The notes beneath the pieces are model-generated. The model was given only the letters and a program-made list of their open reading frames with translations, had not been told where the DNA came from and searched no databases. The position numbers and the translations under genes are program-made. Of a DNA stretch of 64,000 nt, positions 1 to 64,000 are shown in pieces; position 1 is the first letter of the stretch; each line of letters opens with the position of its first letter. This DNA comes from Spirochaetales bacterium (lineage in GTDB: Bacteria > Spirochaetota > Spirochaetia > JABEVK01), in contig CANJXC010000011.1 of NCBI GenBank assembly GCA_947478845.1, positions 1 to 64,000 of the forward strand, in the 5' to 3' direction.

Positions 1-220
1 TGCATCCTCCTCTCCTTCTGACGCATTGGCGGGCTCTCCATGTTGTAGTTGTGGTAAACCCATCATAGAGATGTCCCGCCGCTTTTCTACGTCAAAAGCG
101 GAAGCGCCTCGTCGGTGTATTGAGGAAGTCTATCGTCGGTGCTGACACTTGGTTGCACAAAGACTATGGTCATCTTCAGCTTTGGAACCATTTCTTGCGT
201 GACTGATGAACTCAGTATAG
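1..220. other. Left-edge region, no gene assigned
   Basis: No convincing gene is visible in this stretch. On the minus strand an ATG pair at 61-66 opens a frame that runs off the window edge, giving at least 22 residues, but it is too short to identify. On the plus strand short frames carry no recognisable motif. Being next to an IS end, this may be flanking degraded mobile DNA. That is inference only. Confidence 0.3.
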
Positions 221-421
221 TGACCCATACTGATTCCAGTGGACACCGGCGCTTGCTGATGGGAGACTGGAATGATGAAGGAAAGACGCCACTTCAGCGA
301 CGAGCTGAAGGCTGAGGCCGTGAAGATGGTCGCCCGTTATGGGTTGACGCACGCGGAGGTTGCCCGACGTTTGGGAGTTCCCAAGGGGAGCATTGGCAAC
401 TGGATCGCGACCTTCAAGGAA
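221..421 (+). mobile_element. Remnant of an IS3-type insertion sequence (left end)
   Basis: The sequence starting TGACCCATACTGATTCCAG at 221 resembles the outer end of IS3-group elements, and it lies about 50 bases before a transposase OrfA-like start. Only the helix-turn-helix part of OrfA survives. No OrfB integrase with DDE residues and no matching right-hand inverted repeat was found in the window. The element is therefore a dead fragment, not an active transposon. The left end is placed by resemblance and its exact boundary is uncertain. Confidence 0.55.
272..421 (+). pseudogene. Truncated IS3-family transposase OrfA (HTH part)
   Basis: About 50 residues from the ATG at 272 match the N-terminal helix-turn-helix of IS3/IS911 OrfA: a basic start, an EFK-like stretch (DELKAEAVKMV), then HAEVARRLGVPKGSIGNW. 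The family protein usually runs to about 90-100 residues with a leucine zipper and is followed by the OrfB integrase, and neither is present. The frame stays open further, but after the HTH it reads through unrelated DNA that overlaps the opposite-strand gene. I infer that transposase similarity stops near 420. Confidence 0.7.
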
Positions 422-503
422 GACACTCTGGCAGCTTGGCCAGGTGCTGATCTACACCACCAAGCTCAAAGGGTGGTCCGAATACCTGGGGCCAGCATAC
501 TGA
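420..503 (+). pseudogene. Possible 3' tail of another gene fused at the IS break
   Basis: In a frame different from the transposase, 420-503 reads KTLWQLGQVLIYTTKLKGW, then SEYLGPAY and a stop. The hydrophobic run followed by WSEYL is reminiscent of the C-terminus of CDP-alcohol phosphatidyltransferases such as PgsA. The match is too short to be sure. It could be the end of a gene cut by the insertion or deletion that truncated the IS element. Confidence 0.2.
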
Positions 504-571
504 CTCAGTTGCCTGTCACGGTTCTTGCTTACGCAACAACCGCGCCAGCCAATACTCAGCTGAACAGAGGG

Positions 572-1567
572 TTAGAGTTGCAGTCGGACGCCGATGGAGG
601 CGCCCATGGCTTCAGACAAGATGTCGTACATCGCCTGCGCGTCAACCTTAAGAATCAGGACGTCCAGCGACATGCCACCGTAGGCCTTGAGGGCGAGGGA
701 ACCAAACTCGCCCTGACGGTGGATGCCTCTAGGGTCGATGTTCAGACCGTGGTTCTTCCAGTAGGAAAGGTCACCGCTGCTGTCCGCGATGGTCGATTCC
801 AGAGACGCCTGGGCGGTTCCCTTACCATAGGCGACCGAGGCCCCCAAATAGGGTGTGAATAGCCACAAGATATTCTTGCTGATCTGGATCTTGGCCTCAA
901 CGTTGTAGGCACCTAGCTCCATGATCAGGGTCGGGGCCGTCAGCGTCAGTTCACGACCGGGCAACGCGGAGGTAGTGACCACAACGTCTTGCGCAAGCTT
1001 ATCGGCCTGCACCATGGCTCTCATCAAGCTCAGGCCGCCGCCAACGCTGATGGTTGGCAGAAGGAAGTTTTCTCGCACCAGGGGAAAGCGGGCGTCGATG
1101 CCGAAGTTTTGGTACCCGAACGTGTAGCCCGGGAGGGCGTTTTGCAGGTTTTGCGGCAGGAAGCCGGCTTTGATTCCGATGTCGAAGGGAATGATCAGAC
1201 CGCCAAGGCGGGCGTTAGCCACGACAAAGGGCAGGGGCAAGAAAGCTAGGCCGGGCGGTAGTTTCAGGCGTATCAGCCCCAATAGAGGAACAACGGAGGC
1301 CGAGGGGATCGTGGTGGCCCCCACCTGAGCGCCAACCCCAAGGTGGATAAACGGGAAGTTCCCGTCGATGAGGTTGCCGATGTAGGCCTGAGACCAGTCG
1401 ATTCCGGCACCCGCCGCGAACGGCAAGGCTTTGGGGGTCTCGGCGGCAAACGTCGAAAGGGCATTGGTGAGTTGGTCCAAGTCCGGCACGATCGGCATTG
1501 GGGCCGCCGTCATCGGGCCAACGGTCAGCATCAGGGCCGTGATAACACCAAGTAGGGTTTTGTACAT
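572..1567 (-). CDS. Secreted outer-membrane beta-barrel-like protein
   Basis: The protein has 331 residues. It starts at the ATG at 1567, behind a GGAGG box six bases upstream; a longer frame exists but lacks a ribosome site. A clear signal peptide (MYKTLLGVITALMLTVG, cleavage after TAA) precedes a glycine-rich chain of alternating hydrophobic strands, such as PFDIGIKAG and GVGAQVGATTIP. It ends in a beta strand (SIGVRLQL) like many outer-membrane barrels, although the terminal residue is leucine rather than phenylalanine. I recognise no named family. The architecture resembles hypothetical outer-membrane proteins of spirochaetes. Role unknown. Confidence 0.7.
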   Translation of the reverse strand: MYKTLLGVITALMLTVGPMTAAPMPIVPDLDQLTNALSTFAAETPKALPFAAGAGIDWSQAYIGNLIDGNFPFIHLGVGAQVGATTIPSASVVPLLGLIRLKLPPGLAFLPLPFVVANARLGGLIIPFDIGIKAGFLPQNLQNALPGYTFGYQNFGIDARFPLVRENFLLPTISVGGGLSLMRAMVQADKLAQDVVVTTSALPGRELTLTAPTLIMELGAYNVEAKIQISKNILWLFTPYLGASVAYGKGTAQASLESTIADSSGDLSYWKNHGLNIDPRGIHRQGEFGSLALKAYGGMSLDVLILKVDAQAMYDILSEAMGASIGVRLQL

Positions 1568-1918
1568 GATCAACCTCCGAAGATACCTTCTTAGTATAGC
1601 CCGCTCGGGCAGTTTTGCCAGTGTCATCTTTAGCCGAAGCCGCCCCTGGTGTATCCTAGAGCGATGGAAACCCACGCATGGACGCCCTTTGGTCTTGTCC
1701 ATTCGCCCGGTCAACGGGATCGCTTCGCTCTGACCGAGAACCTGACCGGCTCGCTCAAGGGGTACACCTACTCCAGCGGGCTGGGCCAAGGTTAACTGAT
1801 AGGAACTGTGATCCCGGCGCAAGTCAACTAGGCGTTAGATTGACCCTTCGGGCCGAGGAGATAGAGTTGGTTCTTGCGGTCGCGTGGAGGGAACTTCCGG
1901 GGGCGGTACCTGAGTGGT
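1568..1918. other. Intergenic region of 351 bases
   Basis: No full gene is supported here. It holds a 43-codon frame at 1664-1795 with promoter-like TATCCT directly upstream. Near 1906-1927 lies an imperfect hairpin (GGTACCTGA and TTCAGTACC arms) that overlaps the end of the minus-strand SDR gene. The hairpin has no T-run, so I do not call it a terminator. Confidence 0.4.
1664..1795 (+). other. Short ORF or truncated gene start, 43 aa
   Basis: An ATG at 1664 follows a TATCCT hexamer at 1652-1657 with six bases between, the same geometry as other apparent leaderless starts in this window. The peptide begins METHAWTPFGLVHSPGQ and ends at TAA 1793-1795. I do not recognise it. It may be a small real gene or the head of a gene lost by deletion. 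There is no ribosome-binding site. Confidence 0.25.
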
Positions 1919-2539
1919 TCAGTACCCGACTATAGGATCTTTCCTGACCCAAGTGTCCGAGGTAAGCTGATCAATCATCCACTGTGCCAAGTCCACTCTG
2001 GTCATCTCCGGTTTGAATCCCTTACCGTCCACTGAAGCCTTCACCCCACCCCTTGAAACATCGTTCAAGAGTCGGCCGGGGCACACGTTGACATACTCCA
2101 GGGCAGAATCGGTCAAAAGCTTCTGGCCACGTTCCTTGTCGGCAAAAGTGTTTTTCAGGAGTGTCAAACGCAATAGCTTGGGGATGAGATTCATGTAAGG
2201 CTTTGTGGACCCGGCTCCCCAGGCTGAAAGATTCACGATCCTTCTCACTCCGTTCTTTTGCATTCCAAAAACAAGGTTTCTCATGAAGGTCTCTTGGAGG
2301 TCTGACTTTTCGAGGCTTCGTGGCCCAAAGGCAGCGATCACAGCGTCTTGTCCTTCGGTGGCCTTCACGAGAAGATCTTGGTTCCTGACATCGCCGTCAA
2401 GGACTCTCAAGTGGTCGCTCTTTTCCTTTAGGTTGCCCGGGCTACGAACCAGGGCGGTAACAGTATGACCAGCCTTCAAGAGACGAGGAAGGATTTCCAC
2501 TCCGGTGGCGCCGGTGGCACCAATCAATAGAACTTTCAT
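1919..2539 (-). CDS. Atypical SDR / NAD(P)-binding protein
   Basis: The protein has 206 residues. The ATG at 2539 follows GAGGAGG, so I prefer it to the longer frame upstream. The N-terminus is a Rossmann dinucleotide fold of the atypical SDR type (MKVLLIGATGATGVEI) with a basic turn after beta-2 (ALVRSP) suited to NADP. DGDVRNQDLLVKA and VIAAFGPRS follow, as in flavin-reductase-like or NmrA-like proteins. The classical YxxxK catalytic pair is not evident, so it may be a binding or regulatory protein or a weak reductase. It stands alone between oppositely oriented genes. Confidence 0.8.
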   Translation of the reverse strand: MKVLLIGATGATGVEILPRLLKAGHTVTALVRSPGNLKEKSDHLRVLDGDVRNQDLLVKATEGQDAVIAAFGPRSLEKSDLQETFMRNLVFGMQKNGVRRIVNLSAWGAGSTKPYMNLIPKLLRLTLLKNTFADKERGQKLLTDSALEYVNVCPGRLLNDVSRGGVKASVDGKGFKPEMTRVDLAQWMIDQLTSDTWVRKDPIVGY

Positions 2540-2828
2540 GAAGCCCTCCTCGGGTTTCAGCGAAGTATAACCACAGGACCACCTGTAAGCAACCAAGCGG
2601 TGTCAGAGCGTTCAAGAGCCTTGTCGAGGGAGTGTGGGATTCCAAGGCAGCCCCGGGTAAAGCAGAGCCAGCAAAACAGAACGGGAATCTTTTGACACCT
2701 AATTTTTTCCGATGGCTTTGGCGACCACAAACTCCGGCGAGGTGTGGCCGTGTCCAAGGGGGACAGTAGGGGTCAGGGTTCTCAGGCCTTGCCAACTCGG
2801 TGCGCACCATGCAGACTTAGGAATGTTC

Positions 2829-3824
2829 ATGAATACAAGAACCGTATCAGTAAACAATACCTTCACGCCCCCTGAGCACACCTGGCCCCGCAATCCCGGA
2901 ATGCCGCTCGATCTGGACTGGGTGGCTTCAGTGCAGGTTAACACCTCCGCCGTTGAGAGGCGTGCCGCAACCCTAGGTGGCCGGCGGACAGTGAAAAAAG
3001 AGTTTCAGGCGGCTTGGCTCTGCAAAGCGATTTCATGCATCGACCTGACTACCCTTGCTGGCGACGACACGCCAGGTCGAGTGCGACGGCTTGCCGCGAA
3101 GGCCCGCCAACCGGTGAGCGAAAGTTTGCTGGAGCAGTTAGGTTTGCAGGGTCTTACCACCGGGGCTGTGTGCGTTTACCACGAAATGGTGGAAACCGCC
3201 GTTCGCGCCCTCGAGGGCAGTGGCATTCCGGTTGCCGCCGTTTCCACCGGGTTCCCGGCGGGGCTGTCGTCGTACCGCCTTCGTTTGGCCGAAATTAATG
3301 ATAGCGTGAAAGCGGGCGCGCGGGAGATCGACATCGTGATATCGCGTCGACACGTGCTCACTCAAAACTGGCAAGCCCTGTATGACGAAATGGCACAAAT
3401 GCGGGCCGAATGCGGGCAGGCCCATGTGAAAGCGATACTAGCCACAGGCGAGCTTGGCACCCTGCGCAATGTGGCCCGTGCTTCGCTCATCTGTATGATG
3501 GCGGGGGCCGATTTCATTAAAACTTCGACCGGCAAGGAAGGCGTTAACGCCACCCTGCCCGTCACGCTGACCATGCTTCGTTGCATCCGCGATTATGAAG
3601 CCCGCACTGGCATCAAGGTTGGCTACAAACCAGCGGGTGGCATCGCCAAGGCTAAGGATGCGCTTTTGTATCAAGCGATGATGAAGGATGAACTTGGCGT
3701 TCCTTGGCTCCAACCCGATTTATTTCGCTTCGGTGCCTCCTCGCTCTTGGGCGATATTGAACGCCAATTGGAGCACCACCTGACCGGCCGTTATTCCGCA
3801 GCCAACCGCCATCCCCTGGGGTAA
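2829..3824 (+). CDS. Deoxyribose-phosphate aldolase DeoC
   Basis: This class I aldolase cleaves 2-deoxyribose 5-phosphate to glyceraldehyde 3-phosphate and acetaldehyde. The chosen ATG at 2829 has AGGA six bases upstream and gives 331 residues; starts at 2823 and 2712 are possible. The Schiff-base lysine lies in DFIKTSTGKEGVNAT (about residue 231) and the second active-site lysine in GYKPAGG (about 267), both in their family context. The protein is longer than the 220-260 residues of typical DeoC because of an N-terminal extension of roughly 60 residues. The next gene encodes an aldehyde dehydrogenase that could oxidise the acetaldehyde, so the pair fits deoxynucleoside or deoxyribose catabolism. 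Confidence 0.92.
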   Translation: MNTRTVSVNNTFTPPEHTWPRNPGMPLDLDWVASVQVNTSAVERRAATLGGRRTVKKEFQAAWLCKAISCIDLTTLAGDDTPGRVRRLAAKARQPVSESLLEQLGLQGLTTGAVCVYHEMVETAVRALEGSGIPVAAVSTGFPAGLSSYRLRLAEINDSVKAGAREIDIVISRRHVLTQNWQALYDEMAQMRAECGQAHVKAILATGELGTLRNVARASLICMMAGADFIKTSTGKEGVNATLPVTLTMLRCIRDYEARTGIKVGYKPAGGIAKAKDALLYQAMMKDELGVPWLQPDLFRFGASSLLGDIERQLEHHLTGRYSAANRHPLG

Positions 3825-3889
3825 GAGGTGACCTTTACCTCGGGCCTCGCCCTACATCGACGGATTTGCGACAACAAGGAGAGCAAGAG

Positions 3890-6232
3890 ATGACCGTCCG
3901 CGACATCTTTCACAGCATGGACTATGGTCCGGCACCAGAAAGCAACGCCGAGGCGCTAGCTTGGCTTGCCGCCCACGAAGGCAACTTTGGCCATTGGATC
4001 GACGCAAGCTTCACCGCACCCCACGACAGTTTTGAAACCAAAAACCCGGCCACAGGCCACAAGTTAGCGCAGGTAACCCAGGGGAACCAAGCCGATGTTG
4101 AGGCCGCCGTAGCCGCCGCTCGTCGTGCGCAGCCCAAATGGGCCAAGTTGTCTGGTCACAGCCGAGCCAAGTTCCTTTATGCTCTAGCCCGCCTCGTGCA
4201 AAAACACTCGCGCCTGTTTGCCGTGCTGGAAACCCTCGACAACGGCAAGCCCATTCGCGAAAGCCGCGACATCGATGTGCCTCTGGTCGCCCGCCATTTT
4301 TATTACCATGCGGGTCTAGCCCAGTTGTTGCCCTCCGAACAGCCGGACCTCGAGCCGCTTGGGGTGTGCGGCGCTGTGATACCGTGGAACTTCCCGCTCC
4401 TGATGCTGGCTTGGAAAGTGGCCCCGGCCTTGGCCGCCGGTAACACCGTTGTGCTCAAGCCGGCCGAATACACACCCCTCACGGCGCTTCTGTTTGCCGA
4501 AATCAGCCGCGAGGCGGGTCTACCGAAGGGTGTGCTCAATGTCGTCACGGGCGATGGCGCCACCGGAGCCGCCCTTGTAGCGCACCCCGAGGTGAATAAA
4601 ATCGCCTTCACTGGCTCAACTGCCGTGGGGCGCAAAATCCGCGAGGCCACTGCAGGCTCGGGCAAGGCTCTCACCCTCGAGCTCGGCGGAAAGTCGCCCT
4701 ATATCGTGTTCGAAGATGCCGACCTTGACTCGGCTGTCGAAGGGCTTGTCGATGCCATTTGGTTCAATCAGGGTCAGGTTTGCTGCGCCGGCTCGCGGCT
4801 TTTGGTGCAGGAAGGCGTCGCCGACCGCTTTCACACCAAACTCAAACACCGCATGGACGGCCTTCGCCTCGGCGACCCTTTGGACAAATGCATAGACGTC
4901 GGCGCCATCGTCGACCCCGTGCAATTGGCCGCCATCACCGCCATGGTAGATAGCTGCAAGGATGGCGAAGTTTATCGTGCCGCGACACCGGTTCCGGCGG
5001 GTTGCTATTACCCGCCCACGTTGATTACCGGGCTCTCTACGGCCTCAAAGCTTATGCAGGAAGAGATTTTCGGGCCCGTACTTGTCTCGACGACCTTCCG
5101 AACCCCCGGCGAAGCGGTCGACTTGGCCAACAACACCCGCTATGGCCTTGCCGCCACCGTTTGGACCGAGAACATCAACCTCGCCCTCGACGTGGCTCCC
5201 AAACTCAAGGCTGGGGTTGTGTGGGTGAACGCCACCAACCTTTTTGACGCCGCGGCGGGGTTTGGCGGCATCCGCGAGAGTGGCTTTGGGCGCGAAGGTG
5301 GCTGGGAAGGGTTGCTAGCCTATCTCAAACCCCGCCTCAAGACCAAGACGCTTTTGCAAGCCCACCCCGCCCCCGAGCCAGTTAACCCGGAGGTAGAGGG
5401 CCTCGACCGCACCGCCAAACTTTTCATTGGCGGCAAGCAGGCTCGCCCAGACGGGGGTTATTCTCAGGCTGTGTATTCTGCTAAGGGGCGCTTGCTCGGC
5501 CACTACGGACTCGGGAATCGCAAAGACATCCGTAACGCCGTCGAAGCCGCGCAGGCCGCCCGAGGTTGGGCGAAAACTACCGCCCACAACCGGGCCCAGA
5601 TTTTGTTCTACATCGCCGAAAACTTGTCGGCCCGCGCGGCCGAGTTTGCGGCGCGCCTGCTCGAACTTACCGGCAAGCCGGGAGAAGCCGAAGTGGAGGC
5701 CGCCATTGGTCGGCTATTCACCTACGCAGCCTGGGCCGATAAGTTCGACGGCGCTGTGAAGTCCGTACCCATCCGCGGTGTTGCCATAGCCATGAACGAA
5801 GCCTGCGGCGTGATTGGCGCCCTATGCCCGGATGAAGCCCCGCTTTTGGGTCTGGTCTCTTTAATGGCCCCGGCCATCGCCATGGGCAACACGTGTGTTC
5901 TGGTTCCCTCGCAGGTTGCGCCCCTCGCAGCCACCGATTTCTATCAGGTGTTGGAAACCTCTGATTTACCGGCGGGAGTTGTCAACATCGTCACGGGTTC
6001 GCACGCTGAGCTTGCCAAACCCCTTGCAGGACACCTGGATGTCGATGCGCTGTGGAGCTTCTCTTCCACCCCACTCTCGGCCCTCATTGAAAAGGAAGCA
6101 GCCGGTAACCTGAAACGCACCTGGGTCAACCACGCTCGCGCCCGCGACTGGTTCGGAGCTGAAAGCGAGGGCCGGACCTTTTTGGGCGCTGCCACCGAGG
6201 TCAAAACAGTGTGGGTTCCCTACGGTGAATAG
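3890..6232 (+). CDS. Two-domain aldehyde dehydrogenase, ALDH16 type
   Basis: The protein has 780 residues from ATG 3890, behind AAGGAG; an upstream TTG is less likely. Residues about 1-480 form a complete NAD(P)-dependent aldehyde dehydrogenase with LTLELGGKSPYIVFEDAD (catalytic Glu) and NQGQVCCAGSRL (catalytic Cys about 298). Residues about 500-780 form a second, degenerate ALDH domain (ACGVIGALCPDEAPLLG, GVVNIVTGSH) with no equivalent active-site cysteine. This layout matches the ALDH16 family, in which the second domain is inactive and structural. Placement 65 bases after deoC suggests oxidation of acetaldehyde from deoxyribose 5-phosphate. Reaction specificity is inferred from context. 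Confidence 0.9.
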   Translation: MTVRDIFHSMDYGPAPESNAEALAWLAAHEGNFGHWIDASFTAPHDSFETKNPATGHKLAQVTQGNQADVEAAVAAARRAQPKWAKLSGHSRAKFLYALARLVQKHSRLFAVLETLDNGKPIRESRDIDVPLVARHFYYHAGLAQLLPSEQPDLEPLGVCGAVIPWNFPLLMLAWKVAPALAAGNTVVLKPAEYTPLTALLFAEISREAGLPKGVLNVVTGDGATGAALVAHPEVNKIAFTGSTAVGRKIREATAGSGKALTLELGGKSPYIVFEDADLDSAVEGLVDAIWFNQGQVCCAGSRLLVQEGVADRFHTKLKHRMDGLRLGDPLDKCIDVGAIVDPVQLAAITAMVDSCKDGEVYRAATPVPAGCYYPPTLITGLSTASKLMQEEIFGPVLVSTTFRTPGEAVDLANNTRYGLAATVWTENINLALDVAPKLKAGVVWVNATNLFDAAAGFGGIRESGFGREGGWEGLLAYLKPRLKTKTLLQAHPAPEPVNPEVEGLDRTAKLFIGGKQARPDGGYSQAVYSAKGRLLGHYGLGNRKDIRNAVEAAQAARGWAKTTAHNRAQILFYIAENLSARAAEFAARLLELTGKPGEAEVEAAIGRLFTYAAWADKFDGAVKSVPIRGVAIAMNEACGVIGALCPDEAPLLGLVSLMAPAIAMGNTCVLVPSQVAPLAATDFYQVLETSDLPAGVVNIVTGSHAELAKPLAGHLDVDALWSFSSTPLSALIEKEAAGNLKRTWVNHARARDWFGAESEGRTFLGAATEVKTVWVPYGE

Positions 6233-6332
6233 CCCAAGACGCGGGCGAAAAATGTGCGTATCTTGATGGCATGAACTCGATCATGGAACTCTGTCCTGAG
6301 CCGACGCTGACCTCAGGTTGCCGGTAGCACCA

Positions 6333-6608
6333 ATGCCAGCCCATCGCGCCGGGGGAAAGCTCACCCGAAGCCATACCACCCTCATCGACGCGGCCGTACC
6401 CGTGGTTGATCACTTGCAGCAGCGCCCAGAAGTCAGCAAAATCTCCCTCGGCCTGATCAAAAGCCTGGGCAAGGGCAAGGCGGGCCTTAAGTTCCATGAA
6501 GTGGTTGGCGGTTGGCGGATAGTCGTGCGAGGGAACACCAGCCTTCAAGACCTCGTGGTCTATACCACCGACCCCGCGAGAACCAAGTTTGAACTGGAGC
6601 GGCTATGA
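6333..6608 (+). CDS. DUF2103 predicted metal-binding protein
   Basis: The protein has about 91 residues. It shows the pattern HRAGGKLTRSHTTLIDAA near the N-terminus and PEVSKISLGLI further on, as in DUF2103 proteins, described as predicted metal binders. The start is uncertain: ATG 6333 fits the family N-terminus, an in-frame TTG lies at 6318, and neither has a strong ribosome site. Its stop overlaps the start of the globin gene (ATGA), so the two are probably co-translated. No biochemical function is known to me. Confidence 0.75.
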   Translation: MPAHRAGGKLTRSHTTLIDAAVPVVDHLQQRPEVSKISLGLIKSLGKGKAGLKFHEVVGGWRIVVRGNTSLQDLVVYTTDPARTKFELERL

Positions 6609-7018
6609 GCAATTTTGCCATCGACCAAGTGAACCTTTACGAACAGCTCGGCCACGACAAGTTTGTCGAGCTTTCCACTTGTTTTTACAATAAAGTGTAT
6701 GCCGACACCGAGCCAAGTTTCCGGGGCATGTTCCCCAAAGACAAGGCAGGCGCCATTCAAAACCAGTACGAGTTCTTCATCCAGCGCCTGCACGGCCCTG
6801 AGCTCTACAGCCAACGCAAGGGGCACCCGGCCCTGCGCGGTCGTCACCAGCATTTTTCTATCACCCGCGCCCACGCCGACAAATGGTTGGGCTACATGCG
6901 CGAGGCTCTCGTCGAGGTGGGCATTCCCGAAGTGGCCCGGCAACAAATGGACGAGTTTTTTACCGATGTGGCGTACTTTCTGCAAAACGTAGGTGACGAC
7001 GGGGAGAGACTGTACTAG
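6605..7018 (+). CDS. Group II truncated haemoglobin
   Basis: The protein has 137 residues. It has the two-over-two globin signature of the trHbO (group II) class: YEQLGHDKFVELS at the start, then a GHPALRGRHQHFSI segment containing the proximal histidine, then WLGYMREAL. These haem proteins bind oxygen, NO or peroxide and are usually linked to oxidative or nitrosative stress defence. It overlaps the upstream DUF2103 gene by four bases and is followed by a zinc-ribbon gene 19 bases downstream, so the three likely form one transcript. Confidence 0.88.
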   Translation: MSNFAIDQVNLYEQLGHDKFVELSTCFYNKVYADTEPSFRGMFPKDKAGAIQNQYEFFIQRLHGPELYSQRKGHPALRGRHQHFSITRAHADKWLGYMREALVEVGIPEVARQQMDEFFTDVAYFLQNVGDDGERLY

Positions 7019-7037
7019 GATTAAAGGGGAGCTTTCC

Positions 7038-7316
7038 ATGTGCCCCTTTTGCAACGCCGACCTGTCTTCGATCACCGAAGTCTACCGTTCCTCCAAGTGC
7101 CCCGGTTGTGGCAACGACCTGAAGATCTGCCGCAACTGCCAGTTCTACGACCCTGACGCGCACTGGGAGTGCCGCGAAACCATTCCGGAACGTGTAACCG
7201 ACAAAAAAGCGTCCAACTTCTGCGACGGCTTCCGCTTTGCCCCTGCCAAAGGCCCAACCGACCTTTCCAAAAAAAAGGCCGCCAGGGAGTCTTTCGGTTC
7301 GTTGTTCAAAGACTAG
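7038..7316 (+). CDS. Small cysteine-rich zinc-ribbon protein
   Basis: The protein has 92 residues from ATG 7038, which follows AAGGGGAG. It starts MCPFCNADL, continues with KCPGCGNDLKICRNCQFYD, and then has HWECRETIPERV and NFCDGF. The paired CxxC motifs imply one or two structural zinc sites or a redox-active cluster, and the tail is lysine-rich. The C-R-N-C-x-F-Y-D plus H-x-x-C pattern recurs in small uncharacterised bacterial proteins. I know of no assigned role. It follows the truncated globin in the same direction. Confidence 0.75.
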   Translation: MCPFCNADLSSITEVYRSSKCPGCGNDLKICRNCQFYDPDAHWECRETIPERVTDKKASNFCDGFRFAPAKGPTDLSKKKAARESFGSLFKD

Positions 7317-7326
7317 CAAACCCAGC

Positions 7327-8592
7327 TCACCGTTCCAAAGTCATCACAGTTTCCAGGTGCGAGGTGTGAGGAAACAGGTCGATGGCCGTGCAACTGACTC
7401 CGCGGTAACCCGCTTTGGCCAGCAGTTTGTAGTCGCGGGCGAGCGACGGCGCGTGGCACGAGACGTACACCACCCTTTGGGGCGCGCGCGCCACAAGAGC
7501 TTCCACAGCGCGTGGCAGAAGGCCTTCGCGGGGAGGGTCAACCACGGCAATTTCGGTGCTGTTCGTGGCGAGGGCGGGCTTTTCGAGGGTGGCGAGAACA
7601 GCGCCGAGGTCGCCGGCCAAAAAACGCGTGTTGGTCAGGCCAGAGTACCTAGCGCTGGCTTCGGCCGCGGCCACCGACTGCGGATTCTCCTCGATTCCCA
7701 CCACTTCGTGAGCGAGGTCGGCGAGGGCAAGCCCAAAAAAACCGGCGCCACAATAGAGGTCTAGCAACCGGTTGGTGCGGCCCGCCTTGGCTTCGCGGGT
7801 AACCAGCGCCAGCAGGGCGTCCGCCATGACGGCATTGGTCTGAAAGAAGCCGTTGTGGGGTAAAAGCCAGGTTATGCGGCCTAAAGTTTGCGCAAGAACC
7901 GGCTCACCGGCAACGGCGCGGTAGCCCTTGCGGCTGGTGGCCCCCAGGCCGTGAGCCCACCCACAGGCCGTCCAAAGTTCCCTGAGGGCCGCATCGAAGC
8001 CTTTTTCTTCCCGGACGAAGGCGTGCAAACCCACCTGTCCGGCAGCGTTGCTACGAAGGTGCAGCTGCTCGATCACCATCGGGACCCGTATGCCCTGCAA
8101 CGCCGCCCAAGCGGCCTGCAAAGCAGGAGTCTGTACCGCGCACTCGGAGGGGGCCAGAGTCGACCCGTCGAACTCGGGAACAAAAACCAGCTTTCCGAGG
8201 GCATTTTTCAGCGACAACTTGTTGCGGTACCCTTGAAGCGCAGTGGCAAGCACCAGCGGGTGAAGTTCCCCTTTGTACCCCGCTTGCGAGCGGAGCAAAT
8301 GGGAAAGGTTTTTTTGTTTCCACGCCATTTGCGCAGGGTAGGAAAGATGCTGCCATTGGCAGCCTCCGCAACCCCGCGAAAAAGCCGGGCAAGGGGGGGT
8401 TACCCGGTCGGGCCCGGGATGCACTACCTGAAGCAAGTCGGCCCTGCTCCAGCGGTCGGCCGACTGAGGCTTGCTAACCAACACCTGGTCACCAGGGGCT
8501 GTACGGGCCACAGTGAGAGTTTGTCCGGCTTTTTGGCCTACGCCATAGCCAGTCTCATTGAGCGCGGTGATGCTGAGCTGAAGTCGAGCCAC
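7327..8592 (-). CDS. 23S rRNA (uracil-5-)-methyltransferase, RlmD/RumA family
   Basis: The protein has 421 residues and starts with GTG at 8592. An N-terminal TRAM-like RNA-binding domain (ALNETGYGVGQKAG) is followed by an iron-sulfur cysteine motif (CPAFSRGCGGC, with a later cysteine in SECAVQTP). A Rossmann SAM domain follows (LDLYCGAGFFGLALA), then VVDPPREGL and the catalytic cysteine in YVSCHAPSLARD. This is the TrmA/RlmC/RlmD group that methylates C5 of uridine in RNA. Which uridine is targeted cannot be told from sequence alone. The gene is convergent with the zinc-ribbon gene, 10 bases apart. Confidence 0.88.
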   Translation of the reverse strand: MARLQLSITALNETGYGVGQKAGQTLTVARTAPGDQVLVSKPQSADRWSRADLLQVVHPGPDRVTPPCPAFSRGCGGCQWQHLSYPAQMAWKQKNLSHLLRSQAGYKGELHPLVLATALQGYRNKLSLKNALGKLVFVPEFDGSTLAPSECAVQTPALQAAWAALQGIRVPMVIEQLHLRSNAAGQVGLHAFVREEKGFDAALRELWTACGWAHGLGATSRKGYRAVAGEPVLAQTLGRITWLLPHNGFFQTNAVMADALLALVTREAKAGRTNRLLDLYCGAGFFGLALADLAHEVVGIEENPQSVAAAEASARYSGLTNTRFLAGDLGAVLATLEKPALATNSTEIAVVDPPREGLLPRAVEALVARAPQRVVYVSCHAPSLARDYKLLAKAGYRGVSCTAIDLFPHTSHLETVMTLER

Positions 8593-8685
8593 GGCTTAGC
8601 CTAGCTTACTCTGTGGTGGCCGTGCCACATCCACCGGGGCCACGTGAAAAGGTTTTTGTAGGCGCACAATGCGTCGGTGTTTATC

Positions 8686-9192
8686 TCAGGATCTCAGCTT
8701 TGCCAGCAGTTCGCTTATCCCATACTTGGCGTCGAGGGTTTTGAGGAAGGCTGTCTCGGCCACCGTGAGCCGAAACTTGTCGGGGTCCTCGGCCTTGGAC
8801 ACCTTGTCGGTGATCAGGCGGTCGAGCTTCTCAAAATCGCTGGCCTCGATACCAAGCTGATCACGGATCTTGCCCTTGGTTTCCGCACCGACCTTTGGCC
8901 AAGAAGTCTTTGCGAAGTTGACCCAGTCGGCGCCGGAGGTGTTACCGTTGGCCATTGCCAAAGCTTGGTCGATCAGTTTTCCTTCGGGCGCCGAGCGGAC
9001 AATCTGGTACACTCCAGCCACTTTGTTCAGTGACTGTTCTTCCGAGGGGCTCATTCCTTTGGCCTGTGCCAAGCTGGCCACAACCCAGCCGGGTACCGGT
9101 ATCCATCCCACATAGACCGCACCGACTGTAGCGAGTGTGGTAAGAAGGAGTACCCCCAGCAAAACTAAGATCCACTTCATGACCATTTTCAT
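8686..9192 (-). CDS. Membrane-anchored hypothetical protein
   Basis: The protein has 168 residues from ATG 9192; starts at 9186 and 9180 are also possible. A single N-terminal hydrophobic segment (WILVLLGVLLLTTLATVGA) would act as a signal anchor or signal peptide. The rest is soluble, mostly helical, with several predicted amphipathic helices (DFEKLDRLITDKVSKAEDP). I recognise no family. A minus-strand TATAAT at 9217-9222 upstream could be its -10 box. It is divergent from the NmrA-like gene at 9282. Confidence 0.65.
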   Translation of the reverse strand: MKMVMKWILVLLGVLLLTTLATVGAVYVGWIPVPGWVVASLAQAKGMSPSEEQSLNKVAGVYQIVRSAPEGKLIDQALAMANGNTSGADWVNFAKTSWPKVGAETKGKIRDQLGIEASDFEKLDRLITDKVSKAEDPDKFRLTVAETAFLKTLDAKYGISELLAKLRS

Positions 9193-9281
9193 GCGTTGAG
9201 CCCGCCTTTTGAAACGATTATACAAGGTTTCGTGGACTTCACCTCCGCGCGGAACTAAGTTCTCCGTGGCAATAAGGAGAA

Positions 9282-10202
9282 ATGATGGACAAAAAGACCG
9301 TACTGGTGGTGGGCGCCACAGGAATGTTGGGCCTTAAGATCACAAAGGCGCTACTCGATCAAGGCGATCAGGTCAGGGTGTTGGTGCGTTCTACCTCCGA
9401 CCGCACAAAGCTCAAGGCTCTGGGGGTGACGGATTTTGTCTCCGGCGACCTCATGGATCCTGACTCCCTGCGCAAGGCCTTCGAAGTGCGCCCTAAGGCC
9501 GATGCCCTTATCGCCAGCGCGGCCGGGTATACCGGGCATACCAAGGGCGACCTTCCTACCACCGACACCATAGGCTACGCGAATCTGGTGGAGGCTTCGA
9601 AAACTGCGGGGTTGCCCCGATTTGTCTTGGTGTCGATTCTGGAATGCGACAAGGCCGCCTCGGTACCGCATTTTCACCATAAATACCAGGTAGAAAAATC
9701 CTTACAAGACCGCAAGCAGCCTTTTATCTCGTTGCGCGCCGGGGCCTTTCTCGACCAGTCCGAAGACGGTATTCCCTCTGCTCTTCTCAAGAACACCTAT
9801 CCGGAGTTTGTTCCTGGAGCCTTGTTGGGAATGATTTATACCCCGGACCTGGCCCGCTATGCAGCCTTGGCGGCCCATCTGCCCGATTCGGCGCTCAACC
9901 AGTGTGTCGATGTAGGCTGGAGCGTCCCCGCTAACGGCACGGTGTTGGCGCAAGCCTTCACCAAGGTGCTCGGGCGTGCGGTGGTTCCGGTGCCTGCGTT
10001 TGCCCCGTTTCTCGTTAATGTGATGATGCCGTTTCTAGGCCTGTTTCAGCCGGCGCTGAAAGATATGCTCGCGATGGTGAACTTCATCAAGTCGGGTGTC
10101 TACGTGAGCGCGGATACCGAAAAACAGCGCCAGTGGTTCGGCGAACTCCCAACCCCGGAAGAGGCTGTGCGCCGCTATTGCACCGACAATAAAGTGTCCT
10201 AA
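9282..10202 (+). CDS. NmrA-like / atypical SDR NAD(P)-binding protein
   Basis: The protein has 306 residues. The start is set by AAGGAG just upstream, and the second ATG at 9285 is equally possible. A GxxGxxG Rossmann motif (VLVVGATGMLGLKI) and a basic beta-2 turn (VLVRSTSDR) are followed by VSGDLMDPDSLRKAF, typical of NmrA or flavin-reductase-like atypical SDRs that bind NADP. The usual catalytic Tyr-Lys pair is not clear (HKYQVEK may be a remnant). The substrate is unknown. It lies 9 bases before the DUF2461 gene and is probably co-transcribed. Confidence 0.85.
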   Translation: MMDKKTVLVVGATGMLGLKITKALLDQGDQVRVLVRSTSDRTKLKALGVTDFVSGDLMDPDSLRKAFEVRPKADALIASAAGYTGHTKGDLPTTDTIGYANLVEASKTAGLPRFVLVSILECDKAASVPHFHHKYQVEKSLQDRKQPFISLRAGAFLDQSEDGIPSALLKNTYPEFVPGALLGMIYTPDLARYAALAAHLPDSALNQCVDVGWSVPANGTVLAQAFTKVLGRAVVPVPAFAPFLVNVMMPFLGLFQPALKDMLAMVNFIKSGVYVSADTEKQRQWFGELPTPEEAVRRYCTDNKVS

Positions 10203-10211
10203 ACTGGTGAA

Positions 10212-10901
10212 ATGAGCACTTTTCAAGGCTTCCCCACCGAGACCATGCGGTTTTTAGCTGGTCTGACGAACAACAACGAGCGCGAGTGGTTTCAGGCTCA
10301 CAAGGCCGACTACGAGCGCTATGTGGTTGAACCGGCGCTGGCACTGATTACCGATCTTGACCCCGTAATGAGGTCGATCAGTTCACATTACCGGGGGGTG
10401 GCCAAGAAAATGGGCGGGTCGCTGATGCGCATCTACCGCGACACCCGCTTCGGTCACGACAAGACTCCCTACAAAACCAATTTAGGCCTCCAGTTCCGGC
10501 ACGAGTTCGCCTCGGATGTGCACGCACCGGGCTGGTACTTGCATCTCGACCTTGAGGAGGCCTTTGTGGGTGCGGGCACTTGGCATCCTCAACCGGAAGA
10601 CTTGCTCAAGATCCGGCAGGCAATCGCTTCCCAGCCCGATAAGTTCAGCCTAGCCCTCGAAAAGTCGACCCATTCCAGCGGTATGAAACCGGAAGGAGAC
10701 TCCGCAAAGCGTATGCCCGCGGGCTTCGAGAGTTCGCACCCACTCGCGCAAGAACTCAAGCGCAAAGACTTCCTGATTTCTGCCAACTTGCCCCATGAAT
10801 TGTATGGCGGTCCTGGCCTGGTTCAGGTGCTTGAAGAGAAGCTTCGTGCCTCGGCGCCCTACATGGCCTTCCTTTGTCAGGCCCTGGGAGCCGCTTTCTA
10901 G
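10212..10901 (+). CDS. DUF2461 (TIGR02453) family protein
   Basis: The protein has 229 residues. It contains the family hallmarks FLAGLTNNNEREWFQAHK near the start, then MGGSLMRIYRDTRFGHDKTPYKTN and PGWYLHLDLEEAFVGAG. DUF2461 proteins are widespread in bacteria and fungi but have no established biochemical role. It follows the NmrA-like gene by 9 bases with no separate promoter visible. The EF-G-like gene downstream has its own strong promoter. Confidence 0.9.
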   Translation: MSTFQGFPTETMRFLAGLTNNNEREWFQAHKADYERYVVEPALALITDLDPVMRSISSHYRGVAKKMGGSLMRIYRDTRFGHDKTPYKTNLGLQFRHEFASDVHAPGWYLHLDLEEAFVGAGTWHPQPEDLLKIRQAIASQPDKFSLALEKSTHSSGMKPEGDSAKRMPAGFESSHPLAQELKRKDFLISANLPHELYGGPGLVQVLEEKLRASAPYMAFLCQALGAAF

Positions 10902-10932
10902 AGCCCACGGGGTGAGCGCATGCCCCTCAGGT

Positions 10933-10961
10933 TTGACAGCACAGGTTGCTAAGATTATGCT
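10933..10961 (+). promoter_or_regulatory. Sigma70-type promoter of the EF-G-like gene
   Basis: TTGACA (10933-10938) and TATGCT (10956-10961) are separated by 17 bases. Transcription would start about 15 bases before the ATG at 10983, and AGAGG lies between. This is one of the best promoter matches in the window. Confidence 0.75.
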
Positions 10962-10982
10962 AGTTAACAAGAGGTATGCCGT

Positions 10983-13058
10983 ATGCTTGCCGATATTCGC
11001 CGTCTTCGGAACGTTGCCCTCGTTGGGCACACCGGGACAGGTAAAACCACCCTGAACGAACAGTTGCTTTTCCATGGAAAGGCCATCCCAAAAGCCGAAA
11101 CGGTAGAGACTGGGCGCACCGTGAGCGACTTCACCGACGAGGAAATCCGCCGGGGTATTTCCATACACACAACGCTCAGCCACCTGATGTGGAAAGACAC
11201 CAAAATTAATCTTTTCGATACCCCGGGGTCGTCGGATTTTTCGGGAGAAGTCCTTGCGGCCTTTCGGGCCTGCGAGTCGGCTATTTTGGTGGTTGGAGCC
11301 CGGTCGGGGGTGCAGATTGAAACGCTGAAGTTGTGGCGCTACCTCGTAGACCATCAAATGCCCAAAATGGTGTATATCAACAAGGTCGATAAGGCTTCCA
11401 GCGACTTTTGGGAGACCCTCGGCGACTTGAAAGATAAGTTCTCGGTACCCTTCCTGCCGGTGACCATACCTCTTGGGCATGACGAAGACCATCGGGGTGT
11501 GATCAACCTCCTCGACATGAAGGCCTATAGGTTCAACAAAGCGGGTAACCCCGAGGTTGCCATTGAGATTCCCAGCGATTTTCTGGCCGAGGCGAAAAAG
11601 GCCCGCTACGCCTTAGTGGAGGAAGCGGCTGAGGCCGACGAGGAGCTGCTCGATAGGTTTGCCGGGGCGGACGACCTAGACACCGAGGACATCAAGAAGG
11701 GCCTTCAGCTCGGCTTAGCCTCCAACCAGTTCGTTCCCGTCTTTTGCGGTTCAGCGCTGCTTGGTTCTGGCCTGGTCCCCTTGCTCGACTTTCTAGCTTG
11801 GGACTCCCCTTCGCCGTACCACGTGGTGGAACCCTGCGTTTCCGGCGAAAAGGAACGCATCATCAGCCACGAGGGTGAGTTCTCCGGTTTGGTGTTCAAA
11901 ACCACCATAGACCAGTTTGCAGGTCACCTCAGCTACATCAAAGTGGTAACGGGAAAACTGACCCACAACAGCGAGGCCTACGTCCCGAGGCTGGGAAAAA
12001 CCGTCAAAATTGGCAAATTGATGCTGAGTCTGGGCAAAAAATTGGTGGAGACCGTTGAACTTGACGCCGGCGATGTAGGCATTTTGGCCCGCTCGGAGGA
12101 GCTCAAAACCAACGACACGCTTTGCCAGCCGGGCGACATTATTCACTACTTACCGCTCGAACTCCCGCGGCCGGTGCATTCCACGACAATCTCGGCCAAA
12201 GTGCAAAAAGACGACGACCGCTTGTCTCAGTTGTTGGTGAAGGAAACCGAACAGGACCCTACGTTTAGCGTGAACTACCACCACGACACCAAAGAGACCA
12301 TCCTTTCGACGCTCGGAGAACTGCAGATGTCGATTATTCTCGACAAGTTCAGGGCGGCTAAAATCGACTTCCTTACCAAGCCACCGCGCATCAAATACCG
12401 CGAGACCATTACCAAAGCCGCCGAGGCCGAATACACCCACAAGAAACAGACCGGCGGGCACGGGCAATATGGCAAGGTCTTGATGGACTTCCAGCCTCTT
12501 GCGCGCTCCTCAGGCTTCCGCTTTAGCAGCACGCTCAAGGGCCAAGGTATTTCTAAAGGGTATTTCGTCGCTATCGAAAAGGGTGTGCATGAGGCCATGG
12601 AGGAGGGTTTCCTCGCCGGATACCCGATGATCGACGTGGCGGCCAACCTCCAGGACGGAAAAGAGCACGCGGTCGACTCCTCCGAACTGGCGTTCAAGAT
12701 GGCTGCCCGCGGAGCGTTTCGCGAGGCCATGGCGGGGGCACACCCCATTCTGCTCGAACCGGTGATGAACCTTTCGGTGTTTATTGAAGAAAAATACCTT
12801 GGCGATGTACTGGCCGATCTTTCCGGTCGAAGGGGCAAGGTACTCGGCCAAGAAAGCTGGGGCCGTGACCTCATCATCGTCAAAGCTCAAGTGCCTCAAG
12901 CTGAGGTTCAGCAGTACGCCTTGCAGCTCAAGGCCCTCACCAGCAGCACCGGAGCCTTCGAAGCCGAGTTTGATCACTACAGCCCCATGAGTGCCAAAGA
13001 CAGCGAACCCTTGGTCAAGGAATATCAGGCACACCGCAAGGCAGGCGAGCACGAGTGA
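10983..13058 (+). CDS. Elongation factor G-like translational GTPase (EF-G2 type)
   Basis: The protein has 691 residues. A GTPase domain has the P-loop GHTGTGKT (residues 15-22), DTPGSSDF and NKVDK. It is followed by EF-G domains II-V, including TGGHGQYGKVLMDF of domain IV and RRGKVLGQE of domain V. The P-loop differs from canonical FusA, which carries a histidine-Asp-Ala-Gly-Lys form, and matches the EF-G-like or EF-G2 paralogue group. Such paralogues are ribosome-binding GTPases whose exact roles vary between species. It has its own promoter and stands as a single gene. Confidence 0.88.
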   Translation: MLADIRRLRNVALVGHTGTGKTTLNEQLLFHGKAIPKAETVETGRTVSDFTDEEIRRGISIHTTLSHLMWKDTKINLFDTPGSSDFSGEVLAAFRACESAILVVGARSGVQIETLKLWRYLVDHQMPKMVYINKVDKASSDFWETLGDLKDKFSVPFLPVTIPLGHDEDHRGVINLLDMKAYRFNKAGNPEVAIEIPSDFLAEAKKARYALVEEAAEADEELLDRFAGADDLDTEDIKKGLQLGLASNQFVPVFCGSALLGSGLVPLLDFLAWDSPSPYHVVEPCVSGEKERIISHEGEFSGLVFKTTIDQFAGHLSYIKVVTGKLTHNSEAYVPRLGKTVKIGKLMLSLGKKLVETVELDAGDVGILARSEELKTNDTLCQPGDIIHYLPLELPRPVHSTTISAKVQKDDDRLSQLLVKETEQDPTFSVNYHHDTKETILSTLGELQMSIILDKFRAAKIDFLTKPPRIKYRETITKAAEAEYTHKKQTGGHGQYGKVLMDFQPLARSSGFRFSSTLKGQGISKGYFVAIEKGVHEAMEEGFLAGYPMIDVAANLQDGKEHAVDSSELAFKMAARGAFREAMAGAHPILLEPVMNLSVFIEEKYLGDVLADLSGRRGKVLGQESWGRDLIIVKAQVPQAEVQQYALQLKALTSSTGAFEAEFDHYSPMSAKDSEPLVKEYQAHRKAGEHE

Positions 13059-13078
13059 CCCAGCGGCACCCCAGAAAC

Positions 13079-13136
13079 TTGACAGCAAATTGAGGTGGGT
13101 TTAGGATCAATCCATTGATTGAATCGTTTGATTGAA
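13079..13136 (+). promoter_or_regulatory. Promoter and candidate TetR operator of the ABC-2 operon
   Basis: TTGACA (13079-13084) and TAGGAT (13102-13107) are 17 bases apart. Overlapping the -10 box is a 6-2-6 inverted repeat, ATCAAT-CC-ATTGAT (13106-13119), and TTGATTGAA then occurs twice (13115-13123 and 13128-13136), 13 bases apart. The operon ends with a TetR-family gene, so I infer that these repeats are its binding site and that the operon is autoregulated. AGGAGG follows at 13141-13146 ahead of the ATG at 13151. Confidence 0.6.
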
Positions 13137-13150
13137 CTTCAGGAGGAACT

Positions 13151-14236
13151 ATGCACGCCCTGCAAAAACACCTGGTCGGCCTTGTTGTAGGCCCGCTCGT
13201 GGTTGTCACCACGTTACTTCTGCTGTTGACCCAAGGCCTTCACCAGTTTCCGTTGGCCGTGAGCCAGGAAGATACAGGTTTTGACATGCCTGCGGCCGGC
13301 CACGTGAACATTCCCGAAAGCCTAGCTAAGACCCTCGACGCCAACGTGTTTGCCCTTCACCCGGCAAAAACTGCCGCTGAGGCCCAAGCCCTGTTCGACT
13401 CGGGCGCCGTCAAGGCGATGCTCAGCTTTCCCCCAGGCCTGAGCGAAGACGTGTTCATCAAGCAAGACGACCCCACCTATGTGTTCCCCGCGAAGATCAA
13501 ACTGCAGGTGGTCGGCGACAACCCCCTGGTCAAGCTTGCCGTTGTGGCCTCGCTCGCCAAAGGCTTTGTTCCGGTGATTGCCCAATCAGGAAGCTTCAAT
13601 GCCGATAGTTTGCCAATTCCCATCGATCTGGGGGCTTTGATCGACGGCTTTGCCCACGCAGAACCGTTTATGTTCACCACCTTGTTCGCCTTACTGGTGT
13701 CGGTGCTCACGGGTCTGTTCTCCCTCTTTGCCACCAAAGCGAGAGCGAAAACCGGCCTTCTGGACCCGAAGAAGGGGGCCTCGACCGCGCTGGCGCACAT
13801 CGTAAGTTTTGCCGTGGCCGGCTCGGTGCTTTACCTCTCGCTGCTCTCGGTGACCTACTGGCTGCGGGGCCTGCCGTTCACCGCAGGAATGTTTTGGGCG
13901 GGCCTGGTGCTGTTCGTGTTCTTCTGGGCCTGCGCGGGCCTTGGCCAAGCCGCAGGGAGCAATGTTCCCGAGCGCTCCATCGCGATTGTCCCGTTCTTGA
14001 TTCTGCCGTTATTTCTGGGCGGAATCTTCGCGCCGGTTGAGCTTTTGCCCACGTGGCTCCAATGGATCGAGTTCATTTTCCCTGCCCATTACGCGTTGGC
14101 GGCGGCCACAAACGTGGAGTTTGCGAAGCTCCCCTCCTTTGGTTGGGATCTGGGACTTCTGTTTCTTTTTGCCCTTATCTTTACCGGCGGCAGCATCCAC
14201 GGCCTCACCCAAACCCACAAGGAGAAACAAACATGA
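13151..14236 (+). CDS. ABC-2 type membrane permease, no partner ATPase nearby
   Basis: The protein has 361 residues. One N-terminal membrane segment (VVGPLVVVTTLLLLL) is followed by a periplasmic domain of about 130 residues (AGHVNIPESLAK, AEAQALFDSGAVKAMLSFP), then about five further membrane segments. The arrangement and the ending (LPTWLQWIEFIFPAHYALAA) match ABC-2 family exporter permeases of the drug or polymer type. Family members normally sit beside or are fused to an ATP-binding subunit, and none is present in this operon. It is translationally coupled by a four-base ATGA overlap to the next gene. The substrate is unknown; a lipid, drug or envelope component is plausible. Confidence 0.8.
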   Translation: MHALQKHLVGLVVGPLVVVTTLLLLLTQGLHQFPLAVSQEDTGFDMPAAGHVNIPESLAKTLDANVFALHPAKTAAEAQALFDSGAVKAMLSFPPGLSEDVFIKQDDPTYVFPAKIKLQVVGDNPLVKLAVVASLAKGFVPVIAQSGSFNADSLPIPIDLGALIDGFAHAEPFMFTTLFALLVSVLTGLFSLFATKARAKTGLLDPKKGASTALAHIVSFAVAGSVLYLSLLSVTYWLRGLPFTAGMFWAGLVLFVFFWACAGLGQAAGSNVPERSIAIVPFLILPLFLGGIFAPVELLPTWLQWIEFIFPAHYALAAATNVEFAKLPSFGWDLGLLFLFALIFTGGSIHGLTQTHKEKQT

Positions 14237-14925
14237 AAACCTTTTCACGAGCCTTAGCCCTCGCGTTTCTTGCCCTTTTTGGAGCCTCAGTTGCAGCCGA
14301 GACCTTCGAGGGTACCCTCGATTTGTGGATTGCCACTGTGGCGCAAAACACCAATGCCACGGGCTACATGAAGGGGCCGCACTTCAAGATTCTGCCTAAA
14401 ACCGCCCTCAAGATGGACGGAGGGGTGGAAGGCTACCCCATGCTCAACTTTGAAACCCTGAAGATGACCCTTGTGGCTCCAACCGACAAATACTTCCTCG
14501 ACCTCCCCATGGCATCGTTGCAAACACCCATCGACAAAGCAGTCGTCAAGTATAAAAAATCGGGGAAAACCGACACCCTTGGCGGTCATCCGGCCGAAGA
14601 GTGGGTGCTCGACGATCCGGCCAGCCCTTATAGCATCAACTTGTGGACAACCAAGGACTTTGCCCCGTCGGTGAACTTCCTCATCAGCGTTCAGAAGTCG
14701 GTTCCCAACGAAGGCCTCATCCTCGGCCGCATGGGCAAGGATCTGGTGGCGCAAGGGTATTTCCCCATCAAGGCCGAGGCCAAGGACGCCAAAGGTACGG
14801 TCACCGTGGCCATGCTGGTGAGCAATATCACACCCAAGAAGCTCGACGATAAAGAGTTCGTGATACCCGACGGCTTTATCAAAATGAGCGAGTTCCTCAA
14901 AAAGAAGAAGGGAGCCAAGCCGTGA
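14233..14925 (+). CDS. Periplasmic LolA/DUF4412-like protein
   Basis: The protein has 230 residues from ATG 14233, which overlaps the permease stop. A signal peptide (ALALAFLALFGASVAA) is followed by a mostly beta-strand domain: TFEGTLDLWI, HFKILPKTALKMDGG, LDLPMAS, TLGGHPAEEWVLD. This resembles DUF4412 or outer-membrane lipoprotein-sorting (LolA-fold) proteins, which hold a lipid or hydrophobic ligand in the periplasm. The assignment is by pattern, without a search. Position between an inner-membrane permease and a beta-barrel gene suggests a periplasmic carrier step. Confidence 0.65.
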   Translation: MKTFSRALALAFLALFGASVAAETFEGTLDLWIATVAQNTNATGYMKGPHFKILPKTALKMDGGVEGYPMLNFETLKMTLVAPTDKYFLDLPMASLQTPIDKAVVKYKKSGKTDTLGGHPAEEWVLDDPASPYSINLWTTKDFAPSVNFLISVQKSVPNEGLILGRMGKDLVAQGYFPIKAEAKDAKGTVTVAMLVSNITPKKLDDKEFVIPDGFIKMSEFLKKKKGAKP

Positions 14926-15599
14926 ACCGCAGATCACTCCTAGGCTTGCTCGCTCTGGCGCTGTGTTTGGGGCTCGCTGGCTCTGCTGGCGCCCTTGATG
15001 CGGGTATCGACGTAGGAGCCCAGTGGAAGAGTGGTCCTTGGCCCTTGCTCGCGGTTTCGCTGGGTCAGTCTTTGACCGACGATGTGTACCTCAGCATCGA
15101 CGCCAACGAGTCGCTGGCTGTGCTCGACGCCCGGGCCACGGCTTCCTGGACAACCCCACTGGCTACTGTGGGGGCCCAAGTGGGCTGGGAACAGACCACC
15201 TACCCTGCGGTTGGCACTGGTCGTCTTGATGTGGGCGGTTATGTGAGCGCCTCCTTGCCGCTCATGGGCGATCTGGCAGAAGTGGCAACCTCCCTGCAGT
15301 ACAAAACTGACTTGGTGGGCCATTCGCTCACCGTGAAGATTTCGCCCACTTTGTATTTGCCGCTAGCCAACCCGGTGATGGTTGGCCTTGTCGTGGCTCA
15401 AAATCTGGTTACCTCCGGCTACTCTGGCACCTCGTGGACCGGACCAAGCGCCCTTTCGGTAGGGCCGCAGGCGACGATCAGTTTGGCCTCGGAATGGGCG
15501 GTTTCCGCTTCGGCGGGCTATGCGTTTGATCTTTCTGGCGGGAGCTTCGCTGGGGGCCCTTACGGCAACGCGAAGCTAAGTTGGAGCCATGGCTTCTGA
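14922..15599 (+). CDS. Small outer-membrane beta-barrel-like protein
   Basis: The protein has 225 residues. It starts with GTG at 14922, overlapping the previous stop (GTGA). A signal peptide (LLGLLALALCLGLAGSAGA) leads into regularly alternating strands with glycine and aromatic girdles, such as GAQVGWEQTTYPAVG, GYVSASLPLMG and VSASAGYAFDLSGG. It ends NAKLSWSHGF. The terminal phenylalanine is the usual signal for assembly of outer-membrane barrels. Roughly 8-10 strands are suggested. No specific family is recognised. It overlaps the TetR gene by 11 bases. Confidence 0.7.
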   Translation: MNRRSLLGLLALALCLGLAGSAGALDAGIDVGAQWKSGPWPLLAVSLGQSLTDDVYLSIDANESLAVLDARATASWTTPLATVGAQVGWEQTTYPAVGTGRLDVGGYVSASLPLMGDLAEVATSLQYKTDLVGHSLTVKISPTLYLPLANPVMVGLVVAQNLVTSGYSGTSWTGPSALSVGPQATISLASEWAVSASAGYAFDLSGGSFAGGPYGNAKLSWSHGF

Positions 15600-16212
15600 A
15601 TCGACCGAAGAGCGCATCGTTCTCGCCGCGCTCGAGGTCATCGGTGTTTCCAGCATTGATACCCTTACCGTGCGCGATATCGCCGCGCGGGCGGGGGTGA
15701 ATGTGGCTACCGTACACTACTACTTCGGCACCAAGGAAAGGATAGTCAGCGAAGCCCTTCGCCAGTTCTTTCTTCCCGTGATGCGTCAGCTCGAAACCTC
15801 CTTGGAAAGTGAGCTTGCCCCCAAGCAAAAATTGGTGAACTTCCTCGAAATGTACACAGCCCAGTTTCGTGAGCATCCAGGGGTCTTTCAAAGCCTCATC
15901 AAGGTCATTTCCACAGTTGGCACTGAGAATCACGGGGAACAGCAAACCTATCAGACAGTTCTCACCCAAGTGATTGCCGGGGCCAAGGACAAGTTGGTGG
16001 GCCTTATACGCGAAATTACCGGCCTCGCCGACGAGAAGCAAGTGATCTTTCACGCACTGCGGACTATGACCAGTTGCTTGCACCCGTTGCTCAACTCAGG
16101 GCTCCCAGGACGAGTTTTTGGAGTTGACCTGCGAGACAAAGCTCTATGGCGCTCTTACCTAGAAGGTGTGGTCGCGTCGCTTGACGCTCATGGCCCCCCT
16201 CCTGCACCCTGA
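15589..16212 (+). CDS. TetR/AcrR family transcriptional regulator
   Basis: The protein has 207 residues. The N-terminal helix-turn-helix is clear: TVRDIAARAGVNVATVHYYF followed by GTKERIVSEAL. The rest is a helical ligand-binding domain. It overlaps the end of the beta-barrel gene by 11 bases, so it is part of the operon that starts at 13151. TetR proteins commonly repress export genes, and the inverted repeat at 13106-13119 is a good candidate target. The inducer is unknown but is probably whatever the membrane system handles. Confidence 0.9.
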   Translation: MASESTEERIVLAALEVIGVSSIDTLTVRDIAARAGVNVATVHYYFGTKERIVSEALRQFFLPVMRQLETSLESELAPKQKLVNFLEMYTAQFREHPGVFQSLIKVISTVGTENHGEQQTYQTVLTQVIAGAKDKLVGLIREITGLADEKQVIFHALRTMTSCLHPLLNSGLPGRVFGVDLRDKALWRSYLEGVVASLDAHGPPPAP

Positions 16213-16215
16213 GCC

Positions 16216-16866
16216 ATGGATTTTTCCCTGCTCGATTTGGTTTTGCACCTCGATAAGTCGCTTTTTGCGTTCTTCCGAGATTTCGGTTGGATAGCCTACG
16301 CAGTTGTTTTTCTCATTCTATTTTTGGAAACCGGGGTGGTGGTGATGCCTTTCCTGCCTGGTGACTCCTTGCTGTTTGCCTGCGGCGCTCTGGCAGCGTC
16401 GTTGGGTCTGAATCCCTGGGTGTTTTGGATCCTCACCACCTCGGCAGCCATTCTTGGGAACACCAGCAATTACGCCATAGGCCGTTTTGCAGGAAAAAGA
16501 CTTTTAGCGCCCAAACCTGGCCAGAAACCTTTAATTTCCGAGGAACATCTGCAGCAAACTCATGCCTTTTTCGAGAAATGGGGTGGGTGGGCCGTCAGCC
16601 TGAGCCGGTTTCTGCCCTTCCTTCGTACCTTTTTGCCCTTCGTCGCGGGCGTCGCCCTCATGCGGTTTGGCAAGTTTTCCTTCTACAATGTTGTCGGGGG
16701 TATTGTTTGGACCTTCCTGTTTCTGGCAGCAGGGTACTTGTTCGGAAACCTGCCCTTCGTCAAGGACAACTTCAGTCTTATCATCATGGGGATTGTGCTC
16801 ATTACTGCCCTTCCCGCCCTTGTTGGTTTCCTCTGGCCCAAGAAAAAGCAGACTCCCCCAGAATAG
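16216..16866 (+). CDS. DedA family membrane protein
   Basis: The protein has 216 residues and begins 3 bases after the TetR stop, so it is probably the last gene of the operon. The DedA/SNARE-associated pattern is visible: FLETGVVVMPFLPGDSLLF, GNTSNYAIGRFAGKRLL, and SRFLPFLRTFLPFVAGVALM, followed by hydrophobic helices to the C-terminus. DedA proteins act as flippases or as proton-dependent membrane homeostasis factors; some move undecaprenyl phosphate or phosphatidylethanolamine. Its presence with an ABC-2 permease and a lipid-carrier-like protein supports an envelope lipid role. Confidence 0.9.
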   Translation: MDFSLLDLVLHLDKSLFAFFRDFGWIAYAVVFLILFLETGVVVMPFLPGDSLLFACGALAASLGLNPWVFWILTTSAAILGNTSNYAIGRFAGKRLLAPKPGQKPLISEEHLQQTHAFFEKWGGWAVSLSRFLPFLRTFLPFVAGVALMRFGKFSFYNVVGGIVWTFLFLAAGYLFGNLPFVKDNFSLIIMGIVLITALPALVGFLWPKKKQTPPE

Positions 16867-16912
16867 CCTGATGATTTCTTCCTTCACGGCAAGGACCATT
16901 CTCGAGATGATA

Positions 16913-16921
16913 TGCTACAAT
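16913..16921 (+). promoter_or_regulatory. Extended -10 promoter directly before a start codon
   Basis: TGCTACAAT contains the extended -10 TGn and the hexamer TACAAT (16916-16921). Only six bases separate it from the ATG at 16928, and there is no Shine-Dalgarno sequence. Transcription would begin at or next to the start codon. Confidence 0.5.
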
Positions 16922-16927
16922 CTTGCC

Positions 16928-17119
16928 ATGACAGTGTTTCCCGACAGGGCGCCTCCCTGCTTGAAATGCCTGCACTTTCACATCACAGGGAATCCCCGGT
17001 TTCCGCGGGCCTGCCGGGTGTTTGGAGTTCAAACCGCGCTGATGCCTAGCCAGGAAGTCTTTCTTTCTACCGGCAAGCACTGCCCCGAGTTTAAGCTGAA
17101 TCCGAAAATCAAGACCTGA
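16928..17119 (+). CDS. Small conserved-looking cysteine protein, 63 aa
   Basis: The protein has 63 residues from ATG 16928. It contains PPCLKCLHFHITGNPRFPRA and later STGKHCPEFKL, with cysteines spaced C-x2-C-x11-17-C-x18-C that could bind a metal. Short proteins of this pattern occur as hypotheticals in spirochaetes and other anaerobes as far as I recall. The gene has no ribosome site and an extended -10 immediately upstream, so it may be translated from a leaderless message. It is convergent with the GH42 gene. Function unknown. Confidence 0.65.
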   Translation: MTVFPDRAPPCLKCLHFHITGNPRFPRACRVFGVQTALMPSQEVFLSTGKHCPEFKLNPKIKT

Positions 17120-17175
17120 AGCGGCCTTCGAGCCAGCGGGATATCACCCCTGCGGCCGGGGCAGGTAAGTCGCTT

Positions 17176-19185
17176 CTACAGGCCAAGGCGGTCCTCTTCC
17201 ACGATGGCAACTCCCCAGCGTTCCAGTGTAAGGGTTTCGCCGGTGTTGACGCCCCGGTCGGTGAGCAGTTCTTTGCCCCGCAGTCCTCGGTATGGAACCT
17301 TCGAGGCCGAGTCGGAGTAGTTGAGGTAATAAGCCAAACGGCGCCCGAGTGAGTTCACGCCCGTCTTGCGGACTACGGGCCAGGTGGGGTGGCCGAGAGT
17401 GGCCAACTGCCCGGTGCGGGTCAACAAATCTTGCACGGCGGCCTCGGCGAGGGCTGGGCTGGGCTGACACGCGAGGTACGCCCCCCACCCCCTGCCGAAC
17501 CGGTTGAGGGTGACGGCCGCGTACTTCCCCCAGTGCGGGTGATCGTAACGCGCCAAAACCTCCGCTCCATCGCTTTCCAACAGCTCAAACCAACCATCGA
17601 CGACGTTGTCGGCCTTGGCGAGGTTCCACTTCGAGGTCAAGGGCAAGGCGCTGGCTCGCGTGAACTGGCGGTAGTGGGCCCCGAGAGCACGGCTGAGTAT
17701 CCCCGGTTGGTCGGCGGTGCGAACCTTGACGTGTTCGTTGGCAAAACCACTGGTAAGTGAGGCCACCAAGGTGCCGCCGGCCTCGGTCCAGGAAGCCAGG
17801 CGTTCCAATTCACGGTCGGAGGCGGCATAGAGGCCGGGCACAAAAAGCAGTTCGTAGGGCGTGAAGTCCTCGTCAGGGCCAAGTACGTCGCACTCGATAC
17901 CCAAGCGGTAAACGGCATCATACAAGCGCCTCAGAATATCGTTGTACCCAAGATCGCGAAAGTAAAACTTGTGGGCGGCGATGGCCGAAAGAGCGTTGTT
18001 GCTCACCACAAAGGCGGCGCGGTTGGTCTTCTTCAAGTTCACCAAGTGAGGACCGAGGCGGGCAACTTCGTTTCCCCATACCACAGCCTCGTCGTAGGTG
18101 GCATTGGGTTGCAAATCGTGGCTCAAGAGGCCCTTCCAATAGGTTTCGAAGGAGTTGTGTATGGAGTGCCAATGCCAATACTCCACCATATTGGCCCCGC
18201 TGGCGAAGTGGCTGAAGGCTTGCAGGCGCAGTTGTCCCGGGAAAGGAACCCATTCGGGGTAACCTTGGGCCTCGGTTTCGAGCACAAGGTAGTTATCCCG
18301 TTTCAGCGTGCGCGCCAAGTCGCCGCAAAAAGCGATTTCAGCGCCGGTGAGTTTTTCCTGTGTGGGGTGGTACACATCGATGCCCACTACGTCGAAGGGC
18401 TTGGAAGCTCGAAAATGGTCCACATCGGGCTGAACCCCAAACGACTGCCCGCGCCATTCAAAATCGAAGTTGTGCGTCACGAACTGGCCGGGCGTCTTGT
18501 ATTCGTTGATCAATTTCACTTGCCAGGCCAAATATTCGGTAACCAGACTACGTTGGAACTCGGCATACGCAGCCGCCAAGCTTGCGTTGATGGTGGCCTC
18601 GACGGGCGGGAAGTCTTCCCAGGCGTTCACGCGGTTGCTCCAATAGTCGAGGCCAAAGGCCGCGTTGAGGGCATCGGTAGTTACAAACCGGGCTTTCAAC
18701 TGCTCCACAAAACGCAGTTGGACGGCAGACCCGAAGTTATTGTAGTGCTTGGTCTCGTTGTCGGCCTGGTAGCCAATCACGGCAGGATGACCCGCTAGGT
18801 GCCCAATTTGAGCGCGGATGACCCGCTCAGCATGAAAAAGAAACGCCGGGTCGGTGATGTCCATGTTCTGGCGTGGCCCGTACCGGTTTTGACCCGTTTG
18901 CGTCGTGGCGAGCACTTGAGGGTGCTTCTTCACAAGCCAGGTGGGTAGCGCATAAGTGGGTGTCCCGACAATAACCGAGATTCCGGCTTGCCCCATGGCA
19001 TCGGCTACGCGGTCGAGCGAAGTGAAATCAAACACACCATCGCGGGGTTCCAGGGTGCTCCAGGTCGATTCCCCGATACGCACCACGGTGACTCCCGCTT
19101 TTTTCATCAGGTCGATATCCTGATCGACGCGGGAAGTGGGCATGTACTCGTCGTAGTAAGCGACTCCGAAATGCAGTTTGTCCAT
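17176..19185 (-). CDS. GH42 beta-galactosidase
   Basis: The protein has 669 residues from ATG 19185, behind AAGGGGGG. An N-terminal TIM barrel carries GVAYYDEYMP and VTVVRIGESTWSTLEP, the acid/base Glu in GYQADNETKHYNNFG, and the likely nucleophile Glu in LVLETEAQGYPEW. A middle glutamine-amidotransferase-like trimerisation domain and a C-terminal beta domain follow, as usual for family 42. There is no signal peptide, so it acts in the cytoplasm on imported galactosides. It is divergent from transketolase with 206 bases between. Confidence 0.92.
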   Translation of the reverse strand: MDKLHFGVAYYDEYMPTSRVDQDIDLMKKAGVTVVRIGESTWSTLEPRDGVFDFTSLDRVADAMGQAGISVIVGTPTYALPTWLVKKHPQVLATTQTGQNRYGPRQNMDITDPAFLFHAERVIRAQIGHLAGHPAVIGYQADNETKHYNNFGSAVQLRFVEQLKARFVTTDALNAAFGLDYWSNRVNAWEDFPPVEATINASLAAAYAEFQRSLVTEYLAWQVKLINEYKTPGQFVTHNFDFEWRGQSFGVQPDVDHFRASKPFDVVGIDVYHPTQEKLTGAEIAFCGDLARTLKRDNYLVLETEAQGYPEWVPFPGQLRLQAFSHFASGANMVEYWHWHSIHNSFETYWKGLLSHDLQPNATYDEAVVWGNEVARLGPHLVNLKKTNRAAFVVSNNALSAIAAHKFYFRDLGYNDILRRLYDAVYRLGIECDVLGPDEDFTPYELLFVPGLYAASDRELERLASWTEAGGTLVASLTSGFANEHVKVRTADQPGILSRALGAHYRQFTRASALPLTSKWNLAKADNVVDGWFELLESDGAEVLARYDHPHWGKYAAVTLNRFGRGWGAYLACQPSPALAEAAVQDLLTRTGQLATLGHPTWPVVRKTGVNSLGRRLAYYLNYSDSASKVPYRGLRGKELLTDRGVNTGETLTLERWGVAIVEEDRLGL

Positions 19186-19339
19186 GGAAGGGCCCCCCTT
19201 GAGCTTGTGACCATTATGGGGTGAAAGAGGCACTCACAGAAGCAAAACCTGGTCGGTCGGTGAGTGAGCCGCTGTCTGCAAACAGGTGCTGGCTAAGGTG
19301 CTGGTCACGTACTAACAGGTTAGGGGGCACGGGGCGCCC

Positions 19340-19368
19340 TTCACATCCGCCTCGTTCTGTTTTACACT
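19340..19368 (+). promoter_or_regulatory. Promoter of tkt
   Basis: TTCACA (19340-19345) and TACACT (19363-19368) have a 17-base spacer. They lie 23 bases before the ATG at 19392, and GGAGG falls in the leader. Confidence 0.55.
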
Positions 19369-19391
19369 TCAAGTCAACTTACGGAGGAAAC

Positions 19392-21341
19392 ATGAATGTT
19401 ACTGCTTTGAAAGCTTTGGGCCAGTCGATCCGTTCGCTGTCTATGGACGGCGTCCAAGCGGCCAATTCGGGCCATCCGGGCCTTCCCCTCGGCCTGGCCG
19501 ATACGGGCGCTCTCTTGTTTGGCGAGGTGCTCAAGCACTACCCAGCCCAATCCCACTGGATCGACCGAGACCGTTTCATCCTTTCTGCAGGGCATGGGTC
19601 GATGTTCCTGTACTCTCTACTCCACCTTACAGGGTACAACCTTCCCCTCGACGAACTGAAAAAGTTTCGCCAGTTGGGAAGTAAGACTCCGGGCCACCCG
19701 GAATACGGCTATACCGACGGTGTGGAAACCACCACGGGTCCTTTAGGGGCCGGCTTCAGCAACGCCGTGGGCTTTGCCATCGCCGAGACCAAGCTGGCTG
19801 CCGAGTTCAATACTCCCGGCCATACCATCGTCGACCACTACACTTACGCCATCTCCGGAGATGGTTGCATGATGGAAGGCGTGTCGAGTGAGGCTGCGTC
19901 GCTTGCCGGTCATCTCGAGCTCGGCAAGCTCATCGTCTTCTACGATTCCAACGGCATCACCATCGAAGGCCACACTGACATCGCCTTCACCGAAAACACG
20001 GCCAAACGCTTCGAGGCCTATGGGTGGCAAGTGCTCAAGGGAAGCGCCTACGACTACGAACAGATGGCCAAGCTCATCGCTGAGGGCAAAGCCGACAAAA
20101 AGCGCCCCACGCTGATCGTGCTCACGAGTACCATTGGTTATGGTAGCCCCAACAAGCAGGGTACCCACGATGTGCATGGCACCCCACTCGGCCCCGAAGA
20201 AATCAAGGCCACACGAAAGCAGTTGGGTATTCCTGAAGATGCCGCCTTTTTTGTCCATCCCGAAGCCACCAAGTATGTGGCCGGTCGCACCCCCGAATGG
20301 AAGAAGACCTACGAGAGTTGGAAGGCAACCTTTGACGCCTGGGCCCACGCTAATCCCGAGCTGAAGAAGAAATGGGACCAGTTCTTTTCGCCCATTGGTC
20401 CGCAACTGGAATTGGCCGAAGAGCCCGATTTTAAGGTGGGGGAAGCCATCGCTACTCGTGCCTCAGGCGGTAAGAGCCTTCAGGCGTTTGCCAAGGCCCT
20501 GCCCCAGTTGTTCGGCGGTTCGGCAGACCTTGCGCCGAGCAACAACACCAACCTTCCCTATGGCGACTACCAGCCTTCTAACCGCCTCGGGCGCACCATG
20601 CATTACGGTGTGCGCGAACACGCCATGGGCGGAGTTGTCAACGGTATCAACCTTCATGGTGGCTACCGCTGCTTCGGCGCCACCTTCCTGGTGTTTGTCG
20701 ACTACATGCGCCCCACCGTTCGGTTGGCTGCTATCATGGGCCTGCCGAGCATCCATGTTCTCACCCACGATTCCATCTTCGTCGGCGAGGATGGGCCTAC
20801 CCACCAGCCCATTGAGCAGGCCGAGAGTCTGCGTCTGATCCCCAACGTGCTGGTTCTCCGTCCTGGCGACGCGCAGGAAGCCTTTCAGGCTTGGAAGCTG
20901 GCTCTGGCTCAGACCAAGCGCCCCGCCGTTCTGCTTCTCACCCGCCAGAACCTTAAGACCTACGAAAAGCCTGCCAACTGGAAGGCCGATTTCGCCAAGG
21001 GAGCTTATATCGCTCAAGATTGCGCCGGAAAGCCAGACACCGTGGTGCTCGCCACGGGCTCCGAAGTGAATCTGGCCCTCGAGGCAGTCGCCCTGTCCAA
21101 AAAGAAGGTGCGGGTGGTTTCGGTTTCCAGCCGTGAACTGGTGCGGGAAAACCTGGACCACTACAAGAAACTTGTCCCGACGGGAGTACGCGTTGTTGCA
21201 GCCGAAGCCGGGGTTACCAGTGGTTGGCTGGGGTTGGCAGACGCCGCGCTCGGCCTCGACCGTTTTGGTGAATCGGGCCCGGCACCGTCGGTTGCCAAGC
21301 ACCTGGGACTTACCGCCGAGGCCTTGGCTGCCTTGTTTTAG
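19392..21341 (+). CDS. Transketolase
   Basis: The protein has 649 residues from ATG 19392, preceded by GGAGG. It shows the full family layout: substrate-binding AANSGHPGLPLGLAD, the thiamine diphosphate motif starting GDGCMMEGVSSEA, the pyrimidine domain with YGVREHAMGG and LTHDSIFVGEDGPTHQP, and a C-terminal domain. It transfers two-carbon units in the non-oxidative pentose phosphate pathway. It is transcribed alone from its own promoter and ends at a strong hairpin terminator shared with the opposite gene. Confidence 0.96.
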   Translation: MNVTALKALGQSIRSLSMDGVQAANSGHPGLPLGLADTGALLFGEVLKHYPAQSHWIDRDRFILSAGHGSMFLYSLLHLTGYNLPLDELKKFRQLGSKTPGHPEYGYTDGVETTTGPLGAGFSNAVGFAIAETKLAAEFNTPGHTIVDHYTYAISGDGCMMEGVSSEAASLAGHLELGKLIVFYDSNGITIEGHTDIAFTENTAKRFEAYGWQVLKGSAYDYEQMAKLIAEGKADKKRPTLIVLTSTIGYGSPNKQGTHDVHGTPLGPEEIKATRKQLGIPEDAAFFVHPEATKYVAGRTPEWKKTYESWKATFDAWAHANPELKKKWDQFFSPIGPQLELAEEPDFKVGEAIATRASGGKSLQAFAKALPQLFGGSADLAPSNNTNLPYGDYQPSNRLGRTMHYGVREHAMGGVVNGINLHGGYRCFGATFLVFVDYMRPTVRLAAIMGLPSIHVLTHDSIFVGEDGPTHQPIEQAESLRLIPNVLVLRPGDAQEAFQAWKLALAQTKRPAVLLLTRQNLKTYEKPANWKADFAKGAYIAQDCAGKPDTVVLATGSEVNLALEAVALSKKKVRVVSVSSRELVRENLDHYKKLVPTGVRVVAAEAGVTSGWLGLADAALGLDRFGESGPAPSVAKHLGLTAEALAALF

Positions 21342-21363
21342 CTGACCTTTGATACAAAGAGAC

Positions 21364-21398
21364 AAAAGAGAGGCGACCCTAGGGTCGCCTCTCTTTTT
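21364..21398. terminator. Bidirectional rho-independent terminator
   Basis: A perfect inverted repeat (GAGAGGCGACCC and GGGTCGCCTCTC around TA) is flanked by A-run and T-run. It lies between the convergent ends of tkt and the minus-strand gene at 21412, so it can stop transcription from both sides. Confidence 0.9.
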
Positions 21399-21411
21399 GG
21401 CTTGGGGATTT

Positions 21412-23205
21412 TTAGCTCTGCGGTACCATGTTAATCACCAGTTCCTCTAGTTCTTCACGGTGCTTGATCTTCACGTAGAGCGTCCGGGTCGAGGCACTGT
21501 AGTACCACCCATCGCTGTAGCTTTGAAACTGCGGGTCGGTGCGCCAGCGAATGCCATGCAAAAGGATGCTGTCAAACGGCGGGAGCCCAACTACAACAAC
21601 CGACTCAGCCGCGCCTACCGGAAACTGAAACTTGAGCTTCCAGACACTTTCGGAGATCGTTTTTGCGACGACGGGGTTGGCAGAACGCACAAACGAGCCC
21701 GCGGGAGCTCCTGTTCCGAGTTCCACTTCAGGTGCGGGCTGTGCCAGCAGGCCCGCATAGACTTCTTCGAGGTAGAACCCACCCTCCGGCTTGTCGGGCT
21801 GACCGGGAACCAGCAGAACCAACTGAGGTATTTTGGTCAAAGCATCTTGGTAGTGAAGTGCAGAAAGGAGCAGTTGTGAGCCTATCGACTGCCATTGGTC
21901 ACTCTGCAGAATGGAAGTTTGATCCAGCAGCAGGCGTCCGAGTATTAATCCCGACCTAAGGTCGTGGTGACCTTCCGCAGTCGCCACAAACAGATCATCC
22001 TCCTGGCGCACTACATGCACGACCAGAAGGTTCAGCACTTGGGTCACTCGGGCCTCAACAGCAGGGTCCACTCCTTTCATGGTGGCCAAGTTTGCCAGCA
22101 CTCCCACCAAATCGGCCGTCTTTGTGGGCAAATCACCGCTCAACAGGAGTTTTTGAAGGTGGGCAGCTCCACCCTCGGGACCGTAGGCTTTTGCATCCAG
22201 CCACAATCGGGGATGCCCTGCCCAGTCGGGTGAACTTGCCCAAGCCAAGGTTTCGAGTTCGCGACGTTGGGCTTGGGTCACTTCTATCAGATTGCCAAGA
22301 TAGGGCAACGCATCGTAATTCCACGTGTTGGGATGATTAGCCAGAAAGGCTTGAACCCGAGAAATCATTGCTGGATAGGCGCCGCGTTCGAGGGCCTGGT
22401 GAGCCCAGGACGCTACCAAACGGGAAGAAAAGCGCACCGAACCGTCACTGGTTAGCCAGCCGCCTTGCGAGGCCTTGAAGCGGGTGTCTCCCCACCCCTT
22501 ATAGGCTTTGTCAATGTAGTTGACCAAGGCCACACGCGCATCGTCCAACAAGGCTCCCTGAGCTCCTTGCACCAACCACTGGTACAAGGGTTTGGCCCCT
22601 TCAGCTAGTCCTTCGAGTCGAACCGGCCTGAGCTTTCCTTTCCGTACAGTCAGGACAAAATTATTGTCACTGTCGATCTGGTCGAACTCCCCGTCCAGAC
22701 TGGCGAGGAAACTCTGGTTTCCCCGGATGATCGTAACGAAGGGATGAGTTGCGTCCCTGTCGATACGACCACCGTTCTCGCCTGCAAAGGGCAATCGGAG
22801 AAAACGAACCCCGGCTAGCTCTTCGGGTAAGCGGGGCTGGAGCAGCAAGATTCCACCGTTGGTTCCGGTTTTCTGGAAGGTCAGTCCGATACCGCCCTCA
22901 AACTCGACTTCCAGGTTTCCATCTTTCCAGGTCCACTTGGTTGGTCTGTACTTAGTGCTACTGCCGTCGGCCGCCACCAACACAAGAGTCTTACTGGCAC
23001 TAAATTGGAACTCGAGACCCCTTCCATGGAGCGACAAGTCCACGGGGTCACCGTTCTCGGATGTCTTGCCCGAAACCGTCATGTCGCCGAGAGACTGACT
23101 GAAGGAATCGCTCTTTTTGGAAAACTGAAAAACGACTAAGCCAAACACGATGGTCAGGTAGAGCACCGGTAGGAAGACGTACAACCAGTTTCGGGTTTTC
23201 CGCAT
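21412..23205 (-). CDS. Large membrane-anchored periplasmic protein, unknown
   Basis: The protein has 597 residues from ATG 23205. One N-terminal membrane segment (WLYVFLPVLYLTIVFGLVVF) anchors a large extracytoplasmic part. Residues about 35-200 look beta-rich (LSLHGRGLEFQFSASKTLV), the middle 200-480 looks helical and repeat-like (tryptophan and leucine-rich helices such as PAMISRVQAFLANHP), and the end is beta again (DGWYYSASTRTLYVKIKH). I recognise no family. It is divergent from the TPR lipoprotein gene, so the two may be functionally linked. An envelope role is inferred. Confidence 0.75.
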   Translation of the reverse strand: MRKTRNWLYVFLPVLYLTIVFGLVVFQFSKKSDSFSQSLGDMTVSGKTSENGDPVDLSLHGRGLEFQFSASKTLVLVAADGSSTKYRPTKWTWKDGNLEVEFEGGIGLTFQKTGTNGGILLLQPRLPEELAGVRFLRLPFAGENGGRIDRDATHPFVTIIRGNQSFLASLDGEFDQIDSDNNFVLTVRKGKLRPVRLEGLAEGAKPLYQWLVQGAQGALLDDARVALVNYIDKAYKGWGDTRFKASQGGWLTSDGSVRFSSRLVASWAHQALERGAYPAMISRVQAFLANHPNTWNYDALPYLGNLIEVTQAQRRELETLAWASSPDWAGHPRLWLDAKAYGPEGGAAHLQKLLLSGDLPTKTADLVGVLANLATMKGVDPAVEARVTQVLNLLVVHVVRQEDDLFVATAEGHHDLRSGLILGRLLLDQTSILQSDQWQSIGSQLLLSALHYQDALTKIPQLVLLVPGQPDKPEGGFYLEEVYAGLLAQPAPEVELGTGAPAGSFVRSANPVVAKTISESVWKLKFQFPVGAAESVVVVGLPPFDSILLHGIRWRTDPQFQSYSDGWYYSASTRTLYVKIKHREELEELVINMVPQS

Positions 23206-23241
23206 GGGCCATCTTAGCCAGCCGACTGCAAAATGACAACC

Positions 23242-23271
23242 TTGTCCAACAGGGTAAGATTCCATTAAAAT
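23242..23271 (+). promoter_or_regulatory. Promoter of the TPR lipoprotein operon
   Basis: TTGTCC (23242-23247) and TAAAAT (23266-23271) have an 18-base spacer. The ATG at 23279 begins only seven bases after the -10, leaving no room for a ribosome site. Confidence 0.5.
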
Positions 23272-23278
23272 CATCTCT

Positions 23279-24700
23279 ATGCTTCGCTTGGTTCGCCTGG
23301 GGTTTCCTCTGGCGGCGGCAACTTGCCTCATCGTGGCCTGCGCCACCCAGCCCCCGCCACCGGTCGAACCTCCACCGTCCACCCCCGTAGTTGTGGACAA
23401 TAATGTCCAACCGCCGGCAGAAACTCCGCCAATCTCGGTGGTGCAAGCCGCCACTGAGGCTTACCATTCGGCGGCAGATGCGCCTTTGGTGCTGGCAAAA
23501 ATCCAATCCTCTGGTACCGACCCGGCATCCCTGTCGGTGGAAGACCAAGGGATCTACGCTAATCTCTTACTGGCAACTGGAAAGTACAAACCAGCGGCCG
23601 AAATGTTTCGCCACGTGCTGGAGATTCAGGCTGGTAACAAGGACGCTTTGACAGCTCTCGTCCTTCTAACGGGCCTTGACGGTGATACCTCGAGCCAAAA
23701 GGCCCTGATCGATGAACTGGTTTACCGGTACCCGACTGACACCGACGTCTTGAACTTGCAGGCCCAGAACGCTTTTTCGCAAGGTGATTCCTCTGGTGCC
23801 CGCTCGGCATGGGAGGCATCCATTCAATCCGGACCAACTCCCGATGCCCTTGTCGGTTTGGCCATGTTGGCTCTTCAGACCAAAAAAACGAAGGATGCTA
23901 TTGCGTTGCTCAACCGGGCCGAAGGGCTTACCCAGGCGAACGACTTGCTTTACAGCCTTCGTTCGCAAGCCTATACCACTCTCGGGGAGTATCTGCTGGC
24001 CGAAAACGACTTGACCCATGCCATCACACTCATGCCAGAGAACTCCTGGTATTACCTCGACCGGGCCCGCCTGAACCTGCTGAACCTCAAAAAGCCGGTT
24101 CAAGCTCTTGCGGATGCGGAACAGGCTCTCAGTCTTGATTCCTCGCTTTTTTACGCTTGGGAGTACAAGGCCGAGATTTTGGAATCGCAGGGAAAAGCCA
24201 AAGAGGCCTACCAAGCCTACCGTAAGGCTTTAGCCCTCGAAAAAAATTTCCGGTTCAGTTATCCGGCGGTCGCTACCCTGGCTTTCCGCCTGCAGGACTA
24301 TCCTCAGGCCATCCTCTACGCACACGAAGCCGCAAAGGATTTCCCAGGAGAATATGCGTTTCCTATTATCGAAGCTCTCTCGCTCCGATTCCTGGGCAAG
24401 AAGTCCGAGGCCCAAACCGTGCTGGAGAAAAATCAGTCAAGATTTCCCCGGGGGACGACGGTGAATGAGTTGTACCGTTTTCTGCTCGCTCCCGAAAATG
24501 ACACCTATTTGAACGCCGCTTTGTCGCGTGAGCCCAAGGAGAACATCCGCGTAAGGGTGCAATTCTATCAGGCTTGTCAGTACGTCGCGTTGAAGGCATA
24601 CTCCTCCGCGCGGGCCGGCTTCCAGTTGGCCAGCGAAAGTCGTCTGCCCGGCATTCCTGAAATCGCGGCCGCCCGGGATTGGTTGGACCATGGATTCTGA
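23279..24700 (+). CDS. TPR-repeat lipoprotein
   Basis: The protein has 473 residues. A lipoprotein signal peptide ends in the lipobox IVAC (cysteine about residue 21), followed by a proline-rich linker (PPPPVEPPP). The remainder is helical tetratricopeptide repeats, for example NLLLATGKYKPAAEMFRHV, SLRSQAYTTLGEYLLAENDL and AWEYKAEILESQGKAKEAY. Such lipoproteins act as periplasmic or outer-membrane scaffolds. The stop overlaps the next gene start by 11 bases. The start codon seems leaderless. Partner proteins are unknown. Confidence 0.88.
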   Translation: MLRLVRLGFPLAAATCLIVACATQPPPPVEPPPSTPVVVDNNVQPPAETPPISVVQAATEAYHSAADAPLVLAKIQSSGTDPASLSVEDQGIYANLLLATGKYKPAAEMFRHVLEIQAGNKDALTALVLLTGLDGDTSSQKALIDELVYRYPTDTDVLNLQAQNAFSQGDSSGARSAWEASIQSGPTPDALVGLAMLALQTKKTKDAIALLNRAEGLTQANDLLYSLRSQAYTTLGEYLLAENDLTHAITLMPENSWYYLDRARLNLLNLKKPVQALADAEQALSLDSSLFYAWEYKAEILESQGKAKEAYQAYRKALALEKNFRFSYPAVATLAFRLQDYPQAILYAHEAAKDFPGEYAFPIIEALSLRFLGKKSEAQTVLEKNQSRFPRGTTVNELYRFLLAPENDTYLNAALSREPKENIRVRVQFYQACQYVALKAYSSARAGFQLASESRLPGIPEIAAARDWLDHGF

Positions 24701-25688
24701 TGTATCCGCTGAGAAATCGTTCGACGCTTTACTGCCAAGATTGCAGGTGGGAAGCCGCATTTTATTGCAGACGCACGATTTCCCGGACTTTGATGCCATC
24801 GCCTCGGCGTATGGGCTTATGTGCTTGTTCGAAACCTACGGCTTAGACTCCACCATTGTCTATGGCGAGGAGATTCAGGGCTTCTCTTTGGGCGAGACCA
24901 TACGCACGCTGAAGATTCCCGTCACACGCATGAAAGACCTTATCAGCCGTGATGACGACCAGATTATCGTTGTCGACAGCTATCCTGGTAACAAAAACGT
25001 GACGCTTTTGCCCCGCGGTAAGGTGAAGGCCATCATCGATCATCATCCGAAGCCCTCCGAGCCTTTCGACTGCGACTACACCGACGTACGCGAGGCCTAC
25101 GGTTCATGCTCTACCATTATTTATGGATATTACTGCGGTTCGAGCTTCCAGCCCTCCAAAAATGCGGCCACGGCGCTCCTCATGGGAATCATGATGGACA
25201 CCAACTACCTTACCCGGGGAGTGGGACCAGCGGACTTGGAAGCATTTAGCGGCCTCTACTTCAAAGCCGACTGGATTACGGGAAACTACCTGCTGAACAA
25301 CTCGCTTTCGGTGCGAAATGTACCCGTGTTTCAGGAAGGATTTGAGCACATGCGGGTTTACAAGGGCTTCTGCTTCACCTTCATCAGCAAGGAGACCGAC
25401 TCCGACACCATTGCTGTGATGGCCGACGACTACCTGCGCTTCCACGAGGTGGCCTTCAGCGTGGTCTGTGGCCTCAACCAAGGTGAACTGAAGATTTCGG
25501 CGCGTAGTGAAGACCCCGGGCTTGCCGCCAGTAAAGTGGTGCGTCGCGCGCTCGACGGCATCGGTTTCGGGGGGGGGCACGTGCATATGGGTGGGGGCAC
25601 CCTCAACCTCACCAATTTCCACGGACCGGACGACCTCTACGAGCGTTTCCGTGCTGCTATCGACTACTACATTCATGAGGTAAATTGA
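24690..25688 (+). CDS. DHH/DHHA1 phosphoesterase (NrnA-like)
   Basis: The protein has 332 residues. Motif I (LQTHDFPDFDAIASA), motif II (VVDSYP), the DHH signature (IIDHHPKPS) and MGIMMDT with a fourth metal-binding Asp are all present. The C-terminal DHHA1 glycine-rich loop is GIGFGGGHVHMGGG. Family members degrade short oligoribonucleotides, pAp or cyclic dinucleotides using manganese. Which substrate applies here cannot be decided. It sits between a TPR lipoprotein gene (11-base overlap) and a TraB gene (4-base overlap), so all three are co-translated. Confidence 0.88.
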   Translation: MDSDVSAEKSFDALLPRLQVGSRILLQTHDFPDFDAIASAYGLMCLFETYGLDSTIVYGEEIQGFSLGETIRTLKIPVTRMKDLISRDDDQIIVVDSYPGNKNVTLLPRGKVKAIIDHHPKPSEPFDCDYTDVREAYGSCSTIIYGYYCGSSFQPSKNAATALLMGIMMDTNYLTRGVGPADLEAFSGLYFKADWITGNYLLNNSLSVRNVPVFQEGFEHMRVYKGFCFTFISKETDSDTIAVMADDYLRFHEVAFSVVCGLNQGELKISARSEDPGLAASKVVRRALDGIGFGGGHVHMGGGTLNLTNFHGPDDLYERFRAAIDYYIHEVN

Positions 25689-26875
25689 TGAGTGACACCG
25701 TCACACGACTGAACCTGAACGGCCGGATATTTGTCCTGGTTGGAACGGCCCACGTTTCTCAGGCCAGCATCGACGAGGTAAAAACCGTCATCGTTGCTGA
25801 GAAACCGGATCTAGTTGCCGTTGAAATCGACGCGGGCCGCTTCCAGTCCTTGAGTCAACCATCCAGTTGGGCCGAACTCGACATTTTTAAGGTCTTGCGC
25901 GAGGGCAAGGGCTTTCTTCTGTTGGCCAACCTCGCGCTCTCGAGTTTCCAGCGCAAAATCGGCGAGGAGCTGGCCGTAAAGCCAGGTCAAGAAATGCTGG
26001 CCGCGGTGCAAGCCGCGCAGGATATGGGCATTCCCTATTCCTTCATAGACCGCGAGGTGCAGACCACCCTCAGGCGGGCGTGGGGTAAAAGTAGCCTCTG
26101 GGGCAAGAGCAAGCTGCTTGGACTCCTGCTTGGTTCGGTGATGGGAGACGAAAAAGTCGATACAACCCAGATTGAAAACCTGAAAAATCGCAACGAACTG
26201 GATTCGGTCATGGGTGAACTCGCCAAGGAACTCCCTACGGTGAAGCAGGTGCTCATCGACGAGCGCGATCAATTTCTGGCCACGTCCTTGTTTCAACAGA
26301 CCGGCACTACGCTCGTGGCCGTAGTTGGCGCTGGACACGTGCCTGGAATGATCCGCTGGCTGGAGGATTTGTCTTTGGGCACCAAGACTCCCGACCTGGC
26401 TGAAATCTCCGTGGTACCCTCCGCGACTTTGGTCCAGAAACTCCTGCCTTGGCTCGTCCCTGTCCTGCTCCTGGGGCTCCTCGGAGCAGGGTTTTTCCTT
26501 AAGGGCTCGGAGGTGCTGATTTCGGGACTTTTTGCTGTGGCACTTTCCACCGCCATTTTTGGTGCGATAGGAGCACTTTTAGCCTTGGCACACCCGGTAA
26601 CCATAGTTGTAGCTTTTGTGATGGCGCCCTTGGCTGCGTTGTTCCATGGGTTGGTGCACATTGCCTATTTTACAGGTCCCACCGAAGCGTGGTTCAGGCG
26701 GCCAAGGGTAGCTGATCTGGAAACTCTGGGTCAGGATACCACCACCTTTAAGGGGTATTACCGGAATCGGGTTCTTCGCATACTCTTGGTGGTAGTGCTG
26801 TCAACGGTAGGCGCCACCCTAGGCTGGTACATGAGCCTCGTCCCGTTGCTCGGTGCACTTTTTCCATCGACCTGA
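25685..26875 (+). CDS. TraB/PrgY family membrane protein
   Basis: The protein has 396 residues. The N-terminal domain has the TraB/TIKI signature: VLVGTAHVSQASIDEVKTVI with the GTAHxS motif, VAVEID, RDQFLATS and VVGAGHVPGM. The C-terminus has about four hydrophobic helices (LLGLLGAGFFLKGS and following). Relatives include PrgY, which dampens pheromone signalling in enterococci, and metalloprotease-like TIKI proteins. Substrate unknown. It is the last gene of the 23279-26875 operon. Confidence 0.88.
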   Translation: MMSDTVTRLNLNGRIFVLVGTAHVSQASIDEVKTVIVAEKPDLVAVEIDAGRFQSLSQPSSWAELDIFKVLREGKGFLLLANLALSSFQRKIGEELAVKPGQEMLAAVQAAQDMGIPYSFIDREVQTTLRRAWGKSSLWGKSKLLGLLLGSVMGDEKVDTTQIENLKNRNELDSVMGELAKELPTVKQVLIDERDQFLATSLFQQTGTTLVAVVGAGHVPGMIRWLEDLSLGTKTPDLAEISVVPSATLVQKLLPWLVPVLLLGLLGAGFFLKGSEVLISGLFAVALSTAIFGAIGALLALAHPVTIVVAFVMAPLAALFHGLVHIAYFTGPTEAWFRRPRVADLETLGQDTTTFKGYYRNRVLRILLVVVLSTVGATLGWYMSLVPLLGALFPST

Positions 26876-27006
26876 GCCTGAAAACATGCAGTCCATCTAC
26901 CCGGTGTAGGGCTTCGAAAAACTCCTGGGCCACGTGGACCAGCGTCTAGGTCTGGATGTGTTTCAGCGCAGGAACGCGGCGTAAGATCCGCTCAAACGGG
27001 ATTTGA
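26876..27006. other. Short convergent intergenic region
   Basis: These 131 bases lie between the TraB gene and the minus-strand LysM gene. I see no coding frame, T-run hairpin or clear motif. Confidence 0.4.
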
Positions 27007-27519
27007 CTATTTCTTGGAACCGTACTTATTGCCCAACGACCTGTAGGCCTCTGCGCCGCTCTTACCCTTGGCCTTGTAAACCCGGTAGGCCTCCAAGTAC
27101 CCTTGAGCCAGCAAAGTGTTATCTTGGGCCGAAAGCTTGTTTTGCGGCGTGTTGAGGAAGGGAATGTCGAACTTTTGACCTGAGTAGATCAGGTCAGGAT
27201 CTTTGATCTGCGCCTTGTTGATTTCGAAGATGGCAGGCCAGAGCACCGGATCCTTGTACCATTTGTCGGAGATCCACCAAAGTGTGTCGCGGGGAATCAC
27301 CGTATGTACCCCCAAGAGTTTAGGGCTTTGGGCCACTGGTTGCTGTGCTTGGGGCTCTGGTTGCGTGGCTGGAACCGTGACAGTGGTCGAGGCGGGCTTA
27401 GTAGTGGAAGTAGGTTTATTGAACACGAAGAAAAGGACTGTACCGAGCAGGAGGATCAGAATCCCGACAATGATCACTACAGCGAGGACCGAACTTTTCT
27501 TCTGTCTCTGAGCGTTCAT
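27007..27519 (-). CDS. LysM-domain membrane-anchored protein
   Basis: The protein has 170 residues. A basic start is followed by a membrane helix (VLAVVIIVGILILLLG), then a Thr/Pro/Gln-rich linker (residues about 40-65). A single LysM domain of about 50 residues follows (HTVIPRDTLWWISDKWYKD through LIYSGQKFDIP), then a charged helical tail. LysM binds N-acetylglucosamine of peptidoglycan, so the protein probably tethers the inner membrane to the cell wall. It is divergent from the LacI gene at 27659. Confidence 0.88.
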   Translation of the reverse strand: MNAQRQKKSSVLAVVIIVGILILLLGTVLFFVFNKPTSTTKPASTTVTVPATQPEPQAQQPVAQSPKLLGVHTVIPRDTLWWISDKWYKDPVLWPAIFEINKAQIKDPDLIYSGQKFDIPFLNTPQNKLSAQDNTLLAQGYLEAYRVYKAKGKSGAEAYRSLGNKYGSKK

Positions 27520-27588
27520 GCAAACTCCTTTCCCGGACTATACTCCAAGAGTATCGGAACCTGGATGAAAGAACTCAAGGCCTTTTGG

Positions 27589-27634
27589 TTGACTCACCGA
27601 AACCCACCCAGTATTGTGAGTTTTAAACCGATTT
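27589..27634 (+). promoter_or_regulatory. Promoter and likely self-operator of the first LacI gene
   Basis: TTGACT (27589-27594) and TATTGT (27612-27617) have a 17-base spacer. Just past the expected start site is AAACCGATTT (27625-27634), one base from the AAACCGGTTT palindrome found in the sugar locus, which suggests autoregulation by a LacI-type protein. Confidence 0.55.
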
Positions 27635-27658
27635 AGCCGTTGAGGAAGGACGTTTTGA

Positions 27659-28684
27659 ATGAAGAACCGTTTAACGATTCTCGATGTGGCCCGTGAGGCC
27701 GGAGTCTCCAAGACGGCTGTGTCCTTCGCTTTCAACTCCCCGCAACGACTAGCCGCTGCAACGCTCAAGAAGATTCTGGCCATTGCCGAAACCCTCGGAT
27801 ACGTGCCCGATCCGACGGCCCGCAGACTCGCCCGCCGTTCGAGCGGCAATCTCGGCGTGTTGATCCCCCAAACTCTGCCGGAAGCCTTTGTCCATCCCCA
27901 CTTTCAAGAGATGTTTCAGGGCATAGGCGAGTTTTGTGAACGGAGGGAGTTTTCGCTCACCTTGATTCCTCCCCTGCAGGGCTGTTTGCTGAAGGCTGTC
28001 AGCAACGCTGCGGTAGATGGCGTGATCACCCTGGGCTTCACCCCGACGGATACCTTCCTTGGGCTTATGGAAAAGCGATCTCTTCCCCTCGTCACTGTTG
28101 ATAGCCGAATCGATTCGGCCATACCCAGCGTGACCTTCGAGGACTTCCTAGCTTCGAGAGACTTGTTGCGGCAGGTGCTGGGCCGGGGCTACCGCAATCT
28201 GCATTTCCTTACCTTTTCGACCGCCCCCGTCGAAGTTCGGGGAAATGCCGGCTCGCGTTCCCTCGAGCGACGATTGCGAGGCTTTCGGGACGCGCTGGAA
28301 GAACTCACGGAGAGTGTTTTCGTCAGCTACGGAAGCTCGAGGGTCTCTTCGGCTTCAGCCTACGCCTCTCTAATGAGTCAAAGTTGGCAAACTGGTCTGC
28401 CTGAAGTAATCGTTTGCTGCAGCGATGCTCAGGCGGCAGGTGCCTACGCATTTGCGGAGAAAAAAGGCCTTCGCATTCCCGAAGACCTCGCGGTCACGGG
28501 GTTTGACGGAAGCCAATCTCTGAGCCATCTACGCCCCCAGTTGACGACGGTTCGCCAATCCGGCTTTACGAAAGGCAAGCTGGCCTGCGAACTTATGGAA
28601 GAACAGTGGGGTGACCGCAAAAACGTTCGCCACCTGGTAGTAAAAGCCCGCTTCGTCGCGGGGATGTCCCTCGCCCAGAATTAG
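27659..28684 (+). CDS. LacI family transcriptional regulator
   Basis: The protein has 341 residues. The N-terminal HTH and hinge are standard (TILDVAREAGVSKTAVSFAF and a hinge helix near TARRLARR), followed by a periplasmic-binding-protein-like sensor domain (NLGVLIPQT, VDGVITLGF, VTGFDGSQ). Its 3' end overlaps the end of the convergent GH13 gene by four bases. Neighbouring malQ and GH13 genes make maltose or glucan metabolism a plausible target, although its own promoter is the only place where I see a matching site. Confidence 0.9.
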   Translation: MKNRLTILDVAREAGVSKTAVSFAFNSPQRLAAATLKKILAIAETLGYVPDPTARRLARRSSGNLGVLIPQTLPEAFVHPHFQEMFQGIGEFCERREFSLTLIPPLQGCLLKAVSNAAVDGVITLGFTPTDTFLGLMEKRSLPLVTVDSRIDSAIPSVTFEDFLASRDLLRQVLGRGYRNLHFLTFSTAPVEVRGNAGSRSLERRLRGFRDALEELTESVFVSYGSSRVSSASAYASLMSQSWQTGLPEVIVCCSDAQAAGAYAFAEKKGLRIPEDLAVTGFDGSQSLSHLRPQLTTVRQSGFTKGKLACELMEEQWGDRKNVRHLVVKARFVAGMSLAQN

Positions 28685-31600
28685 AAAAGGCCCGGTTCCT
28701 CCCTCTTGGCCGGTTTCTTGGGTCTGGCAACTTTCTTGGGCGCCACGGCCTTTTTTGCTGGAATTGGACGTGGTGACTTTGTCTTTGCCTGAGGTTGATC
28801 TAGGAGCTTGAGCAGTTCAGCGAAGTGAAACTTCGACTTCACGGCGGCCTTTTTGGCCGCTTCAATCATCTGGAAGGTGGCCAAAATAGGGGCCTCATCT
28901 GCCAAAGAATCAGCGCTTTGGTCCTTCAAGGTGAGAATGTCCTGCACGCGGGTGGCAAACACCCACCATAGCAGGTATTCAAACCCACCCTGATCAAACC
29001 AGACAATGCCGTCGTGCTCATGCACTGCAATGACACTTTGCACATCGGGGTTGCGCAATAAGTCCGCAAGCCTTGCTGTGCCCTTGAGGCTCAAGAGCAA
29101 CTTGAGGATACCGACAAGATGGTGTGCCTCACCGCTGGTCATACCCAACTGAACAAAAAGCCTTTGGACTTTTCGGTCGAGGTACCACTCCTCCATCAAG
29201 GCGCGGGTCACCAGCAGCGGTTGGTGCTTATCGATCACTTCACCAAAGCGCATTAGTAGTGCTTGGGCAAACAACACGTGAGCCAACAACCGAGGGGGAC
29301 GAAGTCGTGTATCAAGGAAACCTACCGCGGGCGAAAGAGCCTGAGATTCAAACAGCTTGACCAAGTTTACCAGTCTCACAACGGCTTTCGCGTCGCTGAT
29401 GGCCGCATGAACCGACGGGCTCGGGTCCTGCGTCGAGGCTGTGTAATCCTTGACCCTCCAGTAAAAGGCCGACAACCGGTCTTGCTGGTTCGTCCAGTAC
29501 GATGGCTCTATCGGTCGAATTCCCCAAGCAACATCGTACAGGCTGCGGAAGTTTGAAGCGTTGAAGGTCTCATGAAAACCGTGGAACAGACTTCGGTGCG
29601 TCAGGTTTTTAAGGGCCTCCTGGAGGTCCTCCACGCCACCGCCGGCGAGTTCCGTTACCAAACGTTCTAGCTGGCCGTCGGAGCCATCCTCGAGTTCGTG
29701 AATATCTAGAAAAACTTGCTTCTGATAGCCTCCTAGCTCGAGGTACATGCCCGATTGGTGCAGCTCACTGCAACGGCGTAGGTACCAAAGACCCGTGCTC
29801 TGGTCGCGCAAGAGCACGAAATGCCGCGGCGAATCGGTGAGCTTCAAGGCGTCGGCCAAGTTCTTTTGATGCATTTCCTTCGTGCCATCTGGCTTTTTGA
29901 CCGCGTAGGCTGCCGAACCCTTGATCCATCCGCTCGCTGGTTCAAAACTGTTGTTGAACAACACCAGCGCGTGTTCGTTGCCGGTTCCGTTTGAATAGGA
30001 AAACACGTTGTGGTTGACAGTACCGTGTGAGTTCCAAACGTCGTAAAGGAAGAAATTGGCGACCTCAGCAAAGAGGTAACGCCGGTGCATCAGGGGGAAG
30101 ATTTCTCTTTGGTGACGGTCGATGAGGTCTCGGTCGTCCTTTTCATCCCAATACGCTCGCCGATATTCCATACCGTACTTCTCGCGGAAGCCTTCTACTT
30201 GGCCATGGCCAAACATCGGCGTTCCCGGCATGGTGACCATCATGGTGGTGACCCCGAAATACTTGTCGCTGGTTCCGAACTGAACCGCAGCGGTCTCCTC
30301 GTCGGGGTTGTTCATGAAATTGACGTACCGCTTGAGGATGTCGGGGTCGAACTCGAGGGTGTTCTTGAGGGTGTAGCGGTATTTCTCGTTTTCTTCTTTC
30401 TTAAACATGTGCATGAACGCCGAGTTGTACACCCGGTGCATGCCCAAAGTGCGTACAAAATAGCCTTCCATCATCCAGAAGGCCTCGGCCAACAGGAGGG
30501 TATCGGGCACTTCTGCAGCCACCCTATCGACCACTTCCCGCCAGAACTCCTCGGGAATGGCAGCATCAAAGGCTTCTTTTGTCATTGCGTGCTCGGCCCT
30601 CGAGGCGATGTCGCCACCCGACCCAGGCAACGGGAACCACAGCCGCTGGATGTGCTTCTTGGCCAGCGTCATCGCGGCATCGAAACGAATCACCTGGAAG
30701 TTGCGTGCCACGTGAAGAATGACCTGGATCACAGCTTCTCTGGCCTCGGCATTAAGGTAATTGAGCTGGGCAGTGTCGTTCCACGGCATCGAGGTACCGT
30801 CGTTGCCGTGGTAGATATAACGATGACGGTTGGTGCGCTTGTCGCGGTGAAGGAACACCACCGAAGCGTCGCTACGGTCGTAATAATGATCTTCGAGTTT
30901 GATCTCGATGTTGGCGTCCTGGCTGAGGTCGGGCCCGTGGAAGGTATAACCCGGGTAGGGGCAGTAGTCGAGCTGCACGAACCAATCCGGGTGCTCGCTG
31001 ATCCACTTGCTGTCCATGGAGGTGTGGTTGGGCACCATGTCGCTGGCCACTCGGATACCGCGTCGCGCGCAACGCTCACGAAGATGAATCATATCGTTCC
31101 AGCCGCCAAGCTCCCCGGCGATGTCGTAGTTAAACAACGAATAGGCCGAGGCCTCGGCTTCGGGGTTGCCGCACTTGACCTTGATCGTTTTGGACGCCTT
31201 GGAACGCTCCCAAAGGCCGATGAGCCAAAGGGAATTAAACCCCCGAGAGGCCATTTCGTCGAGCTCTTGGTCGGGAATATCGCGCAGGGTGGCGATGGGC
31301 TTGCCGTACTTCTTGGACAGTTGGTCGAGCCACACCAACGAACTTTTCGCTAGGAGGATAACTTTGGGCATCCATTCCTTGTCGGTGCTGAACCGTTCCG
31401 GTTCCTGCTCATCGGCGCCGGTGAACGTGAGCGCTTGCTCGTAACCTGGCGAACCGCCGCCTCCCGCACCATCGTTGTTCCAGAACAGGCGCTCTTCCTC
31501 TTTGATGAAGTCGAGTGAACTTAAAAGGCGCATGAGGAACTTGCCGAGCACCAAGCCCCAGTGGTCTTTCATGTACTGAAGTTGGCCGTAGAGCGAGTGT

Positions 31601-32307
31601 GGCACGGCCAGCGCCGGGGCCCGCATCATGTCGAGCAGTGGCTGATTATCCGGACCGAAGGTCGGGGTGGTTTCGAAGAAGGTCTTTACCGCATGCATGA
31701 AGGCTTCGTATGGGCTTTCTGAACTCAGGTCGTGGTCGTCAAAAAGTTCGGCAAAGGGCTTGAAGGCCGTGTTGGCGTTGGCCAGCCACAGCAGCATCAC
31801 TTCCTCAAAAATCACCTCCCGGTGCGAAAGGCCTTCGGTAGCGCCCTCGAGGAAGGTCTTGGGGTCGGTGTTGCCGCGATAAACCTCGACATTGGGAAAA
31901 TGGTAGCTGAAGCGCTGCAAAACGGTATCGGTTTCCTGACGGCCCACGGTTTGTGAGACGAAATCGAGCGCTCTGGAAAACAGGTCGTGGCCCTGCTCTT
32001 CCCGGTAAAGCCCGGCCACATAGTGAAGTATCTCATCGATTAGTCCCATGGCGTTGAGCTGTCCCGGCAAAACCGACTTTTCGGGAAAGCGGCTTTGGTC
32101 GTTCATCTTCTTGGCAAAAATGCGGGTGGCAAGGAAGTTGGCAAAAACCACATTGCCGCTGAGGCCGAACAGGGCCTCATCAAAACCGTACTGGTCTCGG
32201 GCCGTGCGGGAAATGTGGAACTCCTGACAGATGGGGCGCGCAGGAGCTACCTTGGCCGAAACTCGGGTAAGGCTCACCGAAAGCTGCCGGGCCAGTGGAT
32301 ACTTCAT
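28681..32307 (-). CDS. Very large GH13 alpha-amylase-family enzyme
   Basis: The protein has 1208 residues. A long N-terminal helical region (residues 1-340) precedes a GH13 barrel: region I DMVPNHTSMD, region II VIRFDAAMTL (nucleophile Asp), region III LLLAEAFW (acid/base Glu) and region IV FMNNPDEET. Region IV has Pro where amylases usually have the NHD histidine. A beta domain and a C-terminal helical region follow, ending in a Lys/Pro/Ala-rich tail (KKAVAPKKVARPKKPAKR). There is no signal peptide, so it acts in the cytoplasm on alpha-glucans. It overlaps malQ by four bases and is co-translated with it. Exact reaction (hydrolase or transferase) is uncertain. Confidence 0.85.
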   Translation of the reverse strand: MKYPLARQLSVSLTRVSAKVAPARPICQEFHISRTARDQYGFDEALFGLSGNVVFANFLATRIFAKKMNDQSRFPEKSVLPGQLNAMGLIDEILHYVAGLYREEQGHDLFSRALDFVSQTVGRQETDTVLQRFSYHFPNVEVYRGNTDPKTFLEGATEGLSHREVIFEEVMLLWLANANTAFKPFAELFDDHDLSSESPYEAFMHAVKTFFETTPTFGPDNQPLLDMMRAPALAVPHSLYGQLQYMKDHWGLVLGKFLMRLLSSLDFIKEEERLFWNNDGAGGGGSPGYEQALTFTGADEQEPERFSTDKEWMPKVILLAKSSLVWLDQLSKKYGKPIATLRDIPDQELDEMASRGFNSLWLIGLWERSKASKTIKVKCGNPEAEASAYSLFNYDIAGELGGWNDMIHLRERCARRGIRVASDMVPNHTSMDSKWISEHPDWFVQLDYCPYPGYTFHGPDLSQDANIEIKLEDHYYDRSDASVVFLHRDKRTNRHRYIYHGNDGTSMPWNDTAQLNYLNAEAREAVIQVILHVARNFQVIRFDAAMTLAKKHIQRLWFPLPGSGGDIASRAEHAMTKEAFDAAIPEEFWREVVDRVAAEVPDTLLLAEAFWMMEGYFVRTLGMHRVYNSAFMHMFKKEENEKYRYTLKNTLEFDPDILKRYVNFMNNPDEETAAVQFGTSDKYFGVTTMMVTMPGTPMFGHGQVEGFREKYGMEYRRAYWDEKDDRDLIDRHQREIFPLMHRRYLFAEVANFFLYDVWNSHGTVNHNVFSYSNGTGNEHALVLFNNSFEPASGWIKGSAAYAVKKPDGTKEMHQKNLADALKLTDSPRHFVLLRDQSTGLWYLRRCSELHQSGMYLELGGYQKQVFLDIHELEDGSDGQLERLVTELAGGGVEDLQEALKNLTHRSLFHGFHETFNASNFRSLYDVAWGIRPIEPSYWTNQQDRLSAFYWRVKDYTASTQDPSPSVHAAISDAKAVVRLVNLVKLFESQALSPAVGFLDTRLRPPRLLAHVLFAQALLMRFGEVIDKHQPLLVTRALMEEWYLDRKVQRLFVQLGMTSGEAHHLVGILKLLLSLKGTARLADLLRNPDVQSVIAVHEHDGIVWFDQGGFEYLLWWVFATRVQDILTLKDQSADSLADEAPILATFQMIEAAKKAAVKSKFHFAELLKLLDQPQAKTKSPRPIPAKKAVAPKKVARPKKPAKREEPGLF

Positions 32308-34244
32308 GGGCTTTTCCTTTGGGAGGTAAGTTGAAACAAAACCTGACTAAAGTCCTTGGCTGCAGACAGTTCTTCCAGGTAGGGCTTCATCCGGTAGGCC
32401 CAGTTAGCGCCATCGACAGTGCCTGGCGTATTCACCCTTTCCAAGGCGGGGTCTGTAGCGAGAAATCGATCATCGAGCGCCAACAGATCGGGCAGAAGCA
32501 AAACACACAGGCGGGAGCGGGTGGTAAGCAACCCGGCTATGAGCTTGCGGGCCAGCGCCGGCGAAAAGGGGGCGTCATCCTGAGGCCCCAATCCGAGAGC
32601 CTGCAGAAAACCGTGGTGGCTTCTTTCTTCATCCCACCACTGGCGGAGTGTACTGGTATCGTGCACCGAGGGAGTGCAAACCGAGAGCTCAGGGTATTGG
32701 TTGACGGGAATATAAGGCTGCCCTGGTAGGTTCCAGTCGCGAGCCCACCTCACGATGCGCAAGCTTAATATCCCCAGTTCGGTAAGCACGCCGGGTACGC
32801 AGGCTGGAATTGTCCCTAAGTCTTCGGCGCAAACCAACATAGGGGTAGTCTCTTGCATCAGGCTCAAGAGCCGACGGCCTTGGTCTTCCCAGACCTTTTG
32901 CACGTTTTCGGAGGTTTCGTGGACCAGCCTTTCGAAACTCCAGCGCTCCTCATTCCCGAGGCTGTCGTAGGCCCGGGTCGAGTAATAATGGGCCGTCGCG
33001 GTGTAATTGTTATCATCAAGTCGAAGCAGGGTGCGGTTGCGGAACCAGTGGACGAGGTTACTCCGGGCGTTGTCGCTCAAAGTGAGCTTCTGGAGGTCTT
33101 TCTCACCGGAAATGGAAGGTGAAAACCGGTAGAGGTCCTCACCGGGAATCTGTGTAAGCGCTTTTTCAATAACGAAAGGAGCTTCTTGACCGAGTCGCTC
33201 CCGAACCTCCATGCCAAACACATGAGGCTCACTCATCCAGACGATGCGCCCAGTGTCAAAGCCGAGGTGCCCGAGCTGCTGAGAAGTCAGGCAGGGGGTG
33301 GGTTGATAAAGCCCTAGCTGGGCGCTGTAGTTCGCTGCTGGAGTAGCCCAGATGCGGAAAAAGCCCAGTACATGGTCGATACGATAGGCCTGATAAAACC
33401 TGGCAGCGTGATTAAGCCGCTGTTTCCACCAGTTGTAGCCATCCTTTTCGAGATTTGCCCAGTTATACACCGGAAAACCCCAATTCTGACCATCGGGGTT
33501 CATCTCGTCGGGTGGAGAGCCAGCGCGCAGGGACAGGTCAAAAAACTCCGGGTGAGCCCAGACGTCAGCGCTATCTTCATTGAGCAAGATCGGGATATCT
33601 CCCTTGAGGGCAACTCCAGCTTTTTTCAGTTCTAAAACACAAGCCGCCAGCTGTCGTTCGCACTCGGTTTGCATCCAGATGTGAAAGATGGCTTCAGCGC
33701 CGAGGTCATTCCAGAGGTCTGCAATCTGGCGGGTTGTGGGGTTGCGGTGCTCTGGCCAAGACTGCCAACCGGCTCGCTGATAACGTTCGCGCAGAGCACT
33801 AAACACCGCATACACACGTCCCCAAGGGCGATCAACCAGCCAGAGTTCCGCTGACTCGAGGCTAAACTTGGATTGGTCGAAAACCTTTCGCAACAAAGCC
33901 TGTTTAGCACCCCAGACTTCCTTGTGATTCACCCGAGCAAGGCCGCCTAGTTTGTCTCGCAGGGCCTCAGCCTCCTGGAAAACCACCTGGTACCCGGCCA
34001 ACTCGGACAAACGAAGGTACACTGGATGGAGGGCATAGGCACTCAGGGCACTATAGGGTGAAGGTTCGTAACCCGTGTCGTTGATGGGAAGTAACTGAAT
34101 GAGGTCGAGGCCACAGTCCTTGCACCACTGGCCCAGAAGGGCCAAATCAGCAAACTCACCAATCCCGAAGCTAGAAGCCGACCTGAGCGACGACAATGGT
34201 ACGGCAACGCCTGTCGCCTTCGAGCCTGGCGGAAAATCTGGCAT
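32304..34244 (-). CDS. 4-alpha-glucanotransferase MalQ (GH77)
   Basis: The protein has 646 residues from ATG 34244, behind AGGAGG; the longer upstream frame is rejected. Family 77 features are visible: GIGEFADLALLGQWCKDCGL at the start, LIQLLPINDTGYEPSPYSA, the nucleophile Asp in YRIDHVLGFFRIW, and the acid/base Glu in LVCAEDLGTIPA. It disproportionates alpha-1,4-glucans and releases glucose for maltodextrin use or glycogen turnover. It is co-translated with the downstream GH13 enzyme. Confidence 0.94.
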   Translation of the reverse strand: MPDFPPGSKATGVAVPLSSLRSASSFGIGEFADLALLGQWCKDCGLDLIQLLPINDTGYEPSPYSALSAYALHPVYLRLSELAGYQVVFQEAEALRDKLGGLARVNHKEVWGAKQALLRKVFDQSKFSLESAELWLVDRPWGRVYAVFSALRERYQRAGWQSWPEHRNPTTRQIADLWNDLGAEAIFHIWMQTECERQLAACVLELKKAGVALKGDIPILLNEDSADVWAHPEFFDLSLRAGSPPDEMNPDGQNWGFPVYNWANLEKDGYNWWKQRLNHAARFYQAYRIDHVLGFFRIWATPAANYSAQLGLYQPTPCLTSQQLGHLGFDTGRIVWMSEPHVFGMEVRERLGQEAPFVIEKALTQIPGEDLYRFSPSISGEKDLQKLTLSDNARSNLVHWFRNRTLLRLDDNNYTATAHYYSTRAYDSLGNEERWSFERLVHETSENVQKVWEDQGRRLLSLMQETTPMLVCAEDLGTIPACVPGVLTELGILSLRIVRWARDWNLPGQPYIPVNQYPELSVCTPSVHDTSTLRQWWDEERSHHGFLQALGLGPQDDAPFSPALARKLIAGLLTTRSRLCVLLLPDLLALDDRFLATDPALERVNTPGTVDGANWAYRMKPYLEELSAAKDFSQVLFQLTSQRKSP

Positions 34245-34321
34245 CGGATGGACCTCCTGGAAACCGAGGGAGCACTGAAAATATCGTAGGTCCCAGGGGG
34301 TCAAAGGTCAAGGAAAACCGG

Positions 34322-34936
34322 CTAAACGGGACTTTTGCCTGGGGTCGGTGGGTCCTCGAGCTGCTTGATCCGGTCGCGAAGGACAGCAGCTTCCTCGTAG
34401 TTCTCGGTGGCAACCAAGCGTTCCAGTTGCTCGCGCAACCTTGACAACACCTGTCCGGAGGACTCGGTTCCCGGGGAAGCCAACCCCTCGCCCTCAGGCT
34501 CGTCTTCAAAGTCGGTTTCCAGAGTGGACTGTTTCAGCTGGTCAAGCGAGATTCCTGCTTCGTCAACCAGCTCAGACTCGAGGTAAACCGGGCAATCCAC
34601 GCGAACAGCCAGCGCTAATGCGTCGGAAGGACGGGCATCGATTTCTAGTTTTTTGCCCTTAAAATCCAACAGGAGACTGGAATAATAGGTACCCTCAGAA
34701 AGCGAGTGGATATTGACCCGGTTCAACTTGGCTCCTAATTCGGAAAGCATGGAAAGCATCAGGTCGTGGGTGAGGGGGCGTGGAATCTCGACTTCACCGA
34801 GGCCTAGCAGAATGTTCTGCGCTTCCAGAGGCCCGATAAGGATAGGCACGGCCTTGTCGCCGTTCAGGGGACGAACCAAGACGGCATTCCCTTGGTCGGT
34901 CTTGGCCACAGTCCAGATTTCGGCCTTCACCAGCAT
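34322..34936 (-). CDS. Bifunctional nuclease (DUF151) with C-terminal UVR motif
   Basis: The protein has 204 residues. Residues 1-135 form a DUF151 domain (VRPLNGDKAVPILIGPLEAQ, IDARPSDALALAVRVDCPVY), a family with reported DNase and RNase activity. Residues about 165-200 form a UvrB/UvrC-type UVR helical hairpin (LREQLERLVATENYEEAAVL followed by RDRIKQLE). This pairing is common in spirochaetes and thermophiles. A 25-codon frame from an ATG at 35004 overlaps its start. That frame has no ribosome site, so I do not call it a gene, though it could aid coupling to purQ upstream. Confidence 0.88.
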   Translation of the reverse strand: MLVKAEIWTVAKTDQGNAVLVRPLNGDKAVPILIGPLEAQNILLGLGEVEIPRPLTHDLMLSMLSELGAKLNRVNIHSLSEGTYYSSLLLDFKGKKLEIDARPSDALALAVRVDCPVYLESELVDEAGISLDQLKQSTLETDFEDEPEGEGLASPGTESSGQVLSRLREQLERLVATENYEEAAVLRDRIKQLEDPPTPGKSPV

Positions 34937-35013
34937 GGCACCCCCTCACCGGCACGCCGAGCCCTGGGCTGGGGAAGTTCCGGAATGGGTATCTTCAGGT
35001 TCATCTGGTCAAT

Positions 35014-35793
35014 TTAGGGAGGATTTGCTCGTTGAGCAAGGCAGTGCTCCACACCATTGCGGAAAACTGTCAGTCCCAAGTCCCCCACGTCTTTGCGTCG
35101 GCGCCATAAGGGATGCTGCAAGCGGTTGGTAAAGGCCTCCGGGTGGGGCATAAGGCCGAGAATGCGGCCGGTTGGATCAGTGAGTCCTGCGATGGCCTCA
35201 AGCGCACCATTGGGGTTCTCGCCCTGATACGTGAACGCCACCAGATTCTGTTGGCGGAGAGCTTGCAGGAGGTTCTGGTCACGCACTTGGAAGCGTCCCT
35301 CGCCGTGCCGGATGGGCAGGTCAAGATCTCCCAACCCGCGAAGCCAAGGGCTCAAGTTAGCCGGGTTGGCCGCTACCCTCACCCAGCGGTCTTGGAATAC
35401 CCCAGAGTCATTGCCGATCAGGGTTACTTCGGGAGTCCAGTCGCCGCCCAAGTTGGGAAGAACTCCCATTTTGACAAGCGTCTGAAAGCCATTGCAGACG
35501 CCAAGGACCAAGCCTCCTCGCTCGATGAATCTTTGCAAGTGTTGGCGCAGGTGCCCCCGGAGCACCTGCGCGAGCACACGGCCAGACCCCAAATGGTCGC
35601 CGAAACTGAACCCCCCCGGGAAGCCCAGAATCTGCACCGACGCGAGTGATTCCGAACTCTCGGCCAGACTGGTCACAGGAAAGTTGACTACTTGGGCACC
35701 AGCCTGCTCAAACGCCTGCCCAAGTTCCACGTCGGCATTGATGCCAAAACCACTCAGAATGCCCACCCGCACCGGAGTACGCTTGCCGGTCAT
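35014..35793 (-). CDS. FGAM synthase glutaminase subunit PurQ
   Basis: The protein has 259 residues from ATG 35793, which follows GGGGAGG and overlaps the purL stop. It is a class I glutamine amidotransferase: FPGGFSFGDHLGSG, nucleophile Cys in GVCNGFQTLVKMG, and the His-Glu of the triad in MPHPEAF. It supplies ammonia to PurL for formylglycinamidine ribotide synthesis, step four of purine biosynthesis. Confidence 0.93.
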   Translation of the reverse strand: MTGKRTPVRVGILSGFGINADVELGQAFEQAGAQVVNFPVTSLAESSESLASVQILGFPGGFSFGDHLGSGRVLAQVLRGHLRQHLQRFIERGGLVLGVCNGFQTLVKMGVLPNLGGDWTPEVTLIGNDSGVFQDRWVRVAANPANLSPWLRGLGDLDLPIRHGEGRFQVRDQNLLQALRQQNLVAFTYQGENPNGALEAIAGLTDPTGRILGLMPHPEAFTNRLQHPLWRRRKDVGDLGLTVFRNGVEHCLAQRANPP

Positions 35794-38750
35794 GTAAGCC
35801 TCCCCAGGGAACTCCAAGCTGTGAGTAGTTCCTGTTGTGCCAAACTCAGCACGGTGGTGCCTTCGTTGTCGATAGTCAGGTTGGTATTTGCCGTGACCAC
35901 ACCGATCTCGGCGGCTGGTAACCCGCGGAAGGCCTGCCGAAACGCCTCCAAGTTCTTGGGATTCACGGAGACCAGAAAGCGGCTGGGGCTCTCACTGAAC
36001 AACTTCTGGGCCGGAGTACCTCCCGCACCGGGAAGGTCATCCAACGTGATATGCGCTCCTAGGCGACCGCCGAGCGAACTTTCCGCCAAGGCCACACCGA
36101 GGCCGCCGTCGGCCAAATCGTGCACGCTGGCGGCCAGGCCTTCTCTCAGGGCCCCTGCCAAAGCTTGGTAGAGCTTCGCAGACAGACTAGGTCTGACGGT
36201 GGGGACGCCGGCAAGCTGGGCGCCGGGCACCTCGAAAGCGAGCATCTTCTCGAGGGTGGTTCCGGCAAGTTCGGGCCGGGTTTCGCCCAAAAGCACCAAC
36301 AGATCTCCGGCAGCGAGAAAGTCGGTGGTCATGGCCATTTCAACGTTTTCGATGACGCCTACGAGGCTGATCAACAAAGTGGGGCGGATGCTCAGTTTCT
36401 TTCCGTTCATATTGGTGTCGTTCTTCATCGAATCTTTGCCCGAAATCAAAGGCAACCCATAGTGCAGGCACGCGTCGCGAAGTCCCTGACAGGTCTTCAC
36501 TAGCTGGGCCAGCTTGTATTCACCATCGGGGGTTGCTGCCGACTGAACGGGGTCGGGCCAGCAGAAGTTGTCGAGCACGCTGGCCTGCTCAGGATGGCCT
36601 CCCAGGGCAATGTGGGCTCTGTAGGCCTCATCTACGGCGTTCCAGGCCATCTGGTAGGGGTCAGAATCTCCAATCCGGGGATTGACTCCGTGAGTCACCG
36701 TGAGCCCTCGGTTGGAGTCGGGCCTCAGCTTGAGTACCGCTCCTTCCGTGGGACCATCCATCTTCTCACCGCAGAACGGCTTCACCACGGAGCGAGCCTG
36801 AACTTCGTGGTCAAACTGCCGAACAAAACTTTCCTTGCTTGCCACGGTGGGATCGGCCAGAAGACGAAGCAAGGTGTCCCCGAGATTCAACTCGGGCAGT
36901 TCAATCTCATACCGGCTCGGGGGCACCCATGTCGCGGTGAGCTGCAGAGGTGGCAACCCCTTGTGAAGGAAGTCCATGCTCAAGGCGCCTATGAGTTTCC
37001 CGCCCCAAGTCAGTTCAACCCGTCCGCTGGAGGTGAACTCGCCAATCACGGTGGCCTCGGTGTGCCGTTTTTTCGCCAGCAAGAGGAAGGCCTCGAGCTG
37101 GGCGGGATCCACCGCCAGGCTCATGCGCTCCTGACTTTCGCTCACCAGGATTTCCCACGGCGCAAGACCCGCATATTTGAGGGGGCACAGGTCGAGGTCG
37201 ATACGCACTCCGCCCGAGCTTTCGGCCATTTCGCCGAGGCTGGAGCTCAGGCCACCTGCACCATTGTCGGTGATTCCCTTGAAGAGGTTCTGATCGCGGG
37301 CCTCGAGCAGGAAGTCGGTCATCTTGCGCTGGGTGATGGGGTCGCCAATCTGCACCGCGCTGGTGGGGCTGGTTTCGTCGAGGGCCAACGAGCTGAAGGT
37401 CGCTCCGTGGATGCCGTCTTTACCAACCCGCCCGCCTAACATAACCACAAGGTCGCCGGCGTCGATGTGTTTCAGCCACGCGGACTCTCCGTTCACTGTG
37501 GCCGGGAGAATGCCACCGGTACCGCAAAACACCAAGGGCTTGCCTTTGTAGCTTTCGTCGAAGAGAAATCCGCCGGCTACAGTGGGGATGCCGGAATGGT
37601 TGCCGCCTTCAACAATACCTCGATGCACACCGCGCAGAACGGTCTTAGGGTGCAGCAAGCCTTGCGGAATCTCCTCGGCGGGCGTGTTAGGGTCGCCAAA
37701 GCACAGATAGTTCGTGTTAAAAATCGGTTTGGCACCTTTCCCGGTGCCCAAAATATCGCGGTTGACGCCCACGATACCGGTAATGGCGCCCCCATAAGGG
37801 TCAAGAGCGCTGGGGCTGTTGTGGGTTTCTACCTTGAAACAGACTAGGGTCTGTTCGTCAAACTGCACCACCCCAGCGTTGTCGTGAAACACCGAACGCA
37901 GGAATTTTCGCTTGGGCTCGAGATCCCGGGTGGTTTTTTTGATGTAGGTGGAATAGAGCGACTGTATGGCTTGGGTTTTGCCGCTCGTGGTGTCGGTGTA
38001 GGCGATGTGCGCAGCAAAGATCTTGTGCTTGCAATGTTCGCTCCACGTTTGGGCCAGCATCTCCAACTCCAAGTCGACAGGCTCGGCGGGGAGCCCGGCG
38101 GCCTTACGGAAGGCTTGAACCTGCCCGTCGCGGTAGTGGGTCTGGAGGGCTTCCATCTCGGCCAAAGTGAGCGCGAGCAGTCGGCTTTTCGACAGCTTCA
38201 CGAGAGCCTGGGCGTCGAGGGTTGTGAGTGCAATCGTTTCCACAGGGGGAACCTCACCCAAGTGAACCACCGGGTACTGGTCGGGGAGCCTCATGCCTGA
38301 GTCCCATTCGGCACGGGTCAAGGTGACGGCCTGCTGAATCAGCGGGTTGTGCAGACTTCGCGCCAAGGCAGTGAGGGCCGGTTGCGAGAGATCCTTCACC
38401 TGGAACAACCATTGGGTAGCCGACTGCACTGTGGCCTCGGGCTCAAGTCTGCGGCCCAAGGCTATTTCCAGCGCTTCACGCGCCGTGAGGGCCACGGGAT
38501 TCGTCACTCCAGCACGGAAACTCACCTCGATGAGTACGTTCCAGTCGGGTTTGGGTGCCTTGAGCGGGCCGCTTGCGTCGGTGTAGGCGCTCTGGACAAC
38601 GGGGTCGGCGAACACCTCGCTCACCAACGCTGCGGTTAGGCCGGCAACACCGTCCACCAAGTACACCTCGAGGGTTTCCGCGCCCAACTCACGCCCCCGA
38701 CTGTCGAGCCCCGGCCGCAGATACCCCACTTCGATTCGCATGCGAATCAT
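35790..38750 (-). CDS. FGAM synthase PurL, large form
   Basis: The protein has 986 residues. The N-terminal about 160 residues resemble a PurS-like pair of alpha/beta units (MRIEVGYLRPGLDSRGRELG). Residues 160-986 carry the PurL core: TWSEHCKHKIF, VETHNSPSALDPYGGA with the ATP/Mg site, GIVGVNRDILGTG, DNGAGGLSSSLGE and SGKDSMKND. The usual fused glutaminase domain of gamma-proteobacterial PurL is absent because PurQ is separate. Start may be 38750 or ATG 38741; neither has a good ribosome site. It is coupled to purQ by a four-base overlap. Confidence 0.92.
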   Translation of the reverse strand: MIRMRIEVGYLRPGLDSRGRELGAETLEVYLVDGVAGLTAALVSEVFADPVVQSAYTDASGPLKAPKPDWNVLIEVSFRAGVTNPVALTAREALEIALGRRLEPEATVQSATQWLFQVKDLSQPALTALARSLHNPLIQQAVTLTRAEWDSGMRLPDQYPVVHLGEVPPVETIALTTLDAQALVKLSKSRLLALTLAEMEALQTHYRDGQVQAFRKAAGLPAEPVDLELEMLAQTWSEHCKHKIFAAHIAYTDTTSGKTQAIQSLYSTYIKKTTRDLEPKRKFLRSVFHDNAGVVQFDEQTLVCFKVETHNSPSALDPYGGAITGIVGVNRDILGTGKGAKPIFNTNYLCFGDPNTPAEEIPQGLLHPKTVLRGVHRGIVEGGNHSGIPTVAGGFLFDESYKGKPLVFCGTGGILPATVNGESAWLKHIDAGDLVVMLGGRVGKDGIHGATFSSLALDETSPTSAVQIGDPITQRKMTDFLLEARDQNLFKGITDNGAGGLSSSLGEMAESSGGVRIDLDLCPLKYAGLAPWEILVSESQERMSLAVDPAQLEAFLLLAKKRHTEATVIGEFTSSGRVELTWGGKLIGALSMDFLHKGLPPLQLTATWVPPSRYEIELPELNLGDTLLRLLADPTVASKESFVRQFDHEVQARSVVKPFCGEKMDGPTEGAVLKLRPDSNRGLTVTHGVNPRIGDSDPYQMAWNAVDEAYRAHIALGGHPEQASVLDNFCWPDPVQSAATPDGEYKLAQLVKTCQGLRDACLHYGLPLISGKDSMKNDTNMNGKKLSIRPTLLISLVGVIENVEMAMTTDFLAAGDLLVLLGETRPELAGTTLEKMLAFEVPGAQLAGVPTVRPSLSAKLYQALAGALREGLAASVHDLADGGLGVALAESSLGGRLGAHITLDDLPGAGGTPAQKLFSESPSRFLVSVNPKNLEAFRQAFRGLPAAEIGVVTANTNLTIDNEGTTVLSLAQQELLTAWSSLGRLT
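38733..38748. repeat. 16-bp perfect palindrome at the purL start
   Basis: GATTCGCATGCGAATC is an exact self-complementary sequence over the first codons of purL. It could be an operator or a chance result of coding for the start. No second copy was noticed in the window. Confidence 0.3.
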
Positions 38751-38876
38751 GGTATCAGAGAGTGGATATCCCTTCCATCACATCCCGCTCAAACTACGCG
38801 AAAGGCCCTGTGATTTCGATTCCCGCTCGTTGGAATAGCAGTTATACTGTAGCTAATCAAACACTGAGGAGTCCCT

Positions 38877-39491
38877 ATGCCGTTTACCTTGCCCAAGCTT
38901 CCGTATGACTACCACGACCTCCAGCCCGCCATCGACACGCTAACGATGGAAATCCATTGGTCCAAGCACCACCAAGCCTACATCAACAATGCCAACACCG
39001 CGCTCCAGAACACCGAGTGGGAATCGTGGGATGCCGAAAAGCTTCTGCACCACCTTTCGAGCCTTCCCGCCGACAAGCAGACGGTGCTGCGCAACAACGT
39101 TGGGGGCCACCTCAACCACAGCCATTTCTGGAAAACCCTTGCCGCACCCGGAAAGGGCGGTCATCCCCATCAGCACCTTACCGCCGCCATCGACAAACAA
39201 CTCGGTGGCTTTGACAAGTTCAAGGCCGATTTCAGCAAGGCAGCTCTGACCCGCTTTGGCTCAGGCTGGGGTTGGCTGGTGCTCAAGGCCGACAAAACCC
39301 TTGCCGTAACCAGCACCCCCAACCAGGACAGTCCCCTTTTGGAAGGGAATAAGGCCATCCTGGGCATCGACGTCTGGGAACACGCCTACTACCTGCACTA
39401 CCAGAACCGCCGCACCGACTACATCGATGCGTTCTTCACCATCATCAACTGGCACGCGGTGAACGAGATCTACGACGAAGCGATGAAGTAG
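38877..39491 (+). CDS. Manganese/iron superoxide dismutase
   Basis: The protein has 204 residues. The family pattern is complete: first metal His in IHWSKHHQAYINN, second His in GGHLNHSHFW, and Asp plus His in DVWEHAYYLHYQNRR. The glycine in GGHLNH and the glutamine in NQDSPL are typical of the Mn-selective group, so I favour Mn over Fe with moderate certainty. No signal peptide, so it is cytoplasmic. A TATACT -10 box lies at 38843-38848. It is followed by a strong terminator. Confidence 0.95.
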   Translation: MPFTLPKLPYDYHDLQPAIDTLTMEIHWSKHHQAYINNANTALQNTEWESWDAEKLLHHLSSLPADKQTVLRNNVGGHLNHSHFWKTLAAPGKGGHPHQHLTAAIDKQLGGFDKFKADFSKAALTRFGSGWGWLVLKADKTLAVTSTPNQDSPLLEGNKAILGIDVWEHAYYLHYQNRRTDYIDAFFTIINWHAVNEIYDEAMK

Positions 39492-39508
39492 TCCTCCGGG
39501 GCAGGGCC

Positions 39509-39545
39509 AAAAGAAAGCCGACCTCACGGGGTCGGCCTTCTTTTG
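39509..39545 (+). terminator. Terminator of the superoxide dismutase gene
   Basis: The hairpin GCCGACC/GGTCGGC (39517-39523 and 39530-39536) is preceded by an A-run and followed by CTTCTTTT. It lies 18 bases after the stop codon and can stop transcription from the plus strand. Confidence 0.85.
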
Positions 39546-39581
39546 CCCAAAACTTGGGATTTTGGGGTTAATGAAGCCATT

Positions 39582-39593
39582 GAAACCGGTTTC
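39582..39593 (+). promoter_or_regulatory. LacI-type operator, upstream copy
   Basis: GAAACCGGTTTC is a 12-base palindrome. Its centre is about 131 bases upstream of the second copy at 39714, roughly 12.5 DNA turns, so the two sites could support a repression loop. It lies just downstream of the sodA terminator. Confidence 0.6.
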
Positions 39594-39699
39594 TCTCGGG
39601 TGTTGAGACAGTCCTGCCATTTCAAAAAATTGGAGGCAATTTCTCGACACAGAGCGAGCAAGATAGCGACCCTAGCGAAATATTCTCTCATTTTCCTAC

Positions 39700-39730
39700 T
39701 TGTCAACTTCAGGAAACCGGTTTTTACTGT
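39700..39730 (+). promoter_or_regulatory. Promoter with embedded operator for the sugar importer
   Basis: TTGTCA at 39700-39705 is the -35 box, with a weak -10 at about 39723-39730 (TTTACT or TACTGT). AAACCGGTTT (39714-39723) lies between them, so a bound repressor would block polymerase. AGGAGG follows at 39741-39746 before the ATG at 39752. Confidence 0.6.
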
Positions 39731-39751
39731 TACAAACCACAGGAGGTTTTC

Positions 39752-41053
39752 ATGAAAAGACTTGCCCTTGTTTTGGCCTTGGTCGCCTTTGCGGCCATGT
39801 CATTAGTCGCGGCCGACAAGACCGTGCTCAAGTTCCTCTATTACGCTGATTCGTCGCAGGCAGGTTACGCCGATGACATGGCCACTTGGGCCAAGTTCAA
39901 AGCCGCCAACACCGACATCGACCTGCAGATGGAAATTCTGTTCGACCGTCCCTACGCTCAGAAACTGACCGCCTACGCGGCAGCCGGCACCGTGCCCGAT
40001 GTCGTGTACATGTGGCCCACCACTAACGAGGCTTCTTCTCTGCTTCAGAGCAAGAAAATGATGAAAGACCTGAAGACGGTGCTCCCTGCCGACTTCTTGG
40101 CGAACTTCACTAGCGCGTCACTCGACCCGAGCGCTCAGACTTCGAAGCAGCTTTCCGAACTCCCCCAGTCGTTTACCTTCACAACCGTGATGTACGCCAA
40201 CGTGGGGCTGCTGAAATCGCTTGGTCTGTCCGTTCCCAAGACCTACGCCGAACTGAAGGCCTTGGTTCCCAAGTTGCGTGTCAAAAATGTTCAGACGGTG
40301 CTGTTGCCGAATGCCGACAAGTGGCCCGCGCAGTCCTGTCTGTTCTCCACCATCAGCGGACGCCTCCTCGGTGACGCGTTTATCGACAACGTTCTTGCCG
40401 GCAAGGCAAAGTTCACCGATAAGGCCTTCGTGGACGCCTTGGCCTTCTACGGCCAGCTCTACACCGACGGCATCATCAACATCAGCAACGTCCAGATGGG
40501 TTATGGAGACGGCCCCGGCCTCTTCGCTGCCAATAAGGCGGCCTTCATCATCGACGGTGACTGGCGCGTGGGAGCCTACCTGACCGACAAGAGCAACGGC
40601 AAGGCGCTCATTGACCCTGCCAAGCAGGCGAGCGACTTCGAGTTGCTTAACTTTGTTGCCATCCCCGGCGAGAAGAACGTCAACACCGCTTCGGCCATCG
40701 CCGGTACCGGCCTTGGCATCAACAAGGATTTGAGCGGAGCCAAACTTGACGCCGCCAAGCGCCTCTTGATGTACTACTACGGCAAAGAAGTTCAAACCGT
40801 GAAGCTGGAAACCGGTGCCTTTATTCCCACCCGCACCGACGTGACCAGCTCCAAGTTGGAGCCCCTTTCGCAGAAGCAGATCAAGTACTACTCCACCGTG
40901 CCCAAGACCACCTACGTGCTCGACGGAGCCCTTGACCCGACCGTGTTCGGCCCCCTGAACGATGGCCTCCAAGGCATCCCTCTCGGCGCCCAAACTCCTG
41001 CTGAAGTAGCTGCCCTGATGCAAAAAGCCCAGGATGCCCTTCCCAAGAAGTAA
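39752..41053 (+). CDS. ABC sugar-binding protein (family 1)
   Basis: The protein has 433 residues. A signal peptide ends near LVAADK. It is a periplasmic solute-binding protein of the MalE/UgpB cluster (LKFLYYADSSQAGYADDMAT, YAAAGTVPDVVYMW, AFIIDGDWRVGAYL). It delivers a sugar or small oligosaccharide to the permeases encoded downstream. There is no lipobox cysteine, so it is likely free in the periplasm. The ligand is unknown; the neighbouring glycosidases suggest an oligosaccharide. Two AAACCGGTTT operators sit in its promoter. Confidence 0.93.
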   Translation: MKRLALVLALVAFAAMSLVAADKTVLKFLYYADSSQAGYADDMATWAKFKAANTDIDLQMEILFDRPYAQKLTAYAAAGTVPDVVYMWPTTNEASSLLQSKKMMKDLKTVLPADFLANFTSASLDPSAQTSKQLSELPQSFTFTTVMYANVGLLKSLGLSVPKTYAELKALVPKLRVKNVQTVLLPNADKWPAQSCLFSTISGRLLGDAFIDNVLAGKAKFTDKAFVDALAFYGQLYTDGIINISNVQMGYGDGPGLFAANKAAFIIDGDWRVGAYLTDKSNGKALIDPAKQASDFELLNFVAIPGEKNVNTASAIAGTGLGINKDLSGAKLDAAKRLLMYYYGKEVQTVKLETGAFIPTRTDVTSSKLEPLSQKQIKYYSTVPKTTYVLDGALDPTVFGPLNDGLQGIPLGAQTPAEVAALMQKAQDALPKK

Positions 41054-41071
41054 GCGGTTCTGATTCCAATA

Positions 41072-41103
41072 AAAAGGGTGTCCCGAGAGGGGCACCCTTT
41101 TTT
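41072..41103 (+). terminator. Intercistronic hairpin between binding protein and permeases
   Basis: AAAGGGTGTCCC and GGGGCACCCTTT form a stem with one G-U pair and a GAGA loop, followed by a T-run. It probably acts as a partial terminator or RNA stabiliser that makes binding protein more abundant than permeases. Confidence 0.75.
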
Positions 41104-41123
41104 CAGCCAATCGGGAGGTCTCC

Positions 41124-42245
41124 ATGGCAAGAGCGGTTCGCAACAGAGCGGAAACCAACTGGGCGTACTGGTCTTTCATTACTCCGGCGTTCGTGCTTTA
41201 CCTTTTCGTGTTCGGTTTTCCCATCATTCTTTCGTTCGTTTTGAGCGTGAGCAATTATGGCGGAGGGAAAATGTTCGGCGGAGACCCTTGGTCTCTGGTC
41301 GGTCTTGGCGAATATTTCAAGCTTGCCAACGACTCCAACTTCTGGTTGGCGCTTAAGAACAATATCTACATTGTTTTGATTTCTGTTTTGGGTCAGATTC
41401 CTTTGGCGTTTGTGCTGGCCTACATCATTTTCCGCAAAATTGTCCGCTGGGGTGAGGGTTGGCAAGCCATTCTCTATGTTCCAGCCATCATTTCCGTGAT
41501 TGTTCTCGGCATCATGTGGAAGATGATTTTTGCTTCCAACGGCCTGCTGGCGGATATCATCAACGCAATGGACACGCAGACGTTTCTCACCTCTTTGAAT
41601 GGACTTCTTGCCAATGGCCTTAACGTAACCGACGACTTTGTGACCAAGCTTCTGGCAATCAGCGACCCCAGGGCCCTCACTGGATTTACCAACCCTCTGG
41701 CTGACATCAAGGATCTGATCCTCTCGAACGGCTACACAACACAGAACCTTGAAGTTTTCAGGTCTGATATGGTGAATCTATTGGCACCAAAATGGACGCC
41801 GGACTTTCTGAGCAAACAGGACATCGCGATGATACCTATTCTGTTTGTCACGCTTTGGGTGTGGACGGGCATGTACATCATTATGTTCCACGCCAACATG
41901 CAGAAAATCGACACCGCCATCATCGAAGCTGCGCGCATCGACGGCGCCTCTGAGCTTCAGGTGTTGTCGCACGTGATTGTGCCCAACCTCTCGGGCGTGC
42001 TCGCCAATGCGGCCATTCTGTGCATTGCCGGTTCTTTAAACACCTTTGCGCTCATTTGGGCGATGACCGCGGGCGGCCCGATGAACATCACTCAGGTTCT
42101 TGCCATCTACATGTTCCAGAACGCCTTTATCGGGGTGCCCAACTTTCCCTTGGCCAACGCGATTTCTGTGTTCATCGTCTTGTTCAGTTTCATCCTTATA
42201 GGCCTCACCCTGCTGGTGGAACGCCGCTATGGAGGCCGCGAATGA
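41124..42245 (+). CDS. ABC sugar permease, first subunit (UgpA/MalF type)
   Basis: The protein has 373 residues and six membrane segments. An EAA loop is present (IEAARIDGASELQVLSHVIV) for contact with the ATPase. An unusual insert of about 95 residues (residues about 140-235, DTQTFLTSLNGLLA through FLSKQD) sits between the third and fourth membrane segments, where most UgpA-type permeases are short. MalF has a large loop elsewhere in its order, so this may be a periplasmic docking domain for the binding protein. Its stop overlaps the start of the next permease. Confidence 0.92.
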   Translation: MARAVRNRAETNWAYWSFITPAFVLYLFVFGFPIILSFVLSVSNYGGGKMFGGDPWSLVGLGEYFKLANDSNFWLALKNNIYIVLISVLGQIPLAFVLAYIIFRKIVRWGEGWQAILYVPAIISVIVLGIMWKMIFASNGLLADIINAMDTQTFLTSLNGLLANGLNVTDDFVTKLLAISDPRALTGFTNPLADIKDLILSNGYTTQNLEVFRSDMVNLLAPKWTPDFLSKQDIAMIPILFVTLWVWTGMYIIMFHANMQKIDTAIIEAARIDGASELQVLSHVIVPNLSGVLANAAILCIAGSLNTFALIWAMTAGGPMNITQVLAIYMFQNAFIGVPNFPLANAISVFIVLFSFILIGLTLLVERRYGGRE

Positions 42246-43144
42246 ACAGCTGGAAAACAGCCGTCGCCTGGGTGGGCAAAGGGATGGCCTATGCCGTGAT
42301 GGGTCTTTTTAGCCTCATGACCATTTATCCGGTGATCTGGCTCATCTACAACTCCTTTAAGACAAACGCGGAGTTCATGGTTGATAAAATAAGCCTGCCC
42401 AAGGAATGGATCCTTTCTAATTACGTTGGGGCGTGGACCTTGGGAACGTTTGACATGCTGATAGGGAACTCGGTGATTTTCACCTTGGTTTCTGCGGTAG
42501 GGATTATCTTCATCTCGGTGCTGGCCGGTTTCGGTTTTGCCAAAATGCCAAACAAGGCAACGGCTCCCATCTACGGGAGTTTTGTGATGGGCATACTGCT
42601 CTCGATTACCTCGCTAATGGTGCCACTCTTCATTCAGGTTTCGCAGCTCGACCGCATGATTTCGGATGGCTTCCACGCCTTGGGAATGTTCACAGGGCAC
42701 GATGTGCATGTTTTTTACAACACAAGTTTCGGTGTCATTCTGATTTATGTCGGTTCGGGCCTGCCCATGGCAGTTTACCTGTGTACGGAGTACATCAAAA
42801 GCATTCCTACCTCGCTGGTTGAGGCCGCCCGCATCGATGGAGCCACCTATTTCAGCATCTTTTGGAGGATCATCCTTCCCATGTCCACGCCGATTGCCAC
42901 CACGATCGTGGTACTGAATGTGCCAGGCCTGTGGAACGAGTTTGCGCTTATCAACATCATGGTGTCGGATGAGACTCTCAAAACTCTGCCTCTAGGAATC
43001 CTTCGGTTCAACGGCCAAAGGTCGGTCGATTACGGCAAACAATTTGCAGCCCTGGTAATCGGAATGGCACCCATGTTGGTGTTCTACTTCCTCTTCCGCA
43101 AGCAAATTACGGCGGGAGTCAGTGGCGGAGCCGTGAAAGGTTGA
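42242..43144 (+). CDS. ABC sugar permease, second subunit (UgpE/MalG type)
   Basis: The protein has 300 residues from ATG 42242, overlapping the previous stop by four bases. It has six membrane segments and the EAA motif (VEAARIDGATYFSIFWRIIL) typical of the MalG class. It forms the transmembrane channel with the preceding permease. No ATP-binding subunit lies in the window, so a shared MsmK-type ATPase elsewhere is likely, as in many sugar importers of this class. Confidence 0.92.
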   Translation: MNSWKTAVAWVGKGMAYAVMGLFSLMTIYPVIWLIYNSFKTNAEFMVDKISLPKEWILSNYVGAWTLGTFDMLIGNSVIFTLVSAVGIIFISVLAGFGFAKMPNKATAPIYGSFVMGILLSITSLMVPLFIQVSQLDRMISDGFHALGMFTGHDVHVFYNTSFGVILIYVGSGLPMAVYLCTEYIKSIPTSLVEAARIDGATYFSIFWRIILPMSTPIATTIVVLNVPGLWNEFALINIMVSDETLKTLPLGILRFNGQRSVDYGKQFAALVIGMAPMLVFYFLFRKQITAGVSGGAVKG

Positions 43145-44181
43145 CCAAAAGCTTCCGACCGGGGTCTGATTCGGCGCAGCCTCGGAACACGCACTTCAGA
43201 CGGGTTTCGGGACAGCCGTTCATGCCCAGGACTCCGGGCACCTTTTACAGTCGGTTAGTGGCGAACCCGGCGGTTTGTGAATGGAAGGGCACGCTCTACT
43301 ATGTTTTTCGTGGTCAGGACGAGCGGGGCCACGATCAGTTGGGGTGCTGGGTAGCCGAGGCCGCCGTCGCCGACGGAGTGCACTGGTCACCCCTCACTTC
43401 GGGCGACCGCGTGGTTGTCCCTGTATCGGACAACACTGCGGATTGCGATGCCAGCCACGTGCTCGACCCCGCACTGGTGGAGGCCGAAGGTCGACTTCAG
43501 CTTTTTTACACGGCCAAGAACAACGCTTGGCAACCCAACAATTCCTTGGCTTGGGCCGTCTTCGATGGTTTGGACTTCGTCAAACGGCCAACCAACCCGG
43601 TGTTGCGGGGAGCCAGTGCTCCCGAATTGGTGAAGCACGAAGGGCAGTTCTACCTCTTTTTTCAACGGGCCAGCGCTGATGACCGGAGATGGCAGGTCTA
43701 TTTGCGGGTAGCGTCTACCCTCGAGGGGTTGCAGTTGGCTCACGAAGAGGTCGTTTTCGGCCCTTCTGGCCTCGTTGGATCGCCCGACGAAGTGAGCGTC
43801 ACCACCTGCCGCATCGTTCAGGATAACGGCTATTTTTACCTCACCTATGGGGCTTGCACCCGTTTTCTCGACTACCCGGAGAGTTTCTGCCTGGCCCGAA
43901 GCACCAACCTCCGCGATTGGGAACGATATCCGGGCAATCCGATTTTGCATCGCGGCGAAGCCGGCGGTTGGGACGAAGGAGCCCTCTGGTACCCAACTGT
44001 GCGACGCTTCGGGTCGAAACTGTTGTTGTGGTACGAGGGTGCCGGGGCAGGAATGGGACTAACTACCGCCAAAGCCCGGGCAGCAAGTCAGCGATCGCGT
44101 GAACAAGACTACGGGGGCTACCTCGTCGAATCGTTCTCTCAGATCGGCTTGGCCGAAGCCGACGATTGGCCAGCCTGGTAA
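43141..44181 (+). CDS. Five-bladed beta-propeller glycoside hydrolase (GH43/GH32-like)
   Basis: The protein has 346 residues. It starts with TTG at 43141, coupled to the permease stop (TTGA); an in-frame ATG lies at 43222. Repeated propeller blades show acidic motifs at expected places: HVLDPALVEAEGRLQLFYT, SAPELVKHEGQFYLFF and WDEGALWYPTVRRFGSKLLL. The fold fits GH43, GH32, GH117 or GH130-like enzymes, but I cannot assign the family. There is no signal peptide, so it works on imported sugar. Its linkage to the importer suggests that it opens the imported oligosaccharide. It ends 4 bases from the convergent GH28-like gene. Confidence 0.7.
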   Translation: MTKSFRPGSDSAQPRNTHFRRVSGQPFMPRTPGTFYSRLVANPAVCEWKGTLYYVFRGQDERGHDQLGCWVAEAAVADGVHWSPLTSGDRVVVPVSDNTADCDASHVLDPALVEAEGRLQLFYTAKNNAWQPNNSLAWAVFDGLDFVKRPTNPVLRGASAPELVKHEGQFYLFFQRASADDRRWQVYLRVASTLEGLQLAHEEVVFGPSGLVGSPDEVSVTTCRIVQDNGYFYLTYGACTRFLDYPESFCLARSTNLRDWERYPGNPILHRGEAGGWDEGALWYPTVRRFGSKLLLWYEGAGAGMGLTTAKARAASQRSREQDYGGYLVESFSQIGLAEADDWPAW

Positions 44182-44185
44182 GCCC

Positions 44186-45385
44186 TTAGAGCGCCATGCT
44201 CACATCGGTGAGGCGAAGGTCAGCATTCACCTGCAGCACGCCGGTGCTGGGACGAGGAACCTGTAGATTTTTAGGGCCAGGGCTGAGGTCGATGGTGTCT
44301 CCCTTGGCATTGGGCCTCGGGTCGTCGTAGAGGTCGATGACCACTCGGTTCAGGCTAACACCTTGAAAAAGGCCAGGCTCCTGGCCCACAAATGCCAACG
44401 GCCTTTCGGCACGGCAATTGATCTGGTCGAAGTGCACGTTACGGAAGCTCTGCTCAAACCGGGGAGCGGGCATAGGGTCGCGGTAGGCCGGGATGTCGTG
44501 GGGCGTGGCCATGAGAACGATGGCTTCCCCATTACCCCACCAGTTTCCACCGTAATGACGGCCCTCGAGAAGGCAGTTTGTCACCCTTACGTTTTCCACC
44601 AACCCGGTGTGCGGATGCACCATAGACACAAATGCCCGGTTGCTGGCCTTGACGACGACGTTAGCCACGAGCACGTTGCGCACGATGCTGTGCATGTAAC
44701 CGATGCTCATGGCCTTAGAAGCCGACTGAAACACGCAGTCGGTGATCACCACATCTTGGCACGGGATATTCCAGTCGGTAATGGACGAAAGCGCCACACA
44801 GTCGTCGCCGGCTACAATGTCGCAACCCGTTACCAGTACATCGCGGCAGGCGCAAAAATGCATTCCGTCATTATTGGGCAACCGCAAGGAATTGCGGATA
44901 TTGAGGCCGCGCACCTGCACGCTTTGGCAGCGGTCGAAGCTGAAGGTCCAGCAGGGGGCGTTGCGGACGTTTAGGTCGTGCACGCGAACATTGGTGCACT
45001 GATGGAAGAAGATGGGCTGATTCGGCCGCCAGTCGTAGGTCAGCGGCGCTTCGGGGTCATCGGAGCTGGGTTTATCGAGGTGGTAGAACGCATCGCCATG
45101 GAGATCGAGCGTACCCGGACCCCGAAGGCTGACATCGGCCCCATGTTTGGCGTAGAGGGCCGAGTACACCTGACCCATCTCATTGTGGTCGATTCCCACG
45201 GGGTGATAGTCACTGCGTTTTCCCGAAGCGGTGAGCACGCAACCCGCCGCCAACGCAAGACAGACCCCTGACTTCAGCTCCAGAGGCCGGAACGTCCACT
45301 CGCCCGCCGCAACTACGACCTCGCCCCCGCCAGCTCGGGACGCGGCGTCGATGCGGGCTTGCAATTCCTCGGTGATGTCTTTCAT
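44186..45385 (-). CDS. GH28-like right-handed beta-helix protein, cytoplasmic
   Basis: The protein has 399 residues. It starts ITEELQARIDAASRAGGG, typical of GH28 polygalacturonases, and continues as a right-handed beta helix. The catalytic Asp contexts are partly kept: LPNNDGMHF (family NTDG) and VAGDDCVAL (family GDDC). The usual GHG motif is replaced by SKAMSIGYM, and the RIK motif that contacts uronate is replaced by FVSM. There is no signal peptide. The enzyme may therefore act on a neutral or modified oligosaccharide in the cytoplasm instead of pectin outside. Substrate unknown. Confidence 0.8.
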   Translation of the reverse strand: MKDITEELQARIDAASRAGGGEVVVAAGEWTFRPLELKSGVCLALAAGCVLTASGKRSDYHPVGIDHNEMGQVYSALYAKHGADVSLRGPGTLDLHGDAFYHLDKPSSDDPEAPLTYDWRPNQPIFFHQCTNVRVHDLNVRNAPCWTFSFDRCQSVQVRGLNIRNSLRLPNNDGMHFCACRDVLVTGCDIVAGDDCVALSSITDWNIPCQDVVITDCVFQSASKAMSIGYMHSIVRNVLVANVVVKASNRAFVSMVHPHTGLVENVRVTNCLLEGRHYGGNWWGNGEAIVLMATPHDIPAYRDPMPAPRFEQSFRNVHFDQINCRAERPLAFVGQEPGLFQGVSLNRVVIDLYDDPRPNAKGDTIDLSPGPKNLQVPRPSTGVLQVNADLRLTDVSMAL

Positions 45386-45411
45386 GTTTTAGGCTCCTTG
45401 GATTTGCGCCG

Positions 45412-46605
45412 TCATGAAGCTTGCTTGGCCCGCTGAAGGAGCTCCATGCAGGCTCTTCCGTTGTGATAACTAGTTTTCCAGAGGCCACCCTTGGGCCTAG
45501 TGAGGTCGGGAGTTCCGTCTGCGGAAACGGCCCAAAACCATTCTCCGTGTGTCCGGTCGATTTGATGTTTCTCGATCCAGCTCCATACCGCCTCGGCTCC
45601 CTCGAGAAAACTCTCGTCACCCGTCATTTCCCAGCCATTGACGAGGCCTACCAAAGCCTCGGCCTGAACCCACCAGATGCGGGTGGTATCGAGGTGACCC
45701 CGGTGCAGTTCATTGGGGAGGGCTCCGTGCTCGTGGACCAGTTGAAGCGCCAATCGAGCGAGGGCCAAATACTTTTCAAGGTGAACCGGGGGAATCGCGC
45801 CCCAAAGCACCTGGGCCGCCTCGGTCATGAGCCAACTGGCTTCGATGTCGTGACCAAAGCTTTTATGGTCGGTCAAGGTGGTCCAGTCCCGGTCAAAATA
45901 CAGGCCCAAATGGCCAGAAGGCTGAGTGATGCGGCTTTCAAACACGAGGAGCAACCGCTCAAGGGCGTCGCGGATGTCGTGCCTGCCGGAAACCTGAAAG
46001 AGGGTTGTGTAGGCTTCCAACAAATGCAGGTTGGTGTTCATGCTCTTGGAACAAGCTAAGTCTGTACGGCTGAGGGCCTGAATCACGGGCACCTTCCATC
46101 GGCGGTCGACGGCCTCGTAATACCCGCCGTACTCCGGATCAAAGCCGGTCAATTCGAGCAATCGGAAAGTCTCCAGAGCCAGCTCAAGGGCCTGAGGTTC
46201 TGCTGTGGCCTCAAAGTATTTCGCCAGTCCGTAGACGGCGAAGGCTTGTCCGTAAAGAACCTTGTTCTTGATCTCGGGTCGGCCTTTGGAATCGACGGTC
46301 CACCAGAAGCCTTTCCCTAACTGGTCGTACAGCGGACCCGAGAGAAACTCAAAGGCGTGACGAGCAGCAACCAGATCCAGCGGGTTATGACGCTCCTGCC
46401 ACGCGGCGCTGGAAGCCCAAAGGTGCCGGCTGTGCATCACTACCCCTTTCGGATGTTGAAAGTCGCAGGCTCCGTCGTTGGTGACCAACCCGGCAAAGCC
46501 GCCCTCACGCCGGTCCATAGTCTGATACCAGTAGGGGAGGATATGTTCTCTCAATTCGGTATCCGCCTTCTGAGCCAGCAGGAACAGACGCTTACTTGCC
46601 ACCAT
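45412..46605 (-). CDS. AGE-family sugar 2-epimerase (cellobiose/N-acylglucosamine type)
   Basis: The protein has 397 residues and is an (alpha/alpha)6 barrel enzyme of the N-acylglucosamine/cellobiose 2-epimerase superfamily: NKVLYGQAFAVYGLAKYF, SMNTNLHLLEAYTTLF, SFGHDIEASWLMTEAA and IWWVQAEALVGLVNG, which hold the catalytic histidines and tryptophans. It interconverts epimers at C2 of a reducing-end sugar, for example glucose and mannose units. The start ATG at 46605 lies seven bases after a -10-like CATACT. The LacI-type operator overlaps its -35 region. Exact sugar unknown. Confidence 0.87.
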   Translation of the reverse strand: MVASKRLFLLAQKADTELREHILPYWYQTMDRREGGFAGLVTNDGACDFQHPKGVVMHSRHLWASSAAWQERHNPLDLVAARHAFEFLSGPLYDQLGKGFWWTVDSKGRPEIKNKVLYGQAFAVYGLAKYFEATAEPQALELALETFRLLELTGFDPEYGGYYEAVDRRWKVPVIQALSRTDLACSKSMNTNLHLLEAYTTLFQVSGRHDIRDALERLLLVFESRITQPSGHLGLYFDRDWTTLTDHKSFGHDIEASWLMTEAAQVLWGAIPPVHLEKYLALARLALQLVHEHGALPNELHRGHLDTTRIWWVQAEALVGLVNGWEMTGDESFLEGAEAVWSWIEKHQIDRTHGEWFWAVSADGTPDLTRPKGGLWKTSYHNGRACMELLQRAKQAS

Positions 46606-46612
46606 GGGACCC

Positions 46613-46649
46613 AGTATGGGCCGTAAAACTCCCTATGGCAACCGGTTTC
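46613..46649 (-). promoter_or_regulatory. Promoter and operator of the epimerase gene
   Basis: Minus-strand TTGCCA (46636-46641) and CATACT (46613-46618) have a 17-base spacer. The imperfect operator CAACCGGTTTC (plus strand, 46639-46649) overlaps the -35 box. Only seven bases lie between the -10 and the ATG. The site overlaps the last codons of the upstream LacI gene. Confidence 0.6.
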
Positions 46650-47658
46650 CTAACTTCTCTCCACACGACTCCCTAATCACCAGTTTGGTGGGCAACTCGA
46701 TGAGCTGCGCGGAAGCAGGACTCTCGAGCATCACCTTCAGAAGAAGGTCGACGGCCGCTTCTCCGATCTTGGCCAGAGGTTGGGAAACCGCCGTGATCCG
46801 CGGAGTCATCACGTCAAGAAAAGAATAGTCGTCAAAGACGCCAAGGCCGAACTCCGGGGTTTGGTAACCCCTATCCCGGAGCACATGGAAGGCGTCAAAC
46901 ATGAAGTCGCCGCCAGAGGCCAGAAAGAGGGCATCCATTCCGGGGCGGCGGTCGAGCAGTTCGTTAAGCGTCTTGCGGATATCGGCCGAGGTGTATTCTG
47001 TATTGGCCTGGGCTGTCCACTCTAGTCCTCGTTGAGCAAGAGTGTCCTGATAGCCCCTAGAACGCTCGCTGACGTAGGGGTAACGGGCCGGCCCGAGCAG
47101 CGCCCCAATGTGCCGGTAGCCTTGGTCGATCATGTGATGAACCAGTTGCGAAGTGCCGAGGTGGTTCTCCACATCGACCACGTGGTGACTAAACTGGGTC
47201 TGCTGGCCTAGAAGGACAAACGGGACCTTGTGGACGATGAGCGAAGAAAGGTCTTGCTTGTCGAGCAGTTCTCCGCCGATGATCAGCCCATCTACAGTGC
47301 TTCGCTTGAGCAGTTGGTTGACAACGCCCTGAATAGACCCGTCCCGCGGAGTCGTGATCACCATCAGGTTGTAGCCCGCGGCGGTGGCCTGGTGGCTGAT
47401 TCCCGCCAGAATTGAACTCCAATACTGCCCAGCAAACGAAGTTTCGGCGTCGTGGGGAATCAGAAATCCAAGAGCACCGGTACGCTGCAGGGCCAGTGCC
47501 CGTGCCGAGGCGTCGCGGTGGTAGTCGAGTTTCTCAACGAGCGTCAGCACGCGTTCCCGGGTGGCTAGGCTGATTCCCTTGTGACCATTGAGAACCTTGG
47601 ACACCGTGCCCTTGGAAACCTGCGCCATTTCTGCGATTTGCTTGATGTTAAGTTTCAT
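46633..47658 (-). CDS. LacI family repressor of the sugar locus
   Basis: The protein has 341 residues. The HTH is NIKQIAEMAQVSKGTVSKVL, and the hinge near YHRDASARALALQR has the AxAL pattern that reads a central CG step. A sugar-binding core follows (LGFLIPHD, VDGLIIGGE, GVFDDYSFL). Four AAACCGGTTT-type palindromes in promoters around it, one upstream of itself, make it the likely local repressor. The effector is probably the imported sugar or an early breakdown product. Confidence 0.92.
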   Translation of the reverse strand: MKLNIKQIAEMAQVSKGTVSKVLNGHKGISLATRERVLTLVEKLDYHRDASARALALQRTGALGFLIPHDAETSFAGQYWSSILAGISHQATAAGYNLMVITTPRDGSIQGVVNQLLKRSTVDGLIIGGELLDKQDLSSLIVHKVPFVLLGQQTQFSHHVVDVENHLGTSQLVHHMIDQGYRHIGALLGPARYPYVSERSRGYQDTLAQRGLEWTAQANTEYTSADIRKTLNELLDRRPGMDALFLASGGDFMFDAFHVLRDRGYQTPEFGLGVFDDYSFLDVMTPRITAVSQPLAKIGEAAVDLLLKVMLESPASAQLIELPTKLVIRESCGEKLGNRLP

Positions 47659-47727
47659 GTCGCACCTTTTGTGTCGGGCTGTTGGAGTGAGGAAATAGAC
47701 AGGACTACGCCCACAGGCACTCCTTGA

Positions 47728-47739
47728 GAAACCGGTTTC
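47728..47739. promoter_or_regulatory. LacI-type operator in the divergent lacI/DUF4434 promoter region
   Basis: GAAACCGGTTTC, identical to the copy at 39582, lies between the divergent LacI (start 47658) and DUF4434 (start 47815) genes. It could control both genes, and with the LacI gene would give autoregulation. Confidence 0.65.
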
Positions 47740-47814
47740 CTGATTTCACGATAAACCCTCGCACTTCTACTGGCAAGAGGTTATTCTGATTGCGTGACGC
47801 AAGGAGGACCGGAC

Positions 47815-48753
47815 ATGCTCTTGACGGGTACATTTCTGGACGAAATCAGCCACGACATTCCTCACCAGAACTGGGGGCCCCACGAGTGGGACCTCGACTT
47901 CGCCCACATGAAGGCCTCAGGCCTCGACACGGTGGTGGTCATCCGATGCGGTTACCGGCGCATGCTCACCTACCCCTCCAGTTACCTGCTCAAGACCCAA
48001 GGTTGCCACGAACCTGAAACCGACCTCATCGATCTGTTTCTTTCCTTGGCCGAGAAGCATGGGTTGGGTCTTTACTTCGGACTCTACGACACCGGGAAAC
48101 TTTGGGATACAGGCCGGCTTGAGTATGAGGCAGAGGTGAACGCCCACGTCACGGAGGAGGTTTGGCAACTTTACGGTCACCGCGCCGCGTTCCGGGGTTG
48201 GTACCTCAGCGCTGAAATCAGTCGGAATACGAGTGGTGCGGTGAAAGCCCTTCACTCGATGGGACGCCATTGCAAAGAACTCAGCGGCAACCTTCCGGTT
48301 TTCCTCTCGCCATGGATGGATGGAAGCAAGGCCGTGAGCGCGGCTTCGGCTCAACTGCGAAAAGAGAGCGGCGTAACGCTAGCGACGCACGAACGGGAGT
48401 GGGATGAGATTCTCGGCGGTTTGGTCGGCGCCGTCGACGCGGTGGCATTTCAAGACGGCCACGTCGAGTTACACGAACTCGACGCCTTCTTTGCCGTCAA
48501 CAAATCCCTTGCCGATCGTCATGGCCTGCAATGTTGGACCAACGCCGAGAGCTTTGACCGCGACATGCCGATCAAGTTCCTCCCCATCAAATGGGAAAAA
48601 CTACGCCTCAAACTCGAAGCAGCGGGCCGGGCAGGTTACGACAAGGCCATCACCTTCGAGTTCTCGCACTTCTTGAGCCCACAATCGTCCTACGTGCAGG
48701 CCCACCACCTCAACCATCGTTACCTAGAATACCGCGCCCGCCACTCGCGTTAG
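47815..48753 (+). CDS. DUF4434-family TIM-barrel protein
   Basis: The protein has 312 residues from ATG 47815, which follows AAGGAGG; the GTG further upstream is rejected. It begins LLTGTFLDEISHDIPHQNWG and has MKASGLDTVVVIRCGYR, LGLYFGLYDTGKLW and FRGWYLSAEISRN. These match the DUF4434 pattern, a family related to glycoside hydrolase barrels but without assigned activity. There is no signal peptide. It lies in the sugar locus and is likely under the same repressor. A hydrolytic or sugar-modifying role is inferred. Confidence 0.75.
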   Translation: MLLTGTFLDEISHDIPHQNWGPHEWDLDFAHMKASGLDTVVVIRCGYRRMLTYPSSYLLKTQGCHEPETDLIDLFLSLAEKHGLGLYFGLYDTGKLWDTGRLEYEAEVNAHVTEEVWQLYGHRAAFRGWYLSAEISRNTSGAVKALHSMGRHCKELSGNLPVFLSPWMDGSKAVSAASAQLRKESGVTLATHEREWDEILGGLVGAVDAVAFQDGHVELHELDAFFAVNKSLADRHGLQCWTNAESFDRDMPIKFLPIKWEKLRLKLEAAGRAGYDKAITFEFSHFLSPQSSYVQAHHLNHRYLEYRARHSR

Positions 48754-48766
48754 CTCGTGTCGCGTT

Positions 48767-49873
48767 TTAGTCCAGCCAACCTTCGGTAAGGCCCAGCGGC
48801 AGGGGAGCGGGCCTTTTGGGTTTGCTGTGAATGCGCACAGCACGGCCGGTCTTCGACGAGGTCTCGAAGGCCAACATCACTTCCAGAGCATGGTAGGCGA
48901 GCTCGCCGCTGGCGCGGTGCGGACGCTTGCCACGCAGAGCGTGAGCCAGGTCGGCGGCACCGATAGAACGCATGTTGTCGGCGTAGTTGTGGCTCAGGCC
49001 CACCTCGCGCCATTCCCGGTTGCCGGCGGAAGTAGACAACCGTACTGGTCCGCCAAAGGTGTTCGGGTCCGGCACTTCTAGACTTCCGAGGGTGCCATAC
49101 AGTTCCAACGGTTTATGGTGGTGCGCCTGCACGTCGAAGCTGATGGCCATATTTACGATGGCCCCGGAATGGAACTTGAGAACGCCGGCCTGATGGGTGG
49201 GAACGTTGACCTGGATATGCTCGCCATAGTGTTCCTTGCTGGTGATCAATCGGGTCTCGCGGGCTTTGGACACAAACCCGCTGACCTGCGCCACGGGTCC
49301 GAGCATCGTGATGAGAGCTGTCGTGTAGTAGGGGCCGATGTCGAGCATGGGGCCGCCCCCCGGCTGGAAGAAGAAGTCCGGGTTGGGGTGCCAGCTTTCC
49401 ATTCCATTGCTGAGCATAAAGGCCGTACCGCCAATAACTTTGCCGATCCAGCCGTCATCCACGAGTTTTCGGGAAGTCTGTAGGCCTCCGCCCAAAAAGG
49501 TATCCGGTGCGCAACCCACCAAAAGGCCTTTTTCCTTGGCCAACGCCAAAATGGCCTGCCCGTCTTCCAGGTTGGTGGCAAAGGGCTTCTCGCAGTGCAC
49601 ATGCTTGCCTGCTTTCAGGGCTGCCAAGCTGACGGACGCATGCGCATTGGGTACGGTCAAGTTGATGATGAGCTCAACGTCCTTGCGTGCCAGAAGCTCC
49701 GCCACGGAGTAAGCGGTGGTGTGGTTTTCGGCCGCCTTGGCCTTGGCCACTTCCGGAAGGATGTCGGCACAGCCAGCAAGCTCCAAAATATCAAACCTCT
49801 TGGCGGCGTTAAAATACGCTTGGCTAATGTTTCCGCAGCCGATGATTCCAAAACGGACCTTGGGGGTGCTCAT
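48767..49873 (-). CDS. Gfo/Idh/MocA family sugar dehydrogenase
   Basis: The protein has 368 residues. An N-terminal Rossmann domain (VRFGIIGCGNISQAYF) with the EKP signature (HVHCEKPFATNLEDG) is followed by the C-terminal alpha/beta domain (GGGPMLDIGPYYTTALITML). Family members oxidise or reduce sugars, inositols or keto sugars with NAD(P). It overlaps the next upstream gene, a TIM-barrel isomerase, by four bases, a common pairing in inositol and sugar catabolism. Confidence 0.9.
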   Translation of the reverse strand: MSTPKVRFGIIGCGNISQAYFNAAKRFDILELAGCADILPEVAKAKAAENHTTAYSVAELLARKDVELIINLTVPNAHASVSLAALKAGKHVHCEKPFATNLEDGQAILALAKEKGLLVGCAPDTFLGGGLQTSRKLVDDGWIGKVIGGTAFMLSNGMESWHPNPDFFFQPGGGPMLDIGPYYTTALITMLGPVAQVSGFVSKARETRLITSKEHYGEHIQVNVPTHQAGVLKFHSGAIVNMAISFDVQAHHHKPLELYGTLGSLEVPDPNTFGGPVRLSTSAGNREWREVGLSHNYADNMRSIGAADLAHALRGKRPHRASGELAYHALEVMLAFETSSKTGRAVRIHSKPKRPAPLPLGLTEGWLD

Positions 49874-50667
49874 AGGATCCCTTTCAGGTAGGTGTAGCTC
49901 TGGGCAATTCCCTTCATCATGTCTCCCTCGTAACTATCGATTTCTACAACTCCATACTCCATGTGGGTAGCGGCCTTAGCCACGGCTACCAGGTCGATGT
50001 CGCCGGTTCCTGCGGGAAGGAACGGCTTGTCGTTGCTGACCATGATTTTTCCGCTCGAGGTAATGGCCTCCTTAAACTCCCCTTTCTTACCCACGCGGCC
50101 GTCTTTCATATGAATCAGTTTTCCGCGCTTTCCGATTTCCTTGACGAACTCGACGGGGTCCCGGCCGCCAAACTTCACCCAGAACACGTCGGCCTCCCAC
50201 AGCACCGTTTCGGGCGTGTTTTCCAAGAACCAGCGATAGGCGGGCTTGCCCTCGAGTTCACGCATTTCCCAGTCATGGTTGTGATACCCCACCTGTATGC
50301 CAAACTTCGCGGCAAACTCGGCGGCCTCGGTGTAAAGAGCCGCTGCGGCCTTGATGCTGTCTACGCTGACGAAATCTTCTTTGAAGCGCGGCGAGACTCC
50401 TGTGATGATGTACTTGGTTCCCAGCTTCTGGGCAATCTCGATCACCTTGTGCTTTTCTTCACCAATCGGGAGACCGCCGTGAGACGAAGGGGCGGTAAGC
50501 TTGAGTTCGCCGAAGAGGGTCTTGGCCTTGTCGACGGTGCTACCGGGAAAGCCTGCAGTTTCCACGGCAGCAAAACCCATGGCCGCAATCGCGCGGATAG
50601 TCTTTTCGTAATCGGCGGCGGCGTGTTCACGCACGCTGTAGAGCTGGACACTGATGGTTGGTTTCAT
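49870..50667 (-). CDS. Xylose isomerase-like TIM-barrel sugar isomerase/epimerase
   Basis: The protein has 265 residues from ATG 50667; AAAGGAG lies six bases upstream, so the ATG at 50673 is too close. It is an AP-endonuclease-2/IolE-type TIM barrel: ISVQLYSVREHA, FAAVETAGFPG, IQVGYHNHDWEM, WEADVFWVKFGG and GVVEIDSYEGD supply the metal-binding Glu, His and Asp residues. It probably isomerises or epimerises a keto sugar produced by the neighbouring dehydrogenase. Substrate unknown. Confidence 0.88.
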   Translation of the reverse strand: MKPTISVQLYSVREHAAADYEKTIRAIAAMGFAAVETAGFPGSTVDKAKTLFGELKLTAPSSHGGLPIGEEKHKVIEIAQKLGTKYIITGVSPRFKEDFVSVDSIKAAAALYTEAAEFAAKFGIQVGYHNHDWEMRELEGKPAYRWFLENTPETVLWEADVFWVKFGGRDPVEFVKEIGKRGKLIHMKDGRVGKKGEFKEAITSSGKIMVSNDKPFLPAGTGDIDLVAVAKAATHMEYGVVEIDSYEGDMMKGIAQSYTYLKGIL

Positions 50668-50750
50668 TCCCATCTCCTTTTATTGTCCCAGTTTGGTCTC
50701 CCGAAGCTAAGTTGTCCATTCGGCAAAACTCTGGCTTGTTGCACTTTTCT

Positions 50751-51569
50751 ATGATGACGACTAGTCTCACAACCATGGATAGCAATGGACTTTTGACCCA
50801 TGTCACCGAACTCGAACACGTGTTTGCGTATGAGGCACCCCGAGCCCTTCCGCGGCCCCGCACGATTCGTCCGGACGAAGAGCTTGTAGAAGTGGTAACC
50901 GATGGGAAGGTGGACTTTGCCGTGGGAGACAAACTCTTAACCTTTGGCCGCGGAAGCATGTTTTGGCACCAAGCGGGTCAGCAGACCATCCACCTCAACC
51001 ACATCGAGGAGCCTTACCGCTGCCTATCCTTAGTTTTCCGTGTCACCGGACAACCGGTTTGGAACCCACCGCGGGTGTGCCGCTGGAAAGATGTCGATGG
51101 AGTGCTTGCTTTTGGCCGGTTGATGCTAGATGTCGCCTCCGACCGGCCCTTTAGCCGAGAATTCCATGGTCACCACGCCTACTCGCGACTGTTGCTCGAA
51201 GCTCAACGAGCGGTGCGCCATGAACTGTTGTCGCAGCCGTGGCCGGCACCATTGACGCGGGCCGTCACTTTCCTCGAGGAGCACTTTGCCCAGCCCGTCA
51301 AACTGACAGAAATGGCCGGGCATGCCCGAATCAGCCTACCACACCTTCACGGCTTGTTTGCCAAGCATCTAAAACGCTCGCCCCACTCCATGATGTTAGA
51401 ACTCAGGCTGCGAAAAGCGAGAACGATGCTCTTGGAAACTGACCTGCCACTCAAACAAATTGCGTCCGACACCGGCTTTTCAACCCCCCAGTATTTTTGC
51501 CGTTTATTTTCCAAACACTGGGGACGCTCGCCCGGAGCGTTTCGGCTGGCCTATAGAGTACCCCGGTGA
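50751..51569 (+). CDS. AraC family transcriptional regulator
   Basis: The protein has about 272 residues. The start is uncertain, with ATGs at 50751, 50754 and 50775, all lacking a ribosome site. An N-terminal cupin-like sensor (VDFAVGDKLLTFGRGSMFWH) precedes a C-terminal two-HTH DNA-binding domain (KLTEMAGHARISLPHLHGLF, then LKQIASDTGFSTPQYFCRLF). It is divergent from the isomerase-dehydrogenase pair with about 80 bases between, so it likely activates that pair in response to a sugar. Confidence 0.9.
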   Translation: MMTTSLTTMDSNGLLTHVTELEHVFAYEAPRALPRPRTIRPDEELVEVVTDGKVDFAVGDKLLTFGRGSMFWHQAGQQTIHLNHIEEPYRCLSLVFRVTGQPVWNPPRVCRWKDVDGVLAFGRLMLDVASDRPFSREFHGHHAYSRLLLEAQRAVRHELLSQPWPAPLTRAVTFLEEHFAQPVKLTEMAGHARISLPHLHGLFAKHLKRSPHSMMLELRLRKARTMLLETDLPLKQIASDTGFSTPQYFCRLFSKHWGRSPGAFRLAYRVPR

Positions 51570-51589
51570 CTCGGCGGTATTCTGGCTCC

Positions 51590-52426
51590 ATGCAGTTTGC
51601 CCAGTTGTTCCTGCGCAGCGCTTTCCTGTTTCTTGCCCTCATTTTTCCCCCTACGGTCTGGGCGGAAAACTCCACGCTTCTGCTGCGGTTTCTAGACGTC
51701 GGCCAGGCTGATTCTATTCTGGTGATTCAAGGCGAGCATGCTCTGCTGATTGATGCCGGCAACAATGCCGACCAGAAGATGGTGTTGGCCGAGCTTGAGC
51801 AGTTTCGCCTCACCCGACTGGACGCGGTCATTGGCACCCACGTCCACGAAGACCACATCGGAGCCATGGATGCTGTGATCAAGAAGCTCTCGGTTGGCAC
51901 CGTTTACTTTCCCCGGCAAACGGCGACCACCAAAACCTTCAAGGATTTCGTCACAGCGGTGAAGTCGAAAGACCTCAAACTCACCGTTCCTCACCCCGGT
52001 GACAAGTTCGACGTAGGCCTAGCACACCTCGAGGTACTGGCGCCGGCTAGAGCCGACTACGATGACCCCAATGACTTCTCGATTGTTGTTCGTCTGGTAT
52101 TCGGTTCCACAGTTTTCCTGTTCACCGGCGACGCCAGCTTCGAATCGGAGCGGGAAATGCTCGCCTCCGGGCGCGATTTATCAGCAACCGTGCTCAAAGT
52201 AGGTCACCACGGTAGCGCCACCGCCAGCTCGGCTACATTTTTGGCGGCTGTGCACCCAAAGTTCGCCGTCATCTGCGTGGGCACAGGCAACAAGTATGGC
52301 CACCCCACCGCTGCCGCCCTCGGTCGGCTGGAAGCCAGCGGCGCCGTAGTTTATCGCACGGACCAGCATGGTACCCTCGAAGCGACCAGCGACGGGGCAA
52401 CAGTGAGCTGGCGTATGCAGAAGTAG
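51590..52426 (+). CDS. Secreted ComEC/Rec2-like metallo-beta-lactamase-fold hydrolase
   Basis: The protein has 278 residues from ATG 51590, with an alternative GTG at 51566 that overlaps the araC stop. A signal peptide (FLRSAFLFLALIFPPTVWA) precedes an MBL domain: FLDVGQADSILVIQGEHALL, LIDAG, THVHEDHIGAMDAV (HxHxDH), FLFTGD and LKVGHHGSATA. This is the stand-alone version of the C-terminal domain of ComEC, thought to be an extracellular nuclease. It faces a small DUF3006 gene tail to tail. Confidence 0.87.
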   Translation: MQFAQLFLRSAFLFLALIFPPTVWAENSTLLLRFLDVGQADSILVIQGEHALLIDAGNNADQKMVLAELEQFRLTRLDAVIGTHVHEDHIGAMDAVIKKLSVGTVYFPRQTATTKTFKDFVTAVKSKDLKLTVPHPGDKFDVGLAHLEVLAPARADYDDPNDFSIVVRLVFGSTVFLFTGDASFESEREMLASGRDLSATVLKVGHHGSATASSATFLAAVHPKFAVICVGTGNKYGHPTAAALGRLEASGAVVYRTDQHGTLEATSDGATVSWRMQK

Positions 52427-52432
52427 CGGTTC

Positions 52433-52645
52433 TCAGGCCCAGAGGTCCTTGGTGAGAGCCTCGATTTCGGCCTTTCGCTTTGCTGTTTCCCCGGGATTGA
52501 GCCGGTAGCCGTCCTTGGTTGCCGTCAGTGCGTCCCCGGCTTGGGCCTGCGGGGGAAGCTCGGAGCGCTTCACTTCGAGGATCTCTCGGCGTGAGTTTTC
52601 CAGTACCGCGTACTCGCCTTCAAAACGGTCTATCACCCAAATCAT
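52433..52645 (-). CDS. DUF3006 family small protein
   Basis: The protein has 70 residues from ATG 52645, which follows AGGAGAG; a longer frame upstream is not used. It starts MIWVIDRFEGEYAVLEN and has EILEVKRSELPPQAQAGD, as in DUF3006 proteins (about 70 residues, beta-rich). DUF3006 genes are often found with ComEC-like MBL genes, which is also the case here, though in convergent orientation and 6 bases apart. Function unknown. Confidence 0.8.
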   Translation of the reverse strand: MIWVIDRFEGEYAVLENSRREILEVKRSELPPQAQAGDALTATKDGYRLNPGETAKRKAEIEALTKDLWA

Positions 52646-52775
52646 GGGGCTCTCCTGCCGGTCGCTAGCCAGCCTTAATCTCGCTCGCAGGGGGTCAAAT
52701 CCCTCGGTGCGGTGTTCTATTCTTGCCGTCATGTCACCTCCGCCTTTACAGACAGAGTCTTCAAAGCTCCGGCTT

Positions 52776-54419
52776 TTAGAAAGTCAGCTCCAGCAACGAG
52801 AAATCGTCTTCAAAATGGTCCAACCCCGCTAAACCCTGTATCTGGTGAAACAGCGCCTGTACCGTGGATCCACCTGAGGCCTCATGAGCCTGATAAGTGA
52901 GCATTTCGCTGAACTCTCTAAACACGAGCATTTTGCCACTGGTCTTGCGGATTTCATACACGCCGTCGCTAAACAGGTACAGGCGACTTTCGGGGGCCAC
53001 CTTGAAAGTACGGTTCTCGTAGGTATATGTGGAGTCGACACCGATGATCATGTCGGTTGTGGTCAATTCGATGGCCTGCGAGTCCTTTTTGGGACCAACG
53101 AGCAGTCCCGGGGGAGCACCGGCGCTGGCGTAGTTCAACTCTCGCGAGGCCACGTCGTATACACCATACCAAATGGTAAAATACATGTTGTTTTGGTGTT
53201 CCATTTGGAAGTGCAGGTTAAGCGCCCCGAGCACAGCCGCTGGGTCGAGAAAATCCGTATGGGGAAGGCCTTGGGAACGAAGGATATTCATCACCGAAAT
53301 CGACAGAAGTGCGGCCCCAATTCCGTGCCCTGAAACATCGAGCAGGAACAGGGCGAGTTTGCCGTCTTCGACCCAGTGGTAATCAAAACAGTCACCACCC
53401 AACTTTGCCGAGGGCTGGAAAATCCAGTCGGCGTGGATAGGTCCCGCGGTTAAGGGTTTGGGGAGAAGCTCCTTGACGTAGTCGGCGGCCTCTCCGAGTT
53501 CGCGCTCGAGCTGCCTCTGGCTTTCCAGTAGGGCCATGACGTACTTTTGTTCCTGATCACGGTAATGCTTTTTGCTCAGGCAGGCGCTGATTCGAGCCTT
53601 GAGCAGGATGGGGTCAAAACTCTTGGGCAGGTAATCCTCTGCGCCGAGGCTGATGCAATGGACCACCGAATCGGTTTCATCGAGAGCAGAAATCATGATG
53701 ACGGGAATATCTCGAAGCTTGGGGTCTTGCTTGAGCTTTTCGAGCACTTGAAACCCATTAAGCCCCGGCATAAGAATGTCGAGAAGGACGAGGTCAAAGG
53801 TCTGCTCGTTCATCACCTGCAGGGCGTTGTAGCCATTTTCTGCCCACGTGACTCGGTGCCCCTGACGCTCGAGGTGCCGCACCAGAATGTCACGGTTCAT
53901 CTCGTTGTCATCGACCACCAGAATCCGACCCAAACTTTGGTCTTTCAGATCGCTGGGAACCGACTTGGAAATCTGACCCATCGCGTAGCGGTAGTCATCC
54001 TGCTGGCCTTCCTCGGCTTCGTTGCTCACCACCTTGAGTTCCTGCTCCACCAGATTCAAGATCTTGCGTCCGGAGTCGAGTATTTTGAGCACATCGTCGA
54101 GCAGGTAGTCGGCGCCCTCGTCCTCGCACTGTTTTTTGAGACGCTGACCAAGACCCAGAATAATGTAAAGCGGACCGAACAAATTGCGCCGAAAACTGGT
54201 AGTGTCGAACTCCTCCAGCGGAAGCCCCTCTAAGTAGAAGGAATCCTGGAACACTTTGTGGATGTATTGGGCTTCCTGAAACACGTTTTCAACGTCTATC
54301 AGAAGAGAAGGAAACGGGGTCTCCTTGAGATCTTCCACAAGGATTTCCGAATAGCCGAGAATGTGGTTGAGATAGGTTCGAAGTTCGTGACGAAGGTACT
54401 TCAGCGATTCGACCTTCAT
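52776..54419 (-). CDS. Receiver-domain SpoIIE/PP2C phosphatase with His-kinase-like dimerisation helix
   Basis: The protein has 547 residues. Residues 1-60 look like a histidine kinase phosphoacceptor helix pair (KYLRHELRTYLNHILGYSE), but no ATPase domain follows. A second helical segment (70-130) precedes a receiver domain (residues about 165-285; ILVVDDNEMNRDILV, DLVLLDILMPGLNG, MISALDE, DYLPKSFD). A coiled segment (LLESQRQLERELGEAADYV) and a PP2C/SpoIIE domain follow (GGDCFDYHWVEDGKLALFLL, DVSGHGIGAALLS, DDFSLLELTF). It likely dephosphorylates an anti-sigma antagonist in a phosphorylation-dependent manner. It is coupled to the upstream TetR gene. Confidence 0.9.
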   Translation of the reverse strand: MKVESLKYLRHELRTYLNHILGYSEILVEDLKETPFPSLLIDVENVFQEAQYIHKVFQDSFYLEGLPLEEFDTTSFRRNLFGPLYIILGLGQRLKKQCEDEGADYLLDDVLKILDSGRKILNLVEQELKVVSNEAEEGQQDDYRYAMGQISKSVPSDLKDQSLGRILVVDDNEMNRDILVRHLERQGHRVTWAENGYNALQVMNEQTFDLVLLDILMPGLNGFQVLEKLKQDPKLRDIPVIMISALDETDSVVHCISLGAEDYLPKSFDPILLKARISACLSKKHYRDQEQKYVMALLESQRQLERELGEAADYVKELLPKPLTAGPIHADWIFQPSAKLGGDCFDYHWVEDGKLALFLLDVSGHGIGAALLSISVMNILRSQGLPHTDFLDPAAVLGALNLHFQMEHQNNMYFTIWYGVYDVASRELNYASAGAPPGLLVGPKKDSQAIELTTTDMIIGVDSTYTYENRTFKVAPESRLYLFSDGVYEIRKTSGKMLVFREFSEMLTYQAHEASGGSTVQALFHQIQGLAGLDHFEDDFSLLELTF

Positions 54420-55000
54420 GCTTGAGCTCCATCAAGTTCGCGCAGGAAAGCCATCCGCAATCTCGTCAGTTCCGTCTCGAGAGCCTCCTCGCCTTCCACC
54501 ACAGCCAGGGTCCAGAGTGATCCGGCCAGAAGTAGACGCAGGGTCACCAGAGCCTGAGCGTTATCGGGAGGCAACATGCCCAGCCCCAGTTGTCGCCCTT
54601 CGTCGAAAAAGGCGAGCAACCGTTGGCTCGCGCGCTCGAGGTCAAGACGCATGTGGGACCGCCTGTTTGCTGAGGAGAAGCTCCCCGACAACAAATTGTG
54701 CGACTTGCGCAGGAGGTTCTCCGTCTGAGCAAACAAATCCCGGGCGCGACGGGGCCAGGAAATCTGCTGGTTATCTGTGGCACTTTCGATGGCCAACCCC
54801 AACTCTTCCCAAACTCCCGAAAGCGAAGCAAGGAACAGGTCATCTTTATCTTTGAAGTAGTTGTACAGGCTTCCGGGAGTCAACCCCACCCGGTCGGCAA
54901 TGGTTTGGATGGTCGCCTTGCGGTACCCAGACTCACCAAACACCTCGAACGCAACCTGAAGAATGTGCTTGCGTTTGTCGGCGTGGTGGGTGCTGACCAT
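54416..55000 (-). CDS. TetR/AcrR family regulator
   Basis: The protein has 194 residues from ATG 55000; a start further upstream at 55036 is not supported. The HTH is ATIQTIADRVGLTPGSLYNY followed by FKDKDDLF. The helical C-terminal domain has no recognised ligand class. Its stop overlaps the start of the receiver-phosphatase gene by four bases (ATGA). A TetR regulator translated together with a SpoIIE-type phosphatase is an unusual pair. The ATG follows a promoter-like TAGGAT by seven bases. Confidence 0.9.
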   Translation of the reverse strand: MVSTHHADKRKHILQVAFEVFGESGYRKATIQTIADRVGLTPGSLYNYFKDKDDLFLASLSGVWEELGLAIESATDNQQISWPRRARDLFAQTENLLRKSHNLLSGSFSSANRRSHMRLDLERASQRLLAFFDEGRQLGLGMLPPDNAQALVTLRLLLAGSLWTLAVVEGEEALETELTRLRMAFLRELDGAQA

Positions 55001-55007
55001 GCAAAAA

Positions 55008-55036
55008 ATCCTAACCGCATTACCTTGAAGAAGCAA
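55008..55036 (-). promoter_or_regulatory. Promoter of the TetR-phosphatase operon
   Basis: On the minus strand TTGCTT (55031-55036) and TAGGAT (55008-55013) have a 17-base spacer. The ATG at 55000 begins seven bases after the -10 with no Shine-Dalgarno, again suggesting a leaderless message. Confidence 0.5.
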
Positions 55037-55044
55037 GCGGAGGG

Positions 55045-56700
55045 TCAGGTCATCTCGAAGAAAGAGCGCACGAGCGGGAGCCTTCGTCCCATGCCAAAAC
55101 TCACAGGCGAAACCTTGAGCACGGGTGGGGCCTGCCAGCGCTTGTGCTCGGCAAGCGCGGTGAGGCGCACCACACGTTTTACGGTGTCCGGGTCCTCACC
55201 GCCTGCCACAATCTCAGCCGAGCTTTTCTGCTCCAGTATGTAGGCTGCCAGGATGCGGTCTAAAACCTCGTAGGGAGGCAAGCTGTCCTGATCGGTTTGG
55301 TCGGGCCTTAGTTCGGCGGATGGCGGCTTTCGAATCGTGTTCCAAGGGATAACTTCTCTATCTCGGTTAAGGAACTCGCAGAGGGCGTACACTTCGGTTT
55401 TGAATAGATCGCCGATGACCCCCAACCCCCCCGCCATGTCTCCGTAAAGGGTGCAATAACCGGTTGCCAATTCGCTTTTGTTGCCGGTGGTGAGCAGCAG
55501 CGAACCAGTTTTGTTGCTCCAAGCCATAAGGTAGGCCCCCCGCACGCGGGCCTGAAGGTTCTCCTCGGTGGTGTCGGCCGGCCGGCCCTGGAACACCGGG
55601 CTTAATGCCTCTAGGAAGGCCTGAAAAGGACCTTCAATGGGAATCAAATCGAAGGGGATGCCAAGGTTGTGGGCAAGAGCCTTTGCGTCGTCAATGCTGC
55701 CCTGCGAGGAGTAGCGGCTCGGCATACCAAAACCCTGCACGTTCTCGGCCCCAAACGCCCTTTGTGCCAGCACCGCCACCAAGGCGGAGTCGATGCCGCC
55801 GGAAAGTCCCAGATGGACCTTGCGGAAGCCGCTCTTGCGGGCGTAGTCGCCGAGGCCCAACACCAGCGCCTCCAGCAGGTCTTGGAGTTCTACTTCGACC
55901 AGAGGGCGAGGCGAAAGTGCCAAAGCGCTGTCCCAGAACTCCAAGCCCTCGACGAAAGAAGGGCCCTGCACTACCAGGTGCCCCCGTCCATCGGTGACCA
56001 GCGCGCCACCATCGAACACCAACGCGTCGTTGCCGCCCACCTGGTTGACATACACGACAGGAATTCCAAACCTCTGGGCCACCCCTGCCATGATGCCCGT
56101 ACGCACCGCCTTCTTTCCCGGGTAAAACGGACTGGCCGAAGGCGAGAGGATGAGTTGGGCACCGAGCTCGGCAAGCTCGGCCACAGGGTCTATGCCGTAG
56201 GGGTTGCCGTTGTCACGGCTGACCTCCCACCACAGGTCTTCACAAATCGCTATCCCGATTTTCACGCCCTTCCAAGAAAACACTTTGCGTTCGTTAGCAC
56301 TCTGAAAATACCGACGTTCATCAAAAACATCGTAGGTGGGGAGCAGGGTCTTAGCCTGTTCAAAAACGACTTGGCCCCCATGCAGGGCAACGGCAGCGTT
56401 GATGAGGTCTTTTTCCAGTCCATTCGGGGCCAGGGCCTTTGCAGGCAACACACAACCAACCACAACAAGAAGGTCGGCAGGAAGTTCGGACTTGAGCGTG
56501 TCGAGAGCCTTGAGGTTTTCAAGGACAAAGGAGGGGAACGACAAGAGGTCGAGGGGTGGGTAACCGCAGAGAGCCATTTCGGGAAAGACGACGAGTTCAG
56601 CACCAGCTGCTTGAGCTTCGCGGGCACGTTTAACGATGAGGCTGGTGTTCCCAGGGAAGTCTCCCACCTTGGGGTTGATTTGGGCCAAAGCAATCTTCAT
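55045..56700 (-). CDS. Glutamine-dependent NAD+ synthetase NadE
   Basis: The protein has 551 residues from ATG 56700. The N-terminal nitrilase-type glutaminase domain has Glu-Lys-Cys in FPEMALCGYPP, AKTLLPTYDVFDE and AICEDLWW. The C-terminal synthetase domain has the PPi loop LSGGIDSALVAVLAQRAFG and TTGNKSELATGYCTLYGDMA. It makes NAD+ from nicotinic acid adenine dinucleotide using glutamine. It is divergent from an SDR-like gene, with only 35 bases between the start codons. Confidence 0.96.
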   Translation of the reverse strand: MKIALAQINPKVGDFPGNTSLIVKRAREAQAAGAELVVFPEMALCGYPPLDLLSFPSFVLENLKALDTLKSELPADLLVVVGCVLPAKALAPNGLEKDLINAAVALHGGQVVFEQAKTLLPTYDVFDERRYFQSANERKVFSWKGVKIGIAICEDLWWEVSRDNGNPYGIDPVAELAELGAQLILSPSASPFYPGKKAVRTGIMAGVAQRFGIPVVYVNQVGGNDALVFDGGALVTDGRGHLVVQGPSFVEGLEFWDSALALSPRPLVEVELQDLLEALVLGLGDYARKSGFRKVHLGLSGGIDSALVAVLAQRAFGAENVQGFGMPSRYSSQGSIDDAKALAHNLGIPFDLIPIEGPFQAFLEALSPVFQGRPADTTEENLQARVRGAYLMAWSNKTGSLLLTTGNKSELATGYCTLYGDMAGGLGVIGDLFKTEVYALCEFLNRDREVIPWNTIRKPPSAELRPDQTDQDSLPPYEVLDRILAAYILEQKSSAEIVAGGEDPDTVKRVVRLTALAEHKRWQAPPVLKVSPVSFGMGRRLPLVRSFFEMT

Positions 56701-56735
56701 AGACAAGTTTCCGAGGGCAGTATAGTATCCCCGGC

Positions 56736-57392
56736 ATGGGAAAGACAATCTTGGTCACAGGAAAAGAAAGTTTTCTGGGCAACGAGATCCATCGGTTTTT
56801 CCTGGAAACCGGACATCGGGTGTCCGTTGCCATACCTCCCCGAAAAGACGTTTTCCCCAGCCTCGACCAGAGCAAACGGCAGTACCTGGTTCCTTGGAAC
56901 CGGCGTTCCGCTGTGGCAGCGAAGAACTTCATCTTGCAGACCGAGCAGGAACTAGGTCCTCTTGATGAAGCCTGGGTACTAGTGAGTCCCGAGAGGGAAA
57001 GTTTCGCCTTGAACGATCTACCTCCACTCACCATAGACGAAACCATAGATCAAAATACGAAAGGTCTGGTTTACCTGATTCGAGAGCTATTGGGTCGGCA
57101 AGCCCAACGGCCTTCGCTGGCTATCCATTTTGTCTTCTTTGAAGAGGACCCCACCTCGTTGCCACCCTTGGGCGCCCTGCAGTTCTTCGGCCTTCGGGGT
57201 GTTGTGTCCAGTCTGCTGGGTATGGCCAGACGCAAATCGCTTCCCATTTCGGCCTACGACTCCGTGCTTCCGCAACCCGAGGCCTACGCCACCTGGCTTT
57301 TGACCCCCAAGATGCATTCACCAGGACGCTGGAACATCCACGGTGAGAAGAAGTCCTTGATGAGCCTATTTTCGCGAAAGGATGTCTCATGA
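56736..57392 (+). CDS. SDR-like Rossmann protein of unknown substrate
   Basis: The protein has 218 residues. It begins KTILVTGKESFLGNEIHRFF, a short-chain dehydrogenase type nucleotide fold, with AIPPRKD after beta-2. The usual Ser-Tyr-Lys catalytic triad is not evident (the region near AIHFVFFEEDP lacks YxxxK), so activity is doubtful. Its stop overlaps the symporter start (ATGA). The start codon follows -10-like TAGTAT by seven bases inside the 35-base gap with nadE. Function unknown. Confidence 0.7.
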   Translation: MGKTILVTGKESFLGNEIHRFFLETGHRVSVAIPPRKDVFPSLDQSKRQYLVPWNRRSAVAAKNFILQTEQELGPLDEAWVLVSPERESFALNDLPPLTIDETIDQNTKGLVYLIRELLGRQAQRPSLAIHFVFFEEDPTSLPPLGALQFFGLRGVVSSLLGMARRKSLPISAYDSVLPQPEAYATWLLTPKMHSPGRWNIHGEKKSLMSLFSRKDVS

Positions 57393-58621
57393 CAGTCTGG
57401 TTTAAAATCCTCGTGGGAACGGGTTTTGGCCTCGTTCTCGGTTACTTCCTGCCGCTTCCGGCACCCAACGAAGCCTCGCTGTTGTCGCAATTCAGCGATT
57501 TTATCGTCAGCGTCGGTCGGTACGCGTTGTTTCCCTTTGTGTTCTTCTCCACCGCGGTTGCCTTAGGCGATTTGAGGCGCACCAACAAAATGGGGTCGGT
57601 GCTTCTAAGAAGTCTCTTTTATATGGTGCTCGCCAGCCTCTTGCTCGTCTTGATCGGTGCCTTGTTCATCCTCTTGTTCAGCCCCGAGCGTATTCCCATT
57701 ACCAGCCGCCGCGAGACGGAACTCATCTTCCGCAGCTGGAACGATACTCTGGCCAACCTGGTGCCGAAAAACCTCTTTCAGGTTCTCACGGGGGGTGCCG
57801 ACTTCCTTTTGCCGGTGTATTCTCTCAGCTTCCTTCTCGGTTTGCACTTTCATTTTGACCGCACGGTCACCGAGCCGACGGTAAACCTCTTTGACTCGCT
57901 GAGCCGCATTTTTTACCACCTCAACAGCTTCATCGTCGAGATCATAGGCTGGGGAATGATTGTGCTGGGGGCCGCTTGGCTTGTTCAGATTCGGCTCATT
58001 CAAGACGTGTCACTCTATCTGCAGATTTTTGGGGTGCTTCTGCTGGCCTCCCTGTTTGTGATTTTTGTGGTGATGCCGGGGTTGCTTTACCTACTGGTAG
58101 ACCGCAAAAATCCTTTTCCATGGATCTTTGGGCTTCTGGGGGCCGGTTTGGGGGCTTTCTTCTCGGGTGACTCGTTTTTCTCGTTGGGTTTGGCCGCCCG
58201 CATGACCCGAGAAAACCTCGGGGTGCCCCGCAAGGTGGGGGCGGTCAACCTTCCTCTTTTTGCCATGTTTGGACGAGCGGGGACCGCACTGACCTCGACG
58301 ATTGCCTTCTTCATCATTCTCAAGTCGTATTCCAGCCTAGAGATCTCGATCGATCAGGTACTATGGACCATCACTTTTGCCTTTTTATTGAGCTTCGCAC
58401 TACCCTCCGTGCCGGGGTTGGGCGCCTACATCAACTTGTCGTTGCTGTGCTCGCTCTACGGTCGCGGTTTGGAAAACGGCTACCTGAACTTGCAACCCAT
58501 TCTCCCTGTCCTCGTGAGTTTTTCTGCCCTTCTTGACGTCTATGGAGCGGGCTTTTGTTCGTTTCTAGTCACCCGTCACGAGAACCTTCAAAAGGAAGTT
58601 CCGATACAGCAGTATATCTGA
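57389..58621 (+). CDS. Na+/dicarboxylate or amino acid symporter (DAACS)
   Basis: The protein has 410 residues and 8-9 membrane segments. It shows the DAACS (GltP/DctA) pattern: GYFLPLPAPNEASLL, FIVSVGRYALFPFVFFSTA, NLFQVLTGGADFLLPVY, FGRAGTALTSTIAFFIIL and FALPSVPGLGAYINLSLLCS, which includes the substrate-binding hairpin region. It likely imports dicarboxylates or amino acids with sodium or protons. It is coupled to the SDR-like gene and followed 9 bases later by the Hpt gene. Confidence 0.88.
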   Translation: MTVWFKILVGTGFGLVLGYFLPLPAPNEASLLSQFSDFIVSVGRYALFPFVFFSTAVALGDLRRTNKMGSVLLRSLFYMVLASLLLVLIGALFILLFSPERIPITSRRETELIFRSWNDTLANLVPKNLFQVLTGGADFLLPVYSLSFLLGLHFHFDRTVTEPTVNLFDSLSRIFYHLNSFIVEIIGWGMIVLGAAWLVQIRLIQDVSLYLQIFGVLLLASLFVIFVVMPGLLYLLVDRKNPFPWIFGLLGAGLGAFFSGDSFFSLGLAARMTRENLGVPRKVGAVNLPLFAMFGRAGTALTSTIAFFIILKSYSSLEISIDQVLWTITFAFLLSFALPSVPGLGAYINLSLLCSLYGRGLENGYLNLQPILPVLVSFSALLDVYGAGFCSFLVTRHENLQKEVPIQQYI

Positions 58622-58630
58622 GTTGAGACC

Positions 58631-59005
58631 ATGGACCCGATAAACCTGGCCAAGGCAAGCCGCCTTATGGATGGCGACTCGCAACTCTACCGCGATCTTT
58701 ACAGCCTGATCGAGAAGACCCTCAGTGAGCGCTACCAAAAAATCGAGACTGCCCTGGAAGCGGCCTCCCGCGAGGACCTCGAGATGTATGCCCACCAACT
58801 TAAGGGCGCTCTACGCAACGTAGCGGCCGATTTCGCCTGTCACCTTCTGGAGACCCTCGAACGATGCGGAACCGACGGCAACTTCGAACTGGCGCGTTCC
58901 ACCTATGCGCAAGTGAAGCCGGCCGTCGAGAGCCTGTTTGTGGAGTTCCGTTCGGCCCAGTGGGAACAGGCCTTTCAGGAATACCGCAACCAGGCTGCTA
59001 CTTGA
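58631..59005 (+). CDS. Histidine phosphotransfer (Hpt) protein
   Basis: The protein has 124 residues and is a four-helix Hpt domain. The phosphoacceptor histidine is in YAHQLKGALRNVAA. It can pass phosphate between a hybrid kinase and a receiver domain. No kinase lies next to it; the receiver-SpoIIE protein at 52776 is a possible local partner, but that is inference. Its end overlaps that of the convergent PII-like gene by 8 bases. Confidence 0.85.
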   Translation: MDPINLAKASRLMDGDSQLYRDLYSLIEKTLSERYQKIETALEAASREDLEMYAHQLKGALRNVAADFACHLLETLERCGTDGNFELARSTYAQVKPAVESLFVEFRSAQWEQAFQEYRNQAAT

Positions 59006-60134
59006 GGTAGGTGACGGCCTCGGGTGCTGGCTGAGCAAACATGAGCACCGGGGTTCCGGCGAGGTCGCTCACGGAAGCCAAGGCCGACACTACCTTTTCC
59101 ACCTGGGCAGGCCCAATGGTGAGCGAGATGATCTCGCGCTCATCGCTACCTTCTTTCGAAGACGTATCCGATAGCTCAAGCGGAGATGCATTGGCGAAAT
59201 AGGTGGAAGTTCCTCCCGCACCGGCCTCCATGGCGACCATGGAACAAAGGTCACCGAACCCGCGCCTGACGATGCAGTTGAGGCTCACCAGATTGGTTAG
59301 TTTCTTACGATTGTGAGAAGTTCCACTCGTCACACCCGCTTGGCTGCGCCACTCGGTGTTGCCCTGCAAGTGGTCAATGGCCTTGATGATCTGCTCCATG
59401 GTAGCCGGGTATGGAGAGGTATGCTGGAAGCTAACGGTGTTGATCAGCCCAATCTCTATGGGTCGGCTGAAAATAAACCCTTGTGCCGGTTGGTCGAGAT
59501 GACCTTCCTCAACCATAGCCTCAAACACACGCTCTGCTTCGTCAGCGCCAACAACCAGTTCAATAAGCTCTTTCTTCGGGTTGATGGTGAGCTGCAGAAA
59601 CGGTCCTAGGCGGTCTCGAATGCCGTGTCCGTAACCGTAAGCGATCGTGGGCGACGGACTCCCCGCTTCCATGGCTGCATGGGCGATCTCTTCAGCGTGC
59701 TCGAGCTGGGCGATACAACTGATGACAACCAGATTACGTTGATATTCGACCGGTGGCAGTACCGCCTTTGGTGCCGCAAGTTCTTTGGCTGGCACTTCGA
59801 GCGAAGTTCCCGAATACCAGAGGTCAGTCACGGGTGAAGCGTAGATCGAGCCGGACCCAAACTTGGTCAGGTTGCCTACGTGTACCAGTTCGGTCAGAAC
59901 CTCCTCGAGGCGTGAGCCAGGGACGAGGAACTGCAGAATGTCGAACATCGGCAAAATACCAGGCACCGTGAAGGGTCCCCATTTCTTTTTGCGAAGCACG
60001 CCACGGCTTCGGACGATGAATGCTCGGGCGAGCCCAAGGCTGACTGCCGCGTCGACAATTTTGTCGGAACGGTCTGGATCGATGTTAACGGTGACGCGGT
60101 AATATTCGGTGGAGTGTTTGTAGTTGGTCAGCAT
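58998..60134 (-). CDS. Protein of three tandem PII-like domains
   Basis: The protein has 378 residues from ATG 60134, behind GGAGG. Three consecutive units of about 110-130 residues each show a PII-like ferredoxin-fold pattern: first YYRVTVNIDPDRSDKIVDAA with VGNLTKFGSGSIYASPV, second NLVVISCIAQLEHAEEI with RPIEIGLINTVSF, and third NLVSLNCIVRRGFGDLCSM with REIISLTIGPAQVEKVV. PII proteins sense nucleotides and 2-oxoglutarate and gate transporters. It begins one base after the DUF1538 stop, so it should regulate that membrane protein. Canonical PII residues are not obviously conserved, so the ligand may differ. Confidence 0.8.
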   Translation of the reverse strand: MLTNYKHSTEYYRVTVNIDPDRSDKIVDAAVSLGLARAFIVRSRGVLRKKKWGPFTVPGILPMFDILQFLVPGSRLEEVLTELVHVGNLTKFGSGSIYASPVTDLWYSGTSLEVPAKELAAPKAVLPPVEYQRNLVVISCIAQLEHAEEIAHAAMEAGSPSPTIAYGYGHGIRDRLGPFLQLTINPKKELIELVVGADEAERVFEAMVEEGHLDQPAQGFIFSRPIEIGLINTVSFQHTSPYPATMEQIIKAIDHLQGNTEWRSQAGVTSGTSHNRKKLTNLVSLNCIVRRGFGDLCSMVAMEAGAGGTSTYFANASPLELSDTSSKEGSDEREIISLTIGPAQVEKVVSALASVSDLAGTPVLMFAQPAPEAVTYLK

Positions 60135-60135
60135 G

Positions 60136-62157
60136 TTATGCCTCCACCATCTCTTCCTTAGGCTTGCGGGCCGAAAGGAAGATTCCGAGAAGCAAAATGT
60201 TGAGAACCGGATACGCTGAGGCAAGCGCGAGGACGCCGAAGCCTTCTCCAGCTCCGGTGGCCGTGCTCAGCGAAAGCCCGATGGCAAGCTTGAGCGGTAC
60301 CGTGACCGGTCCTGTCGTCACCGCACCGCCGTCCCAGGCAATGTTGACGAAGATCTCGCGGTTGAAGAACGTCAGAATGGCCAATAGAACGTACGGCGGT
60401 AGAAGCAGATAGAGCAAGTTGATGTCGTACAGTAGCGACATGATGCCCAAGGCAGCGCCGACACCGACCCCGAGTGCCACAGCCTGGCTGAACAGGCTCT
60501 TCTTGAAGGAACCTTGGGTCACGTCTTCCACCTGCTGACCTAGAACGTTGAAGGCCGGTTCGGCCAACGTCGCTCCATAACCCAAAACGAGTGCGAAAAG
60601 GATAACAATGACCTTGCCCACGTCGGTGGAAAACAGAGATAGGTCAAACGGGAAGAGGGGTACATAGTCGAGGAAGGCTGCTGGGAGGCGGTCACCGATC
60701 TGATTACCCAAAGTGCCCAGCCCGATCGAAAGCCCGAAGAAGAAGAACGTGAGCCCAATGATCGCAAACGCAAGAGAAACAAAGATTTGAAACAGAGGAG
60801 GGCCCTGCTGCTTCAGTAGCACCATGACTATGAACAGAAAAAGAAAGATGGGCAGGATGGCTCGAGCACCGAGCACGAAGGAGTCGAAGAACAGCGGCAA
60901 GTTGTCGGTCCAGCCCATCGAGGTCAGGAGCGCTCGGGCCTGCACGGCGTCGTGGGGAGTGAACGTTGGGAGCAGGACTATGGTGCCGGTCAACTTGGCT
61001 TCGTCGATAACGGTGATGCGGTAGACTTTTTCAAACTGGGCCAAGGCCGTCGAGGCAGGGTCGAAACCCAGGCTTTCCAAAAGCGCAGGAAGGCTGTGAC
61101 GCGCCTGGGGAGTCATCCGCGGCAACTGGCTTATCGATTTTTCGTGCTCGTCTACCTCATAGGCAGCGAGGAAGAGCTCCTTGTTGGCAGTCTCAAGGCC
61201 GCCAATCTTCGGTTCCCAGAGGGCGTAGTCCAACGAAGAGGGCAGCGAGAGTACCCGCAATTTGGGGTAAAAGGATGCAAACTCTATCTCAGCGGGAAGC
61301 GAAGGGGCAACCTCAACAACCTCGCTACTCTGGCTTTCCGTCTTAGCAACTTCGGGTTGGCCGGCCAGTCCGGTGGAGTAGAGGGTGAACGTCAGAATCA
61401 CCACAGCGGCAATGGGGACAACCGAAATCAGGCCAACCATACCGAAGCCTGCGAGCGTCGGACTGGTCTTGCCCGAGGCACGGCAGACGCCTACGCCGAG
61501 TGCCAAAACCAGCGGACAAAGGACTGGACCCACGATGACGGCCCCGGTATCCCAGGCCAAGCCGATGGCTGAGGCCAAAATGGGGGTATTGGCGGCGATC
61601 ACGGTGAGGATAATTCCCAGAAGCACGAGGGGCAGAATGATGACCTTGAGGCTCCAGCCGTAAAGGAAACGCATGGTGCCAATGAGGCACGCTATACCTA
61701 CACCCAAACCCACCGTGAGAACCAAGTACATGGGCTTGCCTACGAGCAGGTCGTACAAGAGAGGTGCGTGTTCACGCTTTATGTGGGCACCGGCCATCTG
61801 CAGGGTGCCCAGCACGGGTTCACCAAAGGAGGCAAGCAGTCCGAGAAAGAACGCAAAAATGAGAACGATCAACGCAGAATGCTTTTTGGGAAGGGTGTTT
61901 CCCACAATTTCGCCAATGGGCACCGGGCCGATGCGGATGCCTTCGAGGAAAAAAGCTAATCCCACAAACACCAGAATAATTCCCAGCAAAAGGGCGGCTA
62001 CTTGGCCCAGTCCGTATTGCAGGACAGTCAACTGAAAGAACACGATGTAGAGGCAAACGGGAACCACAACGATGAACTGTTCTTTGATGTTGTGATAAGC
62101 ATAGGGCAAGATAAGTCGCGACTTTTCGATCATGGACAAGCGTACACGTTCCAACAT
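60136..62157 (-). CDS. DUF1538 membrane protein with two repeats
   Basis: The protein has 673 residues. Two homologous membrane halves, residues about 20-260 and 430-670, each contain the DUF1538 pattern: GEPVLGTLQMAGAHI and AWDTGAVIVGPV in the first, EPAFNVLGQQVEDV and AWDGGAVTTGPVTVPL in the second. About 12 membrane segments in total surround a soluble middle part (about 270-420) predicted outside the membrane. DUF1538 proteins are suspected transporters linked to PII-like regulators. The start is uncertain: TTG 62160, ATG 62157 or ATG 62133. Confidence 0.85.
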   Translation of the reverse strand: MLERVRLSMIEKSRLILPYAYHNIKEQFIVVVPVCLYIVFFQLTVLQYGLGQVAALLLGIILVFVGLAFFLEGIRIGPVPIGEIVGNTLPKKHSALIVLIFAFFLGLLASFGEPVLGTLQMAGAHIKREHAPLLYDLLVGKPMYLVLTVGLGVGIACLIGTMRFLYGWSLKVIILPLVLLGIILTVIAANTPILASAIGLAWDTGAVIVGPVLCPLVLALGVGVCRASGKTSPTLAGFGMVGLISVVPIAAVVILTFTLYSTGLAGQPEVAKTESQSSEVVEVAPSLPAEIEFASFYPKLRVLSLPSSLDYALWEPKIGGLETANKELFLAAYEVDEHEKSISQLPRMTPQARHSLPALLESLGFDPASTALAQFEKVYRITVIDEAKLTGTIVLLPTFTPHDAVQARALLTSMGWTDNLPLFFDSFVLGARAILPIFLFLFIVMVLLKQQGPPLFQIFVSLAFAIIGLTFFFFGLSIGLGTLGNQIGDRLPAAFLDYVPLFPFDLSLFSTDVGKVIVILFALVLGYGATLAEPAFNVLGQQVEDVTQGSFKKSLFSQAVALGVGVGAALGIMSLLYDINLLYLLLPPYVLLAILTFFNREIFVNIAWDGGAVTTGPVTVPLKLAIGLSLSTATGAGEGFGVLALASAYPVLNILLLGIFLSARKPKEEMVEA

Positions 62158-62245
62158 CAACCTCCAGGCCGCTGAGACGGCCCTGTCTTAGTATCGGTGA
62201 GATCGGTAGCTCAGTCAAACTTAAGTTGCTTAGTCGCCTAGGTGT

Positions 62246-62923
62246 TTATTGAAGTGGGTACTCCCGAACAGATACCACCCTCACCTGGAATCCCGCCGTA
62301 CACCGGTAGCGCCCCGCGTCTATGGAGTACAGGGGCACCTGCCGGAGCAACGCGTCGCCTTTGATTTCTTGGGGTTTGTTGCCGTACTTCGGCCTTAAGA
62401 GGTTTCTTACAGCCTCTTTGAGGGCTTGTCGCAGGGCCTCTACCCGGCTCTCGTAGCGGTCCACCACTGGCGAGAAGCCCGTCCCGGAACACTGGTCAAG
62501 GTTGAAACTGGACCAAGAGTTCCGCCTTCCTGACTCGAAATCGGCCATTCGGTAACGAAACAGCACCGTGAGGACCGAGTTTTTTGTGTCATACCGCGTT
62601 TGGACGACTTCCACCCTTCGAGAGCCCTGCTGGATTTCAAAAATCGGCTTGACCTCGAGCAATTCCTTCACGTTTCGGGCTTTGTCACTGGGTTTGTAGG
62701 TGAAGCTCCAGCCGTAAATCATTCCCGAAAACACAGTGCGCATTTCAGCTAGCAGGGCGTCGAGCTTGGCTTTGTCGGGAGTACGGGTCTCCAGTTCGCC
62801 GGGTGCAATCGGCTCGAAAGGTAGCCAGAGCTCCCCCTGAAGTACAGTGGATTCAAACTCCTCCTGCGCCAGACAAGGCACCGCCACGCTCCCAAGCGCG
62901 ACAAACAGGACCAGGATTTTCAT
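62246..62923 (-). CDS. Exported hypothetical protein
   Basis: The protein has 225 residues from ATG 62923, which overlaps the stop of the upstream rhomboid gene (ATGA). A signal peptide (ILVLFVALGSVAVPCLAQ) precedes a mixed alpha/beta chain: SFTYKPSDKARNVKELLEVK, SVLTVLFRYRMADFESG and VRVVSVREYPLQ at the end. It resembles periplasmic hypothetical proteins of spirochaetes in general look only. Function unknown. It is co-translated with the rhomboid gene. Confidence 0.65.
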   Translation of the reverse strand: MKILVLFVALGSVAVPCLAQEEFESTVLQGELWLPFEPIAPGELETRTPDKAKLDALLAEMRTVFSGMIYGWSFTYKPSDKARNVKELLEVKPIFEIQQGSRRVEVVQTRYDTKNSVLTVLFRYRMADFESGRRNSWSSFNLDQCSGTGFSPVVDRYESRVEALRQALKEAVRNLLRPKYGNKPQEIKGDALLRQVPLYSIDAGRYRCTAGFQVRVVSVREYPLQ

Positions 62924-63585
62924 ATCCAGAAGGCTTTCCACGCATTGAGACGGAATCGGATAAGAAGGTACAGAAATCCAAAGGCAAACCCGGCTAGGTG
63001 AGTGAGGTGCGCGATGCCTTCGTAGGGGTTAAACACCTGAGAGAACACCTCGATGGCCGTGTACACGATGACCATGCTTCGGGCGCGCAGCGGGATGACG
63101 AATAAGATCAGCACACGGGCTTGGGGGCGAAAAGCGGCAAAGCCGAGGATGACGGCGAAGATGGCGCCCGAGGCTCCCATCAAAAGACCCTGCATTTGCC
63201 CGGTGACTAGGTTAATGGCAAGGGAAGCCAAGCCGGCGAGCATGCCCGTCAGGTTGTAGAACAGGAGGAACTCCCAGCTCCCTAAATCCTCTTCCAGGGC
63301 CGTTCCAAAGAAGAATAGCCCCAGCATATTGAACAGAATGTGATTGAAGCTTCCGTGCACGTACATATAGGTGAACAACTGCCACCAGGCGTTTTCCTTG
63401 AGTACCATGGCCGGTTGGAGGGACATCAGGTACAAGCTCTCCGGGAAAAGAAGGTTGAGGAGGTAAACGAGCAGATTGGCGGCGATGAGGCCCAGTGTGG
63501 CGTAGAAATAGCTGCGGGGGAGTCGCTTGCGGTAAAAGGGGGTCTTCCGGAAAGCGGCTGAGCTAGAAGCTCGAAAATCACTCAT
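62920..63585 (-). CDS. Rhomboid-family intramembrane serine protease
   Basis: The protein has 221 residues from ATG 63585, behind GGGAGGGG. Six membrane segments carry the family motifs: WWQLFTYMYVHGSFNHILFN, the catalytic Ser in GASGAIFAVILGFAAF, and the His in HLTHLAGFAFGF. It cleaves membrane proteins within the membrane. It overlaps the polyprenyl synthetase gene upstream and the exported protein gene downstream by four bases each, so all three are one operon. Confidence 0.9.
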   Translation of the reverse strand: MSDFRASSSAAFRKTPFYRKRLPRSYFYATLGLIAANLLVYLLNLLFPESLYLMSLQPAMVLKENAWWQLFTYMYVHGSFNHILFNMLGLFFFGTALEEDLGSWEFLLFYNLTGMLAGLASLAINLVTGQMQGLLMGASGAIFAVILGFAAFRPQARVLILFVIPLRARSMVIVYTAIEVFSQVFNPYEGIAHLTHLAGFAFGFLYLLIRFRLNAWKAFWI

Positions 63586-64000
63586 CGTTTCAGCCCCTCC
63601 CAAAAGGTGTTCACCAGAAACTTCATGCCTTGATTGGCCTCGTTGGCGGGAAAGGTGGCTAACTTTGTTAGCGCCAACTCCAGCAGCCCTTCGCCGTGGC
63701 GGTAAGCAGCGTCTAGGCCACCCGATGCCTCCATAGCACCGATGGCCTGCTCGATCAGAGGTTGGACGGGACGCCCGGCGGCGTGTTCGGTGCTGACCGT
63801 TTCGAAAAGCGCTAGGAGTGAGGCTCCCTTGTCGGAAACCCTTTCTGCGTGCAGTAGCACAGGAAGGCTCTTCTTGCCCTCAATAATGTCGTCCCCCCGC
63901 AGTTTACCGGGGTTGCCGGTGACAAGGTTTTTCACATCGTCAAGAATCTGAAAGCCCACACCGATGTCTTCCCACAGGTCGCCTATCGCTTCAATGGCGT
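63582..64000 (-). CDS. Polyprenyl (prenyl diphosphate) synthetase, C-terminal part
   Basis: The coding frame runs off the window edge; 139 residues remain. The second aspartate-rich region is present (DIGVGFQILDDVKN), then PGKLRGDDIIEGKKSLPVLL, typical of trans-isoprenyl diphosphate synthases that make geranyl, farnesyl or longer diphosphates for quinones or undecaprenyl carrier. Chain length cannot be inferred without the N-terminal half. Its stop overlaps the rhomboid start. Confidence 0.85.
   Translation of the reverse strand, partial: AIEAIGDLWEDIGVGFQILDDVKNLVTGNPGKLRGDDIIEGKKSLPVLLHAERVSDKGASLLALFETVSTEHAAGRPVQPLIEQAIGAMEASGGLDAAYRHGEGLLELALTKLATFPANEANQGMKFLVNTFWEGLKR

Follow-up and report, generated by a model that had tools for sequence, protein, structure and literature searches.

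An ABC-2 permease without an ATPase gene, paired with a DUF4412 protein of predicted LolA-like fold in five Spirochaetota genomes, as a candidate lipid relay

An operon found in the window (the whole 64,000-nucleotide stretch of DNA that was analysed) pairs an ABC-2-type permease, here called PERM, with a DUF4412 protein that is predicted to adopt a LolA-like fold. We give about an even chance that it encodes a TetR-repressed, Lol-like relay that moves a lipid or another amphiphile from the inner to the outer membrane without an ATPase of its own. A more specific reading, which we hold with somewhat less confidence, is that PERM, by origin a type V ABC permease, lost its ATP motor and now serves at the inner membrane in a lipid relay across the envelope that is ATP-independent (or otherwise energised) and also comprises the DUF4412 carrier and a dedicated outer-membrane barrel. 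The direction, the substrate and the energy source of such a relay are what we infer.

The genes were located on the forward strand behind a single promoter, the sigma-70-like TTGACA-17-TAGGAT (13079-13107), which starts at base 13079 and agrees with the consensus at 10 of 12 positions. PERM, an ABC2_membrane_3 permease (13151-14236; Pfam ABC2_membrane_3, 58.8 bits), was followed with a 4-base overlap by the DUF4412 gene, whose product is presumed to be a periplasmic lipid carrier (14233-14925; Pfam DUF4412, 38.9 bits). Next came the gene of a probable outer-membrane β-barrel (14922-15599; GTG start; 4-base overlap with the DUF4412 gene), then that of a TetR-family regulator presumed to repress the operon (15589-16212; Pfam TetR_N, 43.7 bits; 11-base overlap with the barrel gene) and, after a 3-base gap, a co-directional gene for a DedA/VTT protein (16216-16866; Pfam VTT/DedA, 83.6 bits). 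The four Pfam scores were all above the curated cut-offs, and the barrel gene product had no Pfam match. The original prediction of five genes joined by overlaps of 4-11 bases or a 3-base gap was consistent with these coordinates, and its TetR gene was confirmed by the TetR_N score. No ATPase was found among the open reading frames or by Pfam between the end of the EF-G-like gene at 13058 and the end of the cluster. The EF-G-like protein itself (691 aa, 10983-13058) was encoded immediately upstream of the operon. Base composition gave no sign of recent transfer, the GC3 of the operon being 0.62-0.72 and that of the neighbours alike.

One copy of PERM was present in the source genome, and none was found in six other genomes of the same family. 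Among 393 Spirochaetota genomes, strong profile matches to PERM (at least 464 bits) and to DUF4412 (at least 308 bits) fell in an identical set of five genomes; both profiles were built from these five, so that high scores there were expected, and no other genome of the 393 gave a comparable match to either profile. The two genes were adjacent and in constant order in all five. Because the pair recurs in four other genomes, the pairing is not due to chance, and conservation of the core of the originally described cluster extends to other genomes. Genome G250 (L031) had PERM, DUF4412, barrel and TetR in the same order as the window. In G119 (L032) and G058 (L033) the gene after the pair was barrel-like and had 230-243 codons, and in G017 (L034) the pair was followed by a TetR gene of a different subfamily, with no recognised barrel. 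A barrel-like gene thus stood beside the pair in four of the five loci and a TetR gene in three, namely the window and two relatives. Five intact members were all that was found. A second PERM gene in G058, broken by 18 in-frame stops, lay beside a DUF4412 remnant (L086, contig C6), which suggests that the pair was duplicated and then decayed together in this genome. The cluster was absent from the other three genomes of the genus of G058, searches widened to the order and the class added no member, and no plasmid relatives of PERM or DUF4412 were found. A single-sequence scan of genome contigs gave no match, and a profile scan of genome contigs returned the Spirochaetota members again together with archaeal and other permeases. 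In G058, the PERM-DUF4412-barrel set also had directly upstream of it a LolA-like gene (PF17131) and another that was barrel-like (L033:6054-7967). Downstream lay a MacB/LolD-type ATPase with FtsX permeases, giving what may be two lipid export sets next to each other.

PERM consists of an N-terminal TM1, an ectodomain of about 135 residues, and TM2-TM6. Judged by its sequence, it is a member of the ABC-2 (type V) permease family, with a PF12698 match over residues 12-347 (58.8 bits); the relatives in L031, L032 and L034 also scored above the cut-off, and no FtsX or MacB_PCD match was found in PERM. Neither a fused nor an adjacent ATPase was found within the cluster in any of the five genomes, which upheld the original claim of a missing ATP-binding subunit and made it a property common to all five clusters. 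In the hand-read loci of related permeases elsewhere in Spirochaetota, an ABC ATPase adjoined the permease (confirmed by Pfam in two f32 loci), and an ABC ATPase likewise adjoined the permeases of the archaeal and Saccharibacteria relatives, which by profile score stood nearest among those from other phyla. Most of the 80 profile-scan loci were scored by a crude pattern that misses some ATPases, so that absence there means little. The TM2-TM3 loop takes a coupling role in the ABC-2 family, as is established, and would do so in the permeases compared here. In 20 ATPase-linked permeases this loop reads like REWERGTMETLITTPVRPFEVFTGK, with Glu at position 2 conserved in 95%, Gly and Thr at positions 6-7 in 85% each, Pro in 90%, and the final Gly-Lys in 90/85%; two f32 proteins and L088 showed weaker matches of the same type. 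This motif, at the coupling-helix position, was lost in all five PERMs with a deletion of at least 5 residues, and the deletion was larger in the L034 PERM, in which almost the whole loop was gone. In LptFG, the coupling helix is located between TM2 and TM3, and a conserved glutamate contacts the ATPase (PMC10094684). The five PERMs formed one clade in the tree (support 92/97), with weak deeper branching, and since they form one clade, a single loss of the motor would be the simplest reading. The residues invariant among the five PERMs were mostly in the ectodomain or the TM5-TM6 region and none in the TM2-TM3 loop, which suggests that PERM acts on the periplasmic side and, in the proposed mechanism, would offer a lateral binding cavity that faces the periplasm.

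The DUF4412 product had an apparent signal peptide and no lipobox cysteine. Its predicted structure (pLDDT 86.1) showed the LolA/RseB/EPDR1 fold, which agreed with the fold part of the LolA-like carrier originally predicted for the 14233 product. The model matched LolA (4ki3) with a Z of 10.7 and 3.7 Å over 143 residues, and RseB with a Z of 11.5; RseB/MucB and EPDR1 scored as high as LolA against it (equal Z), and the predicted fold does not tell a carrier from a sensor. A literature search found no paper mentioning the family by the name DUF4412, and the relay, if true, would give the family a concrete proposed role. The barrel protein was about 200 residues long in its mature form and ended in a C-terminal Phe. 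The outer-membrane barrel of the original prediction (14922 product) was favoured by nine long strands in the model and by the listed PDB matches, which were all β-barrel membrane proteins, but the confidence of the model was low (pLDDT 57.8) and the matches were weak (E 5e-3 and weaker), so that the assignment is only probable.

The presumed TetR operator, GGATCAATCCATTGATTGAATC (13104-13125, forward strand), overlaps the -10 element and resembles the palindrome ahead of the L031 operon, with 18 of 22 positions identical; among 100 shuffled pairs, the highest count was 16. A promoter was found at the corresponding place in L031 (TTGACC-17-TACATT), and both operator sites were located between a similar promoter and the PERM ribosome-binding site. 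The TetR proteins of the window and L031, encoded at the same gene position, were 42% identical. The shared position of the site and the identity of the regulators suggest that TetR probably controls this operon. With at most one mismatch allowed, the common operator pattern occurred once in the source genome (G000) and at one place in G250, both ahead of this operon, and had no match in eight other genomes. The reversed control pattern had one match in G000, so the uniqueness is weak by itself and the position carries the argument.

In the proposed relay, PERM would hand the cargo to the DUF4412 carrier, which would deliver it to or through the barrel; the flow may be driven by mass action, by insertion into the outer membrane, or by a gradient, and the ligand sensed by TetR is probably the cargo or something related to it. 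The co-occurrence of PERM and DUF4412, the loss of both the motor and the coupling loop, the single clade, the carrier fold, and the common promoter-operator layout were counted for this relay, and the more than 70 ABC_tran matches in the genome, the equal Z of the sensors RseB/MucB and of EPDR1, the low confidence of the barrel model, the one locus without a recognised barrel (L034), and the number of five intact members were counted against it. The relay touches two open questions, by what means lipids traverse the periplasm and whether an ABC-type membrane domain can function in the absence of ATP. Motor loss, docking-site loss, and linkage to a lipid-carrier fold coincide in this compact operon, which makes both questions testable.

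PERM could also be one half of an ABC exporter, served in trans by an ATPase whose gene lies at another place in the genome. Stand-alone ATPases are shared in other ABC systems, the abundance of ABC_tran matches would allow for one here, and the MacB/LolD-type ATPase of G058 with its FtsX permeases lay downstream of the cluster at a distance of about 1.2 kb. However, the coupling-loop motif was lost with a deletion in five of five PERMs, nearly the entire loop in L034, their N-terminal cytosolic segment was short and shortest in the window protein, and the archaeal relatives retained the loop and the adjacent ATPase together, which makes this arrangement unlikely. A retrograde relay, in which excess or foreign lipid would pass from the outer membrane via the barrel and the carrier to PERM as the inner-membrane acceptor, is slightly less likely again. 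Downhill flow would need no ATPase and a TetR regulator would suit a response to an unwanted amphiphile, whereas most LolA-fold carriers whose function is known transport outward.

An envelope sensor instead of a transporter, with PERM as a YhgE/Pip-like receptor and the DUF4412 protein as an RseB-like lipid or stress sensor, was considered improbable. The model TIGR03061 (YhgE/Pip N-terminus) matched four of the five PERMs with a best E of 7.7e-8, and the equal scores of RseB/MucB and LolA would fit this role, but the clusters showed neither an anti-sigma factor nor a kinase, TetR is a regulator of the one-component kind, and the pair had a barrel-like gene alongside in all loci except L034. 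The five copies are intact and open, have diverged in sequence, and keep the gene order and a set of invariant ectodomain residues, and a presumed operator is common to two genomes; these points make it very improbable that the operon is a decaying remnant of an ABC system or a set of chance neighbours, despite its rare and patchy distribution (absent from the six same-family relatives and the three other genomes of the genus of G058) and the broken copy in G058.

The preferred inner-to-outer-membrane relay resembles the Lol system (LolCDE-LolA-LolB, type VII ABC) in its inner-membrane ABC-derived protein, its presumed periplasmic carrier of LolA fold, and its flow to the outer membrane, which is proposed for the operon. 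Unlike the Lol system, PERM is of the type V/ABC-2 and not the MacB/LolC type, the operon has no LolD ATPase, the carrier is a DUF4412 protein, and a small probable barrel replaces the LolB lipoprotein. A literature search for ATPase-less ABC and LolA-like systems found the Borrelia BBJ23-29 cluster alone, a proposed export cluster that likewise unites an ABC permease, a LolA-like protein, and an outer-membrane barrel in a spirochaete, but its permease is MacB-like and comes with an ATPase of its own, its barrel is an Omp85 protein, and it also includes TPR proteins (PMC13078400). The YhgE/Pip and EsaA proteins are also ABC-2-like membrane proteins, with the weak N-terminal match in most PERMs described above, and two examples were read to be without the ER.xGT loop motif; in contrast to PERM, their ectodomain is much longer and their loci had no LolA-fold partner gene by the profile used. 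The window PERM scored 15.9 bits against the YhgE/Pip NCBIfam model, below the cut-off of 96.15. With profile scores of about 200 bits, ABC-2 exporters of Thermoplasmata archaea (L093, L094, L096) were the nearest permeases outside Spirochaetota; they have the stretches VN.D.GM.T and P.EALP.WLRP in common with PERM but keep the ERTSGTL loop motif and an adjacent ABC ATPase, with no DUF4412 match in the locus.

The DedA protein, listed as a component in the original prediction, was rejected as a core part, since its gene came after the operon in the window only and no DedA gene was found in L031-L034. A polyprenyl synthetase gene (L032:8451-9512) was located shortly downstream of the barrel-like gene in L032; the polyprenyl cargo hinted at by this gene and the window DedA was too thin to claim. 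In L034, a gene for an EI24/CysZ-like membrane protein (L034:10570-11376) was located downstream of the TetR gene of the cluster.
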